Positions 1-64,000 of a DNA stretch of 64,000 nt are shown here, in pieces. The stretch comes from Prorocentrum cordatum (Eukaryota; Sar; Dinophyceae; Prorocentrales; Prorocentraceae). Numbering within the stretch: position 1 is the stretch's first letter; every line of letters begins with the position of its first letter. The position numbers and the translations under genes were made by a program. The stretch covers positions 139,501 through 203,500 of the forward strand of contig CAUYUJ010015021.1 of NCBI GenBank assembly GCA_963575745.1, read 5' to 3'. The notes beneath the pieces were generated by a model. The model saw only the letters and a program-made list of their open reading frames with translations. It was not told the origin of the DNA and searched no databases.

Positions 1-775
1 GACCCACCCGCGACCCACCCCGCGACCCACCCCGCGACCCACCCGCGACCCAGCCCACGACCCATCCGCGTCCCACCCGCGACCCACCCGCGACCCACCC
101 TGGGATTCACCCGCGACCCACCCCGCGACCAACCCTCAAGGAAGGAAAAACCAACCCCCACCCGACAATTGACATTTCCTAACGGCCCTGGGCGTTTACT
201 AAGCAGCCCTGCCCTGTTCGATTCTTTTTTATGTGCTTTTGCTACACGGCTTTGCTTGCCGGGGTGGTTATTATGGGGTGGATCCACTGCCCTCCACAGC
301 CGCGACCCACCCTCTACCCAACAGCGACCCACCCGCGACCTTCCCGCGACCCATCCGCGTCCCACCCGCGACCCACCCGCGACACACCCGCGACCCACCC
401 CGCGACCCACCCGCGACCCAGCCCGCGACCCATCCGCGTCCCACCCGCGACCCACCCGCGACCCACCCTGGGATTCACCCGCGACCCACCCCGCCACCAA
501 CCTTCAAGAAAGGAAAAACCATCTCCCACCCGACAATTGACATTTCCTAAACGGCCCTGGGCGTTTACTAAGCAGCCCTGCCCTGTCCTATTTATTTCCA
601 TGTGCGTTTACTAAACGGCTTTGCTTGCCGGGGTGATCATTGTGGGGTGGATCTTCTGCCCTCTGTACCCTCGACCCACCCGCTACCCAACAGCGACCCA
701 CCCGCGACCCATTTACGACCCACCCGCGACCCACCCGTGACCGCTCGCGATTTACCCACGTTGGCTTAAAGGAAT
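1..775. repeat. GACCCACCCGC minisatellite with a 368-bp tandem duplication
   Basis: Irregular tandem runs of GACCCACCCGC / GACCCACCCC fill 1-125, 300-500 and 660-755. The blocks between them (about 130-300 and 498-660) are near-identical: both read AAGGAAAAACC, CCGACAATTGACATTTCCTA, GGGCGTTTACTAAGCAGCCC and GGCTTTGCTTGCCGGGGTG. They lie 368 bp apart, so the array is a higher-order repeat of at least two units. Long open frames here simply translate the minisatellite (Arg-Asp-Pro-Pro-Ala-Thr type) and I do not call them genes. The same 11-12-bp motif returns at 8059-8275. Confidence 0.85.
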
Positions 776-910
776 GTATCGGCGCCTGCGGCGGGCTCGT
801 TGCATAATTTGTACAACTTTGGCGCCTGCGGCGGTTTTCTAGAGTCTCGCAAACTGCCGACGTCCCCACCGCCCCCTCACTCTTGTCCGCATCTGCGGGG
901 TGCTACGGTC
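776..910. repeat. GGCGCCTGCGGCGG repeat pair and a dispersed block
   Basis: GGCGCCTGCGGCGG occurs twice (about 780-795 and 821-834), each followed by a T-rich stretch. It is the core of the tandem repeat at 8277-8750. The adjoining block containing CCCCCTCACTCTT.TCCGCA and TGCGGGGTGCTACG (about 863-905) recurs at about 9307-9346, so it is a dispersed repeat. No coding signal seen. Confidence 0.6.
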
Positions 911-1254
911 TATTTCCTCCGCTTCCCTGTGCCCCCCCCCCCCCGGCCGACCCTTGCCCTTCCTCACCGCGGCCGAGACGCCGAAAAAGGGAGCACCTCG
1001 GTTCGGAAGGGTCTCGCGTTTCGTCGGGCCCTTCCATAGCACTGTTCCTCTAGAGCTTCCGCGTGCACCGAGGCCCTTTGGGTTCCAAAGCGGGGCCGTG
1101 TTCCCTATTTAGCGCTCCTCATCACAGAGGCTCTGCAGCGCAGAAGGCGCATCAAACAGGACATCCGCTTGCCAGCAGGTGGCCCTCGGAAAGTTCCGAT
1201 CCCCGACTGCCGCAGGGAACCGCAGAGATTGTGTGGCACCGTGCTAGAGACAGA

Positions 1255-1410
1255 AAGCCGGCGTACAAGTACGCTGTTGGAGCCCCGCGGGGATCTGTGG
1301 GGTGTCGCTGGACCCCCATCCCTGGCGCGTGGAGCACTCCAGGGACTGCACCTGAAACGCCGCGAGGGGGCCCAGCGCCGATACAAGAATTCCGCTGCCG
1401 AGCTCCGAAA
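1255..1410. repeat. Degenerate copy of the GGCGCTGG foldback family
   Basis: The stretch reads GTCGCTGGACCCCCATCCCTGGCGCG, then about 35 bp, then GAGGGGGCCCAGCGCCGATACAAGAATTCCGC. These are the two arms of the hairpin family seen clearly at 45827-45940, 46009-46208 and 55977-56142, with more substitutions. I see no flanking duplication. Confidence 0.45.
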
Positions 1411-1587
1411 GTTTATGTGCATTGTGTGTGCTACTTCTTCGGCTGACTTATCAGGGGGAGAAACAACACACTGACACAATTCATCTTCGGCCCCCAGGAA
1501 ATATGGGAACACATGGGAAGTGAGGTGAAGACGAGAGTCCAAAACATGTGGGTGAACGTATGCAACTGCGTATCCTTTGGCTCTTTT

Positions 1588-2105
1588 GACTCAGGTCCCT
1601 CAAGAGATTGACGGCGAGTATGCCCCAAGAGTTCGGGCGACGGGATGCATACGAGCGTATCCACCGCCGCTGGCTTGGCACCTCCTGGGCCCGGGTGTGG
1701 CACCGCTCCGGGCCCCAGGAGGGGCCTGGCCGGTGGCGGTGGATACGCATTATCTCCCCCGTGGGCCAAACTCCGTTTGTCTGTCCTCTCCTCCTCCTCC
1801 TTCTCCTCCTCCTCCTCCTCCTCCTCCTCCTCCTCCTCCTCCTCCTCCTCCTCTCCTGTTGCCGCCGACCGCCGTTGCGACAGGTGCGCCGAGGGAGGTC
1901 GCAGGGGCAGCCCCCTCGTGCACCACGGCAGTGCCTGCTGCTAGGAGACCACCCGCGTCGTGGGCAGACGTTCCACGAAGAGGAGTGGCAGCCGCCGCCC
2001 GCCCGCATATACCGCTTGGCCTGGTTAGCGCTTGCACGAGGATCTCGTCGCCCCAACTCGTGGGGCACAGCCTCCGTGGATCTTTTATAGGTCCCAGGTC
2101 GAGTT
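1588..2105. mobile_element. Foldback (MITE-like) element with internal TCC microsatellite
   Basis: The left end (about 1588-1645: CAGGTCCCTCAAGAGATT, ATGCCCCAAGAGTTCGGGCG) is the imperfect reverse complement of the right end (about 2035-2105: CGCCCCAACTCGTGGGGCA, GATCTTTTATAGGTCCCAGG). A second hairpin is nested on the left: CGTATCCACCGCCGCTGGC (1655-1673) pairs with the GGCCGGTGGCGGTGGATACG region ending near 1751. The centre holds a TCC tract. There is no transposase, so this would be non-autonomous. Mobility is inferred from structure only. Confidence 0.5.
1790..1856. repeat. (TCC)n microsatellite
   Basis: About 65 bp of nearly pure CTC/TCC trinucleotide inside the foldback at 1588-2105. 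Its translations are poly-Pro, poly-Ser, poly-Leu or, in antisense, poly-Gly, poly-Arg and poly-Glu, and are not genes. Confidence 0.9.
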
Positions 2106-2109
2106 GTGT

Positions 2110-3490
2110 GTCAGCAGGTCGTGGACATACAGCTCGTCGCCCTACGATGGTGCCCAAGGAGTTCTTAGCGCATGTCTCTGCGATGCCGCCCGCCCGCGGC
2201 GGCGGACCCCCCGCGGCGGATCCAGTTACTTTGCGAGCCGTGGAGCGTGCTCGTTTATCCGCGCTCGCCGCCCCGCGCCCGCTGCCAGGGGTGCAGCGCT
2301 GGCTGGCCGTCCCGGCCGCTCCGTGGCGACGCCCGCCGTGCGAGCGCCTTCCCCTCCCCCCCTCCCGCCCCGCGGCCCCTTCCGCCTGTCCTGTCCCCCG
2401 CCCGAGCGCGCGTGCGGCTTGCCCCTGCCGCGCTGCGGCATACGACGTTCGGACTCGCGCTCGAGGGGCCCTCGGTGCCCCGCCGCCGGCCCGCCCCTGC
2501 GGTTGCGCGCGGCGTCGGCCGTCCCTCGCGCTCGAGGGCCCCCGGGGCCGCCCGTCCCCCACCCGCGCCCTGCGCTCCTGCCCGGCGGGGGTCCGGATGG
2601 GGGTCTTCCGGGGTTGTGCGAGAGAGGCTCCCAAGGAGGGCCCCAAGAGGGCCCTTAGACGGCTCGAAGCCTTCACGGCGCCCCCCGACGGCCCAGAAGG
2701 ATTCCAAGACTGCCCAAGAGGGCCCCAAGTCGGTCCTAAAGCGCCCCAACTGGGCCCCTGGGGCCCAGGCGATGCAATTCTTTAACAAGGGGCCTTTCCG
2801 CTCCGTTTCGTGCCCCAGGGCCCCGCACATCGATCCATCTCGAAACATGGAGCAGAAAGATGGGGTCCGGGGCTCCTGTCGAAATTCCTTGTGATGTTCC
2901 ACTGTGTTACAACGTGCGGGTCTTGTTTCCACTCACCCTGGGGAGCAAACCCATATGCCCATGCTAATCGTTTTGTCTGGATTGGCCGTGGATCGGGGCC
3001 CAGCACCCTACGCACCACGCCGTATCGTTTGGGCAGCGAGCCATCGGCGACGAGGTCACCGCACTGTTCCTGGACCAGTTTGCTTGATTTGGTGTATGTC
3101 TTGTGTGGCTTTCGCATGCTCCACCTGCTCCTTCCCGGTGGGGGCCCAGATTGGGTAATTTCTTGGATTGTGCGAAAGGTCTGTGCCTCCTCGCTTCCTA
3201 GCTACTCAACGCGCCAAACGCGGTAGTTACCGTATGCAGTGCATGGGGTCTTTGCCAGCATCTTCGAGGCTCCCCTGTCCGGGACAACGTCAGGGAGGGT
3301 GGGGTCGGGGTGGGGGGATCGGCTTGAGGATAGTCTGAGGGGAGCAACGGCTGAGAGGAGATTAGGCCCAGGGTGGAGGGCAGCCTTAGCGTAGAGGATT
3401 GTCTCAGGAGGGGGTCGGGCTCAGAGGCAACGATCGGGGAGGGTCGGCTCAGGTGGGGGGTAGGCTCAAATGGGGGATACGATGTAGTTT
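2110..3490. other. GC-rich unassigned sequence
   Basis: 2160-2760 is very GC-rich with long overlapping open frames on both strands (Arg/Pro/Ala-rich). None shows a recognisable domain, so I treat them as composition artefacts. 2630-2760 has several GGGCCCCAA-type motifs. 3290-3480 is a poor tandem repeat of a roughly 25-bp G-rich unit (GGGTCGGCTCAGG-like). A short TA run lies at 3500-3512. No exon could be supported. Confidence 0.4.
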
Positions 3491-3514
3491 GTTTAACATA
3501 TATATATATATTTA

Positions 3515-4735
3515 TTTGCTGGCCGCGAGAAGTCAAGCAGCGTGCTGGCGATGGACTTGTAGTCTTCAGACACAGGTGATTTCACTTGCATGCCATCTAT
3601 TCCCCCTGCCCCCCTCCGCCGCTTTGTCAAAGAGCGCCTGGCCGAAAAGGCGTGCAAGCGACTTCGGGCTTGCGTGGCAACCAGATGTAGTTTTGGTTGG
3701 TCCTCGCTATGCCTCTGCCCCTCTGTGCACGTATAATTGCTCGAGTCTGAAGAAAAACCTTTAGGGTCGAGGTTCTCGAGCTTTTTCTTCGGTTCGATTG
3801 TCCAGCCTCGGGATGCTCTCCAGCATCTGCGCCTGGAGTGGAGCTTTCCAGGGGTGGTGATCGTCCCGAACGGCCGCCACAGAACTGGGCTATGGCCCGA
3901 AGTCGAAGGGCAACGTGGGGGGGATGCATCAGCCTCGAGTCGCCCATGGATCGCCGATATGATCCCGACAGCCCCACCCCGCTCAGTAGCATGCGGATTC
4001 GCTGTCGGAGGCCTCTCGCCGAACGGTGATGTACCGTCGATTCCAGGTCGATCTCGCCCATTGGGGGGGGATGTTCCCGAGGCCGGCGCGCAACCTGCTG
4101 ACAGACACCTGGAGGCCGCGGGCGAGTTGGGCACGAAGGTGAAGAGGAGCAGCAGTAGCGATCACGGCAAGAGCAGGAGGAGGAGGAGAAGGAGGAGGAG
4201 GAGGAGGAGGAGGAGAAGGAGGAGACGTGCCAGGGGCAACGTTCGGGGGGATAGGTTTTTGGGGATGCATCGCCCCCCAAGGGTCCAGTCATCGCCGATA
4301 GGGCCCGATAGCCCACCCCGCCCAGGAACGACCAGTTTCGCTCATCGGGGGCCCAGCGCCGATCTATCGGTGATGCATTGCCGACGCCCTGTGGATGGTT
4401 CCCCCCCCTGGGCCACTCACCCACATATCGTTTTCCCTCACGGAGTAGTATTAGGATGATGACGACCAGTTCAACCCCAAGACGCATCATTGATGTTGCA
4501 ACCCACCATCCCTCCAAGCTCCCTCTCCACAAGTCTCTGAGCAAATTATTTGCATTTGGAGAAGTGGCCAATTAGAAGGCAATCGTCTGAAAATCTGCAT
4601 TCGTGCCAGCGCAGCGTTTCTTGGCGTTCAGCGTCGCGGACCAACGTGACTGTCGCGACCTGACAATCCTAAACCGTGCCAGCATACCATGCCTGAGAGG
4701 CCTTGAGCCAGTCACCCAACGATCGTTGCCCCACA
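3515..4735. other. Unassigned sequence with GATG/CGATC-rich remnants and a GGA tract
   Basis: Contains scattered CATCGCCGAT-type words (about 3920-4030 and 4255-4385), possibly decayed foldback pieces like those at 6076-6312. A (GGA)n tract lies at about 4170-4225. The stretch before it (GAAGAGGAGCAGCAGTAGCG, about 4140) resembles 4848-4865 next to the GGA tract at 4738-4815. No gene recognised. Confidence 0.35.
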
Positions 4736-4737
4736 GG

Positions 4738-4815
4738 AGCAGGAGGCAGAGGAGGAGGAGGAGGAAGAGGAGCAGGAGGAGGAGGAGGCGGAGGAGGAAA
4801 AGGAGGATGAGGTGG
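4738..4815. repeat. (GGA)n microsatellite
   Basis: Interrupted AGGAGG trinucleotide run of about 75 bp. The opposite strand gives Ser-rich and the forward strand Arg-rich shadow peptides. Confidence 0.8.
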
Positions 4816-5074
4816 AGGCATGCTTAGAGGATGGTGCAAGGAGGAAGAGCAGCAGCAGCGATCGTGGCTCAGCGGCCATCCGGCGGGTGCCGCGCGCTCT
4901 GGTCAGGCTCTCGCGCTCCTCGTGTCCCCTCCCCTCACCCTTCCTCACCTCCCCATCCGCCCTCCTCCATCATTCATCCCTCCATGGTCCCCCCCTCCCT
5001 CCTCCTGCTTCCCCGCCTCCACGTCCTCCTCCTCCTGCTTCCGCGCCTCCGAGTCCCCCTCCTGCTGTTCTCCC

Positions 5075-5180
5075 TCTGGGGGCCCTGGCCTGGCCTCGGG
5101 ACCTTCCAACAACGACGCAGAACGAAAGACGGGTCCCGGGGAAAGGGGTGCAGCTTCTGTCGGGGCCCACGTCATGACAA
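5075..5180 (+). repeat. Dispersed repeat family R1, copy 1
   Basis: Order of landmarks: CTCTGGGGGCCCTGGCC, CCTCGGGACCTTCCAACAACG, AAAGACGGGTCCCGGGGAAA, GGGGCCCACGTCATGA. The same order recurs at 5640-5730, 6418-6540, 16770-16880 and 24370-24480 and, on the other strand, at 45541-45662, 47825-47930 and 60150-60255. A partial copy lies at 13232-13290. Confidence 0.55.
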
Positions 5181-5194
5181 ACATGCGGCTCGAT

Positions 5195-5285
5195 GTGGAG
5201 CCAGAGTCTCCCCACGCCGATGCGTCGCTGATGCGACGCGGTCCTCCGACCCAATCTCTTCGGACCCCACCATAAGGGAGGCCTC
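5195..5285. repeat. Half copy of the CATCGGCGATG foldback family
   Basis: Reads CGATGTGGAGCC, then GCGATG-type words, then GGTCCTCCGACCCA, TCTCTTCGGACCCCA and GGGAGGCCTC. This is the right-hand half of the foldback at 6076-6312. The left arm is missing. Confidence 0.5.
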
Positions 5286-5454
5286 TGCGGAGGAGGACCA
5301 GGTGGAGCAGGCAACGAGATCGACGCACGGCGCCTCGCAAAGTCAAGAGTTTTACCTATCTGGGCATTGCTGGGACGTGTGCGTGTTCTCCTCGGCGAGG
5401 TGTATCGAGGAGCATCTTGGATCATTTTACGAACAACTAAACGCTCGAAGTCGA

Positions 5455-5520
5455 ACAATGCACGGCGTCCAACGTGGAACTCCGCCGGCGACCTGGAATC
5501 GGTCGATGTTGAACGATCTG
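5455..5520. repeat. Dispersed block shared with 56478-56530
   Basis: GCCGGCGACC, AATCGGT and GTTGAACGATCT occur in the same order and spacing here and at 56478-56530. Function unknown. Confidence 0.5.
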
Positions 5521-5600
5521 TGTGCCTCCTCCTCCTCCTTCTCTGCCTCCTCCTCCTCCTCCTGCGTGCCCTCCCCCTCACCCGCTCCCTCCTCGACGCA
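5515..5600. repeat. (TCC)n microsatellite
   Basis: CTCCTCCTCC tract with interruptions, followed within 200 bp by a GGA tract on the same strand (5715-5905). The pair could be the arms of a large decayed foldback. Confidence 0.75.
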
Positions 5601-5639
5601 GACCTCTTCGGGCCATGAACAACAACATGACGGCAGCTG

Positions 5640-5730
5640 TTTCTCTGTTTCCGTCCTCTGGGGGCCCGCACTGGGTCCCGGGGCCGTCGATGAACGACTC
5701 AGGATGAAGAACCGGTTCCGGGGAAGGCGA
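5640..5730 (+). repeat. Dispersed repeat family R1, copy 2
   Basis: CTCTGGGGGCCCGCACTGGG, CCCGGGGCCGTCGATGAACGAC, AGGATGAAGAACCGGTTCCGGGG follow the R1 order described at 5075-5180. Confidence 0.5.
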
Positions 5731-5905
5731 AGGAGGAGGAGGAGGAGGGGGAGGAGGAGGAGAAGGAGGAGGAGGACGAGGAGGAGGAGGAGGAAGAGGA
5801 GCGGGAGGAAGAGGAGGAAGAGGAGGAAGAAGAGGAGGAGGAGGAGGAAGTGCAGGCAAACGAGGAGGAGGAGGAGGCGGAGGAGGAGCAGGAGGGAGGG
5901 AGGGA
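5715..5905. repeat. (GGA)n microsatellite, about 190 bp
   Basis: Long GGA/GAG-rich tract, ending in GGGAGGGAGGGAGG. It generates long shadow frames (Arg-rich forward; Leu-, Ser- and Pro-rich in antisense) that are not genes. Confidence 0.85.
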
Positions 5906-6075
5906 GGGAGGGGGGAAGGGGTCGAGACCTCGGGGATAGACGGTGTGGCAAAGGCCAAGGCGTCGGGTGTCTGGGCAGGCGGGCAAGGGGAGTGGGGCGA
6001 GCCTCGCCTGCCCGCTTCGCCTGGAGGCGGGCGACCGTGGCCGCCAGCCTGACGTGGGGCATGTCTCTCTATCCC

Positions 6076-6312
6076 TCCTGGATGGGGTCGGCGCAGATGG
6101 GGTCGGAGGATCGCGCCGCATCGCCGATGCATCGGCGATGCATCAGCGATGCGGCTCTATGTGGGGTCCACTTATTCTCCACACCGACGTCGCCCATGCA
6201 TCGCCGACGTCGCAAGTGCATGGCCGACGCGTCGGCGACGTATCGCCGATGTATCGGCGATGCGGCGAGATCCTCCGACCCCATCTGCTCGGACCCCATC
6301 CAGGAGGCCTCT
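6076..6312. mobile_element. CATCGGCGATG foldback element, about 237 bp
   Basis: Nearly palindromic. The left end reads CTCCTGGATGGGGTCGG, CAGATGGGGTCGGAGGATCG, GCCGCATCGCCGATGCATCG. The right end is its reverse complement: CCGATGTATCGGCGATGCGG, CGAGATCCTCCGACCCCATC, TGCTCGGACCCCATCCAGGA. The middle carries repeated CATCGCCGA words. A related copy is at 14950-15180 and a half copy at 5195-5285. No coding capacity, so a non-autonomous mobile hairpin is the simplest reading. Confidence 0.65.
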
Positions 6313-6417
6313 AATGTCCCTCTATGGGCTGGCGCGTCCAGCGCCTGAGCGAGCGCGCAGGGCGAGAGGCAGAACCCCATCGGGTCTTGAAGACATCTCG
6401 GCGGGAGGATGTTTGGC

Positions 6418-6540
6418 AGTTTTCGGCCTCGGGGGCCCTTTTCGGGCCGCGGGGCCGTCAACAAGGCGCCCCGGGATGGAGCACTGTCCCGGGGGAGGGG
6501 TCCAGACCCCTGGGGGCCCACGTCGTGAACAACAACTGAC
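6418..6540 (+). repeat. Dispersed repeat family R1, copy 3
   Basis: TTTTCGGCCTCGGGGGCCC, CGGGCCGCGGGGCCGTCAAC, CCCGGGATGGAGCACTGTCC, GGGGTCCAGACCCCTGGGGG, CCCACGTCGTGAACAAC. One of the better-preserved copies. Confidence 0.6.
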
Positions 6541-7000
6541 GTCGGGGGTCCGGGATGGCGGGACGGAAGGAGGAGCGAGAAGCAGGAGAGACGCAGGTGA
6601 GGACAGGAGGAGCGGTTGGAGGCTGGTCGGGCCTCGCGTTCGCTTCCGTGGCGACCGCCTGCGCGTCGGCGGCTGGCCACACCAGTTTCAGCCCCGATTG
6701 GATAAGGCTGGCTGCTCGCAGAGGCTGCGCGCATGGGCGAGGATGTGGGTGCCGGGGCATCGGCCTTTCGAGTGGCCGTCCGGAACCATCCGCTCCCGAG
6801 GTTGCCCCCCGCCTCCTTGCTAGGATCAGGGGGGGGGAGAAGGGCGACGGAATACAGAGAGACGGAAGAGGATGGGGACGGGGAAGGGCGCAGAGAGGAT
6901 GGGGGGGTGCGTCGATCTAAACATCATCAGAGTGAGGGGGCCGAACGGTCATTCACTGTCCCTGGGTGCGTGGCTGAAGTGGAATTCCGCGGTGCGGATT
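6541..7000. other. Unassigned sequence
   Basis: Mixed G-rich sequence between R1 and the composite element. I see no repeat, RNA or coding feature that I can support. Confidence 0.3.
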
Positions 7001-7001
7001 A

Positions 7002-7928
7002 TCGTTGTTGTTGTTGTTGTTGTTGAACATTATTAATTCTAAAGAATAATTACTGTTGGGACCCCTGGTGCACGGCCCCCCTGCGCCGCCTAGGCCGCAG
7101 CTACATTTTCATCATTTTCGTGAGGAAGCCTCAGGTAATTCGATGTGATCAAGATCCGGTTGTTTTGTTCCCCCCCGCTTTCCCTTGCAAAAAACACTAT
7201 AAAATGACATTTCTTGTTCTAATATAATCAAATTTCAAGAATCCCTTGCAAAAAATAAGGTAAAGTGGACATTCGCGCGCGCAAGACGAAATCCTTCCAA
7301 AAGCTTAGTGTTCGGAGCGATTTTAACATAAAAACATCAAAAAACCAATGGTTTTTCAACAAAAAAATGTCAAAATCTCATCCCGCGCGCTCTTGCGGAT
7401 TCGTAGGAAAACCAACACTTTTTAAACATTTCTGTCAAACGGGCTTTTGCGAGCAACTTTTTCGAACTTCTGCGACAACGGTTGCGCACCTGCCAGGGCC
7501 ATCATCCCTGTCAAATAATACCATGCGGGACACATTCGTTTTTTCTTCGCGCGCGCACGCCGAAATCTCCAAAAACCATTGGGTTTTTAAGAATTTTAGC
7601 ACCGCTTAACAACTTCTGTGGGTTAACAAGGCTTAACAACTTCTGTGGGTGTACGAACGTAGGCTTAACAACTTCTGTGGGTGTGTACTCCACGCCAGTG
7701 TAGTAGCCACGGTCGTCCGCAGGCCACGAAGTGAAGTGTCCGAACGTCATAGGGCGGGAAGCTGGGTGTGGGTGGTGGCGAAGAGTCGTGTGGATATTTG
7801 GTAGAGCTTGCACTGCCCCCCCACAAAGTGGGGGTATTGGCTGGCGTCGCATGAAAACCCTGGCACTGGTGAGAACACTGAGCGTTCGGGTAAAGTGATT
7901 GTTGTTGTTGTTGTTGTTATTGTTGTTC

Positions 7929-7973
<45 letters not shown>

Positions 7974-7975
7974 GT
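7002..7975. mobile_element. Composite (TTG)n-bounded AT-rich element, copy 1
   Basis: Starts in a (TTG)n run followed by AACATTATTA. It continues through GGGACCCCTGGTGC, GCCTAGGCCGCAGC, GATCCGGTTGTTTTGTT and CTTGCAAAAAACACTATAAA, then an AT-rich unit with ATTCGCGCGCGCAAGACG, then a conserved segment (7672-7900), and ends in a second (TTG)n run. The second copy at 11062-12272 has the same parts in the same order. No protein is encoded, and both boundaries are simple TTG repeats, so true ends are uncertain. Confidence 0.6.
7672..7900. other. Conserved 230-bp segment with a perfect short hairpin, copy 1
   Basis: Runs from TCTGTGGGTGTGTACTCCAC to GAACACTGAGCGTTCGGGTA and is about 94% identical by eye to 12015-12245. 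It holds a hairpin CCCCCCAC-AAA-GTGGGGG (about 7821-7839). In the second copy only the loop differs (GAA for AAA) and the stem is kept. An antisense frame of about 80 codons stays open in both copies, but nearly all differences change the amino acid, which argues against coding. A structured RNA or cis element is possible. I do not recognise the family. Confidence 0.45.
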
Positions 7976-8058
7976 AATTGTTTGTTGTTGTTTGTTGTTG
8001 TTTGTTGTTGTGTGTTGTTGTGTTTGTTGTTTGTTGTTTGTTGTTGTTTGTTGTCGTC
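7900..8058. repeat. (TTG)n microsatellite grading into TTTGTTG
   Basis: About 75 bp of nearly pure TTG, then TTGTTTG-type units to 8058. It joins directly to the CGACCCACCC minisatellite. Confidence 0.9.
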
Positions 8059-8275
8059 GTCCCACCCGCAACCCGCCCCGCGACCCGCCCCGCGACCCAC
8101 CCCGCGACCCACCCCGCGACCCACCCGCGACCCACCCGCGAACCACCCGCAACCCACCCCGCGACCCACCCCGCGACCCACCCCGCGACCCACCCCGCGA
8201 CCCACCCCGCGACCCACCCCGCGACCCACCCCGCGAGCCACCCGCGACCCACCCGCGACCTACCCCGCGACCCAA
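8059..8275. repeat. CGACCCACCCCG minisatellite
   Basis: Roughly 18 copies of an 11-12-bp unit (GCGACCCACCCC), the same motif as at 1-775. Shadow frames translate as Arg-Asp-Pro-Pro-type peptides. Confidence 0.9.
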
Positions 8276-8276
8276 A

Positions 8277-8750
8277 CCACGTTCAAGGTACAAGCCACCA
8301 TTTTCGGCGCCTGCGGCGGGCTTTTTTGCATTCCTTCCAGGTGGAGAGCCCGCGACCCACCCCGTGACCAACTCGCGACCAACCCGCGACCCAACCCACG
8401 TTCAGGGTACAAACCACATTTTTCGGCGCTTGCGGCGGGCATCTTTTGCATTTGTTTCAGGTGGAGAGCCCGCGGCCCACCCGCGACCACGTTCAGGGTA
8501 CAAACCACATTTTTCTGCGCCTGCGGCGGGCATTTTTTGCATTCGCTCCTGGTGGAAAACCCGCGGCCCACCCGCGACCTAAACCACGTTCAGTGTACAA
8601 ACAATTTGTTTGGCGCCTGCGGCGGGCTGCTTTTGCATTCCTTCCAAGTGGAGGTGGAGAGCCCGCGACCCATCCGCGACCTAAACCACGTTCACTGAAC
8701 AAACCAATGCCGCACAAGCGCGGCGGCGGATTTTTGCATGCCGTCTGAGC
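8277..8750. repeat. Tandem repeat of about 100-120 bp, five copies
   Basis: Each unit has ACCACGTTCA, GTACAAACCA, then GGCGCCTGCGGCGGGC, a T-rich stretch with TTTTGCATTC, then GTGGAGAGCCCGCG and minisatellite remnants. Units start near 8277, 8398, 8488, 8584 and 8685. The last is diverged (GCGCGGCGGCGGATTTTTGC). The GGCGCCTGCGG core also occurs at 780-835. Confidence 0.8.
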
Positions 8751-8879
8751 CCGCAAGGACCTCTTCAAGCCCCGCGCATCCACACCAGCCCGTCCAGCAA
8801 CTCTGCCCTGGCGAGTTGCCTTGATCAGAGAAGGCGGGGAGCATGAAGTGGAAAAAAGGATTGCGTTGCAATGATCTTG

Positions 8880-9242
8880 GGGAAGGAGGGGGAGGCAGGA
8901 GGAGTAAACAGGGGACGAGGGGAACGCGGAAGAAGAGAGGATGTAAGGATAATGTGGAGAAAGAAAAGGAGGAGGAGCAGGAGGACGAGGAGGGGGAGGA
9001 GGGGGAGGAGGGGGAGGAGGAGGACGAGGAGGGGGAGGAGGGGGAGGATGATGATGATGGACGACAATGGGAGGACGATGATGGAGGCCGATGAGGGGGA
9101 GGACGACAATGGGAGGACGATCGTGAAAGGACGAGGGGGGGAGAGGGAGGACGAGGAAGAAGAGGAGGAGGAGGACGAGGTGGAGGAGGAGGATGACGAT
9201 GACGATGAGGACGAGGGCGAGGAGGAGGAGGAGGAGGAGAGC
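8880..9242. repeat. Purine-rich GGA/GAC low-complexity tract
   Basis: About 360 bp of GGA, GAG, GAC and GAT triplets. All frames through it are Arg/Glu/Asp-rich (forward) or Ser/Leu/Pro-rich (reverse) shadows. Confidence 0.8.
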
Positions 9243-9299
9243 GCCATCGACAGGGAAGGTGGGGGCCACGAGGTCCGCCGGCTCGATGACGCCCGCGTC

Positions 9300-9451
9300 G
9301 CCCGCGCCCGCCCCCTCACTCTTATCCGCAATTGCGGGGTGCTACGTATACAGATGCATAGAGAGCGAGAGAGAGTCACACAGAGAGGCAGAGGGCCAGA
9401 AAGAGAGAGAGAGAGAGAGACAGTTGCACGGACAGGCAGACAGACCGACAC

Positions 9452-9484
<33 letters not shown>

Positions 9485-9535
9485 CTGGCAGAAAGAGAAA
9501 AAAGAGAGAGCGAGAGACACCGAGAGAGGCCACGG
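9300..9535. repeat. Dispersed block plus (GA)n and (CAGG)n simple repeats
   Basis: 9307-9346 repeats the CCCCCTCACTCTTATCCGCA / TGCGGGGTGCTACG block of 863-905. It is followed by GAGAGAGA (9360-9420) and a tetranucleotide (CAGG)n run (about 9452-9485). Confidence 0.75.
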
Positions 9536-9575
9536 CAGGGAGGGAGCCGGGGATGGACATGGCGTGCGAGGGTGC

Positions 9576-10121
9576 TGGCGGCAGTGAACTATCCATCTTG
9601 TCCGCCTCGCCCTCCTCCTCCTCCTCCTTCTCCTCCTCCTACTCGCCCTCCCCCTCCTTCTCCTTCTCCTCCTCCTCCTCTTCTTCGAAGGGTGCGAAGG
9701 GGCCCCAGGCTGTGGTCAGCTCCTGCTCTCGAGCCTCCGGCCCCGGGCCTCGGCCTGCTGCCTTGTGGGCCGGCGTCTCGCCCGGGGGCCAGTGGTCTCT
9801 TGAGGGCCTCGGGGGCCGGCCGCCGGCCTTTTGGGGGCCGAAGACAACGTGTGCGCAGCAGGCGCGCTGAGTTGTGCCAGCCGCCCGCTGTGGTGGGAGG
9901 GCGACGGCGAGGAGGGAAAGGGGAGGAGCAGAAGGAGGAGGAGGAGGAAGAGAGGAGGAGGATAAGGAGGGGGAGGGCGAGTAGGAGGAGTTGGAGGATA
10001 AGGAGGGGGAGGGCGAGTAGGAGGAGTTGGAGGAGAAGGAGGGGGAGGGCGAGTAGGAGGAGGGGGAGGAGGAGGAGGAGGAGGGCGAGGCGGACAAGAT
10101 GGATAGTTCACTGCCGCCAGT
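9576..10121. mobile_element. Foldback element with ~90-bp inverted repeats of TCC/GGA type
   Basis: The left arm begins CTGGCGGCAGTGAACTATCC and continues ATCTTGTCCGCCTCGCC into TCC triplets. The right arm ends with GGCGAGGCGGACAAGATGG, ATAGTTCACTGCCGCCAG, its near-perfect reverse complement (about 10033-10121). The centre carries GGGGGCCTCGGGGGCC-like GC-rich sequence. The unique 30-bp ends outside the microsatellite show this is not just two simple repeats facing each other. Confidence 0.65.
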
Positions 10122-10284
10122 TTGAGACAGTCGGCTCCCCAGTGGTCGTGTGCCGCTCATCGTGTATACCCAAGGCCCTGGACGCGCGCTCTCTCGGTCT
10201 GCGAGCGCAGCCCCTCTGGAGGGCGTCTGAGTTATGACGGCGAATGTGCAAGTCAAGACAGGGCAACGAGGGACAGATCGGGTG

Positions 10285-10555
10285 GGCGGTCCCAGACAAG
10301 CGTGTCGGTCTGGCCGACCCTAAAGGGCGGCCTTTTGGGTAACGGGCAGGACGAGCGGGCGGGCCCGAATGAGCGAGCCCGGCCGGCGGGGACATCACAG
10401 CGGGCGGGCGGGCTTCACGCAAGCGAGCGGGCGGGTCGGACGGGCGTGACATCAACGTGGCTGGCCCGGGCGGGCGGATCCGAACGGGCGGGCCGGGCGG
10501 GCGGGATTATGAGACGGGCGGGCGAGCTCCCAACCGGGCCGAACGAAAGGGGGGG
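10285..10555. repeat. CGGGCGGG-rich irregular repeat
   Basis: Many CGGGCGGG and GAGCGGGCGGG words (about 10340-10520), continued at 10735-10875. G-run spacing would allow G-quadruplexes on this strand. No coding signal. Confidence 0.6.
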
Positions 10556-10715
10556 ATAGGGGAAGTGGGGGTTACGAACGCTGCTGCATGCAGCTGGTTT
10601 CGGCCCCGCCGCCGGGCCCCTTCCTCGATACATGGACGCCTCCAGGCGCCGGGATGCGCTGGGAAAATCAGCTTCGTGAGCTGATTCTCACCCCCCCCCC
10701 CTTTGCTATCCCCCC
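10556..10715 (+). repeat. Dispersed repeat family R2, copy 1
   Basis: GGGGGTTACGAACGCTGCTG, CATGCAGCTGGTTTCGGCCC, CGCCGCCGGGCCC, TACATGGACGCCTCCAGGCG, CAGCTTCGTGAGCTGATTCT. Shared with 56565-56740 (same order to CGTGAGCTGATTCTC) and 36655-36780 (partial). Confidence 0.6.
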
Positions 10716-10734
10716 CTTGCGCCCGAGTTGACCC

Positions 10735-10875
10735 AAGCAAACCAGCAGGCGGACCTGACGAGCGGGTCGGGCGGACGGGCAACGACTTGCGGGTGGCGCG
10801 GGCAGGCCCTAAAAAGGGCGGGTCGGGCGCGCGGGCCCTGACGGGCGGGCCAGTGGCGGGCGGGACGGTCATGTC
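10735..10875. repeat. CGGGCGGG-rich irregular repeat, second block
   Basis: Words such as GAGCGGGTCGGGCGGACGGG and GGGTCGGGCGCGCGGGCC. Continuation of the block at 10285-10555 across R2. Confidence 0.5.
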
Positions 10876-11278
10876 CGAGTCTTGAGAGTAGTCGGTGAGG
10901 AAGTCCCGGGCGAGCGTGTGCGAATTGCATTTTTTTTGCAATCGGAGGAGGTCCCGGGCGGACGTGTGAGAGATCTGCCCTGGCTGGGCGCGCGGGGCCT
11001 GGGTCAGTGGCCGAGGGCCTCCCGGGCGAGAGAGGGATCTCCTGAGCGGCGAGAGCGCGTTTTTTGTTGTTGTTGTTGTTGTTGTTGTTGAACATTATTA
11101 CTTCTAAAGAAATATTATTGTTGAGACCCCTGGTGCGCGACCCCCCTCCAAAACCTAGGCCGCAGCCTCATTTCCTTCATTTTCTAGCGAAAGCTTCAGA
11201 AAAGTGGATTGTGTCCGGATCCGGTTGTTTTGTTGTAATCCGTTTTCCCTTGCAAAAAACACTATAAAATGAAAATTC

Positions 11279-11860
11279 TTGTTCTTACTTGATCAAATTG
11301 CAAGAATCCCTTGCAAAAAATAAGGTAAAGTGGACATTCGTGCGCGCAAGACGAAATCCTTCCAAAACCTTAGGTTTCGTAGCGATTTTAACATAAAAAC
11401 ATCAAAAACCCAATGGTTTTTTAAGAAAAAATTGTCAAAATGTCCTTCCGCGCGCGCTGTCCGAATCCCACAAAACCAATGGTTTTTCAACATTTATGTT
11501 ACATGAGCTCGCGCGAGCTACTTTTTCTTGTTCTAACATAATCAAATTTCAATAATCCCTTGCAAAAAATAAGGTAAAGTGGACATTCGCGCGCGCAAGA
11601 CGAAATCCTTCCAGAACCTTAGGTTTCGTAACGATTTCAACATAAAAACATCAAAAACCCAATGGTTTTTCAAAAAAAAATGTCCAAATTTCATCCCGCG
11701 CGCGCTGTCCGACTCCCACAAAACCAATGGTTTTTCAACATTTCTGTTACATGAGCTCGCGCGAGCTACTTTTTCTTGTTCTAACATAATCAAATTTCAA
11801 TACTCCCTTGCAAAAAAAAGTAAAGTGGACATTCGCGCGCGCAAGACCAACAAAAAACAC
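11279..11860. repeat. AT-rich tandem repeat, ~246-bp unit
   Basis: TTCTTGTTCTAACATAATCA-type unit starts occur near 11279, 11523 and 11770. Each unit continues with CCCTTGCAAAAAATAAGG, AAAGTGGACATTCGCGCGCG, CAAGACGAAATCCTTCC, ATAAAAACATCAAAAACCCA and the palindromic GAGCTCGCGCGAGCTAC. One related unit is in copy 1 (about 7215-7440). The CG-alternating core links it to the satellites at 60700-64000. Confidence 0.8.
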
Positions 11861-12014
11861 GACGATCTCAGGAACTTGCCCCAAAAATGTGACCAACTCC
11901 GCTCTCTCTGTCTCTCTCTCTGTCTGCTCTCTGTCTCTCTCTCTGTCTGTCTGTGTCATGTATTGTATGTCACAATTGCAGGATGCTGGGCACACGCGCG
12001 CCCCGAATAAGTGA

Positions 12015-12245
12015 CCAAGTTCTGTGGGTGTGTACCCCACGCCAGTGTAGTAGCCACGGTCGTCCGCACGCCACGAAGTGAAGTGTCCCAACGTCATAGG
12101 GCGGGAAGCTGGGTTTGGGTGGTCGCGAAGAGTCGTTTGGATATTTGGTAGAGCTTGAACTGCCCCCCCACGAAGTGGGGGTATTGTCTCGCGTCGCATG
12201 AAAACCCTGGCACTGGTGAGAACACTGAGCGTTCGGGTAAAATGA
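12015..12245. other. Conserved 230-bp segment with hairpin, copy 2
   Basis: Counterpart of 7672-7900. The stem CCCCCCAC/GTGGGGG is kept while the loop changes. The flank beyond the following (TTG)n is unrelated to copy 1, so the conserved unit ends there. Confidence 0.45.
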
Positions 12246-12274
12246 TTGTTGTTGTTGTTGTTGTTGTTGTTGCT

Positions 12275-13330
12275 GTTACATCTATTAGGTCCTCTAAAGA
12301 GGTAAGCGTATGACAGGGGGAACACTAATGGCCGAGAGTGCCATTCTAGATGTGGACAACCGATATGGATGAGCATCTGCCCCTAGACGCCTCGGCCTTG
12401 TGGCGCCCCTTCCAAGAAAGTCTAAGATGCACTGGATATGAATTCAAATCTTGCCCGCGCTCGAGCGAGGGCGCGATTCCTGAAGAAGTTGTGGGGCACA
12501 GCGCCAAGTTTGAGCAGGAAGGCTTCTCCCCCCCCCACACACAAAGAGAAACATGGTGCAAGCCCTGTGTGGGGGGGTGTACTTCATTTGAAAAGCACAC
12601 TGGGTACCGGTCTGGGGGATACACACGTAACCCGCCCTCTCCCTAGCGGGGCCCTCTCTCGGCGGCGAGCCAGGGGGGGAAGTGAGAAGGGGTAGCCGTC
12701 TCGGAAGGCTCGGAAGTCCCCCGGCCTTCTGAGAAATTTTCTAAGCCTTCCCCGACGACACAAGTAAAGACTGCTCAGAGGGCGCGACGGCTTCTGAGGT
12801 GTCCCGCCGCCTTCCGAGGAGGCCTTCTCATTCTCGCTTCCACCCCTCGCTCGCCGCCGACTCTCAGCAGCCGCCCCCCTCTGCGCCCAAGTGATTTGAA
12901 CCTGCGCGGCCCTCCGTTTGTGCCGCCTGGTGCGGCTTCGGGCTGCGCGCAGTCCGGCTGGCCTCAACAGGCCTCCCGTGCAGCCCGGGGCGTCCTCAAC
13001 ACCGCACCTCTGGGGCGCGCGGAGCGAGGCGGCGCAAGTGTGTTGAGACCGCCCCAGGCTACTCGAGGGGGCTTGCTGGAGCCAGCCCGCAGTACCTGGG
13101 TGGGCTGTCTGGCTGTGCGGCCGCTTCTGTGGCCCTCTTCGGCGAGAAGGCGTGCCGCCGCGCCGCGTTCAGGGCCCACCGCGGCGGCTCCTATAGGGGA
13201 TCTCGGCCACTTTCCCGGGGGCGGCTTTTCGTCCTGAGTGGCCCCCCGGTTCCGGGAAACGGCCTCCGGAGGCCGAAAATTTCGAAGCCTTTGCCGTTGC
13301 AGTTCGTTTGCAGCGCCCAGATCGTTGTTC
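12275..13330. other. Unassigned GC-rich sequence
   Basis: No recognisable gene. Long frames on both strands (for example 12896-13237 forward and 12584-12967 reverse) are Arg/Pro/Ala-rich without domains. 13232-13290 (GGCCCCCCGGTTCCGGGAAA, CTCCGGAGGCCGAAAATTT) is a partial inverted copy of R1. Confidence 0.35.
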
Positions 13331-13334
13331 GTTC

Positions 13335-13412
13335 CTCTGTTCTCGTGTCATCGTCGCCGCCGCCGTCGCCGTCGCCGTCGCCGTCGTCGCCGTCGCCGTC
13401 GTCGTCGTCAGC

Positions 13413-13453
<41 letters not shown>

Positions 13454-13457
13454 TTTT
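13335..13457. repeat. (CGT/CGC)n trinucleotide repeat
   Basis: GTCGTCGCC-type run of about 120 bp, ending in TCGTCGTCGTCGTTTTTGGC. The antisense frame is poly-Asp. Confidence 0.85.
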
Positions 13458-14510
13458 GGCCTCCTGATGCTCTGAGAATCTTGCGGGCCGGCGCGAGGAT
13501 AGCCCTTGCGCGCTCGTCCCCTGCGGTGGCAGGATGCAGCGGGGGCTGCCGCCGCCCGAACCGCTCCGCCGCGGGGCGCCGCGCGCAGTATGCGCGGGCG
13601 CAGGGGCGGGCGGCGCAGCACCTGTTGCAGGTCCTCGAGGCCATGACGGCGCACCGCGGTCAGCAGCTGTCGAGGCCGGGCCGTGCGGTTCGGCTGGATT
13701 TCCTGGAGGGCCCGCCTGGCGACCCTGCTGAAGGTCAGGCTCAAGGCGAAGCAGGTGCGGGAGCTGAAGATGAGGGCGCCGTGATGAAGCCACCAGCACC
13801 CTCCAGCAGGTGGGAGTGGCGCCTGGCGGAGACACTGGTGCGGACGTCGGCTCCACGTTGGAGCCCGAGGTCGTCGTTGAGAACAGCGGCGTCGACGATG
13901 TCGTTGATGTGCCGTCGGGGGAGGGGCCGCAGAGCGAGGAGCATGCCGTGCGCCTTCGTGTCGAGGGAGATGCCGCTCCCGTTGATGCGGAGGCGCCAGG
14001 CGCGGCCGCCATCCCTCCCGCGGGGCCCCTGAGGGGGGTAACTTCCACAGATGCGGTGGAGACGGGCGCGGGCGCTCGTGGCGGAAGTGCTGGCGCGGAC
14101 GTCGGTGCGTTGCTGCGCGGGCTCCGGACGGCGATGGCGGCAGCCACTCCTGCCCCGACGGACGCCGAGCGGTGGGCGACCAGCACCGAGCGTGCGCGGC
14201 TCCGAGGCGTCGATGCCCTACATGGCGGTTCGGGCTCGGGGGAGCGCAAGCAAAGTTTAACTACATGGACTCTTTCGGCTACCACCTCTCCTTCGTGTAC
14301 TCGGGTTCCCGTTCGGGGTCGTCGCGTTGCTGGAGGAGGTGAGAGCGTAGAGTAACCCAATTTTCCTCATAAGTCCTTGCATGCGCTGGTGTCCGTTCTC
14401 GTGTGCGTGTGGTCCGTGTTTGTTCTCGTGTCTGCACACCAATGAAAGAATTGTGGCGTCGGGGCCGAGGGCTTGATTTGTTGGATTCATATCGCTACGC
14501 GATCAGGCAG
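13458..14510. other. GC-rich stretch with a possible coding frame
   Basis: The forward frame 13810-14355 (181 codons, Ala/Gly/Val/Glu-rich, ending in a stop) and an overlapping reverse frame of 389 codons are both open. The forward frame has no recognised domain, and I see no clear splice sites that would decide it. It could be part of an exon or simply GC-rich sequence lacking stops. Confidence 0.25.
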
Positions 14511-14517
14511 AGTCTCC

Positions 14518-14562
14518 ACAGTCTCCTCCTCCTCCTCCTCCTCCTCTTCCTCCTCCTCTCTG
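14518..14562. repeat. Short (TCC)n microsatellite
   Basis: CTCCTCCTCC run of about 40 bp. After it, CGGGGGACCCGAGGTG (about 14648-14663) is repeated once near 14680-14693. Confidence 0.7.
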
Positions 14563-14949
14563 CGATGCGTCGTAGCCTGGCACTGCGAAGGCGGCTCGGG
14601 AACGGCTAGCGGGCCGCAGGCCGGAATGGGGCGAAAGCTAGTCCTACCGGGGGACCCGAGGTGATCTTAGTCCTACTGGGGGACCCGAGGTGCCCCTCCA
14701 GATGTGCCGCCGCTTCTTCGCCCCTCCTGCGAGAGGGCCCGACCCCATTCGGGAGGCCCCTCTAGCCAGGGGTTGCTAAGAAAGTGCCCCTGGCCCAAGG
14801 TACCCCCCGCTTTTCGCTCCATGCTGGGACCCCTGGGGCCCTCTGGGCCTCGTGAGGGGTGCTCTGCGGACCGTGCGGGCCTCTTTGGCAATCCTGGAGG
14901 CACCTTGGGCCAGGGACACACTTAGCAAACAACACCCTATTCAGGTGTT

Positions 14950-15180
14950 TTCGGCCTCCTAGATGGGGTCCGAGTAAAATGGGGTCGGAAGATCGCGCTG
15001 CAGCGGAGATGTATCGGCGAGGCGGCTCGATGTGAAGCCCGATGTTCTCCACAACGACGTCGCCGAGACATCGCCGACGTCGACGATGCATCGCCGGTGC
15101 ATCGCCGACACATCGCCGACACATCGCCGATACATCGCGCATGTATCGGCGATGGGGCGCCATCCTCCGACCCCACCGGT
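14950..15180. mobile_element. CATCGGCGATG foldback element, second copy
   Basis: The left end is GGCCTCCTAGATGGGGTCC, GAG, AAAATGGGGTCGGAAGATCG. The centre has many ACATCGCCGA units. The right end is ATCGGCGATGGGGCG, CCATCCTCCGACCCCA. Both arms match 6076-6312 but the right terminus has run into the next foldback (15183-15607). Central sequence GGCTCGATGTG and GTTCTCCACA matches the centre of the first copy. Confidence 0.6.
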
Positions 15181-15182
15181 GA

Positions 15183-15607
15183 TGGGCCTGTTTTCCACCA
15201 CCACTTCCACAAGTTGGAGGGGGAGAGGGGTCTTCCTCCTCCTCCTCCTTCTCCTCGTCCTCCTCCTCCTCCTCCTCCCTCCTCCTCCTCCCTCCTCCTC
15301 CTCCTCCTCCTCAACCTCCTCCCCCCCTTCAACCTCCTCCCCCTCCTTCTCCTCCTCCCCTCCTCCTCCTCCTCCTCCTCCTCCTCCTCTCCTTCTCCTC
15401 CCTCCTCCCTCCTCTCCTCCTCCTCCTCCTCCTTCTCCTCGTCCTCCTCCTCCTCCTCCTCCTCCTCCTCCTCCTCCTCCTCCTCCTCCTCCTCCTCCTC
15501 CCTCCTCCTCCTCTCCGTCCTCCTCCTCCTCCTCCTCGTTCTTCCACCTCATTTCCCCCCTGCAACTTGTGGTGGTTGTGGTGGTGGTGGGAAACAGGCC
15601 CCTCATC
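15183..15607. mobile_element. Microsatellite-carrying foldback, copy 1 (CTC-filled)
   Basis: The left terminus GGGCCTGTTTTCCACCACCA, CTTCCACAAGTTGGAGGGGG is mirrored at the right end by CCCTGCAACTTGTGGTGG, TGGTGGTGGTGGGAAACAGG, CCC. About 310 bp of CTC/TCC triplets lie between. The same termini frame GGA or TCC tracts at 26238-26436 and 39423-39590, so the microsatellite travels inside a defined element. Confidence 0.65.
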
Positions 15608-16329
15608 CGGGTGTACCGCCGCGTCTGAGCCCCCCCCCTCCGAGAGAGCCCCGCCGCCGCGCCGCAGGGCTGACCGCGGCGGCTCCCCGGCGGCCGGGCT
15701 GCCCGACCTGCTGCCCCCCGCCGCGGCGGTGCCCCGCCCGGGCCTCGCCGCCGCATCATCTCGACTACAGCGGGGGCGCGCATCAAGAAACCATCTGCTT
15801 TTCGTCCGGGCATCCTGGGTTGCTTCGCTCCTCGCGCTGCGCGGCGACTTCCCGCAGCCGTTGAAGGTGCTGCTGCGCTCAGGGTGCTCCAGGTTTCCCC
15901 TCAGGTGCACTTCGCGCGCGGGTTCTCAGGGTTGGGTTTTTTTTGTTGCGAGGGTTTCTTGCGGCTGCGCCCGCACTGTACTACGTATAGTCGGTAAGGG
16001 TACCCATAGCCTCTACCCTTCGCCAGTTTTCCCTCTTTTTGGGCCTCCTGGGAGGCCCTCGCCGCCACGGCTGGATTCGCTTCGAAATCCTGGTCAGAAC
16101 GCACCCCGCGAGAGGTCCGGGGAGCAGCGGTATTGGTACCTTTTGGTGTCCCCATTTGGACCGACGTATAAGATCGAGGCCGGTTCGGGGAGGGCACCCT
16201 ACTGTTCTTCGTGTTTGCGGGGCGCTCTTGTGCATTCTGGTGAGGTGAACCTTGGATGTTCCGTTTGTTCTTGCCGGCACAGGGCCTCGTGCTCTCTCAG
16301 GAGGGGGAAAACAAGCATACAGTCAAAAT

Positions 16330-16450
16330 TGATCGTCGACCCCCGGAATATATGCGAAAATAGGGGAAGCGGCGGGGAAGACAGAATCATGAAAATATGG
16401 GAAAATTAGGGGGGTCCTATTCTTTGTGCCTGTTTACTTGTGTGCCCCAA
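16330..16450 (+). repeat. Dispersed repeat family R3, copy 1
   Basis: GATCGTCGACCCCCGGAA, AAAATAGGGGAAG, GGGAAGACAGAATCATGAAA, ATATGGGAAAATT, TTTGTGCCTGTTTACTTGTG. The same order occurs at 46640-46765. Related G-rich blocks with GTCGATTCCCCGC lie at about 40290-40345 and 41215-41235. Confidence 0.5.
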
Positions 16451-16769
16451 GGTCCCCTGACTCTTGCAGGGTGCCCTTCCGGCCTGGGGCCGACCGTGCG
16501 CGGACGAGTGGCCCTTCGCCCTGGTGGCCTCGGGGTGCGCGGACCCACGGGGGGGCCTCCCGGCACTGGCCTGCAAGCCTGGAGGTGCCTTCCCCGCGGC
16601 ACCAGGAGGCCGCGCAGCAAGCCCAGGATGGGTCCCCTTGCGCGTAGCCCAGCATCGCCGGAGCCGCCAACCGCCGCGGCGGCCCGAGGAGGGCAAGTCG
16701 CGGCGCGAAGACGGGTTCAGGCGACCCCCCCCCCGAGTCGTGAACAGGTCATGCAGCGGAAGGTGTTTG

Positions 16770-16880
16770 GCAGTTCTCGGCCGCGGGGAGCCCTCGCTGG
16801 GCCCGGGGGCCACCGAAAAACTACCCGGGATGAAACGCCCGTCCCAGAGAAGGGGTCCAAACTTTTGGATCACCACAGCA
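16770..16880 (+). repeat. Dispersed repeat family R1, copy 4
   Basis: TTTGGCAGTTCTCGGCCGCG, GGCCCGGGGGCCACCGAAA, ACTACCCGGGATGAAACG, CCCGTCCCAGAGAAGGGGTC, CAAACTTTTGGATCACCA. Confidence 0.55.
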
Positions 16881-17189
16881 TGGACCAGTCGTAGCGCTGG
16901 GGGCATTGCACGGGAGGCTTCAGACCCTGGAGGGTTCCTTCCCTGAGGGGGGCGGCGGCAATGTCTGCTGCCAGTCCGCGACTGGCGTTCCACTGGCTTT
17001 CAGACCCTGGATTCCTTGGCTCCTTATCCAGTGCCCCCACCGTGGCGCTGGGGGGGTCATGGCGAGGAGGGCCAGTCGAGACAGCTGTTGGCCTTCGTGG
17101 GGTCCCGTCACCGCCACGACTGGGCGCAGCGCGGGGGGGTTGGTGCGCGCGGGGACCAGGAAGGACCCAGGAATCTGCTCCTCCTCGAT

Positions 17190-17350
17190 CCTCCTGCTCC
17201 TCCTCGATCCTCCTCCTCCTCCTCCTCCTCCTCCTCCTCCTCCTCCTCCTCCTCCTCTATCCTCCTCTATCCTCCTCTATCCTCCTCTATCCTCCTCTAT
17301 CCTCCTTCTCCTCCTCCCCCTCCCCCTCCTCCTCCTCCGCCTCCTCCCCC
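17190..17350. repeat. (TCC)n microsatellite directly upstream of LINE A
   Basis: TCC triplets with a sub-array of CTCTATCCTC units (about 17256-17305). LINE A starts a few bases downstream, and another TCC tract (23742-23882) follows its 3' end, so A probably lies inside a TCC-rich tract. Confidence 0.85.
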
Positions 17351-17354
17351 TCCC

Positions 17355-17376
17355 GCCTTAGCCATGTTGGCTCAAG
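17355..17376 (+). other. Degenerate dinoflagellate spliced leader (22 nt, 2 mismatches)
   Basis: GCCTTAGCCATGTTGGCTC plus AAG. Compared with the DinoSL consensus it differs at G4 (T) and at one T of the TTTT run (G). Leaders are added to mRNAs by trans-splicing, so their presence in genomic DNA means an mRNA was copied back. Confidence 0.8.
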
Positions 17377-17391
17377 CCATTTTGGCTCAAG
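17377..17391 (+). other. Truncated relict spliced leader (15 nt)
   Basis: CCATTTTGGCTCAAG, exact for the last 15 nt of DinoSL and directly abutting the upstream copy. The missing part ends in the TAG of the leader, which can serve as a 3' splice acceptor. An inserted leader-bearing copy was therefore trans-spliced again at its own leader. This tandem form is the known signature of recycled dinoflagellate cDNAs. Confidence 0.85.
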
Positions 17392-17540
17392 GCTCGAGGT
17401 CGAGGTGGAAGGGCAACCCCTTCCCAAGGCGTGGCTGCCTCGACCTAGCATTTTGTGAGACTCTGGCGGGGCAGAGCTTTTGCCTCGTCGAAGCATTCGT
17501 TAGCTCCTGACGGAGCAGGAAAAGCAGATCTGGCCAGCGG

Positions 17541-18726
17541 ATGGTCCCGACCCCTGACGAGAAGGAGTGGGATGTCTTTTTGGGCCCGAGGAAAACCGAG
17601 TGGGCGTGTGGTTCATGCGCGCGCTTGCACAACTGGGCGTCGAGGATCAAGTGCGAGTGCGGGCGGTCGGCGCCTGCATGCATCCGTGCCCGAGCTGTCG
17701 CTGCCCATAAAGTTGTGTTGCAACAGCTGGAGAAGAATGGTGGGAAACCCGTGGTAAAGGCAACGGACGTGACCAAGCTGAGAGCACAGCCGGACACAAA
17801 GGAGACAAACTCACTGCGTTCGAGAAGAAGTTCGATTCCTTGTTCGCCTCGCTCGCCGAAGTACCAATACGAATTTTACCCAACCTCCGTCGACTCCACC
17901 GTGGGCGTCGGAGGCGGCTGCCCATGTCCAAGAGGCAGCCAGCACAGCGGTTCCTGAAAGTGTTGAAGGGCGACGAGCTCAAGTTGCGCTGTACGTTCAG
18001 AAGTTGGAAGCGTCGACCAAGTCAATGGCAACAGGTGATGAGTTTAAAGACATTCGGGACAGTATGTTGAAGAAGCTTTGCGGACCAGCAGCAGCAGCTG
18101 CGGCCGCCGCAGACGGCCCATCTCCGAGCTGCGCAGGATCTCAGCAAGGCGAAGGTGGCTGTCGAGCAGATGGCAAGGACTTGGCGGAGAAGCGTGCCCT
18201 GTATGAGAAGTTGCGTGTATCGGTCGAGGAGCGTGAGCTATCCTTGGCCGCCAAGAGGGGGCAGGTGGTTACCTCGCAGGCTGAGTTCGACAGGCTTGCG
18301 TCGCTGGTCTCAGGCAAAGCAGGTGGCGGAGGTGACGGCAAAGTACCAGTACCAGGATCAGTGTTGCTCCATGGCATCAGCACCTTCAAGCATTACTTCC
18401 CCGAGGCTGAGGCGTTCCTCAACAGCGAGACGTGGACGAAGTTGCAGGAGCGCACCCGCGTTGCGCCCTAGGAGGCGACCCCTGATGCTGGCATGGGATC
18501 CGAGGGCGCTGCTGCTGTTGGTGCAAATGGTGCTCGCACTGCCGCCGAAGGCCAGCCAGGCCGAAAGGATACTGCTGCCGACGCTGCCGGACACACGCGC
18601 AACAATGAGCTCAGTGAGCTTTCTGAGGAGGAACAAAAGACTCTCTGGGCCAACTGCAATGACTTCGAGGATTGCGCTGCGAAGTTGGAGGGGCTCTACA
18701 ACGCCAAGAAGGCGCGGTATTCCTGA
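17541..18726 (+). pseudogene. LINE A ORF1 remnant (zinc finger plus coiled coil)
   Basis: The ATG at 17541 lies 149 nt after the leader. The first frame (139 codons) contains W-x-C-x2-C-x3-N-x6-C-x-C (WACGSCARLHN...KCEC), close to a RanBP2-type zinc ribbon, starting about residue 19. The frame then shifts to 18004-18471, which has an Ala-rich stretch and a helical, charged segment (EKRALYEKLRVSVEERELSL) likely to form a coiled coil, and then to 18493-18726 (Ser/Glu-rich, DFEDCAAKLEGLYNAKKARY). By position it corresponds to the nucleic-acid-binding ORF1 protein of LINEs. At least two frame breaks disable it. Confidence 0.6.
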
Positions 18727-19049
18727 CGTCGCTGCGCCACGTGTGCTTCATGGGCGTGGCCTGCCAGTTTTATTCGAATGCGACGAAATTGCAGGACGAC
18801 GGACACGCTGCAGCTGGTGCTCGCCCTCCTGGCGGCGAGGGGAGTGAGAGCGCGCGGTGCACCTCCCCTGCGATGCCGACCGGCTACTGAAGGCGCCGCG
18901 CCGTTGGCGCCGCGCACAGCCCGCGGAGCATGTGCTCCTGCCCCATGTGCGAGAGCAGAATGGCAATGTTTGCCTTCTGCCACTCATGACACTACTTCGC
19001 CCGTCACCTTTTCCGCCTTCGCAGCCTGCTGCTGGGAAAGATACGGGTG

Positions 19050-22000
19050 AACACGCGGTAGTGGCCCTCAATTGCAGCGGCGGCAAGGCCACTCTTAAGA
19101 CGAGACTGGCGGCATATCGAGCCTTAGCGTTGATTGATTGTGCGAGAGTTCGGACATGCAGCTGGTCGGGTCGAGGCGATTCAGAGCTGGGCGCAGGCGG
19201 GTGGATGGCGTCTCATGGCGTTGCACCCCTGTCCGTCTGCTGGCCATGTGCACAGTGCAGGTGTAGCAGTCTTTGCGCGTAGTGCGCGCGGCTGGCGCGC
19301 GCCGCAGTTAGGCTGCCATGAAGAGGGTGGGCATCGCTCGCAGCGTGTGCTGCGCGATCTCCCAGGATGGCCCATGCTCCACTGCGCCAACCTGCGTCTC
19401 TATCCAAGGGCCGGCACTCAGGGCAATAACGCATGCTGATGGCGGCTGCAGGCGCAGTTGTTGAGAGCGTCTGAGGGCCATGCGTTGTTGAATGTGATAT
19501 GGACATGTCGCCTGCTGATGTCGAGGCGTCAAGCTTCTGTAGCTTTGCAGGTCTCACCCTTGTTGCAGCGAAGCTGCGTGCTTGTCGTTATGGCGTTGCT
19601 CGGATCGATTCCCCTGGACTCAATGATCCGTGCATGCGCGCCCACGAGCTTTCTGAACTTGACGCGCGATGGTCGACTGGGCCTCGCAGACCTGTGCAGC
19701 TAGCCATGCCCAGCCAAGGGTACCGCGTGCAGCATGTAGTGTATACTGTAGCCCCTGCTAAGCCAATCCCCCCCCGCGTTCTCCCCTCCGCCCTCGCCGC
19801 TTGCCTGGGGACCTGCTACGGGGTTGGCCTGCTACGGGGTTGGCGGGGCGTTGCGTGGAGTTGGCGAGCGATGAGGAGGCCGACCCAGGGACAGCGCATC
19901 GTGCGCTCAGTCCTCTTTGGGGCAAGTTTGCCCAGATCGCTGCTCGGCGCATCGGTGCCTGCACTGGGGATGCGGGAGATAACTTCGGCGGCTTCGGGCG
20001 CCAAGTTGCCCCGCGCTTTGTCAACGTCGAAAGCCCCGTGCCTGACGAAAGCGAGAGGCGCTCAATTGTTGATGGTTGGTGGCGGACGCGGAATGCAGCC
20101 GCTCACTTTAGCCAACTAGCTTGCCTAAGTGACATGCAGAAGCCACCCTGGATGCAACATTCGCCGAGCCAGCTGTTTTGTGTGCTTCTGGTTACCCAGG
20201 GCTCGGTTTAAGCGCTGGGCTTAATAATTTGGTCAACCAAGCGCGCAGGATGTCGTGTTCGGAATTTACCCGCGAGACTGTTGAGGAGTTTCTGGAAGAC
20301 ATAGCTGATGATCTCCCCGTTGCAGTCACAGGCGCGTCAGGAGAGATCCAGACAGCTGGGGCGACTGGTGCAAGACGGCCAGTACGGGGGGAGCGCGGGG
20401 TTTTCACAGGGCCACGAAGGTTCGGATTGTTGTTTCGCTTACGGTTGCGCACGACCCCGAATGCCCCTCTGCCCGAGTGCGCAGAGATTCTGACCCCCAC
20501 ACAGTAGCGCAGCATGAGCTGCAAATAGGCCGCAAGCTATGGCGAGCAACCGCCCCCCCCCCCCCCCCCGGATGCCTGGATCCCTGATCGGTCCAGTTTC
20601 CCACCGAGCGGTTCTGGGCGAGGTGCGCGAGGTCATCCAGAGTTTCTCGGAGTCCACGGCCAGGTCCCTGCGCCAGTTTTATCCGAGGCTTCCTGTTGCT
20701 CGATAGTGAAGGCCCTGATTTGCTAGCAGGCTTGTCTCAGTGCTGCAAGGCGATAGGCCTCTTACCTAAACAGTTACCTTGGGTGCTAATGCCAATGTTG
20801 CCTGAGCCCTCCACTGGCCATTCGCTCAAAGTGCTATATAGTGGCACGCGTCGGATCTGTCAAAGGCTGCGGCGGCCGATCATAGGTTCCCCCATGGAGG
20901 AGGTGGAGCGTGGGCCCAGTCGGGGGAGGTTCCGTGGACTGTGCGTGGGCACGGGCGGCGCGAGCTGAGGCTGATGCAGTTGCGCGCCGCTTCAGTTTCC
21001 TTCTGGTGGCTTGAGGCAACACCATTCAGACGGGCTGGCACATGCAGCATTCGGGTTGCCCGCAAGCGATTGCTCTAACGATGTCAGCATACAAGTGCAT
21101 GCTTAACGACGTTTTTGATGAATTGGTTGCTCGCCCGCCTCCTCTTGTCACTTTCACGTCGCGCACCGACGATTCTGACAGTCAGAGATCGAGCTCCATG
21201 CGCGAGAGTGCGTTGCACCTTGCGAACCCAGCTGGCCGCTGTTTTTTTTGTACGGCGCAAGGAAGACAATTAGTGCAGCAATTAACGACAAAGTGGCAAT
21301 CGTTGCGAGTGAGATCTCGCTTGCGCGCGATGTTGTCTGCGGCCTAGGGCTTGAGCCCACGGGTGCGAATGCCTCAGTCACGTATCTCGGCGTCGTTGAC
21401 AGCGCTGATGGCGAGCGAGCGGCTACCCGCGCTTGCGTGCAACAGCGGTCTCGGCTTCGGGGCCTGAGGTTTCGCGTTGAAAAGACGGGCATGCTGAAGT
21501 CCGGAACCCCCCATAAACAGGCTACGAAAGGTCTCCCACAGGTCTTTCGCACGGGCTTTTCCCCTGCCTTGTCGCACGGTTCTGAGCGTTGGTGTTTCTC
21601 GGATGTTGGTTTTAACGCTGTGCGATGGGCCCAGGCTCGTAGATTGTCGCGTTCCCACTGGGGAACTAGCGATACGGCAAAGTCTGTGTCGCACGGAGAG
21701 AGGGGCACGAGAGCTGCCGTCGGTCCAGCTCTCCAGTGGTGTCGAATGCATTGGAATGCCCAGGTCAGCACCAGTCGTTCTCTGATCTGTGTCCTGGAGC
21801 TCCTCCAGCTCCGGGGCCAGGCGAAGGCCGGCGACGCTGGCGTTTGGGAATCCAGCCGTGGCCCTCTTGCGCGCGCGACCTTGTCGGCCCGTCATGTCGT
21901 ATGGAAAGTGGCGTCAGGGGCGCAGTGGATCGACCATTGGGCCTGCGCGGTAGATATCAGCCAGACCCCTCCTCGCCTCCTCTTCGATTTCCATCGCGAG

Positions 22001-23645
22001 GGTCACTAGAGAGAGGCCGAGGTCCGATTTGCACGCAGGTCAGGGCACCTCACGCAGTGTGCGAGCCACTTTCGACCTTGTGCGCAATGGTATTTGCGCG
22101 CGCTCCAAGCACCACAGTCGTCAGCAGCAGTGCCTTTTGTTGTCGTGCGCCACAGATGCGACATGGACTGAGGCGCGCGCGTGATGCAGGTTGCCTCGCT
22201 GATGGAGCTTGTTGTAGGCGCGACTCTTTGCACGTCGATTCTACATGTGTGAGCTGCCTGAGGTTATGGAGACCCGACAGTCCCTTGAGAGTCCGTCAGA
22301 GATTTTAGAGGAGGGACACACAGTGACGATATTGTGTTCACTCGCGGTTTGCTTGTGTTCTCGGATGATGATGTGCCCCTCATGCCACTCGCTCGACTTG
22401 CGATGTCCTTGATGGCGCAGGTCAGGATTTTAATATTCAGCCAGATGAGCTCGCGTCCTTTGCAGGAGCAGCGGTCGAGCTCGAGATGGCGTTCGGCGGC
22501 GGCTGCGCGGAGCAGGCCCTTCGCTGCCCCCATCGTGCGTCGTAGGGGATCACCCTTATGGGGCCAGGCGGCGATGCTCTCTTAGCTATATTGTTTTTTT
22601 TTGGGGGGGGGCACTGTGCCAGGGGAGGCTTCGCCAAACCCCTGCGATTGCAGAACATGCTTCCGCGGCACTTGCAGTGCAAGTTTCTGGTCGGCCCACG
22701 TCCTCGGCCATGCATTGTAAAGCTGTGATTTGTCAGGCCCAGAGGCCGCTCTGGAAACAGTTGGCATACTCCAAGAAGAATGCTGGTATGCGGCGGATTC
22801 CCCATGAGTTAGCAGGTATTGAATTCTAGTCCACCTTCAATGCGAAGGCTCATCGAGAGCTGTCTGCCATTGAGAACCTGGGAGGTGATGGCCGTCGGCT
22901 TGGCTTGAACCGTGCTGTGGATGAGCATGCCAAGAAGACCCTCGAGGGTCACCCAATGCCCCTTCCAACGTTTGTGGGTCATGATGGGTTTTTATCTAGG
23001 CAACGAGTTGACGCTTTTGCCAAGCTCGCTTTCGGGGTTCTGCCTCTGTTCAAACACGAGGTCCGATGTAAGCAAGCCCCTTTCACATCAGCTGGCCGAA
23101 GCTGCCGGCAAAAGACATGGCATCCCTGGGAGAGAACCGAGCTGGGCACTCAGTGTCGTTATTGTTGGACGTTGTGTGATCGACCCAACAGGCCCATGTT
23201 CGATTGCAGGGGCCCGCCTCCTGCTTCTCAAAATCTGCTGCGTGATCCCCTTGGGCACCAGCTTGTTGCCGTGTCGGGCTCGGCTCTTGCAGCTCCTCGG
23301 TCCGACCTTGTCCTGGGGCCTTGCCGTGCGCAGCAGATTCTGTGTATCAGTTGCGGGGTCTGGTCTCGGGGGAGGGCCCTTAAGCTCGCCGAGGTCAGTG
23401 GTAAACATGCGCGTAGAAGACTGGATGTTCTCAGTCATTTCCGCAGAGGGCTCGGCCCCAATATGAAGGTAAGAGTTGTGCTTGATAAGGCGTTGTCTGT
23501 GTCTTATCTAACTGTTGCGCGCGAAGCGGATGATAAACCCGAGTTGTGTGTTACATCAAGCCCGCAAGTGTTTTCGATGCTCCTTCGGCCCCCCGCATTC
23601 GAGCAGCGTATGGCTTCCCCTGCTGCTCGCATCAAAGCTAAATAA
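19050..23645 (+). pseudogene. LINE A ORF2 remnant (endonuclease, reverse transcriptase, RNase H, Cys-rich C-terminus)
   Basis: Recognisable pieces in different frames are as follows. AP-type endonuclease is at about 19050-19720 (VVALNCSGG; a DLPGWPMLHCANLRLYP segment; DMSPADVEASSFCSFAGLTL, the GDxN region). An RT fingers piece lies near 20740-20880 (LLPKQLPWVLMPMLPEPS). An RT Asp-Asp motif is at about 21166-21171. The connection region (GLGLEPTGANASVTYLG) lies within 21248-22009. The RNase H end is at about 22844-22950 (KAHRELSAIEN, then LNRAVDEHAKK). Two CxxC pairs follow (CRYC about 23157; CISCG about 23342). The stop is at 23643-23645. Many stops and frameshifts mean it is certainly non-functional. 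Confidence 0.7.
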
Positions 23646-23741
23646 GATGCAAGAGCCTCACAGGCAGATTACTTCGGGTCGATCCACCACGCGCTTTTGG
23701 TGCTGCCACCTGCCGACCTTTCACTGCGCTGTCCATCCATC

Positions 23742-23882
23742 CCTCCTCCTCCTCATCCTTCTCCTCCTCCTCCTCCTCCCCCTCCTCCTCCTCCTCGCCC
23801 TCCTCCTCCTCCTCCTCCTCCTCCTCCTCCTCCTCCTCCTCCCCCTCCTCTTCCTCCCCCTCCTCCCCCTCCTCCTCACCCC
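23742..23882. repeat. (TCC)n microsatellite downstream of LINE A
   Basis: About 140 bp of CTC/TCC triplets. Together with 17190-17350 it brackets LINE A. Confidence 0.9.
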
Positions 23883-24074
23883 TTCCTTCTAAGAGCGGGA
23901 CCTGGGGGATGCGGTGCCGAGAAGTCATCTTGTGCCGCCGTCGGCCCTTTCCGGGCCCCCGGCTGCCCGTCAGGGAGCATGCCCAGGAGGAAGAGCTGGT
24001 TGGTCGCGGGGGGTGCGCCGCGGTCCAGGACCCGTGGCTGCCACGAGTCAAGCAGGGGCGAGGCGCCTTGTTTC

Positions 24075-24240
24075 GCATATAGGGCTACCAAAGCATGTTC
24101 TAAGAAACTTCTGCGGTTGCAACGAAATGTTCTTAGAACATTTCTGGCTGGGTCTGTCTTGTCTCAACACATCGGGTTTACGCTCTGAAAACATCGTTCT
24201 CGTTCTTAGAACTTTTCTGGGTTGTTAGAACATGTCGTGG
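24075..24240. repeat. Cluster of GTTCTTAGAAC palindromes
   Basis: Four related words: ATGTTCTAAGAAACTTCTG, ATGTTCTTAGAACATTTCTG, CGTTCTTAGAACTTTTCTG and GTTAGAACATG, spaced about 40-70 bp. The core GTTCTTAGAAC is palindromic. Role unknown. Confidence 0.5.
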
Positions 24241-24369
24241 CAGGCCTAAAAGAATTTCGGAACGGTCGGTCCCTGCTCAAGGGTGTCGTGTCCATCGTGC
24301 CAAAGAGAACTTCCGTGTCGCCGAACCAAATTGCCTCGCGTTGTGACAAAAATCACGGCGGGAGTTTTT

Positions 24370-24480
24370 CGGCATTTTCGGCCTCGGGGGGCCTTCGCCA
24401 GGCCTGGCGCCTGTCCAAAAACGACTCGGGATGTAAAACCGGTCCCGGGGAAATTGACGGGACTTCCAGGATCCCGAATG
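24370..24480 (+). repeat. Dispersed repeat family R1, copy 5
   Basis: GCATTTTCGGCCTCGGGGGG, CCTTCGCCAGGCCTGGCGCC, AAAAACGACTCGGGATGTAA, AACCGGTCCCGGGGAAATTG. Best match to the inverted copy at 45541-45662. Confidence 0.6.
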
Positions 24481-24829
24481 GAAAACATCAGGACGTCGCA
24501 TGTTTTGGTCGTGTAAACGAAATTAACTGCCGAGCAGCATTCCTCCCATATTGCGGGTCAGATCCTGGGGCTGGGACTGGTGGCCAGCCAGGGCCGTCTC
24601 TTGCCGTTGTGATTTGGACCTCGCAATCCAGCCCACCCCCGTGATGTGACTGGCGATGGCATGTGTTGCAGCCGTGGTTCCTTGCTTGTTCCGTATGCGC
24701 AATATCAATACCGCGATCGACTTGGCCCACGACCAATCGCGGTCTCACACCAGCAGACACACGGATAACCTCGGAACGATGATGTCCAGAATTCCACGGG
24801 ATAAACGCATTTCCCCCGAGAGGGCCGCG
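24481..24829. other. Unassigned sequence
   Basis: Nothing recognised: no repeat of the families listed and no domain-bearing frame. Confidence 0.3.
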
Positions 24830-25070
24830 GGGCCAAAGGCGGGACAACCACAGCACAACCATGGGACCGCCACGGGATATTCACGGATAGTTTTGGGACA
24901 ACCGCGGAATAATACATGAGACACCCTGCGGGATAATGACGAGACAACCCAGTGACAACCACGGGATGAGCATAAGGCAACCACGGAACAACGACAGGAC
25001 AATTTCGGAACAGTCCACGGGACAACCACATGACAACCCCGCGACATTCACAGGGCAAACGCGGGAAACA
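24830..25070. repeat. CGGGACAACCA minisatellite, degenerate
   Basis: About 20 imperfect 11-13-bp units (GGGACAACCAC, GGAACAACGAC, GAGACAACCCA) over 240 bp. Confidence 0.7.
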
Positions 25071-26235
25071 TGTGTCGATTGGCCTCTCTGTCTATACGCA
25101 AGCCTCTCTATCAATCCGTCCACAAGTATCACTATTACTCTGTCGGTCTAACTATCTGCCGACTTCAACTACAAAGACACAGGTTTCAAGGTACGCGTTT
25201 CGTGCAAGTGTGGTGACAGCCCATTACTCGGCAGCGCGCGTTTCCGCCATCGTTTCAAGCTCTTCATATTTCGAGGTTGTAGCGGCTTCTGGCTCTGCAT
25301 TTGCCCTTCCGCGCCATGCAAGCGACGCAGGTGCCGCCAGGGTTGCCATTGAAGGACGCCGATGGGGACAGCGTTCGGCCTGCTCTCCATGATCGTTGAT
25401 GCTTGCTTACTTTCTTCCTGCCCGTTCTCTCGCGTCCCGTCCGTGCAAGTGCCAGCGCACCCGACCCTCACCGGCCTGGCTCCACCCTTCTTTTGCTTCA
25501 CTGGCCTGCCTCCACCCTCGTTGCCCGTTTGTTCTACCCCCGCCCATGGTGAGTGTTGCGCTGCGGTCAGGGACGCGCCTGCAGGGGTAATGAGGCTCGC
25601 GTCTGCTCTGGCTCGCTTTACAGCGTCTCCGTTTATGTTGTGCCTCACGGTACCGAGATTCTTCGAGTCCCCTTCCCGTGGGTCCTCACACCGTCAGGTT
25701 TTTCTACTTTTGTCATGCCTTCGCGCCGCCTTCTCTCCTTGGAGCGGCGCGGGTGGTGCAAGGTCAAGGAGGATTGCTGAGGGGACGCGAGCTCATGCAG
25801 GGCGTCAGGTACAGTTTGCCCGCGTAGTAAGGATGGCACAGCCAACATTTTGTTGGTGCCATCTTGTCTGATGTCGTGCATTCTCTCCCCACGCCCTGCG
25901 GAGGGATCTCCTCCCTTTCTCCACCCTGCACTGGACGGTAAACAAACTCCAAGGTTACCCATTGTTCGTTTCTAACTCTTCGAAAGTTATTTGATCTTCT
26001 GGGGGGGGCCAGGTGCTTTCATTCCTAGTTGTTCTATCCTGGGCCTCTTCCTGGCCACTATGGGGCCAGGCACACTTGCAAGCGAGCACAATTAGAAACG
26101 AGCACGATCAGACATGAAACGCGTGTAGCCTCGCATCCCTCCCCCTTCGGCCCGTCCTTGGCCGGTCGTCTCGCTGGCCGCGCCTCCACTTCGCAGAGCG
26201 AGGGCACTGCGGTCCCAGGCCCTTGCGTCCTTATC
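25071..26235. other. Unassigned sequence
   Basis: Lower in simple repeats than its surroundings. Forward frames at 25362-25871 and 26029-26238 have no domain I recognise. I see no supported exon boundaries. Confidence 0.3.
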
Positions 26236-26237
26236 TG

Positions 26238-26436
26238 ATGGCCCTGTCACCACCATAAGTTAGATGGGGGAGGAGGACGAGGAGGAGGAGGAGGACGAGG
26301 AGGAGGAGGACGAAGAAGGGGAGGAGGAGGAGGAGGAGAAGGAGGAGGAGAAGGAGGAGGAGGAGGAGGAGGAGGACACCCTCCCCCTCTAACTTATGGT
26401 GGTGGTGGTGGTGGTGGTGGAAAACAGGACCATCAT
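26238..26436. mobile_element. Microsatellite-carrying foldback, copy 2 (GGA-filled)
   Basis: The left terminus GATGGCCCTGTCACCACCAT, AAGTTAGATGGGGGAGG is mirrored at the right end by CCTCCCCCTCTAACTTATGG, TGGTGGTGGTGG, AAAACAGGACCATCAT. About 115 bp of GGA/GAC triplets lie between. Same termini as at 15183-15607 and 39423-39590, with the microsatellite in the opposite orientation to the first. Confidence 0.65.
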
Positions 26437-26439
26437 TAT

Positions 26440-27530
26440 CGTGCGCTCTTATCCTGCGGGTTGACTGCGTGGTTTTGAGAAGTACCCGTCGGTTGTTGAA
26501 AGTATGTATTTTGCGGGTTTCTCCGATCTCCCTCTGCTTTCGCCGCCCTCCTGCTTGAAGAGAGTCGGCAAGTTCTTTGCTCCTGCTCCCTCCTCTGCAG
26601 GGGGCGGGCGGCAGCCCAGTCTGCTGCCAGCGCCTTCCAATCTCATGTGCTCTACCTGCCTCTTCCGACCGACGCGTGCGCGGCCCCCGACGGCCCGACC
26701 CCTCCCCCCTGGGCCAGTGGTCCATGTCGGGATCGCGTCTTGCTGCTCCCGGGGGCCCGGCGAAGAAGGCCCCCCCGGAGGCCGCGCACGACGGCGAATG
26801 GTGCCCGAGTGGTTGCGCTGGGAGGTCTGGGTGGGGAAGCGCTCTGGGGGAGGGATCGGGCGCCTCTCCGACAGTTTCTGCCATGCCATCGTGGCCGCAG
26901 GTGGCACCTTTTCACATGCACGTGTCGCCCTACCGTGCTGGCTGACTTTTCCTTGATGCATCTCTGGTTCCAAACGCTCCCCTGGAGCAGTGCGAGCGAG
27001 ACGGCCTTGAGAACTGTGCGCACGCACCAGGCCTGGCCAGGCTCATCCCGGGCCCAGGATCGGTGCGTGTGCCCCCCTCGCCGAGCGGGGAGGGGTCCGC
27101 AAAGGCAGCCTTCTAAATATCAACCTGGTGTGCAGTGGGGGCCCATGCCAAGAAACACCCTGCTTGCCTCCAGGGTGCCCCGGGCGTCTTGGGTTTCGAT
27201 GGTTTGGCTGCGGAAAGGCGGCTTTGAAAGGCGTGATTTTCCCACGCGTAAGATTCATGGACGCCCTGGGGTCTCAGGGCTGGGTTTCTAGTGGGAGGTT
27301 TCTTGTGGTTGGTGCATGTGCCTCCCTCGCCGAGCGAGGAGGGCGTTTGCTAGCGCAACGTTCTGCGAATCGACCAGGCGCAAGAGTGACCGTTCGCCGG
27401 AGTATAGCCTTCGGGCGGGCCCAAGGGGGCCACCCGGCCGCCGAACATGCGAGGCGGTGGCAGCGGCTTGCGTGCTGGGGTTGGGCCCCTCCGCGCCCCC
27501 CCCCGCTCCCTTAGAAGTCGCGCGCCCAAG
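26440..27530. other. Unassigned sequence
   Basis: Frames on both strands (forward 26647-27291, reverse 26449-27027) are Pro/Ala/Arg-rich without domains. GTGCCCCCCTCGCCGAGCGG (about 27068) recurs in altered form near 27318 (GTGCCTCCCTCGCCGAGCG), each about 40 bp upstream of a CTGGGTTTC- or AGCCTTC-type stretch, suggesting a diverged local duplication. Confidence 0.3.
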
Positions 27531-27535
27531 GTCGC

Positions 27536-27775
27536 TCTTGCCCCTGTGTCCCTCCTGCGCGTAGCCGAAGGAAGCAGCCTCCTTCATAAGAAGCCTTCCC
27601 CCGTCCCCTACCCCCTTTGAGCGCGCCCCTCATGACCCCCTCTTGTCCGCGCCCGCCCTTTCAAGCCGCTCGCGACAGGTCAACTTTTACCATGGGTCCC
27701 TCCTGCGTCCAGCCGAAAGAAGCAGCTTCGTTCTAAGAGACCTCCACCCCTTTTCCCTACCCCCCTCGCGTGAGC
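27536..27775. repeat. Local tandem duplication, ~155-bp spacing
   Basis: GTGTCCCTCCTGCGCGTAGC, CGAAGGAAGCAGCCTCCTTC, CCCTACCCCCTTTGA at 27545-27620 and GGGTCCCTCCTGCGTCCAGC, CGAAAGAAGCAGCTTCGTTC, CCCTACCCCCCTCGC at 27694-27770 are diverged copies. Confidence 0.65.
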
Positions 27776-27894
27776 CGCCAAGAGCGGCCGCCGCCGCCGC
27801 GTGAGCCTCGGCGTTGTCGCCATCGTCGCCGCCATCGCCGTCGTGCTCGTCATCGTGCTGGTGTTCCTTCTCTCTGGGCCTCCCGGGTGAGGTC

Positions 27895-27948
27895 CGAGCA
27901 AGCGGGGACGGAGGATTCGGACGGGGCCAGGACGAGGATCTATCTATC

Positions 27949-27983
<35 letters not shown>

Positions 27984-28150
27984 AGATGTATATACCTATA
28001 TATGTATATATATATACATATATATATATATTCCAGACCGTTCAGGGACGGTTTAAGCAGGCCGCGACGCCCGAGACATCCTCCAGAGCCGCCGGATGTC
28101 AGAGATTCTCGATTCCCCCTCCCCGAAGTTATCCTCGCCTTGGCTTCGTC
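27895..28150 (+). repeat. Dispersed repeat family R4, copy 1, interrupted by (TA)n
   Basis: GGGGCCAGGACGAGGATC, then a TA run (27940-28033), then TTCCAGACCGTTCAGGGACG, AGGCCGCGACGCCCGAGACA, TCCTCCAGAGCCGCC, CAGAGATTCTCGATTC, GAAGTTATCCTCGCCTTGGC. The same blocks occur at 47225-47420 without the TA run. Confidence 0.65.
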
Positions 28151-28249
28151 TTATGAACTATGGCGTCGCATCGCCGATGCCTCGACGATGCCGCTCGATT
28201 TGGGGACTCTATCTTTCCTGGCGCGCGCCGCCAAATAGGAGGGCGCCGA

Positions 28250-28390
28250 CGAGGGGGAGGACGAGCAAGGGAAGACGAGGAGGAGGGCGAGGAGGGAGAG
28301 CGAGGAGGGCGAGGAGGACAAAGACGAGGAGAGGGAAGACGAAGTGGAGGGCAATGAGGGGAGCACGAGGAGAAATGCGAGGAGGGAGAA
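28250..28390. repeat. GGA/GAC-rich tract
   Basis: GGACGAGCAAGG and GGAGGGCGAGG-type units leading into the GAC array at 28392. Confidence 0.7.
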
Positions 28391-28391
28391 C

Positions 28392-28560
28392 GGCGACGAC
28401 GACGACGACGACAGCGACGACGTTGACGATGACGACGACGATGACGACGACGACTACGACGACGACGACGACGAGGACGACAGCGACGACTACGACGACG
28501 ACGACGACGACGACGACGACAAGGACGACAGCGACGACGACAATGACGGCAGCGACGACT

Positions 28561-28632
<72 letters not shown>
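28392..28632. repeat. (GAC)n microsatellite, about 240 bp
   Basis: Nearly pure GAC triplets with a few AGC, TAC and AAG interruptions. Frames are poly-Asp, poly-Thr or poly-Arg. Not a gene. Confidence 0.9.
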
Positions 28633-28636
<4 letters not shown>

Positions 28637-28860
28637 AGGCGGTCGCCCCCTCCCCGGGGCCGCGCCTCGCGCGCGCACGCCCGGAGGGGCGTCGGGGGGG
28701 CGCGGGGCCAGGCCCAGCGGCCGCCTGCGCGCTCCCGCGCCGGGGGCCAGCTGCCCGCCCGCTTGCAGGCCCCGAGCGCGGGAGCGCGCGAGGGGGACCA
28801 CCTCCTCCCGGCCTTCCTCCTCGCCGTCCTCTCTCCTCCTCGCCTTCCTCCTCCTCGCCT

Positions 28861-28876
28861 TCCTTCCTCCTCGCCC
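28861..28876. repeat. LINE B target-site duplication, 5' copy
   Basis: TCCTTCCTCCTCGCCC, 16 nt, directly before the spliced leader. It is repeated exactly at 35422-35437, and the next base (T) also matches but belongs to the leader. The context is TCC-rich, so chance matching is easier than for LINE C. Confidence 0.7.
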
Positions 28877-28898
28877 TCCGTAGCCATTTTGGCTCAAG
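28877..28898 (+). other. Exact dinoflagellate spliced leader at the 5' end of LINE B
   Basis: Matches the 22-nt DinoSL consensus at every position with T as the variable first base (TCCGTAGCC, ATTTT, GGCTCAAG). The next bases are ATGTCTGG, not GTACCT or a similar 5' splice site, so this is a retroposed leader and not an SL RNA gene. Confidence 0.95.
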
Positions 28899-29035
28899 AT
28901 GTCTGGTTCCCTCGGGGCCAAAACGGATACCGCTAGTCCGCGGCAGCTTTCAGTGACTTTCAGGGGCCATCGAGCCTACCGCCACTGCGGTAGTCGGAAC
29001 CCTACGGGCAAGCGCACAGCCCAGCAGTTCCAGGC

Positions 29036-30252
29036 ATGGCTCCGTACGGGAAGAAGCAGGGTTACGTGTCTTGTTCTCGTTGCCATTATCAATGGAATTC
29101 CCGCTATCATACCAAGTGTTGGCAATGCGGAGGGGGACGACAGCCAGCTGTGGGGTCAGAATACCTACGTCCCAAAGGCGTGTGGGCTCAAGGCTCTGGC
29201 GGGCCGAAGCCCCCATGGTGGAAAGAACGCTCCCAGACTCCGAGCCCCTTCGCTCAGGGTCCTCCAGGGAATTGGAATATCGACCAAGGGAACCTCCAGA
29301 ACGACACCCCCTTTCTCGCCGACGACCGAGCAGTTGTTGCAGCGCTTGGAGCGCAAGCTCCCCCCCAGCACCACCGCGTAGTTCCAGCGGTGGCAGCCGC
29401 AGTGCAGAAGCCAGATCCACCCAAGCCAGTACCAGTCCGTCCAGCCCTCGCGCGCGAACAACAGCTTCAGGCAGCAGGAGTCGCAGCCCGGCGAGCACAA
29501 GAAGCTCTGGACAAGGCAGTACGGCATGAATCAGAATGTGAGCAGTGGAAGTACGCGCCGAAGCAGATGTTGCAAAGTTGGCGCGTGAGGCCGCCATTGC
29601 TGACGCAGCTTACAAGGAACAACTTCAATTGCAGATGGAGGCGACCGCCGCGGTGAACGGTCAGCCCCAATACGTCGAGAAGCCCAAGGCCGCGATCAAC
29701 CTTTCAGCTCTGTTGGCAGCCACAGAGGAGCCAGCTGTGTCGGAGTTGCTCCATTTCGAAGATGGCGAATCCTTCGGTAGTTCAGATTGTGACTTGGACC
29801 CAGCAGAAGTCAAGCAATGGCAATAGTTCAAAGAAGCACTCGCCAAATATATCAAAGATATTATTTCTCGCGCAGTTGGACCTTCGGCTCAAGGATTGCC
29901 AGCCCGCAAACAATTCAAGGACCTCAAAAGCAGGATGTCGATCAAGAAGCGCAAGACGGACATGGGCGCAGCTGCGGCAGGGAAGGATTCCAAGGATGCG
30001 CAGCAGGACCCTGGCCAGGCTCCAGCTTCTGATCCCGACGCAGCGGATGCCCACTCAGGAGGTGCTTCGAGCTCCTCCAATGGCCAGGGCACGGCTTCGA
30101 CGGCCTCAGCCGAGGCAACGCAGCCAGTGGAAGAACCACCAGAGGAGCCAATCAAGAAGGTCTTGGAGCGGGCGAGGAACAACAACGCGGAGGCCTTCGA
30201 GAGAGCCAAGGCAAGTGCTGGAGATGCGGGTGACCACAAGTCTGCAGTTTAG
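29036..30252 (+). pseudogene. LINE B ORF1 (zinc finger, coiled coil), one frameshift and one stop
   Basis: The ATG at 29036 opens a frame with C-x2-C-x11-C-x2-C (SCSRCHYQW...KCWQCGG) at residues about 13-31, a RanBP2-like zinc ribbon. A Pro-rich linker and a helical segment follow (ALAREQQLQAAGVAARRAQE). At about 29545 the frame shifts. The continuation is a helical, Ala/Glu-rich stretch (AKLAREAAIADAAYKEQLQL), an in-frame TAG at 29824-29826, a basic stretch (SRMSIKKRKTD) that could be a nuclear signal, and an acidic Ser/Pro-rich C-terminus to the stop at 30252. Probably the RNA-binding chaperone partner of ORF2. An earlier ATG directly after the leader (28899) is in another frame. Confidence 0.7.
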
Positions 30253-30289
30253 CACTGTCTGGCTTTACCCGAAGAAGAAGGAAGCGGCC

Positions 30290-33200
30290 ATGGAGCCTCC
30301 AGTGAATCGCATAATCAGTTTACACAACCTATCCTTGTGGGGTACGAAGGCCGAGAAGCTTTTTTCCGATCAGGCAGCAGACGTTATCATCATTCCAGAA
30401 TCTCACGTCCTCGAGGATGGCACGAATGACATTCTTGACTTTTTGGCGTTGAACAAGTATGCTGGAGTTGTTTCCCCCGCCTACAGAACTCGAGACAGAG
30501 ACAGGACAGGCGGCATTGTTATGGGCATACGCAGGCACAACCACTTTCGGACATTTCGACACCTCGCCGGCAAAAAGGAAGGTACAATTGGTTTGATAGA
30601 CTTGGCAGACAAGTGGACCCCAGGCCCTCTTTGCTTTCGTGGTGCGGTTGCGCTGGAGTGGAGAACGAAGCATGCATTCATATTGGTCGCGGGCGTATAT
30701 TTGACAGCGTCCGTGGGAGTCTCCAGCGGCATCAACGTGGAGAAGCTGCTCACGGTCTCGGCTCTTTTGGCGAGGTACACTGGCCAGTGGGCGATCTTCG
30801 GCGACTTCGACGCCACGCCCAAGGATATGAGCAGTTGGTCTCAGAAGTGGCCGGCAGATGTATTTTTTCCACCGGGTACTTCGCACGCGTCTACGCGAGG
30901 TACAGGCCACATATTGATTGGTTATTGTATTGCCTCCAAAGACTTCCGAGATTTGTACGTTTCATCGCAGCTCATATTTCCCGAAGGTGGAGACCATTAT
31001 GGGATATCTTTTGGTTTGAAGTTCTCAGCAGAAGCTAACGTGCGCAGAGTTCTGGACCTCCCTCGCCTCTTCCAGCCCCGGCCGCCGAGGCGTCAGGTGG
31101 CCGACCCCGACAGCAAGCGCAGTCGGAAGAAGCTGGAGAGTGAGTCCAAGCAGGCCGCGCTGACAAACACAGGTCTTGAGGGGGCGGGAAAGGAGGACGA
31201 TGATGAATTGATTGTTCCTGAAGGCGAGGATGAGAAAGCTGCGAACTCAGAACCACTCCAGGGCATTCGGGCCCCGTTCCCTGAGGGGGCTCGGAAGTTC
31301 TTGATCAAGGAATTTTTCGACTACGATCAGGAAGCTCTGCAGGTTTTGCGGGGCACCGCTGTCGCAGCTCGTATCGAGGAGAAAGTTGAACCTATTGCAG
31401 ACAGATCAGAATCAACAGATAAATGGGAGTCTACTGATTTGAATCAGTTGTGGGACAGAATCTCGGATAATACGATGGAGAAGAGCGCGTGGTCGTCGCC
31501 GCCTTCCTGGATATCCGAGTCGTTGGCTTTCAAGTACCAACCAGCTTCGTCTACAATGCTTGGGGTCAAATACTGGCATCTTGCATCTTGCATGGAACCG
31601 TATCTTTTGCAGAATTTTAGACATGCCTGAAACTACAGTTTGGCAGTGCTGCGGCCGAGCTAAACCACGTTCCTTCAAGACAATCGCAGTGGCCTTGCCC
31701 AGATCCGCCAGGTCTCATACCGACAGCTCGATTAGATGGCGGTTGCAAGTAGACAGTTGCTTGGGGGAGATGTTGAATATACGACAGCCTCTGAAAAGAA
31801 CGGACATCATCACGGGTAGAGATCGTACGACACCACACAAGCGAATCGATTTCCTGACCAAACACTTACAGCAAGCAGTTGCAGACATGCGCAACGTTGG
31901 CTGGGGTATGGTTCTTTCGGAAGATCGCCCAGCATGGGCGACCAGTCTAGTAAACATTCACAACTTTCACTACGAGGTTTTGGAGATTTTAAAGGACAGC
32001 ACGCGCAATATTGCACAATTGTTTGGCAGGAAGTCGGCATCCGCCTCGTGCAAAGAGTTTCGAGATTGGATTTCAGAGGGCCTCGAGTCGTCCGTCGGCA
32101 GCTTGCATAAGTACGTCAAGCCGAAGGCCAGGACGGGTAACGAGCTGAGGTACAACGACGTGAACGCCACTTCCTTTTGCGAGATGCTTGCAATCAAGCG
32201 CGTTCAATGGCAGGAGAAAGTGACCTCCCCGAGATTTTCACAGACGAAGGTTTTTGGCCTTCTACTGGAGGCACATACCCGTGCTCGAGAGGGCCCCCTG
32301 CCTCGTCTTACGTCAACCGATGTATCCCTTGCCATCGACAGTGTCAACTCGAAGAAGGCTTCAGTAGTTGAACAGATCGGTGGAGCATTTAAGTATTTGC
32401 CGTCTCGAGGAGTGGAGGACCTGGTTCATTTTTTCACTGCTTGTGAGTCCCACGGCACCTGGCCGTGGCAGATTTTGACAGCGCTCTTTGCGTCGTTGCG
32501 CAAAGGGCCCACGACGGACAGGTCGATGGGCCTAGTCCCAGACGCCATCCGCTTGTGGAGCGCAGCTCGCAAAGTGTATCCGACAGAGTGGGTGGGCCAG
32601 GTAGCAGGTAAATGGGATAAGGGAGTCAGAGGTTTTTCTCGTCTTAGGGTCGGCTTGCTCCGAGCGTTCATGGGCGAGTCAGTGGGCGCAGGCCCTGGCC
32701 ATGCCATCTCTTCTGCGCTTCTATGGGGCGACGACGCCTTTTACGACTCGCTCGAATTCGACGGACTCTTTGAGCAAGGCCCCGAGAAGCAGTTTCCCCC
32801 GCATGTGCTCGTCTTGGAAGGCCCGGTGCATCTGACTTTTAAAATTTTCCTATAGAATCGCAGTTTCTCGGGGCCCGTGCAGCCCACCAAGAGTATCATC
32901 GCAGGAGCCCGTCGAGGTCTGGGTTTTGGAAGATTGTATTTGTAATATGTCCTGGAGTTCGTTTGCAATAAATGCTCGCCAGCTGTGGAGGTATCTTCTT
33001 GGGCTGACGATATTACCCAGAGTTGCTACGGTTCGATTAAGTTCGTGACCCATGCTTTAGTCCGACTCTGCCATACAGCTCACCTGACCATATCATCCAA
33101 GTCAAAGATAGTCTGCAGCAACCCTCGAGTGGCCCGCGAAGTTGCCCGCAAGTTAGCGCAACAGAATATGCGCATTACTGTTGGGCAAAAGGTGGTGGAT

Positions 33201-35350
33201 TTGGGGGTGGGTAGAGGTCGGGATATGAGAGCTAGACCTAAAGCTGCAATGCGTCGTCGGCAAGCGTGGCAACAAGTGGGAGCAGCAGGAATGTTCGCAG
33301 CTACGGGTCGTCGTGGTCGTACAGCAGCTCGTCGAGTAGTCCAGCAAGGTAGCTCGGCTAAAGTAAGTTACGATGCGGCCGTCTATGGAGTGCCACCGTC
33401 TTCAGTGCAGGCCTGGCGGCGAGCGCTGGGCAAGACTCTTCCCAGCACGTTTAGAGGCCATTGCCTGGACACGTTGCTGCAGATCGAGCTGGGCGACAAG
33501 GATCATGCAGCGGCACAGGTTTGGAGATCCTTAGATTCTTGGCTGACTATTACCACATCAGGAGCTCGAGCTCGCGCTCTTGCCCTTCGAGATTGGGGCG
33601 CCCATCTCGCTCGAGCTCGATCTCGACCGCAGCGTCATTGGGGGAGAGTTACTGGGCCCACGAGGGCCATCATCAATACTCTCTTGGACCCCAAGTGGGA
33701 TCCCACGGGGCCGTGGGACTGGACTTCGGACCAAGGGGGGCAGTTTTTGGCGACGGAGGGGATACTGGAATCAAAGGTTTTCGACGTAAGCGATCTCAAG
33801 CGGGAGTTCGCCAGTTCTGCCGGGAGGAGGATATGGAGGAAAGCGGCAAACCATCACGAGAGCGAGGACGTAGCAGCAGGAGTATACCTCGAATCTACAC
33901 GCAGACAGTTGAAGGCTGCTAGAGCAGCCTACCAGTACGCGTGTGCAGGATCTCTGCTCACTGTTTCCACGGGAGGCCAGTGGCCTCGCACCCGCATCAA
34001 GCAAGTTTGTCAATTGCCTGATGATTATTCAGAGCTGTGTGACAGATGTGGGGAGGAGAATGAGAATAACTTTCATAAGGTATGGGGATGTAGATGCAAC
34101 AAGGAGCTGCCCGCGGTCATATCCACCGATTTTCTGCTGCCTCGCGCTTACACACAGCACGAGGCCCAGCCGTCCTTATGGCTGAGAGGCGTCGCGCCTG
34201 CTGCTTGGACATCAGTGACCCCTCCACCGCTCGAGGAAGACGCCGAGTTCTACGCGCATGGCGAATTTCCAGTCTCCTCCTGCATCTTGGTTGGAGCGGG
34301 CGGCGCGTCTGGCGGGAAGCATGCGTCATCCGATCTTGTTCGGGGAGTTGCTTGGGCCTACATAGTGTTCAGGCAGTTCGGCATCTCCGAGCTGGAGCCA
34401 CGACTTGAAGTGGCCAGACAAGTTGCAGGAGCAGTCTGGAACGAGCAGACTATAAATCACGGGGAGTTGTTGGCATTCTTGAGATTCCTGGAGGACTCCC
34501 CTGTGGGCCCTTACCTGATCTACGTCACAGACAATTCGTATGTTTCCCACGGTTTCCTGAAGGTTAAGCACAGCATGTTCCCAGATACTTACAACAACGA
34601 GTGGAAGAGAGCCCGAGCGGCCGTCGATCGACGGTCATTCAGTGTCATGAAGATTGAATCGCATATGTCTGCTGAGAGAGCCGCTCTGAAAGGCACGAAC
34701 GTTTTTGCGTTTGTTGGTAATTATCTAGCGGACAAGCTCGCAGACGATGTAGTAGGTAGGCATCAGTTATCCCCAGGAGAGGTCGAAGCTGTTGAGCTCG
34801 GCCTCGCCCTGTCTAAGAGTATTCGGAACAGAACCACCGACGTTTTCCGAAGTAGGTATGCCGAGCAGTCTCAGGATGTGGGCCCGGGATGCCGCGACGG
34901 CCTCGGCCGAAGCCGAAGCCGAGACCCAAGGCCCCTGGTCCCAAGCCGATCCTCGGCCCAAAGATGGCCAAGCTCATGGCTGACAGCAGCCATGAGATGC
35001 AGTCCGTTGAAGCAGGTAATAGATTTCAATGCGTTAAGTGTTTGTCGGTGGTCTCGATCAGTTCACACGGGGCAACGCCCTCACAATAATTTCTGAGAGC
35101 CCCCCATGTACCCGCCGAGCCCTGGTCTGGACCTGTCCACGGCGTGAAATCTGTGCGCGGGGCGTTCCTCAGGGCCTCTTTCCTGCACCCGTCGCACGAG
35201 ATGGTGGTCACACAGAGAGGAACCTTCCTGTGCCTGAGTTGCGGGTCCCACGCCACCCGCAGCAGTCAGAACTTGTTAAAGGAGTGCCAGTCGCGCACTC
35301 CCTCTGGTCAGAATTTTCTGGACAAGAAATTCATGAAGGGCCTAGTTTGA
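30290..35350 (+). pseudogene. LINE B ORF2: endonuclease, reverse transcriptase, RNase H-like domain, CxxC C-terminus
   Basis: The endonuclease spans about 30310-31040: ISLHNLSLWG, IIIPESHV (catalytic Glu), RTGGIVMG, AIFGDFDATP (GDxN motif with Asp for Asn), HILIGY (expected Asp is Gly), GGDHYG. RT follows: WPWQILTALFASLRKG (fingers) near 32460; WGDDAFYDSL at 32724-32753 (motif A, with Gly where the catalytic Asp is expected); PVQPTKS (motif B-like); SSWADDITQ with ADD at 33003-33011 (motif C). The RNase H-like part at about 34280-34760 has GAGGASGG (first Asp is Gly), NHGELLAFL, YVTDNSYV and GNYLADKLAD. CVKC (about 35031) and CLSCGSHA (about 35229) close the protein. Lesions: frameshift near 31610, TAG 32853, TAA 32943, frameshift near 34880, stop 35087. 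Confidence 0.8.
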
Positions 35351-35421
35351 GGCCCGCGCTCTACCCTCCCACAATGGAAGGCCGCTGGTTTTTGGAATCT
35401 GACCACTGGTCATCGGAACGG

Positions 35422-35437
35422 TCCTTCCTCCTCGCCC
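35422..35437. repeat. LINE B target-site duplication, 3' copy
   Basis: TCCTTCCTCCTCGCCC, identical to 28861-28876. It starts 71 nt after the last codon of ORF2. Confidence 0.7.
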
Positions 35438-35575
35438 TTCCTCCTCCTCGCCCTCCTCTCCCCTCCTCGCCCTTCTCTCCTCGCCCTTCCTCCTCCTCGC
35501 CTTCGTTCCTCCTGCCCCATCGCCCTCGTCCTCTCCCTCCTCCTCGCCCTCCTCCTCCTGCTCCGCCCGACAGCA
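35438..35575. repeat. TCCTCGCC-type low-complexity tract
   Basis: TTCCTCCTCCTCGCCC units. It is the continuation of the tract that ends at 28876, split by LINE B. Confidence 0.8.
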
Positions 35576-36415
35576 AGAACGCCGCGGCTGTTGCCGCCTC
35601 GCATCGCGCCCTGAGGCTCCCTCCGTGCCTCGTCGGCGGCGCTGGGCCGCGCAGGCGCTGATGACAAGAGACGAGCCCTCCCCCAAGCTCGTCGTTTCTG
35701 TCGGAGGCGGAGGGCCTGCTGGCCCTGCCAGGGTTGGCCCGCTTTCTGCCTCCCCTGCCTCTGTCTCGGCCTCGCGCCCCGCCCGAATGCCGCAGATCGG
35801 ACGTCCAGGTGTCGCCCGCGGAAGGTTCGACGACACGGATCGATGGGCTACAGTGCCTCCCTGCGTGGGAGCCGTCGCTGGCTGGTTGGCGCGCGAAGCG
35901 CGGTGGCGAAGCGCGGTGGAGCCACGGAGGTCGGCGTGGTGTGCCCGCCTCCCTCCTCCCTTCCTTCGGGTTTTCTTTTTTTCTTTTTTTGGCCTTCTCG
36001 TCCACGCCGGCCGAATGGCGCTTGGCGGGCGTTGGGTCTATGGTAATCGATCGTGCGGATCTGCCTCCCTTTCTTTTAGGATTGCCGTTTGTATCGATGC
36101 ATGTTCGTTCTAAGACTTGTGTGCTGGCTCTCGCCATGCCCGCCAGGAGTTCGGCGCCATGAGTGTCGTTCCGCTCTGGGGGTTTCTGTGTGGGTACCTT
36201 GTTCCAGAGGCGGCCCACGCACTCGTGAGTGGTCTACGTGGGTGTTTGTATCTCTCCTTCTCCCCTCTTTCCTGCCCCTTTGGCCACCCTCAGCCCTTCC
36301 TCCCTCTCCCCTATGCATCGAAACGCCAGGGGAGTCATTTTCATGGATAGCTCATGGTGTCTGTGTTGTCTCCCAGGCCAGGGTTCTCTGACCGAGTTGG
36401 GAAGAGTGGCGACCG
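35576..36415. other. Unassigned sequence
   Basis: A forward frame at 35625-36113 and reverse frames are open but carry no recognisable domain. I see no convincing splice sites. Nothing else identified. Confidence 0.3.
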
Positions 36416-36418
36416 AAC

Positions 36419-36479
36419 AACACACACACACACACACACACACACGCACGCACATACAGACACACGCACACACACACCC
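36419..36479. repeat. (CA)n microsatellite
   Basis: About 28 bp of pure CA followed by interrupted ACACGCACA units. Confidence 0.95.
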
Positions 36480-36654
36480 ATAGGAGGGTCGGAGAGAGAA
36501 GGACTGGCTATATAGGTATGGGTGCGGGCTGTTGGACCCGGACCCCAGTGGAGGCTCCGGTTCGAGCGAGGACGCCCATCCGACAACACGCGCCCATAGC
36601 CCCATCCGTCCCCCCGATGGGTATGGGTGCGTGCTGTTCGTCAAGAGAGGAAAG

Positions 36655-36780
36655 AGAAAACAGGGGTTACGACATCTGCCGCGTGCAGATGGTTTCGGTT
36701 CCGCTGCCAGGCGGTCTCCTCGATGCGTCGTCGCCTCTCTCGCAGGGAGGCGGTGTGACATTTGCTACGTACGTGACTTG
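36655..36780 (+). repeat. Dispersed repeat family R2, copy 2 (partial)
   Basis: GGGGTTACGACATCTGCCGC, GTGCAGATGGTTTCGG, TTCCGCTGCCAGGCGG, TCTCCTCGATGCGTCG. Corresponds to the first two thirds of R2 at 10556-10715. Confidence 0.55.
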
Positions 36781-36879
36781 GTTCGTCAAGCTCCACTTTA
36801 TTACCCTGGATGGGACAAGAATCGCCCCCCCCAATGAAACCGCTGGGGGGGTGGGCACGTGCTGTCGGCACGGGTGGAA

Positions 36880-37450
36880 GGGGGGCTTGGAGGAGGAGGA
36901 GGAGGAGGAGGAGGAGGAGGAGGAGGAGGGGGAGGACGAGGGGGTGGGACTGGGCAAGCTCAGTCGGGAGGTGGATTCCCCCCATTGATAGATACCCCAC
37001 CCAGGGTGCCCGAGTCCCACAGCATGCTGTGCACGATCCACTGCGCGGGGGGGGGGGGCGCTCCCGGCCCCGAGACAGCATGGGGGGCGAGCGTGCGCGG
37101 ATGGGGGACGGTGGGAGGCCTTGGACGACCAGACCGTGGTGCCACGCGAGGCACGGTCCGCCTCGTCTGTCTCGATTGCCGCCGCCCCCTGTTCTGCGGT
37201 GGTGGGGAAGAGGGGGAGGGGGAGGAGGCGGAGAAGGGAGGAGGGAGAAGGAAGAGGAGGAGGAGGAGGAGGAGGAGGTAGGAGGAAGAGGAGAGGAGGA
37301 GGAGGAGGCGGTGTACGAGGGAGGAAGGGAGGAGGAGGAGGCGGACGAGGAGGAGGAGGAGGAGGAGGAGGAGGAGGAGGAGGAGGAGGAGGGAGGAGGG
37401 GGAGGGAGGAGGAGGGGGAGGAGGAGGAGGAGGAGAAGAGCAACAGGGTA
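36880..37450. repeat. Two GGA tracts with a G-rich spacer
   Basis: (GGA)n at 36888-36935 and a longer interrupted GGA/GGC tract at 37200-37440. The spacer has a G run at 37048-37058 and no gene. Long antisense Pro/Ser/Leu frames are shadows. Confidence 0.8.
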
Positions 37451-37742
37451 GCGAGCATCTTTCTGAGCGGAGACATCGATTATCCTGTTGAGGCGCGCTG
37501 TAGCTGGGTCGCGTTGATCCCACGAACGACAGTTCATCGGACACGTGTTTCTGAACCCTCTATGTCCAGCTATAGAGTAGGTATGAGGTCGAGGTCGGTT
37601 CGGCGAGGGCACCTCTCCTTCGTGGTTGTTGGATGTGGGTGCTCTCGATTGTTCTTCAGTTTGGCCGGTGGAGGGTCTCATTTTGCTTGAGCGATGCTTT
37701 TCTGTCCCAAGTCTGGTCGTACTCACCGTGTTTCTGAGAACG
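37451..37742. other. Short unique stretch before the gap
   Basis: No feature recognised. TATAGAGTAGGTATGAGGTC and GGTCGGTTCGGCGAGGGCAC (about 37572-37612) resemble 16168-16197 (TATAAGATCGAGG, CCGGTTCGGGGAGGGCACCC), a weak dispersed repeat. Confidence 0.3.
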
Positions 37743-37842
37743 NNNNNNNNNNNNNNNNNNNNNNNNNNNNNNNNNNNNNNNNNNNNNNNNNNNNNNNNNN
37801 NNNNNNNNNNNNNNNNNNNNNNNNNNNNNNNNNNNNNNNNNN
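37743..37842. other. Assembly gap (100 N)
   Basis: Exactly 100 N, the usual placeholder for a gap of unknown size. A GGA tract abuts its right edge. Frames that cross it are not interpretable. Confidence 1.
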
Positions 37843-37937
37843 GAGGAGGAGGAGGAGGAGGAGGGGGAGGAGGAGGAGGAGGAGGAGGAGGAGGAGGAGG
37901 AGGAGGGAGAGGAGGAGTAGGAGGAGGAGGAGGAAGG
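37843..37937. repeat. (GGA)n microsatellite at the gap edge
   Basis: GAGGAGGAGG from the first base after the gap. The gap probably reflects this repeat. Confidence 0.9.
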
Positions 37938-38062
37938 GCGTGGAATATTCCCAACCCTCCTTGGTTGGGCATTCGTTTTGAATAGAGCAGTGTGGTCTCC
38001 ATTCCTTCCTTCCGTCCTCCTCCCTCCCTCCCTCCCTGCCTCTTCCTGTCTTGCCTGCGGGG

Positions 38063-39378
38063 GGCTGCGATCTGTGAAACTGTCGCCATTTTCGAGGCCT
38101 GCTGGGGGGCCCAGCACAGTGAGGGCCACGCGCGGATTCAAATTAGACCTCGCCATCCCTGGGGGGGTTGCGATCTGTGAAACCGTCGCCATTTTCGAGG
38201 CCTGCTGGGGGGCTCAGCGCAGTGAGGGCGACTCGCAGATTCAAATTAGACCTCGCCATCCCTGGGGGGGCTGCGATCTGTGAAACTGTCGCAATTTTCG
38301 AGGCCTGCTGGGGGGCTTAGCACAGTGAGGGCGACGCGCATATTCAAATTTGACCTCATCATCCCTGGGGGGCTGCGATCTGTGAAACTGTCGCTATTTT
38401 CGAGGCCTGCTGGGGGGGGCCAGCACAGTGAGGGCGACGCGCAGATTCAATTAGACCTCGCCATCCCTGGGGGGGCTGCGATCTGTGAAACTGTAGCCAC
38501 GTTCGAGGCCTGCTGGGGGGCCCAGCACAGTGAGGGCGACGCGCAGCTTCAAATTAGACCTCGCCATCCCTGGGGGGTTGCGATCTGTGAAACTGCCGCA
38601 ATGTTCGAGGCCTGCTGGGGGGGGCCAGCACAGTGAGGGCGACGCGCAGATTCAAATTAGACCTCGCCATCCCTGGGGGGCTGCGATCTGTGAAACTGTC
38701 GCCATTTTCGAGGCCTGCTGGGGGGCCCAGCACAGTGAGGGCGACGCGCAGATTCAAATTAGACCTCGCCATCCCTGGGGGCTGCGATCTGTGAAACTGT
38801 CGCCATTTTCGAGGCCTGCTGGGGGGCCCAGCACAGTGAGGGCGACGCGCAGATTCAAATTAGACCTCGCCATCCCTGGGGGGCTGCGATCAGTGAAACT
38901 GCCGCCATTTTCGAGGCCTGCTGGGGGGCCCAGCACAGTGAGGGCGACGCGCGGATTCAAAAAAGACCTCGCCATCCCTGGGGGGCTGCGATCAGTGAAA
39001 CTGCCGCCATTTTCGAGGCCTGCTCGGGGGCCCAGCACAGTGAGCGCCACGCGCGGGTTCAAATTTGACATCGCCATCTCTGGGGGGGGCTGCGATCTGT
39101 GAAGCCGTCGCCACTTTCGAGGCCTGCTGGGGGGCCCTGCACAGTGAGGGCGACGGGCGGACCCAAATTAGACCTCGCCATCCCTGGGGGGCTGCGATAT
39201 GTGAAACTGTCGCTATTTTCGAGGCCTGCTGGGGGGGGCCAGCACAGTGACGCCACGCGCGGACACAAATTAGACCTCGCCATCCCTGGGGGGCTGCGAT
39301 CAGTGAAACTGTCGCCACTTTCGAGGCCTGCTGGGGGGCCCAGCACAGTGACGCCACGGGCAGATTCAAATTAGACCT
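38063..39378. repeat. Satellite, ~103-bp unit, 13 copies
   Basis: Unit: GCTGCGATCTGTGAAACTGT, CGCCATTTTCGAGGCCTGCT, GGGGGGCCCAGCACAGTGAG, GGCGACGCGCAGATTCAAAT, TAGACCTCGCCATCCCTGGG. Unit starts near 38065, 38169, 38271, 38374, 38478, 38579, 38682, 38784, 38886, 38988, 39090, 39195 and 39297. Copies are about 90-97% alike, with length change mainly in the G run. Since 103 is not a multiple of three, each unit rotates the frame. The resulting long open frames on both strands are repeat translations. Confidence 0.95.
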
Positions 39379-39422
39379 TGTCTCCGCTCGGTGCGTTTTG
39401 CCGCGTGGCGAGCGGAGTGTGG

Positions 39423-39590
39423 TGGGCTTGTTTTCCACCGCCACCGAAGCAGGAGGGGGCAGGGTTCCTCCTCCTCCTCCTCCTCCTCCTCCTCCTCCTC
39501 CTCCTCCTCCTCCTCTTGGTCCTCCTCATCCTCCGCCTCCTTCCCCCCTCCAACTTATGGTGGTGGCGGTGGAAAGCGGGCCCATGAGAG
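39423..39590. mobile_element. Microsatellite-carrying foldback, copy 3 (TCC-filled)
   Basis: The left terminus GTGGGCTTGTTTTCCACCGC, CACCGAAGCAGGAGGGGG pairs with the right terminus CCCCCCTCCAACTTATGG, TGGTGGCGGTGGAAAGCGGG, CCCATGAG. About 75 bp of TCC triplets lie between. It sits immediately after the 103-bp satellite and inside the GTTGCCGCG repeat field. Confidence 0.6.
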
Positions 39591-39594
39591 TGGG

Positions 39595-40115
39595 ATCGCA
39601 TGTGGTCTGTTCCGCGCGTTGCCTTGCGGCGGGCCGAGCAGAATGCTATGCGTTCGCTTTCCAGGGCGTTGCCGCGTGGCGGGCAGAGAAGAAGACCATC
39701 GCTTCCGCCCCCCTGTGTTGCCGCACGGAAGATCGGGTGGGATAGTACGATTTCCACCGCATGCGTTGCCGCGCGGCGAGCGGGGTGGCGACGGGTTGAG
39801 TAGAATGTTATGTTTGTATCCGCAGTCTCGCGTTGCTGCGTGGCGAGTAGAGTGGAGTAGTTGTTGTTCCGTTCGTTGCGTGGCCGCGCGGCGAGCAGAG
39901 TCGATTCGTATGGCGTTCGCCCCCCAGGCGTTGCTACGCGACGGGCGAAGCACACTGCCATTTATTTGCGGCCTGTCGCGTTGGCTGCGCGAAAAGTGCA
40001 GTGGAACCGTATGTTGTCTACCCCCTTGCGTTGCCGCTTGGCGAGTACAATGCCGCATTTCTGCTGCACCCCCTCTGCCCCAAGTCGGTGCCGCGTGACG
40101 GGCACGGTTGATATC
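39595..40115. repeat. GTTGCCGCG(T/C)GGCGAG degenerate repeat field, part 1
   Basis: Loosely spaced (about 45-65 bp) copies of CGTTGCCGCGTGGCGAG, followed by AGAGT or AGAAT words. Examples lie near 39612, 39670, 39765, 39828, 39875, 39930 and 40030. Unit length varies too much for a simple satellite. Confidence 0.65.
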
Positions 40116-40480
40116 GATGACTTGCGAAATATCCCAAGCCTGCTTGACGGATTCATGAAGAATCCGACGATGTTCTACGCATGAGGTTTCACATTGGGCC
40201 CCTTGAAATCCGTGTGGATCGAGGTTTTGGTGGCACTTGGCGCAAATGTGGGGGAAAGTGAAGAGGGGGCGCTTTCGGGTTGGGGAGGTCCAAAGGGAGA
40301 GGGGTGACGGAGACAGGGGCCGATCGTCGATTCCCCGCGGTGTTCCGGGAGTGCTTGGCCAGGCGGAGCTCACAGAATATTGGGGGGAAGAGTTCGGCGT
40401 AGGGGCAGGGTGACATTGAGTGGGGCATGTTGAGGGAGGTTCGAAAGGGCGAGGAGAGAAATCGTACTGGAGGAGTGCGC
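40116..40480. repeat. G-rich block duplicated at 41000-41330
   Basis: GAGAGGGGTGACGGAGACAG, ATCGTCGATTCCCCGCGG, GCTTGGCC and TGTTGAGGGAGGTT appear in the same order at about 41195-41310. The two blocks separate the three parts of the GTTGCCGCG field, giving a higher-order duplication of about 0.85 kb. Confidence 0.55.
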
Positions 40481-40489
40481 CTACCCCTT

Positions 40490-41000
40490 CTTTCGCACGC
40501 GTGGCGAGTAGATAATAGTCTTGTTTGGTGTGCTTGCCCTCGTTGCTGCGTGACGGGTCGAGCCAAGTAGTCGTTTACGCCTTTCCCTTGCGCTGCCACG
40601 CAGCAAGTGGTGGAACATAATATTGTTTGCGCCCTCTGCGAAGCTACACGGAGAGTCGAGTAGAACAGTATTTGTTCGCCTCCTCCCCAGGTTTTCCCGA
40701 GTGACGGGCAGAGCAAATTGCTATGTCTTTTTCCGCCTTGCATTGCCGTGCGGCGAGTTGAGTGAAACAGCATGTTGCTTGCTCTACGCTGCCGCGCGGC
40801 GAGTGAATAAAATGGTATTCGGTTCTCCCCCAGGCCTTGCCAAGTGAAGGGTAGAGTACAATGTTGCTTGTTTGCACCCCCCCCCTGCGCTGCCACATGG
40901 CGAGTGCAGCACAGTAGTATAGTTTCCGCCGCCTCGCGCTGGCACGCGGCGGGTCGACGTGTTTTGTTCGCCACCGAGGCGTTGCCGTGTGAAGGGCGGG
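40490..41000. repeat. GTTGCCGCG degenerate repeat field, part 2
   Basis: Copies such as CGTTGCTGCGTGACGGGTCG, GCTGCCACGCAGCAAGTGG, GCATTGCCGTGCGGCGAGTT, CGCTGCCGCGCGGCGAGTG, GCGTTGCCGTGTGAAGGGCG at spacings of 55-70 bp. Confidence 0.65.
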
Positions 41001-41330
41001 GTCGACGACCGATGTCTTCCAAAGGATCTCAAACAGACCCGACTGCCTCTGGGACTTCATGGCTTCCTGACCATCCTCTCCAGATGCCTCAAACTTCCTG
41101 AGGGTTGGGGCCTGTTCGGTGCCCGACAGCTCGACTGCGGAAAGAGGGGGTGTGGCGAGGGGTCTTGTCAAGGAAGGGTCCAACGGGAGAGGGATGAGGG
41201 AGACTGCAGCCGCTCTTCGATTCCCCGCCAAGCTTTGGGATTTGTTGGCCAGAAAGGGTTCCCAGAAGATGGCCGGGATGCGTCCGAGGTGTCCAACGAG
41301 GGGGACGTTGAGGGAGGGTGGTGACCGAGG
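41001..41330. repeat. G-rich block, second copy
   Basis: Counterpart of 40116-40480 (GAGAGGGATGAGGGAGAC, CTTCGATTCCCCGCC, GTTGGCC, ACGTTGAGGGAGGGTGG). Followed by a short CGTCGTCGTC run (41342-41430). Confidence 0.55.
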
Positions 41331-41925
41331 AGGCCGTGTGGTCGTCGTCGTCGCCGTCCGTTGTCGTCACCGTCGTCGCCCTCGTCTCTGCCGTCGTCGT
41401 CGCCGTCGCCGTCGCCGTCGCGCGCTGTGAGTGCAGAAGACTATCGTTTGTAGGGCCCTCCCCCGAGTTGCCACATGACGGGTCGAGCAGAATGCGAATG
41501 GTTTTCGCCGGCTTGCTTTGTCACGTGACCAGGAGAGTAGACTTGCATTTGTTCGTTCTCCCACGGGGTTGCCACGTGGCGAGAAAAAGAGAGAGAGCGG
41601 AATTGTAGATGTATGTTCAATCTATCTTGTGGTGTTGGGTCCGGCACAGCACTAACACGTTTTGGAGCCCCATGGGGAGTTCCACCGAAGGACCCGATGG
41701 CCCAGTTCGTATGCTGCTCCCCTACCACTTTGGCAGACTCACGCGTTTCGTGGCCCCATGGGGGCTTCCCTTCCTTCATCCCGCCTGCCCAGCGGCACTT
41801 ACACTTTCAGATGTGTGGGTCCTTCGCGAAAATCATGTGTCCGCCCCCTGCGTTACCACGCGGGAGGGGGGAGGAGCAGGAAAATGAGGAGGCTTAGGAT
41901 ATCGGAGGAGAAGGGCCGATAATGA
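41331..41925. repeat. CGT run and GTTGCCGCG field, part 3
   Basis: (CGT/CGC)n at 41340-41428, then further GAGTTGCCACATGACGGGTC and GGGTTGCCACGTGGCGAG copies at 41465-41585, then unassigned sequence. CCCCATGGGGAGTTCC (41670) and CCCCATGGGGGCTTCC (41754) are a short local duplication. Confidence 0.55.
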
Positions 41926-41929
41926 TTTT

Positions 41930-42690
<761 letters not shown>

Positions 42691-42929
42691 GGAGGAGGAG
42701 GAGGTGGGGGAGGCCTGCATTCTGAGTTTCGTTGGTGGTGCTTGTGTTTTCGAGGCTGGCGTTTATTTTGTTACTGTTGGTGGTGGCTTGGGATTCCGGT
42801 GCTTGTGTAGCTGGCCTTTCCGGTGTTCGCTTGTGCGCGTTCCGGGGTTCGTGCCCAGCGTTTCTGAAATTGGGCAATCACCTAGGGCCAGGGCGGCAAG
42901 GCATGGGGGACAATGGTTTTTGTTTATGA

Positions 42930-43110
42930 CCACGCATAGTGGCCACCCATTATGGGCTTTCAGTGTGTCTACTCGGGAATGAGAGGAAACATCGTGATGT
43001 GTTTGTCGTGCGGGTCTCTTGCGGAGCGCGCTGCGCGCGCCTTGCGACCCGCATCAGGTGTACAACCGCATGATGCAGCTGGGGGACACGGCGAGGGGCC
43101 AACTCGGGAG
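42930..43110 (+). pseudogene. Possible LINE ORF2 C-terminal remnant
   Basis: A forward frame reads MCLSCGSLAERAARALRPA (about 42997-43055). CLSCG matches LINE B (CLSCGSHA) and resembles LINE A (CISCGVWS) and C (CLACGCVA). There is no RNase H or RT upstream, where the GAT tract lies, so this would be a 3' fragment cut off by the repeat. Five residues plus a loose pattern are weak evidence. Confidence 0.3.
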
Positions 43111-45300
43111 GGGCTGGGCAGTGCGAGCCTCGCCCAGCATCATAACATGACTACCGCGACAGTTACACTGCCACCCCTTCACAAGGTTTGCGCCCAAGCC
43201 TCCGGACTCTGCACTTGCAAATCTGGGTGCTTGCAACGTGAGGAGGCCCGCGATCTTGGCATCTGAGAGTCCTGGGGCATGACGAGAGCCGAGTCCGAGC
43301 TGCTCCACTCACGCCCAAGGCCGTGCCCTCGAGGGGTGGCCAGTCGTCGAGACTTCCAAGGTTGCGAGTGGTGGGGTGGCGCAAGAAGTAAGCTTGAGGA
43401 GTCTCGGGGTGCAGGGGACTGGAGAGCACAAGCGGGAGGATCACAGAGGGATCCCCACCTCCACTCACGACTCATCGCTACGGGAGAAAATGTTTGTCCA
43501 TATTCTGCATGTGCTTCGTCTGCGTGCCTGCCGCCACTGTGCAGGAACATCGTGCTTCCGATTCCAGATGGGGTGGCTTCGGGAGGTATGGTCAACATCG
43601 TCTGGTATTTGTTGGGCCGCTTCACTTCTGTTTCATGCGACTGCGTTGCGCAGTCAGTAGGGACGACAATGTCACATGCGATGGGGACGTCGGCAATGAC
43701 GCTGTTGGTGTTCATCATGACTTGCGGCGAGTCTTGTTGTTCGCCTTGTATTTTGGTAAGGCGAGTGTCAAATGTGACCTGCATAGGTTGTGGCATGCTC
43801 GGGGCATGGCCACACACTCGCGGTAGACATGCATTGGCGGATTTGGCTTTCATTGGAAATTGTCATTCGTTTTGAAGGTAATGATTCTCGTGTGCCCTCG
43901 GAAGTGTCGCGGACAGCGGTTGGCTTTGCCATTTCAAAGGCGATCGAGCTCATCGGCATTGGATTTGCAATGCTGCGCAGCGCATTGGAGACAGTAGCGC
44001 GAGTTGGTTAAATGCTCGTGTTGGATTGGTGAGGGTCATGTCGACGACGTCATTTGAGCAATGCCCTGGATGGGGACCAGCGAGATATTGCTGTGACGTC
44101 GGGCGTGTCGAGACGTTGGATAACCTTCGACCAGCCTCCAGCTTAATATCGCGCTGTCACCGTGCAGGCAGTGGCCGAAGCATGCGCTCATGAATCTTGT
44201 CAAACTCAGCGTGAAATGCAGGCCGAATCAGTTTCCGTGTTTGGAATTCTTGAGGAGGTTGTGTGGGAAGGCGCGCGATGTGTGCGTGTGTGTGTGTGTG
44301 TGTGTTTGTCTACGCAATACTTCCCATGAGCCAAGCGCTGCACAGGCCAGATGGCTCCCACCGAGTGCTGCGGCATTCTGACCTTGCCAGCTCGGCCCTC
44401 GCCAGATGCTGATCTTTTTCCGTGCCAGCTCGTGCCTGTGTTGTGCATGCTTTTTTTTATACGCTTCGCGCATTCCGCCGGTCCATGTTTTATCGAATAC
44501 GCCTACTGCGAGTCACCGCCGTTCCTTGCCATTCGAAGTCTCTTGTGTCATGCCATATCGAGACGGCCCAAGGGGACGCGGGAGGCTGCTGTACCAGCAG
44601 CCACCAGCAACGGGCAGCAGCAAGGGCCAAGCGCGTTCGGCACCCGTGCTGCATAAGTCTAACACACCTCTGGCCTCATGGGCATGTGAGATGTAGTTTG
44701 CGAGGTTGGCAGTCTCGCTAGACGGGCAGATGTTGTTCGAGGTGTAGCTTTTTCGGCTATGTGTCTTGTGCTCTGTCCGCTCGCCCTGACGTTTCATCAA
44801 TTTAGCGTGAACCTTGCGGAGTAGTGGTTAGGAGTCTGGTCTGCAACACGCTGGGGCAATGTGCTCAGCGCGTTTCTCACAGCCCGTCTGTGGAAGAAGT
44901 TCCAGTGGCGCGCGATCTATTGTGTATCATCGTGTCGCGTGATCTACTTTCCACGGTCGTTGTTGCACAGCCTGTGTAGATTTTGTTGACACCAGATCTG
45001 TTTCAGAGTTAATTCTTGTTGTACCGATTCATTCACATATGAACGATCGTCGCTCACTGCGCCCTTGCAGTGTGCCACTGTCCACAAACTGATGGAACTG
45101 TGATGTCTCAATTTGTCCGTTCTTGGGCTGGCGATGTAATCCTGATAGTGCCGTCGACCTCATGCAGATGTATTGCGAACTCAAGGCTGGATCTTCCTAC
45201 CTGCTCGTGTGGAGTTTGTACACGTTGACGGTCGATCGTGGCTGCTGCATGCACCCGTTACCATTTCTTACCCTGGTCTCATTTGGAAGTTGTTTGGCCA
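43111..45300. other. Unassigned sequence with open frames on both strands
   Basis: The forward frame 43279-43875 (198 codons, Cys-rich) and overlapping reverse frame 43179-43853 (224 codons) have no domain I recognise, and both cannot be real. A (GT)n run is at 44285-44306. No tandem repeat spans the region, and base composition is more balanced than in the flanks. Confidence 0.3.
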
Positions 45301-45304
45301 TCTC

Positions 45305-45392
45305 TATGTCTCTCTCTCTTTCTCTCTCTCTCCTGTTGTTTCTCTTGTTCTCTTGGCCCCCCTCGTTCTCTCTCTCTCACTCTCTCTGTCTC

Positions 45393-45425
<33 letters not shown>

Positions 45426-45428
45426 TTG
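45305..45428. repeat. (CT)n microsatellite and AT-rich tail
   Basis: TCTCTCTC tract of about 120 bp with interruptions, then ATAAATATATAG and GTATGTATGTATGTATAT to 45512. Confidence 0.9.
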
Positions 45429-45540
45429 AGATAAATATATAGATATATAGATTTATACATGTGTATACATGCTTATTTGTTTATACGTATGTATGTATGT
45501 ATGTATATATATAGGTGTCCTTCCCAAGTCCCCGACGCCG

Positions 45541-45662
45541 TGATTTTTGTTCACGACGTGGACCCCTGGAGGTCTAGACCATTTCCCCAGGGCAGGCTTT
45601 TCATCCCGAGTCGTGTGTTGAAGGTCCCGTGGCCCGGCACGGGCCTGCAGAGGCCGAAATTT
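45541..45662 (-). repeat. Dispersed repeat family R1, copy 6 (inverted)
   Basis: The reverse strand reads TTTCGGCCTCTGCAGGCCCG, TGCCGGGCCACGGGACC, ACGACTCGGGATGAAAAGCC, TGCCCTGGGGAAATGG, TCCAGGGGTCCACGTCGTG. Close to 24370-24480. Confidence 0.65.
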
Positions 45663-45826
45663 GCAACAAGCCCTCCGTCGCGCGAGGGGGTATGGGTCTC
45701 TCTCTTCCCCTTCTGCGGGTGCCACGACACGTGCCTCTGGATGGTTGCGCGTCTCCCCGAGGCGGCCTGGGACCACGATTGAGCATGGTCATGATTAAGA
45801 GAACGAAAAATTGCATGACCATGCAA

Positions 45827-45940
45827 ATTCGGAGGTCCGCGCGGATTTCTTGCATCGGCGCTGGACAGCTCTCCCTGGCGCGCGGAGCGCGCCAAGAGGG
45901 CCCCAGCGCCGATCCGAGAAATCCGCGCGGACCTCCGAGT
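45827..45940. mobile_element. GGCGCTGG foldback family, copy 1
   Basis: The left arm CGGAGGTCCGCGCGGATTTC, TTGCATCGGCGCTGGA pairs with the right arm CCCAGCGCCGATCCGAGAAA, TCCGCGCGGACCTCCGA. The loop carries CTCCCTGGCGCGC and GCGCGCCAAGAGGG. About 114 bp and almost entirely self-complementary. Confidence 0.7.
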
Positions 45941-46008
45941 CTTAATGTCTATATAATTGCTCGTGCCGCTAATTGTGCTCCCCCGCTGCGTCGGGCTCGA
46001 GCTACCAG

Positions 46009-46208
46009 TCGAAGAAGGAACAACGCCATAAAGATAACTTTTGGCGCTCCGCGCGGATTCCTTGGATCTGCGTTTGGCCCCCTGGGCGGCGCCTCCGGCG
46101 CCGCCCCTGGCGCGCTCCGCGCACCAGGGAGGGGGGTCCAGCGCAGATCCGAGAAATCCGCGCGGAGCGCCAAAAGTTTGTCTTTGTGGCGTTGTTCCTT
46201 CTTCGAGG
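46009..46208. mobile_element. GGCGCTGG foldback family, copy 2, with long terminal arms
   Basis: The left arm TCGAAGAAGGAACAACGCCA, TAAAGATAACTTTTGGCGCT, CCGCGCGGATTCC pairs with the right arm ending GGAGCGCCAAAAGTTTGTCT, TTGTGGCGTTGTTCCTTCTT, CGA. The inner core (GGATCTGCG, GGGGGGTCCAGCGCAGATCC) matches the other copies. A direct repeat CTCCCCCGCTGCGTCGGGCT, CGAGC lies on both sides (about 45979-46003 and 46228-46252), not immediately adjacent on the right. Confidence 0.7.
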
Positions 46209-46639
46209 CAGGGGCGTTGCACTCCCCCGCTGCGTCGGGCTCGAGCCACCATGCCGTCTGACCCCGCGGAGAGCGCGCCAGAGTGCGAGGGCCACGGCCG
46301 CGCGGAGGGCGCTCTGGAGTGCGCGGCTCGCGCGGCCTGCGGGGGGGCGGGCAGCGACGAGCTTCCCCAGGGCGCGGGCGAAGGAGACCTGTTGGGGGGG
46401 GGGCTTGTGTCAGTCGGCGCGAACGACATGGGTACGGAAAGAGTGGGTGCAATGCCCAACAGCAGCTTCTGTTCATTTGGAGCAGGACTCGCTGTCGATG
46501 TCGCCGCGGCCTGTGTCCATTTGAGACAGAAGGCCGCCTGCCCAACAGCGGCCGCTGATGGTTTGGGACGACATTTGTTGTTGGGCATTGTACCCATTTC
46601 GGGCGTCCGAAGTCATGAGGGGCAAACACACAGACACAA
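46209..46639. other. Unassigned GC-rich sequence
   Basis: Frames are Ala/Gly/Arg-rich without a domain. A forward frame from an ATG near 46251 (MPSDPAESAPECEGHGRAEG) is open to about 46643 but has no support beyond openness. Confidence 0.25.
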
Positions 46640-46765
46640 GTAATCGTCGATTCCCCCCAAAAAGGGAAGCTATGGGAAGTGAGGGTGGGAAGACAAAGAC
46701 CCAGAGAAAAAAACAGAGGATATGGGGAATCCTGGGATTTGTGTCTATTTACTTGTGGATCCCTG
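46640..46765 (+). repeat. Dispersed repeat family R3, copy 2
   Basis: TAATCGTCGATTCCCCCCAA, AAAGGGAAGCTATGGGAAG, GGGAAGACAAAGACCCAGAG, ATATGGGGAATCCTGGGATT, TGTCTATTTACTTGTG. Counterpart of 16330-16450. Confidence 0.5.
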
Positions 46766-47224
46766 GGCCTCTTTGTTTTGGGCGTCGCTTATAATGGGGG
46801 GGCGATAAGTGGGGGTGGGAGAAAAAATGCACTTTTCGGGCCTTCAGGCCTCCTTTTGGTCCCTTGAGGGCCTTTGCAAGGGCCCCAAAGGGGCTCTTTT
46901 CTGCAGCCCTCGCCGCCCCCCCCATGCATCGCCCCCCCAGTACTGTCGCCGCCCATGGATTGAGAATTGGGCGCTTGGTAGCCGGGGAGGGCACTCCGGG
47001 GGGGGGGGGGGGAACATCGAGGATTGCAGGACAGTGAACCCAAAAGGGCCCAAAGAGTCCGGAAAGATGCACGGTCTTTTACTCCCCTCAACGATTCCCC
47101 CCGCCCTTTAACAAACGCCCGAAAGAGGACCTCGACCCCGATCGGCTCAGTCAGACCGCTGGGCCCGTTAATCGATCCATATCTGCGCGGCCGACCGGTC
47201 TCTCAGACTAACGTGGTTGCGGGG
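46766..47224. other. Unassigned sequence
   Basis: G- and C-runs (46995-47012 is a G run of about 17). No gene or repeat family identified. Confidence 0.3.
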
Positions 47225-47420
47225 TGAACGATGGGAAGCTGGGCGGGGCTAGGACGAGGATCAATCCGTTCCAGAGCGTTCCGGAACGCTCTCAGTGCGT
47301 TCCGAAACGCTTTGAGAAGGCCGCGGCGCCCGGGACACCCTCCAGAACCGCGGGGTCTCAGAGATTCTCGATTTATCCTCACCCGAAGTTATCCTTGTCC
47401 TGGCTCCGTTTTAGGAAAAG
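47225..47420 (+). repeat. Dispersed repeat family R4, copy 2
   Basis: GGGCGGGGCTAGGACGAGG, ATCAATCCGTTCCAGAGCGT, GGCCGCGGCGCCCGGGACAC, CCTCCAGAACCGC, CAGAGATTCTCGATTTATCC, CGAAGTTATCCTTGTCC. Matches 27895-28150. Confidence 0.65.
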
Positions 47421-47824
47421 GGGAGGGGAGTGCAAGCCAGCTGCATGCAGCTGAGTCGCGAGTGCCTCCTTTGCGACCCCGCACGCTTCGAGCTGGATGG
47501 TGGTCCTCGCGCTGGAGCGGGAGCGGATCGGGCAAGCGGGGATCGGGATCGAGGTCAGGCCTGATGTCGGCCCAGGTCGGGTGGGCAGAGGGCCGAGTTG
47601 GGCTCTTGGGCATACAATGGGGAGGTTCGAGTCCGTTTTTCTTCAGATTCTGGCACGTTTGCGTCTTGCATTGAGGGGGGGGAGAAGGCGGTCGTGGACA
47701 CAAAACGGGCTTCACGCAAGTCGGATTAACTGGCACGCATTCTCGGCTTGGCGCTATAGCAAAAGGCGGCGGAAGGGGGAATACAAATGAATTTGCTGTA
47801 GTCCCAGGACGAAGCCCTCTTCGT
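47421..47824. other. Unassigned sequence
   Basis: AGCCAGCTGCATGCAGCTG near 47434 echoes the R2 core but the match stops there. No gene supported. Confidence 0.3.
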
Positions 47825-47930
47825 CCAAACACGCGAGGGGGTCCCGACCCTTTCCCCGGGTCCGGTTTTTCTTCCGAGCCTTTTTGTTGACGTTTTTGGG
47901 GCCCGGCGAGGGCCCCAGAAGGATGAAAAC
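47825..47930 (-). repeat. Dispersed repeat family R1, copy 7 (inverted, diverged)
   Basis: The reverse strand gives GGGGCCCTCGCCGGGCCCC, AAAAACGTCAAC, CGGAAGAAAAACCGGACCC, GGGGAAAGGGTCGGGACCCC. Confidence 0.45.
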
Positions 47931-48024
47931 AGCAAGAACCCGTCGTGCTTGTTCAAGACGCAAATCTAAATTTGGCATGCAAGGGCATTTGCCTGGGTCT
48001 GGAGATGAACAGCCTCCTTCTCAG

Positions 48025-48182
48025 ATGGCGAGGCCCTCAGAGGAAATCTCTGCCCTCTTGCGTCCTGGAGCGCCGCTGGTCGGCCCAGAGGGCCCCGCAC
48101 CCCAGAGAGGTCGAGTCGAAGGCCGCTCTTTGACGCTGCTGGGCTCCACCGACGTGGAGCCACGTGCGGTCGAGAACTTCTG
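48025..48182 (+). CDS. Weak candidate host exon
   Basis: Begins with ATG right after a pyrimidine-rich acceptor-like CCTCCTTCTCAG and ends at CTTCTG before GTGAGC, a good 5' splice site. The 52-codon frame (MARPSEEISALLRPGAPLVG ... DVEPRAVENF) has moderately high third-position GC. No domain is recognised. A reverse-strand frame across 48021-48320 is also open and helical-looking, so strand is not settled. This could equally be chance. Confidence 0.25.
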
Positions 48183-48429
48183 GTGAGCGCGCCGCTCCGC
48201 CAGCTCTGGCCCACCAACTCCTCGGCGCGACGCGCGGACCACTTCTTTGAGTCCCAAAACGTCAAGGTCCCGAGCCTGCGCCCCGCGGAGCGCAGCGACA
48301 CGCTGCATCCTCTCGCGCAAGGCATGGCGTGCCGCAGGGGCCGCCGCCCCCGCGGCACGCTAGGCAGAAAGCTCCCGACCGTATGGGGATGCCGGAGTCG
48401 GCGTCTCGGGGGAGCGCGCCAGCTGGGAC

Positions 48430-49290
48430 CAGATCTAGGTCGGGCATAGCCAGGGCGCCGGTTTGGGGGAGCCGGTCAGTGGTTGGGCCCCGAAGTCCGA
48501 CAGATGGAATATGGATCGGAATCTCCAAGCCATGTCTGTTGTAGCTGGTGCTCTGCGCGTGACGGCAGTCCCGGTGAGTGGATGGGGGCGGAGGGGGGGG
48601 GGCGTCCGTTGGTGCACATTATTAATTCGTTGCCATTTTGGAGCGTCAAGGACGGGGGAGAACGAAGAAGGAACTGAACAGATGGAACAAGGTCAATTCG
48701 AAGTAATGAACAACCAAGTCCCACTCAACCTAGTCCCGCCAACGCCCGACTGGGGGCCCTAGGGGGGCCTGGAGTCCTCGTGCTCCCCTTGGTTTACGAT
48801 GTTTCACCCCACTTCTCTCTGACCACCAGAAAGAATGTCGAGCACCAAGAGATTACCGACATTTCAAGGTTTTCACGTGTCGGGCCCTGGGAGGCGGTAC
48901 TCGTTCGACACAACAACCCTTCGTAGACCCCAAAAGTAGTGGTGAGAACACCCGCCGGTGAGTCTCGGGCGTTTTGGTGTCACCACCCGGTTCGGGGACT
49001 CTTGTACTTTCGCGGATGTCCCAAACGTTGGTTGGTCCAGGAGTCACAGAACCTGGCGATGACCCCTTGTCTCAAAGCCCGGCGGTGACTTTTTGGGGGT
49101 TCCAGGCCACCACCTGATATCTCACCACCTGGTTTGGGGGCTCCCAATCGCCCTCGGGTTGCGCCGACGGCGTCGAGGATGTGCTCGCGCGCGCAATGTG
49201 GCCGCGTGCGCTTCCAGCCAGCGCTCGGCCTTGGTGGCCGGACATGCCGGTCTTTCGCGCGCGTTTATCTTGCGGTTGGCTTCCGTGGCG
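48430..49290. other. Unassigned sequence
   Basis: No repeat family or domain. 48940-49135 contains several imperfect TCACCACC[CT]GGTT[CT]GGGG words (about 48979 and 49121), a possible diverged local repeat. Confidence 0.3.
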
Positions 49291-49309
49291 TTGGCATCAT
49301 CATCTTCCT

Positions 49310-49384
49310 GCTTCTCCTGCTCCTACTCCTCCTCCTCCTCCTCCTCCTCCTCTTCCTCCTCCTCCTCCTCCTCCTCCTCCTCCG
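49310..49384. repeat. (TCC)n microsatellite beside LINE C
   Basis: CTCCTCCTCC tract of about 75 bp, ending about 8 bp before the 3' TSD of LINE C (reverse-strand element, so this is its downstream flank). Confidence 0.9.
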
Positions 49385-49391
49385 TGTGTGC

Positions 49392-49407
49392 CTCTGGCTT
49401 CCTGGTG
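49392..49407. repeat. LINE C target-site duplication, 3' side
   Basis: CTCTGGCTTCCTGGTG, 16 nt, identical to 55890-55905. It directly abuts the A-rich end of LINE C (TTTTTGTTGTTCTTTCC on this strand). The sequence is not low-complexity, so a chance 16-nt match at exactly these two borders is very unlikely. Confidence 0.9.
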
Positions 49408-49448
49408 TTTTTGTTGTTCTTTCCAGCCTAAGGCAGAGTTGAACATGT

Positions 49449-52400
49449 TTAACGCAGGACCATCTTCTGGGCCACTTGACGCTTGGCAGGCCTTGAGGAT
49501 CCAGGCGGCAGGCCTTTCTGCACTCTCCTCAACTGTCGCTTGCCATAATCATTCAAAATCGATGAGCATTCTTTGCTCAAATTTCTGACCGCTTGGGTGG
49601 CTACACAGCCACAGGCAAGACAGACAGTGCTCCCGAACTCCTTGTGGTAAGGCAAGGTGTGGGAGCTATGCAAATCAATGCCGTTGACTGTGCTCTTGGT
49701 GGGCACCATGATCAGATCCCTGAACAGGCCCTGGTGGCATGGGGTATCTAAAAACTTGGATACCATTCTCCATGGCGAACTGCCTGCCTCCACATGTGTG
49801 ACACTTTACCTGGGAAACTATCCCCCAAACTGGCTCGTGAGCTGTGAGCTTCAACTTGATACGAATCTGGTGCCTGGCAGGATTCAGGGCCGCCTCTCTC
49901 GGCGCGCGATTTCCACCAGCTTCGATAGACGCAAGCAGGCTGTGACCGAGGTGCTGGCGAACCTGGAAAGCAATCGCTTGCGCATGGGACCTGCTGTCCC
50001 TATGCGCCGCAGAAGCTCTGATATCTTCAGCCCACTGGTTCGCTATTCGGTCAGCCAAATCATTCAACAGAAAAAACAAGGGGGAGGTTCCCAGGTCACG
50101 GACTTCAGGAATATTCATATGTCTCTCGACTTTGGCCAGCACCAGCCCTCTGGATGGAAACTCCGCCAACAAGCCTCGCACATTCTGCCACACATCTAGG
50201 TGTGATTTTGGCGTGAAACCCTGTCGAATTCGCTTAAAATTCTTGACAACATAAGTGGACTCTGTCACAAAGAAGCCGTCTGCAACAGGGAGGACGGCCC
50301 GCAGGAACTCGAGTAAACTCATCGCTTCCCCCCTGTTGACCGACTGGCGCCAACCAGGAACATTGCCGAAACTAACCCTGTGTGCTTGAATCTCTCTGGG
50401 ATCATATTCGCCTCCTGATCGGGGGCCTCTGAAAACAACCCATGACCAGGCGACGCGACGGAGGGCTGGGTCCTGCGAATCGGGCCCCCCGCTGGCGCCC
50501 CCTCCTCCGAAGATGAAACCATCGACCACCGCCTCCCCCAGCTCTCCCCAAAAGGTGCGGAAATCAGCTCCGTCGGGGGGCGGAGGGGCGGCGGTCCAGT
50601 TGCTCGGCGTCAGCCCTCGCAGCCAAGAGCTAGGATTGGCCTCCCAGTCCTCTAGCGCTCTGCGGCGCACTGACTCAGAGACCTTCGAAAACTCTGCATT
50701 CTTAGGACAGCCCCAAGCCATGTGCACGTCACACCCAACCAACTCAACACACCTCTTGCAGGAGCTGTCCTGCGTGAGACCGCATTCTTGGAGCCTTGCG
50801 CGTGGCCAGCTGTTGCCCGTCGCCACGGCTTTCAAGATTCCTCGCCACTCGTGTTGGCCCTTTTTCGCTAGAAAGCGAAGCTGGCGCTTAAAGTCGCACA
50901 CATCTGGGACCTGCTCAAGACCTGACCCGTTCCACGAGTTGGCCGCAGCAGCGGCCCAAAGTTGCCTCTCTTTACTCTGAGACAGACCTTCAAAAAGGTC
51001 CGCGAGGTCAACCTTGCCCCGCCCGGGCTTGGTTTCTGAAATCGCGAACCGATCACCCAGGTCACTCTCCCAGGCCCAAGGGCCCCAGGGCTTCCAACCC
51101 ACATCCAGCAGAGTGGCGACCGCGGCGGCCGTCGGAGTGCCGATCCCGCGCCATCGATTCCTAGCTGGTTTGGGATCGAACTCGGCCGCGACCTTCCCCC
51201 AAACACGCCTCGTCTTATCGGCGCCGAATCTCGCATGTGTTAAAATCTGAAACCGAGCTTCAATCGTGTCGAGCGTCGCAAAAAAAGGCAGGGTCTCGCC
51301 TACCGTAATCCAGCGCAAGAAGCGTGGTCAGGCACCTTCCCCCTTTCGAGACGCCCCCCGTCAACCTACCCAACGCCCTACGCCAACCAAGGACAACGCT
51401 GGGCGGGGTGCCATGGACCGCGTCAGAATATCTAGCTTTAGAAAAAGCCGAGGTCATAGCCATCCTACGAGCCCACTTGTTACAGAGTTTGTTATCCTTC
51501 GCCAGCTTGCCGAGCCTGGTGAGCCGCCTCGCAGCCCCCTCTCTCCTACTGGCTTGCTTGGGCCTCGACGACTTTACCTGGCCTCTGTCAATGCCTAAGT
51601 CAGCTACTACCTTCCTAGCCTGCACTCGGATGCCTTGCCCACAAAAGAAACCCTGGGGTCTCACGGCCAACCCCCAGGAGGACGAGATGATGGCCGATTT
51701 TGGAGCAATCTGCAACTTGATCTCGCGCAGGCCCTGGAGCAATACAAGGCCCAGCTTTGACAACTCGTTAAAAACTCTATCGCTGTTGCCGTACATGCAC
51801 TGTACTATGTCATCAACCCACGTGTGCAGCGACGGCGCAGGGCGGCCCGTGGCGATTTTCCTGCAGACAAAATGGAGGGCCGCCCCACCTAAGTCCACCG
51901 CACCACTGCTGCCTGTCATCAGCGACATGCCTGGCTGCACCGCCTGCGAAAAAAACCTCCAGCCTCGCGAAGAAACCTGGCTGCCATATGGACCTGGAGC
52001 TCGAGGGCCAAATAGCAGGGAGGGAAATCCAAATCGAACGCTGTGTCCAGGACCAGGCCCCAGCGAAGACTATCATAAAACCCTTCCACGCCCCAGGGCA
52101 AGCTGGCACTCTGGCGGTCAGGGAGAACTGAGTGAGCAGCTTGCTCGTCTGTACATCGCCTGAGAGGTGCGACCTTGGGCGCCGAACAACCAGCCCGTGC
52201 CGTGCCCCATGGCCCCGCTCGCTCCTTGGTCCAACCCGCTCGGTCCGAGGTCCGAAGTCGACCCCAAAAACGGACCGCCCAGGCCAGCAGGCCTATCGCA
52301 CGATCGAGTCAACGTCTTTGACCTGGAGCGCAACGAGGACCACAAGGGCCTGCCAAGGCCAACGCACTCTCTGCTCAACTAGGGCGTAGAAATCAGCAAG

Positions 52401-54627
52401 TTGTTGCAGGCCTAGCTGCGGTAGCCATTGAAAGTCCTTCTTGGACAACCTATCCACACCTGGTACTTTTTCGGGCAGGGCCGAGATAACCCTCTTGAGC
52501 GGGGGCCTCGGGTTCGACTTGGCCCTAGACTGGGCCTTGCTCCAGAGAGAACGGACCCTCGGAAAAGAAACGCTGTCACCTGCCCACTTAGCTGCCCAGA
52601 GATCCGCCTTGACAGCCATTCTCTGGCAGGAGTCGCCAGCCGGTTCCCCCCCAGTCCGAACCTCCCCCACGTGCGCCGTCTTGTTTCGAATGCGGCTGTA
52701 TATGCCTCGGCCTCCAGCCTGGCCCCGTTGCATCGCCCACTGGTGGAAGCACGAGAGCGTGTTATTCAAAACCATTCGCTGGGCTCTCACTGAATTTTGC
52801 CTGGCTCTAGCTTCGAAATCTCTGATCGCCTGGTCCGAAGCCTCTCTGAGAACGCGGAGACCACGGACCCATTCGGAGCGAATCTTGGTGGTGAGTGGCA
52901 TGACTGGTGAGACATGCGTCGTAGCTGCCATGTCTCTGAGACGTTCAAAAAGTCGAGCCGGCCTATGATTTGTAAGATCGCCCAGAAAACCAACAAGGTC
53001 CGACAAAAGAAAACTCAAGGTGGCCCACCAATGGGCCACTGGGTCCCTGGACGAAACGAAATGGGCACCCTGGGCCTCGGGTCTCCTCTGGAGCTCACCT
53101 AGCTGGGCGCGACCTTTGAAACGCTGCTGGTCCTTTGGGTGGACCTCTAACATAGCACAAAAGAACCCATCGAAACGCGAGAGCCACTCGGCAAAGGCTG
53201 CGCCTACCTGCAACGCCGCCTCCCTGTCCAGGTTGAACGCGAACGAGTTTGCGATGTAGCTCGGCACTCTCACCTTGGCCACAGGGTCCCTCAACGTCTC
53301 CCAGAGTACGTTCTGCTGCTCCATCGGGACTGTGAGAAGCTGATGCCCATCTCCACCCGTCGGTCGGTACCCTCTGGCACTCGTGGGCTAGCAGGGGGGC
53401 GCTGAGCAGCGCGCGCCGCCTGCAGGAGCAGACGGTCGGCACCCTCTGGCGCCCCCAGCGCCAACCCTGGGTGCTGAGCAGTGCGTGCCGACAGGGGACA
53501 GTACTTCACACGCCGACTGGGTCTCTCCAGGATTTACCTCCTCAACCACTTCCAGTTCATCAAAATCCTCAACAGCTTCCTCTAACTCCTCGATGCCCAA
53601 TCTACATTGCTGAGGTAGCTGAACGGTGGCGGCGTCTTGAAACTGATTGCCTTTCTAGTCCTCAAGGCGTCCTGTACCACAGGTTATCCCTCGACTTCTT
53701 CAGGCCCACCCTCCTGCTTTAACCTCAGCTTTCTGGACCGCTTGCTGTTCGGATTCCTTGGCTTCTTGGGCATCGGAGGATAAACAAATCTTTCCGACAG
53801 TGGCAATATCCAGCGCGATGCTTGTTCCAACTTTGGCTTCAACTTGAGCTGCAACCCGAAATGTGCTCTGCCCCCATCATGGCAGGCTGTGTCGCCCACA
53901 ACGAATTAATCAATACATCTGGTCATAGACGGCGAGTGGACCATGAAATCGATCAACTTTTTCTTGCCCAATGTGCAAGTGTAATCTGAACCAACTGCAG
54001 TGCGAATGATGCCGTCTACCAGCTTGGACCTGCCAACCTTCACCTGTTCGCTCGGCTCCGCGTCGTAGTCTCCTATGGCCAACCAAGGCGTGCGTATGCA
54101 CTGAATCAGCTGCCCATCTGAATCAACTTGTCAATACTGGTGCCTGTCAATCCTATGCCTGCGGTGAGATAAGCTCCTATGGTGGTGATCGCCTGACCCC
54201 CGACCTTCAGCTGGAAAGCGACTAGGTCCTTGAAGTCTAGGCCCTTCTGCTTGGTGATCTCTGGCCCGTTCAACATACGGAGGCCCGTCTGCTGGACGGG
54301 CTTGTTCGCCAGATGCCTGAATGACTGAAACCTGTAGCGCTCCAAGACTCCTGCCGTGATGCCTGCTGCATGCTTGACGCCGCTGGCCGCATGCGATGGC
54401 GCCACTAGCGCCTGGTAGCCACATCTGTCCCACTCATGTAGAACCTCATGGCACTCTTCTGGCAGGAGATGTAGTTCTGGAAATATGAGGACATCGTGGG
54501 CCCTCTCCTTCAGCAGCCCCTTCGCAGGAAAGCCCCATCCAGAGAGGTTTCGCAGGTAGAGACTCTTCACGTCTTGGGCCCCAGCATCAGGAGCTAGACC
54601 CTCCCCCAAGACCCTTCCCACTGGCAC
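49449..54627 (-). pseudogene. LINE C ORF2: endonuclease, reverse transcriptase, RNase H-like domain, CxxC C-terminus
   Basis: Read downwards, the endonuclease (54580-53850) shows LYLRNLSGWG, VLIFPELH (catalytic Glu), TIGAYLTAG, WLAIGDYDAEP (GDxN motif with Asp for Asn), KKKLIDFMVHS and RAHFGLQL. The pre-RT region (53324-52293) ends in RVRWPWQALVVLVALQ. RT motif A WGVEGFYDSL (about 52096-52067) has Gly at the catalytic Asp position. Motif B-like QPGMSLMTG and motif C HTWVDDIVQ (DD at 51809-51814) follow. The 547-codon intact frame 51318-49675 covers the connection region, a CxxC..H..C finger (CKRCVELVGCDVHMAWGC) and the RNase H-like segment (FGGGGASGG, NRGEAMSLL, FVTESTYV, LNDLADRIA). CHTCGG (about 49800) and CLACGCVA (about 49620) close the protein. 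Frames change near 54100, 53650, 52290, 51930, 51290 and 49790, with an extra stop near 53905. The true start codon is unclear; 54627 is a GTG. Confidence 0.8.
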
Positions 54628-54781
54628 GAAAACCTCCCACCAGACCCTCGACCTCTTGCTCGAGGCGGGCCTGCTGTGGGTCCAGGGGGCCGCTACCCAC
54701 CACAGCCCCTAGCTGAGGGGCCGTGCCCTGTCGGCCCTGTGGGCCTGGAGTTCGGGCCGTCCCTGTTGCTGACGCCCCACC

Positions 54782-55708
54782 TCATGAGCCAGTGGCCTCA
54801 CCTGCTGGTGCGGTCTCTGGTACCTTCCTCTTCTTCTTCGCCCTCTCCATGGCTTCCGCCAACTGCTTCTCGTGTTCGTCCAACTTTGACTGCAGGGCCC
54901 CGTGCGACCGCTGCGCCGCCTCCGACAGTGCCTGCTGCAACTGCAACTTGGCCCTGTCAAGCATCTTGCGGTCCTCCTTCTGCACCTCGAGGCCCTCCAA
55001 CTGCGATTCGTAATTGATCTCCAGCTCGCACATCGACCGAGGCTGCTTTCTTGGCTGGCAACGCATGTGGCAGGTACTGCCGGGCGGCTGCAATCTCATT
55101 CTTCTCGGCGCGCTGCACCTCCTGCGTTGCATCGGCAAGGTCATGCTCTGTCTTCTCGAGCTCTTTCTTTTTTTCGGATCCACGCAGCCTTGGCCTTCTC
55201 AAGTAACTTTTTGGCGCGACTGACTCGAGCCGAAGCCTGCTGCAGACCCTGTCCTGGTTGGAGCGGGGGTTTGGGGGCTGGCTCCTCCAAGGCCTTGAGG
55301 AGCCCCTGAGCAGCCATCTGGGCCTTGGAGGGGAGCAGGCGGGCCAGTTTCCTGATCTGTTCTTCGGGGGGCTCTCTGGTGGCTGCAGGCGGTCCCGAAC
55401 TCCACTTGTTGGGTAGAGAAGAAACAACATCATGATCATCAAAGAAGCAACCACACTCACAAGTCCAACTCTTCGACTTGAGGCGGTCCTGGAAGAGTTT
55501 TTTTGCCACAACTGCTGCATTCAACCATGGGCCGCCCTCGACGATTACCCCACCATCCTGACATGCTTGGCAAGGGCGGGAAGTCGAGCAACCGATCTGT
55601 TCCTTGACCTTTTCCTTTACCATTGGGACTGCCCGATCCATACCCACCCTGCACCCACGGCGCATAAGCGAACTTATTGTGCCAAGGCGCATGGCGCTGC
55701 ACTCCCAT
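54782..55708 (-). pseudogene. LINE C ORF1 (zinc finger, coiled coil), frameshifted
   Basis: The ATG at 55708 opens an 84-codon frame with a Gly/Lys-rich start and PMVECSSCGKK. After a frameshift near 55490 the finger continues as KSWTCECGCFFDDHD, so the intact protein would have C-x2-C...W-x-C-x-C, as in LINE A. Downstream pieces are strongly helical: KKKELEKTEHDLADATQEVQ (about 55160) and DRAKLQLQQALSEAAQRSHG (about 54950), then a basic ERAKKKRKV that could be a nuclear signal, with a stop at 54782-54784. The zinc finger plus coiled coil fits an ORF1 nucleic-acid chaperone. At least two frameshifts disable it. Confidence 0.7.
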
Positions 55709-55847
55709 CCCACAAAGAGAAGTAGGAGCGAGATCGGACTTAGATTACCGAAATGAAATGCCCCGAGTGGACGTCGGGGGGATACGCTTGGGGGCCGTGT
55801 GCGTCTCTGGGACGCCCCCCTTGCCGCAACTCTGTTCGCTGCTGACG

Positions 55848-55866
55848 CCTGAGCCACCGCTACGGA
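55848..55866 (-). other. Second, relict spliced leader in LINE C
   Basis: The reverse strand reads TCCGTAGCGGTGGCTCAGG, 19 nt, directly downstream of the outer leader. It keeps the 5' TCCGTAGC and the GGCTCA end but has lost three bases of the CATTTT part. Unlike the LINE A relict it retains the leader's first seven bases, so the later leader was joined upstream of the whole older one. Confidence 0.7.
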
Positions 55867-55888
55867 CTTGAGCCACAATGGCTACGGA
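55867..55888 (-). other. Dinoflagellate spliced leader at the 5' end of LINE C (one mismatch)
   Basis: The reverse strand reads TCCGTAGCCATTGTGGCTC plus AAG. Only one T of the TTTT run is changed (G). One extra A (55889) separates it from the TSD, perhaps a base added at the cap during reverse transcription. Confidence 0.92.
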
Positions 55889-55889
55889 T

Positions 55890-55905
55890 CTCTGGCTTCC
55901 TGGTG
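55890..55905. repeat. LINE C target-site duplication, 5' side
   Basis: CTCTGGCTTCCTGGTG, identical to 49392-49407. The bases beyond differ (T before, GGG after, versus C before, TTT after), so the duplication is exactly 16 nt. Confidence 0.9.
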
Positions 55906-55976
55906 GGGCTCCAGCCTCTGCGAAGGTGCTTCCAGGTGGTCGGCCCGCCTGAGGAAGACCTCCGGGAACGAGCAAT

Positions 55977-56142
55977 GACATAAACATAAACCTCGGAGGT
56001 CCGCGCAGATTTTTGGGATCGGCGCTGGGGCCCCCTGGGTGCGCCTCCAGCGCCGCCCCCTGCGAACAGAGCGCGCCAGGGAGGGGGGTCCAGCGCCGAT
56101 CCGAGAAATCCGTTCGGACCTCCGAGTTATTACGTTTATGTC
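55977..56142. mobile_element. GGCGCTGG foldback family, copy 3
   Basis: The left arm GACATAAACATAAACCTCGG, AGGTCCGCGCAGATTTTTGG, GATCGGCGCTGG pairs with the right arm CCAGCGCCGATCCGAGAAAT, CCGTTCGGACCTCCGAGTTA, TTACGTTTATGTC. The core CCCTGGCGCGCTC is shared with copies at 45827-45940 and 46009-46208. It lies about 70 bp beyond the LINE C insertion site. Confidence 0.7.
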
Positions 56143-57355
56143 CCCCTGAGACCTGTTCCATCCGCCTGAGATTTCGCCTGGGTGGTCGGCTCCCTTCTCG
56201 CCTCGCATCCCCTCCGTTGGGCATCCCGCTTTGGAGGACGTTCCCTCGCATTTTGGGGGGGCCCTCGTTTAATTAGCCAGTGGTGTTGAGTCGCTGCGTT
56301 TCGGTCTCTCGAGGAAGCGCAAATTTGGAGTGAGGCGCGTGGATTAGCGATGGGTCCCGTGTCCGTTCAGGATCATCGGCGCGATCCTTCGCCAGCCCGG
56401 GCGGTATCGGCCCATCATTCGGGAGGTACCTCCCCAATCAGTGGTTCTTGCGCCCACGCGATCCCCCGCGGGCTTTCAACGCTGAACGCCGCCGGCGACC
56501 CACAATCGGTTAACGTTGAACGATCTTGCATTGCGGAAACTCAGGCCGACAGAAAGGGGTGGACATGGAAAGGGGGAGGTACAACAAATCTGCTGCAGCA
56601 GCTGGTTTTGGCCCCGCCGCAGGGCCCAGTTCTAGATGCAAGGGCGCCTCCCAGCGCCAGGAGGCGCCAGGACAAGCAGCTGCGTGAGCTGATTCTCTAC
56701 CCTGCCCTTTGCTATCCTACCCGTTCGTGCCCCCCGAGACGAGGAGCCGATCTTTCTATATTCAAGGCGGAACGATCCCCGCGGTGTCGGGAACGAACGC
56801 CAAGGTCGACGCGACGCGAGTCCGCGGTACGTAATCCATGCTGGCGTGCGCCGGAGTCTCGATCGCGCCGATCCTGCGCGCAGGAGAACGGGCTCTCGTC
56901 GTGCCTGCCTGCAGGGTCCGGGGCGGGGCGAGGCGAGGGGGTCCCGTCAGCAGTTCCAGCCCAAAGGGAGGAGATGGAGGAGGAGTGGGGGGGGGAAGGG
57001 CGGAGGAGACGGGGACGAGGAGAAGGGAGATGACCAGTGTAAACCCAAGGGTCATCAACGATGTTGGAATGAGCCCTCCCTCGAAGCTCTCTCTTCGCAT
57101 GCCCCATACAAAGGGTTTCTTTCCACTGACAGAACTGTGCATCGTTGGAAGACAACCGTGAGAAGACACGGAAGCATGCCAAAACATTGTTCTTGGGATT
57201 CCCACGCCACTGGTCAACCTGACTGTTGCGTCCGAACGACCCCAAATCATGCCAGAACGCCGTTCCTGTGACTCCAACACTGCGAATCAACGTAACCGTT
57301 GCACCCTCATTGACCTGAGCCCTTCCAAAACATAATTTCTGGTAAGCTGATCATG
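56143..57355. other. Unassigned sequence with dispersed repeats
   Basis: Contains the 5455-type block (56478-56530: GCCGGCGACC, AATCGGT, GTTGAACGATCT) and R2 (56565-56740). Frames across 56350-57290 on both strands have no recognisable domain. Confidence 0.35.
56565..56740 (+). repeat. Dispersed repeat family R2, copy 3
   Basis: GGGGGAGGTACAACAAATCT, GCTGCAGCAGCTGGTTTTGG, CCCCGCCGCAGGGCCC, AGGGCGCCTCCCAGCGCCAG, AAGCAGCTGCGTGAGCTGAT, TCTC, CCTTTGCTATCCTACCC. The most complete copy; CTTTGCTATCC also follows the copy at 10556. Confidence 0.6.
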
Positions 57356-57359
57356 TGAT

Positions 57360-57790
57360 TCGGTTCAACTTTTTGCAAGTTTTTGAAACGAATGTGCGTG
57401 GCGCAAAGGCGAGAGACACATTTTGAAAAGGAGCCGTCTCAATTCGCATAAATCTTGCATTGCAGAACGAATGTGTGCGGCTCTAAGGCGAGGGCCACAT
57501 TCTGAAAAGGAACCGCCCTCAATACGTGAAGCCCGTGCAATGTTTGATACGAATGTGCGCGGAGCTATGAGGAGAGCCACATTTTGAAAACGGGTTCCCC
57601 TCAATCCGTGATTTTTTGGCAAATGTTCAAAACGAACGCGCGCGGCGCTAAGGCGAGAGCCACATTTTGAAAACGGGTTGCCCTCAACCCGTCAAACTCC
57701 TGCAAATGTTTAACACGGATGCGCGCGGCGCTGAACGAGAGCCACATTTTGAACACCCGCCTTCCATCTGTGAAGCGGTTGCCAATGTTT
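57360..57790. repeat. Satellite, ~80-bp unit, about five copies
   Basis: Unit: AACGAATGTGCGCGG, GCTAAGGCGAGAGCCACATT, TTGAAAACGGGTT, CCCTCAATCCGTGAA, CTTGCAAATGTT. Starts near 57388, 57467, 57547, 57630 and 57715. Copies have diverged by 10-25%. Confidence 0.85.
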
Positions 57791-57894
57791 CAGCCTCAGG
57801 GTCATACATGGTGAAAAAGACTCAGGCGAAACGCCTGGTCCGCCCTAAAAACTTCACCTGGGGAGCAACAGGGAGAAGTTATGTGTAAGTTGAT

Positions 57895-58002
57895 GGAATG
57901 GAGGAGGATGAGGAGGAGGAGGAGGAGGAGGAGGAGGACAAGGAGGCACATGATGAGGTGGAGGGCGGAGAAGAAGGGTAGCAACATGTGTGTATATATG
58001 TT

Positions 58003-58045
<43 letters not shown>

Positions 58046-58102
58046 GTGTGTGTATGTGTGGGTATGTGTCGCGACATGGGTGTGCGATGCTTATATGTAT
58101 AT

Positions 58103-58145
<43 letters not shown>

Positions 58146-58200
58146 TATGCGCATTCATTCGTATACACATATCTCTCTATATATATATATGCTGTGTGCG
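57895..58200. repeat. GGA tract and (TA)n microsatellites
   Basis: (GGA)n at 57900-57960, then TATATATA runs at 58005-58042 and 58100-58142 with GTGTGTATGTGTG between them. Confidence 0.9.
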
Positions 58201-58267
58201 TAGATAGTTGTACACAGGTATTTGTGCGTACATGCATTGCATGGTTACAGCACGTATATGTTATGCA

Positions 58268-58272
58268 TCTGA

Positions 58273-58308
<36 letters not shown>

Positions 58309-58385
58309 AGGGAGAGAGGGAGAGAGAAGTGATGAGAGAGAGGGGGCGAGATAGAGAGACAGAGAGAGAGAGTGGGCAACACGAC
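58268..58385. repeat. (GA)n microsatellite
   Basis: GAGAGAGA with GGGAGAGGGAGA variants over about 110 bp. It is followed by two GAGTGCAGAAGGGGTGAAG-type direct repeats (58389 and 58415). Confidence 0.9.
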
Positions 58386-58531
58386 TGAGTGCAGAAGGGG
58401 TGAAGAGGAGAAAGGAGTGCAGAAAGGGTGAAGAGGAGAAAGAGGGAACACTTGGGAGGAACAGGGGGAGGAGCAAAGAGGAGAAGGAGAAGGGATGGCG
58501 GATGGGGAGGGGGGGGCGAATGCCTCTGCAG

Positions 58532-58998
58532 TGCGCTGGTTTGGCCCGCGTGCGGCGAGGGGAATCTGTGCGGCAGGCCGCCGACTCTCTTCGCAAGAGC
58601 GCCCTCCGCAAGGGCCTGTACCCTCGCGCGCGCATCCCGGCAGCATGCCGCGGACTGGCCCGCCGCGGTCCTTCGGGGAGCCCGCGAGGAGGAGGCAGCG
58701 ACCCCGACGACGAGCCAGGCCCATCTCGAGGCGCCGACCTGGACCCCGCGGAGGTGGCGGCGAGCCTCGGCAGCGTGTCGGCCAGCCTGCAGGAGCAGAT
58801 CTCGGCCATCTCGGAGGAGATGGACCGGATGCGCTCGGAGCTGTACGGCGAGGCCGGCCTCGGCGGCATCGCGGCGGAGCTCGAGAGGCTGAAGGCGGGC
58901 CTCGCTCCCGTGCGCTCCTTTCCTCGGGTGCAGGCCCCCAGTCGCTCCCATTCTCCCTCTCCTCGCGCCTGCCCGCAGGGCAGCTCCCGCTCGCGCAG
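58532..58998 (+). CDS. Likely host exon, helical Ala/Glu/Gly-rich protein of unknown function
   Basis: The forward frame of 58532-58998 shows almost exclusively G or C at third codon positions over about 60 codons (ADLDPAEVAASLGSVSASLQ, EQISAISEEMDRMRSELYGE, IAAELERLKAGL), the codon use expected of an expressed dinoflagellate gene and unlike anything near it. The segment is amphipathic and heptad-like, so a coiled coil is probable. It opens after a CCTCTGCAG acceptor-like site (58523-58531) and ends at CGCGCAG before GTACGTG (58999 on), a good donor. An intron-like CT-rich stretch follows. The last 60 bp may instead be a short intron and a 20-nt microexon. No family recognised; other exons not found. 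Confidence 0.5.
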
Positions 58999-58999
58999 G

Positions 59000-60145
59000 T
59001 ACGTGATCTTCTCTGGCTTCTCTCGCTTGACGCAACGTTGCAATGTTGTATGGTTCGCGCGGCCCTTCTGCCTGCACCGTCGATGGTTCAGTATCTATGT
59101 GTCCCTGCCGCCCCTCCATTTCCTCCAGCTTCCGTTTCACCCCATTCCACCTTCCCTTCTTCTCGATATTTCCCATTGTCCTCCCCAGCTCCTCTCTCCC
59201 CTCTGCTCTCCTTCCTGTCCTCCTCTCCTGTCCTCGCATCCCCCTCTCACTCTCCCCACACAGGTTCTCCGCTCCTCCCCTCTCCTACCTGTTCGCCTCC
59301 CCTATACCACGTATCCCTCTCTTCTCTGGACTTCCTCGCTGATCTTCGCTGACCTGTTCGGTGAGATTCGATGGCAGAGGCAAGGGGGGAATTGGGTGAC
59401 GTTGAGCCCGCAGGGGGACACAGAGGCCGCACTGGGCCCAGCCCGTCGCCAGGCTGGCTTGCGGGGGCCCGACCCCGCCCTGGCGCGGTGGTGGCTCGTT
59501 CTCACCGGCAAGGGCTCGGGCCTCGTGCGACATGGCAGGCCCCAGCCAGGCGCGTGCTGCTTCAAAATATTTCCCAACCTTTTCGAGGCAAGGTCATAAA
59601 CTCGTTGAACGCATCAGTGTAGCGCGCACGCAGCCCAAAATATCTAAGGGCATCACAGAAGTGTTATGGCCTCAAACTGCCTTGCGTTAGACACGCAAGG
59701 TCCCTCCAAGAAGTTGCCCACGTAACCGAAGTTACGTGTAACTATTTAGCAGGTCGAGCTGGCCACCTGACGCCCCCTTCAGGGGCCAATTCCCGAATTG
59801 CGCGACGCCTGGACGTCCCTGACAATCGCAGCGTGGTCCTGCAGGCCCGAAGGCGTATTCGATTGGGGCTCGGGTTGTCGTTGATGTACCGCGGAAGCGA
59901 CCAGGTGCTTCCCGAGTGCCCGACTTCCAGTCGCCGACGATTCGCCGGATCAAGGGGAGGCCTTGGATGGCAGATGCTCAATCAGTAGCTGGATGCTGTG
60001 TCGTTTTGATAGGACCACGCGCGCGAATAGCAAAAGGAATGCCATGTTGAACGCGCAGCAGTACCCGGGACAGTGAAACGTGCTCATGGATGGCTCCTTG
60101 CCTGCTGCACACGTGTGGTCGGGAGTTTCGGGGCCACCTCCCTAG
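59000..60145. other. Probable intron and unassigned flank
   Basis: 59090-59340 is strongly pyrimidine-rich with several CTCCCCTCTCC words. TCTCCCCACACAG (ending about 59263) could be the acceptor for a next exon, but no convincing coding frame follows. 59620-60145 holds nothing I can name. Confidence 0.3.
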
Positions 60146-60149
60146 ACCC

Positions 60150-60255
60150 GTAACGTCATAATTTTGTTCAGGATGTGAACCCCCCGAGATCTGGACCCCC
60201 TCCCCAGGACCAGTTTCCCAACACGCGCCCCCAGAGGCCGAATTTTGCCAAAGAA
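60150..60255 (-). repeat. Dispersed repeat family R1, copy 8 (inverted, diverged)
   Basis: The reverse strand gives TTCGGCCTCTGGGGGCG, GTTGGGAAACTGGTCCTGGG, GAGGGGGTCCAGATCTCGGG, GGGTTCACATCC. Confidence 0.5.
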
Positions 60256-60331
60256 AAATCAGACACTCTCTTTCTCCCAAAAGTGCTTGCCTTAAGAGGT
60301 TCTGCAATGTTCTATAACGACCTGGCTGGTG

Positions 60332-60545
60332 CACCGCTCTGGCGGCTATGTGACCGCCGTCGCCGCCCCGTCGCCGCCTTGTTGCCGCCTGTCGTGTGGA
60401 CTGGTGTGCCGCTCTGGCGGCTCTGTGGCCGCCGTCGCCGCCCCGTCGCCGTGTCGTCGCCACCCGTCGTTTGGGCCTGTCTGTCGGTCTGGCGGTTGTG
60501 TGACCGCCGTCGCCGCCCCGTCGCCGCCCTTTCGCAGCCCAAGCT
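60332..60545. repeat. Tandem repeat, ~73-bp unit, three copies
   Basis: Unit: GTGCCGCTCTGGCGGCT, TGTGACCGCCGTCGCCGCCC, CGTCGCCG, then a variable CGTC-rich part. Starts near 60332, 60406 and 60479. Frames give WRLCDRRRRPVA repeats and are not taken as a gene. Confidence 0.8.
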
Positions 60546-60567
60546 CCTCCTTTCTATAAAAAAAGGT

Positions 60568-61245
60568 TCTACCACCCTCCGCCCCCAGGGGTGAAAGATT
60601 CTTCAGGAACCGATGCAAACCACGTAGGATTCTGCCCCATCGTCCATCCTAAATGTGTATTTGCACTATCCCAGGGGGGCCGCCATGGCCACCCCCCCCG
60701 CCATCAGTTGCAAGACGTAGTATGCGCGCGAATTCGTTTATCAAAATTCGTAAGTTTCCAAGAATTCCTTGAAGCAAATGAGACGAAGTGCACGCGCGCG
60801 TCGTCGCGCGCGCGCATGCCGAAATCATTCAAACACTGTTTTGGTGTCGGAAGGATTGCAACATCGAATTGCCAAAACACGTATAAAACAAAGGGTTTCG
60901 CTACACTGGTTTTCTGAAAAAGCTTACACGCGCGCTCTTGCGAAATCTCAAGAGCAAAAGCAGCTTGTTAATTTTAAAAAGAGAAAGGTTTGTTTCAAGC
61001 GTACTACCAAACGTGCTTCGCGCGCGCATGTCGACATCGTTCGAACGCCCTTGCGCGCGTGCCGTCGCTAGAATCCTATGCAAACAAATGGGATGAAGTG
61101 TGCGCGCGCGCGCCTCGTCGCGCGCGCATGCCGAAAAATTTGAAGAACCTTTGGTTTCGGAAGGATTTCCAACATTTAGTGTTTAAAACAAACAAGAACA
61201 CAGGGTGCCGCAACCCGGATTTTCAACGAAAGCGCGAGCACGCGC
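60568..61245. repeat. Leader block plus CG-alternating satellite, unit 1
   Basis: The leader (about 60568-60750: GGTTCTACCACCCTCC, GATTCTGCCCCATCGTCCAT, CCCCCGCCATCA, TGCGCGCGAATTCGTTTATC) is followed by two satellite copies of about 314 bp (AATGAGACGAAGTGCACGCG, CGCGTCGTCGCGCGCGCATG, CCGAAATC) at about 60777 and 61092. The same leader-satellite order recurs at 62115 and 63618. Confidence 0.75.
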
Positions 61246-61930
61246 TATTGCGTCGTCGTCGTAGTCGCCGTCCTCCCTCCTCCCTTGTCGTCGTCGGCGT
61301 CGCCGTCGTCGTCCTCTGTCTTTCCTCGTCGTCGTCGTCGTCGTCCTCTTTGGCGTCGTCGTCGTTTCCGTCGTCGTTGTCGCCGTGGTCGTCCTTCCTC
61401 ATCCCTCGTCGTCGTCGTCGGCCGTCGTCGGCGTCTCGTGATCGTCCCTCCTATTTCGTCGCCGTCGTCGTCGCTGTTGTCGACGTCGTCGTCTTTCCTC
61501 CTCCCTCGTCGGTGTCGTCGTCGGCGTCGCCGTCCTCCCTCCTTCTTCGTCGTTCGCGTCGTCGCCGCTTCCCTCCTCCTTCGTCGTTGTCGTCGTTGCC
61601 GCCGTCGTCGTCCTCCCTTCTCCCTCCTCGTCGTCGTCGTCGTCGTCTTCGGCATCGTTGTCGTCGTCGTCGTCGGCGTCGTCGTCGTCGTCATCGTCGT
61701 CCTCGTCGTCGGCGTCGTCGTCGTCGTCGCCGTCGGCGTCGTCGTCTTCGTCGTCGTTGTCTTCGGCGTCGGCGTCGTCGTTGTCGTTGTTGTCGGCGTC
61801 GCCGTCGTCGTCGTCGTTGTCGTCGTCGTCGAAGTCGCAGGCGTCGTCGGTGTCGTCGTAGTCGTCGTCGGTGTCGTCGTCGTCGTTGTCGCTGTCGTCG
61901 TCGGTGTCGCTGTCGTTGCCAAGTGCCATG
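61245..61930. repeat. (CGT)n microsatellite, about 690 bp
   Basis: GTCGTCGTC with CCT, TTG and GGC interruptions. Frames are poly-Val, poly-Ser, poly-Arg or, in antisense, poly-Asp and poly-Thr. It is inserted between the first and second leader-satellite units. Confidence 0.95.
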
Positions 61931-62114
61931 TGGTACTCATCGTCACGGTCTTGAGAAGTCTTGCGACCAAGCTGCGGGTGGGAGACTTGGATGTTTGGTG
62001 CGAGCAGCGGGGAGGACAGCTTCAATATGGTCAAAGTGAAATGCACAACATAGCTTGCACCGCTCAGATTGCACCACACGGATTGCACCGCACATATTCT
62101 CCTTTCTCAAAGAA

Positions 62115-63200
62115 TACTCGATTCTACCCTCCCCCTGGAATTGACGATCCACCTTTCCGTGTTGCAATTAACGTATTGTTTCGCCCCATCGTCCATCCGA
62201 AATTTGAGTTCAGACCATCCCAGCCCAGCCGGTATCGACATCCCCCGCCATCATCTGCAACAAATGCTAAGCGCGCGCTCACGTTTATAAGAAATCAGCA
62301 GTTTTCAATAATCCAGTGCGCTCGCCGCGTTGTGCGCTATATCACGTTTATAAGGAATCAGCAGTTTATAATAATCAGCAGTTATCACGTTTATAGGACG
62401 AAGTGCGCTCGCGCGCGTCGTCGCGCGCGCAGGCCGGACTCTTCGGGAAGCCCCCGGTTTCGCAAGGGCTTCAAAACCGAGGGGTACGAAAACAGATTCA
62501 AACACATGGCTGTGCAACAGGATTCTTCAAAGCAGCAGAAACAATCGCGTCCGCGCTCATGCGAATTCTTAGGACAAAACCATCGCATGTTCAGGACATG
62601 TTATGAAATGTGCCTCTCGCGTGCGCGTGTCGCAATCGTTCGAGCGCCCTTGCGCATGCGCCTGTCGCAAGAATCCTTTGCACAAAAATGCGACGAAGTG
62701 CACACGCGCGCGTCGTCGTGCGCGCATGCCGAAATCCTTGAATAACGTTCGGGTTCGGAATGATTCCCAAATCGACTGCCCAAACAACATACAAGAACAC
62801 GGGGTTTCGCAACACGGAATTATAACAGAAACGTGCGCGCGTTCTTGCGTCGGTGTCGTCGTCGTCGCGTCGTCGCGCGCGCATGTCGAAATCCTTGAAT
62901 CACCTTCGGTTTTACACGGTTTCAAACTTGAGTGCCCCGAAAAAATATTCAGGACGCGCGGCTTTGCAAATTCAGTGTTCAAAAAAGTCTTGCATTCGCG
63001 CTCATGCGTATTGTTACGAGAATCATCGGCTTTCCAACATGTTCATCTCATTCTGCCAAACGGGCCTGCCGCGCCGCATGTCGAACTCATTCGAACGCTG
63101 TTGCGCGCGTGCTGGGGCGGGCACGACCCGTGTCAAATAATACCACGTTGTTGCACGCGTGCTGGGGCGGCCTGCCGCGCGCGCGTGTCAAACTCCAGCA
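62115..63200. repeat. Leader block plus CG-alternating satellite, unit 2
   Basis: The leader (about 62115-62290: GATTCTACCCTCCCCCTGG, TTTCGCCCCATCGTCCATCC, CCCCCGCCATCA, CTAAGCGCGCGCTCACG) is followed by satellite copies with GACGAAGTGC, CGCGCG.CGTCG and GCATGCCGAAATCC words near 62398, 62692 and 62860. The tail (63051-63200: AAACGGGCCTGCCGCG, GTGTCAAATAATACCACG) matches part of the composite element near 7438-7525. Confidence 0.75.
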
Positions 63201-63617
63201 AAAACCTTTTCATCGCCGACGCGAGGACATCGTCATCGTCATCGGCGGGCCTAATCAGCATCGGCACAGTCATTGGCCTTGCCGTCGTCATCGCCATTTC
63301 GTCACCAACGCTGCTCTCATCATCGCGTCTACCGTTGTCGGTGTCGCCATGATACCGCGCCCGCCCACGGCACCGACCCGCACTGAAGTGCCCGCTGGGC
63401 CCAGCGGTCAGCGCCACCGCAGCCGCGTCTGTCGCGCCGCACCAGCTGGCCGCTGCGCGCGCGAGCATGCGCGGGCTGGCGCGGCCGCAAGCAAACCCCA
63501 GCCAACGCCAAGCACTCATCGCAATCGCCGCCGCATGGGTTTTGCAAACCCAGTTGCGGGTGGGTTGGTGGGATATCTGCAAAGTCATGGCATGTCGTTT
63601 GTAAAATTGAATTAGAT
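63201..63617. other. Unassigned GC-rich sequence
   Basis: CATCGTCATCG-rich start, then GC-rich sequence with open frames on both strands and no domain. Confidence 0.3.
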
Positions 63618-64000
63618 CGGTTCTACCCCCCAGGGGTTCGATATTCACTTTTCCGTATTTCAATTTACATATGATTCTGCCCCATCGTCCATCCCACATT
63701 TGAATTTACTTGACCCCACGGAGCCTGTCTCGCCCCCCCCCCGCCATCCTCCGCCCCAAAAATATGCGCGCGCAAGCGTTTATCAAAACTCACAAGTGTT
63801 CAATAATCCCTTGCAACAGATGGGACGAAGTGCGCGCGCGCGTGGTCGCGCGCGCATGCCGGAATCCTTCAAAATTTTCGGTTCAAGGAGGATTTCAATA
63901 TCGAGCGTTTTTTCTTATATGTTCAACGTAATAAAAGTTTCGCGACACGGATTTCACCAAAAGCGTGCGCACGGTCTGGCGAATTCTTAAGAATACCATG
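63618..64000. repeat. Leader block plus CG-alternating satellite, unit 3 (runs off the window)
   Basis: Leader GGTTCTACCCCCCAGGGGTT, GATTCTGCCCCATCGTCCAT, CCCCCGCCATCC, then GATGGGACGAAGTGCGCGCG, CGTGGTCGCGCGCGCATGCC, GGAATCC at about 63818-63870. Incomplete at the window edge. Confidence 0.75.

Follow-up and report, generated by a model that had tools for sequence, protein, structure and literature searches.

Three LINEs in the 64,000-nucleotide stretch of Prorocentrum cordatum DNA analysed here (contig CAUYUJ010015021.1, referred to as the window) begin with the spliced leader of the host, DinoSL (SL), as do all fetched relatives that reach the 5′ end, among the matches listed. DinoSL is attached by the cell only to finished mRNAs; since these LINEs begin exactly with that leader, the elements appear to have been copied from fully processed messages. 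The three elements, designated A, B and C, are very likely non-LTR retrotransposons that spread by way of mRNAs trans-spliced to the SL, a reading based on genomic sequence, and the front end of the LINE would probably be supplied by the host RNA-splicing machinery.

Elements A, B and C in the window

The features of the three elements are listed in Table 1. Element A, read on the reverse strand, starts with a single A and TCCGTAGCCATTGTGGCTCAAG, followed by TCCGTAGCGGTGGCTCAGG, and has the 3′ end GGAAAGAACAACAAAAA. The sequence-only reading had described a reverse-strand LINE flanked by a perfect 16-bp duplication and beginning with a DinoSL preceded by one extra A. Both points were confirmed: CTCTGGCTTCCTGGTG has exactly two exact matches in the window, at 49392–49407 and 55890–55905, and the SL is present with one mismatch. 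Comparison of A with the window gave one full-length match only, showing no long terminal repeats. There are at least 52 family-A matches in the host genome, and a second SL-like copy of the TCCGTAGCGGTGGCTCAGG type, with small changes, is found in 18 of 18 aligned family-A copies. The extra 5′ A is also present in L006, L009 and L016. Candidate SL RNA genes read ...GAGCA|TCCG, and the extra A of element A may represent base 1 of the SL RNA.

Table 1. Positions of features of elements A, B and C in the window.
Feature	Position	Strand	Details
Element A, complete SL-headed LINE, ~6.5 kb	49408..55889	-	Frames broken by frameshifts and stops
Target-site duplication of A, element's 3′ side	49392..49407	.	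CTCTGGCTTCCTGGTG
Target-site duplication of A, element's 5′ side	55890..55905	.	CTCTGGCTTCCTGGTG
DinoSL heading A	55867..55888	-	TCCGTAGCCATTGTGGCTCAAG, one mismatch (T>G)
Single extra A preceding DinoSL of A	55889	-	
Second, degenerate SL-like copy in A (relict leader)	55848..55866	-	TCCGTAGCGGTGGCTCAGG
Endonuclease region of A, two frames	53909..54708	-	Motifs FPELHL, WLAIGDYDAEP; intact relative aligned
Reverse transcriptase region of A, several frames	51263..52308	-	TWVDDIV; L020 counterpart aligns to RVT_1 stretch of Symbiodinium protein
RNase H-like region of A	49930..50490	-	L020 counterpart against PF00075, E 0.043, below cut-off
A-rich 3′ tail of A	49408..49417	-	ACAACAAAAA
Element B, second SL-headed LINE, within TCC-rich array	28877..35421	+	
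Perfect DinoSL heading B	28877..28898	+	
Duplication of B, 5′ side	28861..28876	.	TCCTTCCTCCTCGCCC
Duplication of B, 3′ side	35422..35437	.	
Endonuclease region of B	30290..31048	+	IIPESHV, GDFDATP, GDHYGISF
Reverse transcriptase region of B, two frames	32307..33227	+	FYDSL, WADDI
RNase H-like region of B	34308..34847	+	
Element C, third SL-headed LINE	17355..~23742	+	3′ end approximate
TCC-rich arrays on either side of C	17178–17353 and 23742–23877		
Mutated DinoSL of C	17355..17376	+	GCCTTAGCCATGTTGGCTCAAG
Truncated relict SL of C	17377..17391	+	CCATTTTGGCTCAAG, joined to GCTCGAGG

Element B is related to A at the protein level (33% identity over 396 aa). No similarity among A, B and C was detected by blastn outside simple repeats; the same leader heads all three. 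At the position of the relict in element C, the 11 other fetched C copies carry about 31 extra leader bases, ending ...ACTCCAGAG or close to it.

Copies in the host genome

Copies were taken from the host's own 4.13-Gb assembly, among the matches listed. Within this sample, and including the window copies, the 5′ end is the SL in every fetched copy that reaches it (family A 18/18, family B 11/11, family C 12/12), with 0–3 mismatches to the SL and no LINE sequence upstream in any of the 41. The inserted sequence starts at SL base one or two. The expectation that other copies would also start at the leader was therefore borne out. Their flanks are mostly unrelated, with a flanking repeat common to one pair, L009 and L016. 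The family-C relatives were recovered through matches starting past the leader, at query base 36 or much further in; the SL appeared once the flank was fetched. Copies truncated at the 5′ end exist alongside the SL-headed ones and were left out, as were L007 (the same as L006), L010/L024 and L013 (assembly gap on the 5′ side) and an SL+GT place, C365. The family-B count is without C18412 and C1651 of the match list, whose 5′ parts (query 175 and 427) lie outside the sample, and the family-C count is without C14470 and about 12 further places.

Five family-A copies, L019–L023, are 0.2–1.0% apart without gaps and have open frames of 392 and 2123 aa. They lie at five sites, each with a perfect SL and a perfect duplication of 15–17 bp. 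Because they are nearly identical, open and perfectly duplicated at five sites, the process is recent in family A.

Duplications of family A range more widely, from 10 to 17 bp with 0–1 mismatch. The best-duplication score was 9–17 in 14 two-ended family-A copies and window B; for 210 mismatched flank pairs its mean was 1.4 and its maximum 13, or 8 without the copies in TCC arrays. The duplications flanking the copies are not due to chance. Since the other copies each carry a different duplication of their own, the 16-bp repeat of A is specific to its site and is not part of a common genomic repeat. Nor is the SL due to chance: no match to DinoSL with up to 3 mismatches was found in 100 shuffles of the window, and the whole genome contains 14,218 exact SLs as against none for the pattern read backwards.

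Enzymatic domains

Residues 1135–1340 of ORF2 of L020 match a Symbiodinium protein (P0002) at 34% where Pfam sees RVT_1, and residues 542–622 give a 26% match within the Exo_endo_phos stretch of P0002, for which P0002's own Pfam score is below cut-off. These alignments point to a reverse transcriptase in the LINE and to an APE-type endonuclease in the same frame. The element's own reverse transcriptase had no significant hit in Pfam or PDB when searched directly; matches of the endonuclease profile in PDB include CdtB, which has a DNase I-like fold (E 0.49, not significant). A protein search with the reverse transcriptase/RNase H frame of B considered 7991 candidates, of which none scored, and a viral-contig search with it returned 15 stretches, none confirmed. 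A scan of genome contigs yielded just two short ones, both from bacterial MAGs. Two AlphaFold models, with mean pLDDT of 46 and 35, were too poor for use. An HDV-like 5′ ribozyme, as in L1Tc, was also considered and rejected: when 13 SL loci were scanned against Rfam, none of the 95 matches reached its gathering score, most were microRNA models hitting simple repeats, and no ribozyme was among them.

Proposed renewal of the leader

The position of the SL joint varies between copies in three families, always after an AG. The joint of window C differs from that of its 11 relatives, that of L111 (with a relict) from that of L051 (without), and that of L108 from those of L120 and L050; the degenerate second SL retained in family A points the same way. 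Such variation is the trace expected of repeated trans-splicing, and renewal of the leader by trans-splicing is shown in some lineages, as judged from genomic joints. Between the two A subfamilies, with gaps counted, divergence is 1.4% in the SL, 17.5% in the next 22 columns and 22–84% in later blocks. Several points count against the trans-splicing reading. When the older family-A copies are taken by themselves, the SL (2.8%) and the next block (5.2%) differ only about twofold in divergence. That SL variants are private rather than shared is only a trend (12 private and 1 shared, where the next 21 columns have 11 private and 6 shared, counted without L068 and window C and with L020–L023 merged into L019). 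The family-B copies L073 and L076 share the SL change CTCAAA, which counts against renewal because re-splicing at CTCAAG should have erased it. A pyrimidine tract is also missing upstream of the families in GGA arrays, for example L034 and L117.

In the cycle that we propose, a genomic LINE copy would be transcribed, and the host spliceosome would attach the SL at an AG close to where the copy begins, usually the AG closing the resident SL (CTCAAG) and sometimes CCGTAG within the SL or a more internal AG. Enzymes encoded by the element would then nick a target site, in many cases within a microsatellite, and copy the mRNA all the way to its 5′-most nucleotide. In this scheme the SL would double as the 5′ terminus of the element and as a splice acceptor that travels with it and can regenerate itself. 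The earlier proposal that the template was a trans-spliced LINE mRNA copied to its 5′ end is supported by the heads at the SL and by the separate duplication at each site. Its corollary, that the element needs no 5′ terminus of its own, is inferred, as is renewal in every round: the different AG joints show renewal of the leader in some lineages, and every 5′-reaching copy carries the SL in its DNA. We put at about even chances the broader view that dinoflagellate LINEs as a whole have ceded their 5′ end to the host. The SL would then be renewed each cycle as a self-regenerating acceptor, families would share out the microsatellites, LINEs would drive DinoSL retroposition, and many genomic DinoSLs would be LINE heads rather than retrogene tags.

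Target sites and alternative explanations

Among 42 consecutive listed SL places, 17 are flush against (TCC)n and 7 against (GGA)n, where the background is about 1%. In family B, all 11 5′ ends and both fetched truncated copies lie, as judged by eye, in TC-rich, TCC-type sequence, with arrays that are partly imperfect (L066, L068, L075 and window B). On these copies family B is microsatellite-specific; family A is not, with most copies in neither a TCC nor a GGA array. Most family-C copies lie in sense TCC-rich sequence, and the heads of one family lie in (GGA)n (L034, L117, L134 and L136).

Selection might have favored landing in (TCC)n for the pyrimidine tract that the array gives the splice acceptor, in which case target choice and trans-splicing would form a single system. 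This would suit the sense orientation in family B and most of family C and the preference for TCC over GGA, but the (GGA)n heads and most of family A do not fit, and a plain endonuclease preference accounts for the pattern; we think it rather unlikely. As a requirement for trans-splicing, (TCC)n landing is not supported, some heads being in (GGA)n. The SL might instead be the insertion target, as it is for CRE/SLACS and NeSL, which enter SL exons. Those elements share the tie to the spliced leader, whereas in ours the copied RNA begins with the SL. LINEs specific for SL exons do exist (excerpts of PMC4640811); here, however, each site has a duplication of its own, placed outside the SL; the SL is confined to the 5′ end, and many targets are microsatellites. 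For the examined copies the position of the duplications rules this out, and its probability is negligible. Element A could also be an isolated processed pseudogene, derived from a LINE with a different 5′ end in its active copies. The frameshifts of A would agree with this, but the SL start of all 18 fetched 5′-reaching family-A copies, five of them with open frames, refutes it for the copies examined among the matches listed, and we consider it highly improbable.

A further, fairly unlikely explanation is that ancestral LINEs acquired the SL on one or a few occasions and have since passed it on as ordinary DNA, with transcription starting at its first base from an internal promoter, mostly without trans-splicing. 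Internal promoters that start transcription at the first base are found in many LINEs. Heads identical within a burst and without a relict (L019–L023 and the young C copies) agree with inheritance, as do the change common to L073 and L076 and the GGA-array copies that lack an upstream pyrimidine tract. Against it stand the alternative AG joints within three families, the presence of the same leader on A, B and C without blastn similarity among them outside simple repeats, and the rarity of shared SL variants; moreover, it still needs an origin of the SL from trans-spliced mRNA. We favor propagation through trans-spliced mRNA.

Relation to known elements

The APE-type LINEs with RNase H have two frames, the order endonuclease, reverse transcriptase and RNase H, an A-rich or short tail, 5′ truncation and duplications of about 10–17 bp. 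All these traits are common to the elements described here, which differ in a 5′ terminus that is a host-encoded spliced leader rather than element-encoded, and in a reverse transcriptase without significant Pfam match. No description of LINEs with a host leader as their own 5′ terminus was found in the literature searched; such a LINE would be a selfish element with a terminus supplied by host RNA processing. Microsatellite-specific LINEs are known, for example Togen in (TG)n (excerpts of PMC4640811). As described there, Togen resembles family B in insertion confined to a short tandem repeat, and differs in its target and in the SL head found here. The trypanosomatid L1Tc/ingi elements are likewise LINEs in an SL-trans-splicing host, but excerpts of PMC8190864 and PMC4748587 describe a conserved 77-nt 5′ promoter of their own (Pr77) and unspliced translatable transcripts, which is the opposite solution.

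Retrogenes in which DinoSL was copied into DNA from trans-spliced host mRNA are already known (Slamovits and Keeling, 2008, via excerpts of PMC6050394, PMC3229502 and PMC12014239). On that account they share with our LINEs an SL derived from trans-spliced mRNA and truncated relicts CCATTTTGGCTCAAG after CCGTAG reused as acceptor; there, however, a host gene is moved in trans by a retroelement, whereas here the LINE would serve as its own template, and it shows duplications and recent bursts. DinoSL near genes serves as a retrogene tag (excerpts of PMC6050394 and PMC8045281), and because the 14,218 exact SL copies include LINE families, retrogene counts based on DinoSL deserve re-examination. 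In a 2018 review (PMC6050394), the type of retroelement behind dinoflagellate retroposition is given as unknown, with LTR Ty1/copia favored. Since the leader-carrying LINEs are flanked by duplications and include young copies with open frames, non-LTR machinery becomes a strong candidate, and SL-headed LINEs make the question testable. Published descriptions treat the LINEs of Symbiodiniaceae and their relatives as old, inactive remnants; by contrast, at least one LINE family here has moved recently.

The LINEs in the window

The 16-bp repeat that the sequence-only reading had placed on either side of element A was confirmed and has no other exact match in the window; the reverse-strand element between its two copies does open with an extra A followed by the SL (A + TCCGTAGCCATTGTGGCTCAAG). 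Directly after TCCGTAGCCATTGTGGCTCAAG comes TCCGTAGCGGTGGCTCAGG, similar to a further SL in a decayed state, and the last bases of the element are GGAAAGAACAACAAAAA. Beside element A there are two further SL-headed LINEs in the window, elements B and C, both on the plus strand. A clean duplication was looked for by eye around element C, and none was seen. The GC content of the window is 59.2%.

Features located in the window, with the loci that have a comparable B-type head
Feature	Position	Strand	Description
Element A	49408-55889	minus	SL-headed LINE, frames broken
Element B duplication	28861-28876 and 35422-35437		16 bp, TCCTTCCTCCTCGCCC
B-type head with hairpin	28899-28944		also in L035, L042, L043, L049, L051, L053, L055, L103, L109, L128, L129, L133
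Tandem repeat	38059-39378		~13 copies of a 102-bp unit

Elements A and B are 33% identical across 396 aa, and APE endonuclease, reverse transcriptase (RT) and RNase H motifs follow one another in that order. Pfam detected no RT even in an intact 2123-aa frame; its RT stretch gives a 34% alignment to a Symbiodinium protein at the Pfam RVT_1 region of that protein, and its endonuclease stretch a 26% alignment within a weak Exo_endo_phos region of the same protein. For RNase H the best E was only 0.043. The protein of the young LINE has a distant relative (29% identity) named from Prorocentrum cordatum. Recent activity is indicated by the copies L019-L023, which differ by only 0.2-1.0% across 6413 bases, are free of gaps and keep frames of 392 and 2123 aa open at five different sites; in family C, too, numerous relatives score almost alike.

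5′ ends and target-site duplications

The host assembly (4,128,499,153 bases in 21,875 contigs) contains at least 52 matches to family A, at least 50 to family B and at least 65 to family C. The expectation that other copies would also begin at the leader was borne out: all 18 distinct family-A copies reaching the 5′ end start at the SL, as do window B and 10/10 further fetched family-B copies with a 5′ end, and all 11 family-C relatives fetched, with about a dozen more C places lying outside this sample. The C relatives align only from query base 36 or later, and their SL was found in the fetched flanks. None of the fetched copies that reach a 5′ end has LINE sequence upstream of the SL; in family A the DNA there is unrelated between copies except in the pair L009/L016, which has a flanking repeat in common. 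Among the matches listed for families A and B, the first match of each copy lies either at the SL or far downstream, leaving out two diverged B relatives that start at 175 and 427; this is the pattern expected from 5′ truncation. The copies are either full-length or 5′-truncated, and their duplications are short.

Duplications were found at other copies as predicted, with scores of 9-17 in all 14 family-A copies with both ends, compared to at most 8 in mismatched non-TCC flank pairs; that of L017, which lies within a TCC array, is ambiguous. Many B and C junctions lie within repetitive TCC, so that a duplication can be read only where the array is imperfect; such cases include L082/L089 and L095/L099 (15 bp each), L086/L092 (17 bp) and L066/L067 (12 bp, exact). 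The duplication of L077/L078 is only weak, and comparison of the L084/L091 flanks gave none.

Retrogenes carrying the SL, SL relicts and LINEs specific to microsatellites are already known. In the open-access literature searched, which included dinoflagellate papers, we found no statement of a LINE whose own 5′ end is the SL; subscription papers may contain one.

Probable renewal of the leader by trans-splicing

The head of the 11 family-C copies is SL|ACGGAGCTTACCTCCCGTCCCGACTCCAG|AGGCTCGAGG, exactly or with small changes, whereas window C has SL|CCATTTTGGCTCAAG|GCTCGAGG, with its SL about 31 bases further in, directly behind an AG that is preceded by a pyrimidine-rich stretch. A truncated relict in window C records a further round of trans-splicing. 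L111 and L051 belong to one family, one with a relict and the other without, and the SL joint of L108 falls inside a decayed SL that stays whole in L120 and L050.

Divergence between A subfamilies, gaps counted, is 1.4% in the SL, 17.5% in the next block and 22-84% in later blocks; the contrast is weaker among older A copies alone (2.8% against 5.2%). The changed SL base that L073 and L076 have in common speaks against renewal of the SL at every round. Of the SL variants, 12 are private and 1 is shared, compared to 11 private and 6 shared over the 21 columns that follow; the private excess in the SL is a trend only.

Insertion targets

The exact SL occurs 14,218 times in the host assembly (control, 0). 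In the first 42 SL places listed, taken consecutively, sense (TCC)n lies flush with the SL in 17 and (GGA)n in 7 (array rule, 80% of 30 bases), against a background of about 0.8-1.3% for each. A relict was flagged in 7/42. A zinc-ribbon motif like that in the first frame of these LINEs is present at 6/42 (shuffled controls, 0). Most of the 42 are thus candidate LINEs rather than individually established ones, and host retrogenes may be among them. Eight of the 30 SL+GT places resemble SL RNA genes; the remaining 22 include 12 within sense TCC and 1 within GGA. Array choice seems to track head family. Because there are heads that lie in GGA, an endonuclease preference is the best reading of the array, rather than a required splice signal.

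One SL-headed family (L034, L117, L134, L136), with the head GCTAAACGTTGTGAAGGGCTATAGACGCC or close variants, lies within (GGA)n or GA-rich DNA, not (TCC)n. Another (L113, L131, L140) has GCCATG.. heads preceded by sequence ending in ACAT or CAAT, which in L113 and L140 is AT- or AC-rich.

Putative RNA structures and other occurrences of the SL

B-type heads have in common a hairpin of variable sequence directly 3′ of the SL; next comes GGAYACCGCTAGTCCGCGGC or a variant of it, able to fold into a second predicted hairpin (CCGC/GCGG; CCTC/GAGG in L128 and L129). These hairpins look like a putative conserved RNA structure. Candidate SL RNA genes (L037-L041, L047, L057, L058) have CCCCACGAGCA in common upstream, then the SL and, 3′ of it, a stem-loop GTGGCTCTGACTGCAG..CATAGTTGCC, in which the stem changes of L057 appear compensatory.

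Two Dehalococcoidia MAG contigs (L101, L102) contain an exact DinoSL, probably through dinoflagellate contamination. An IMG/VR 'viral' contig (L001) has two exact DinoSLs on its minus strand, near 4245 and 4392, 147 bases apart.
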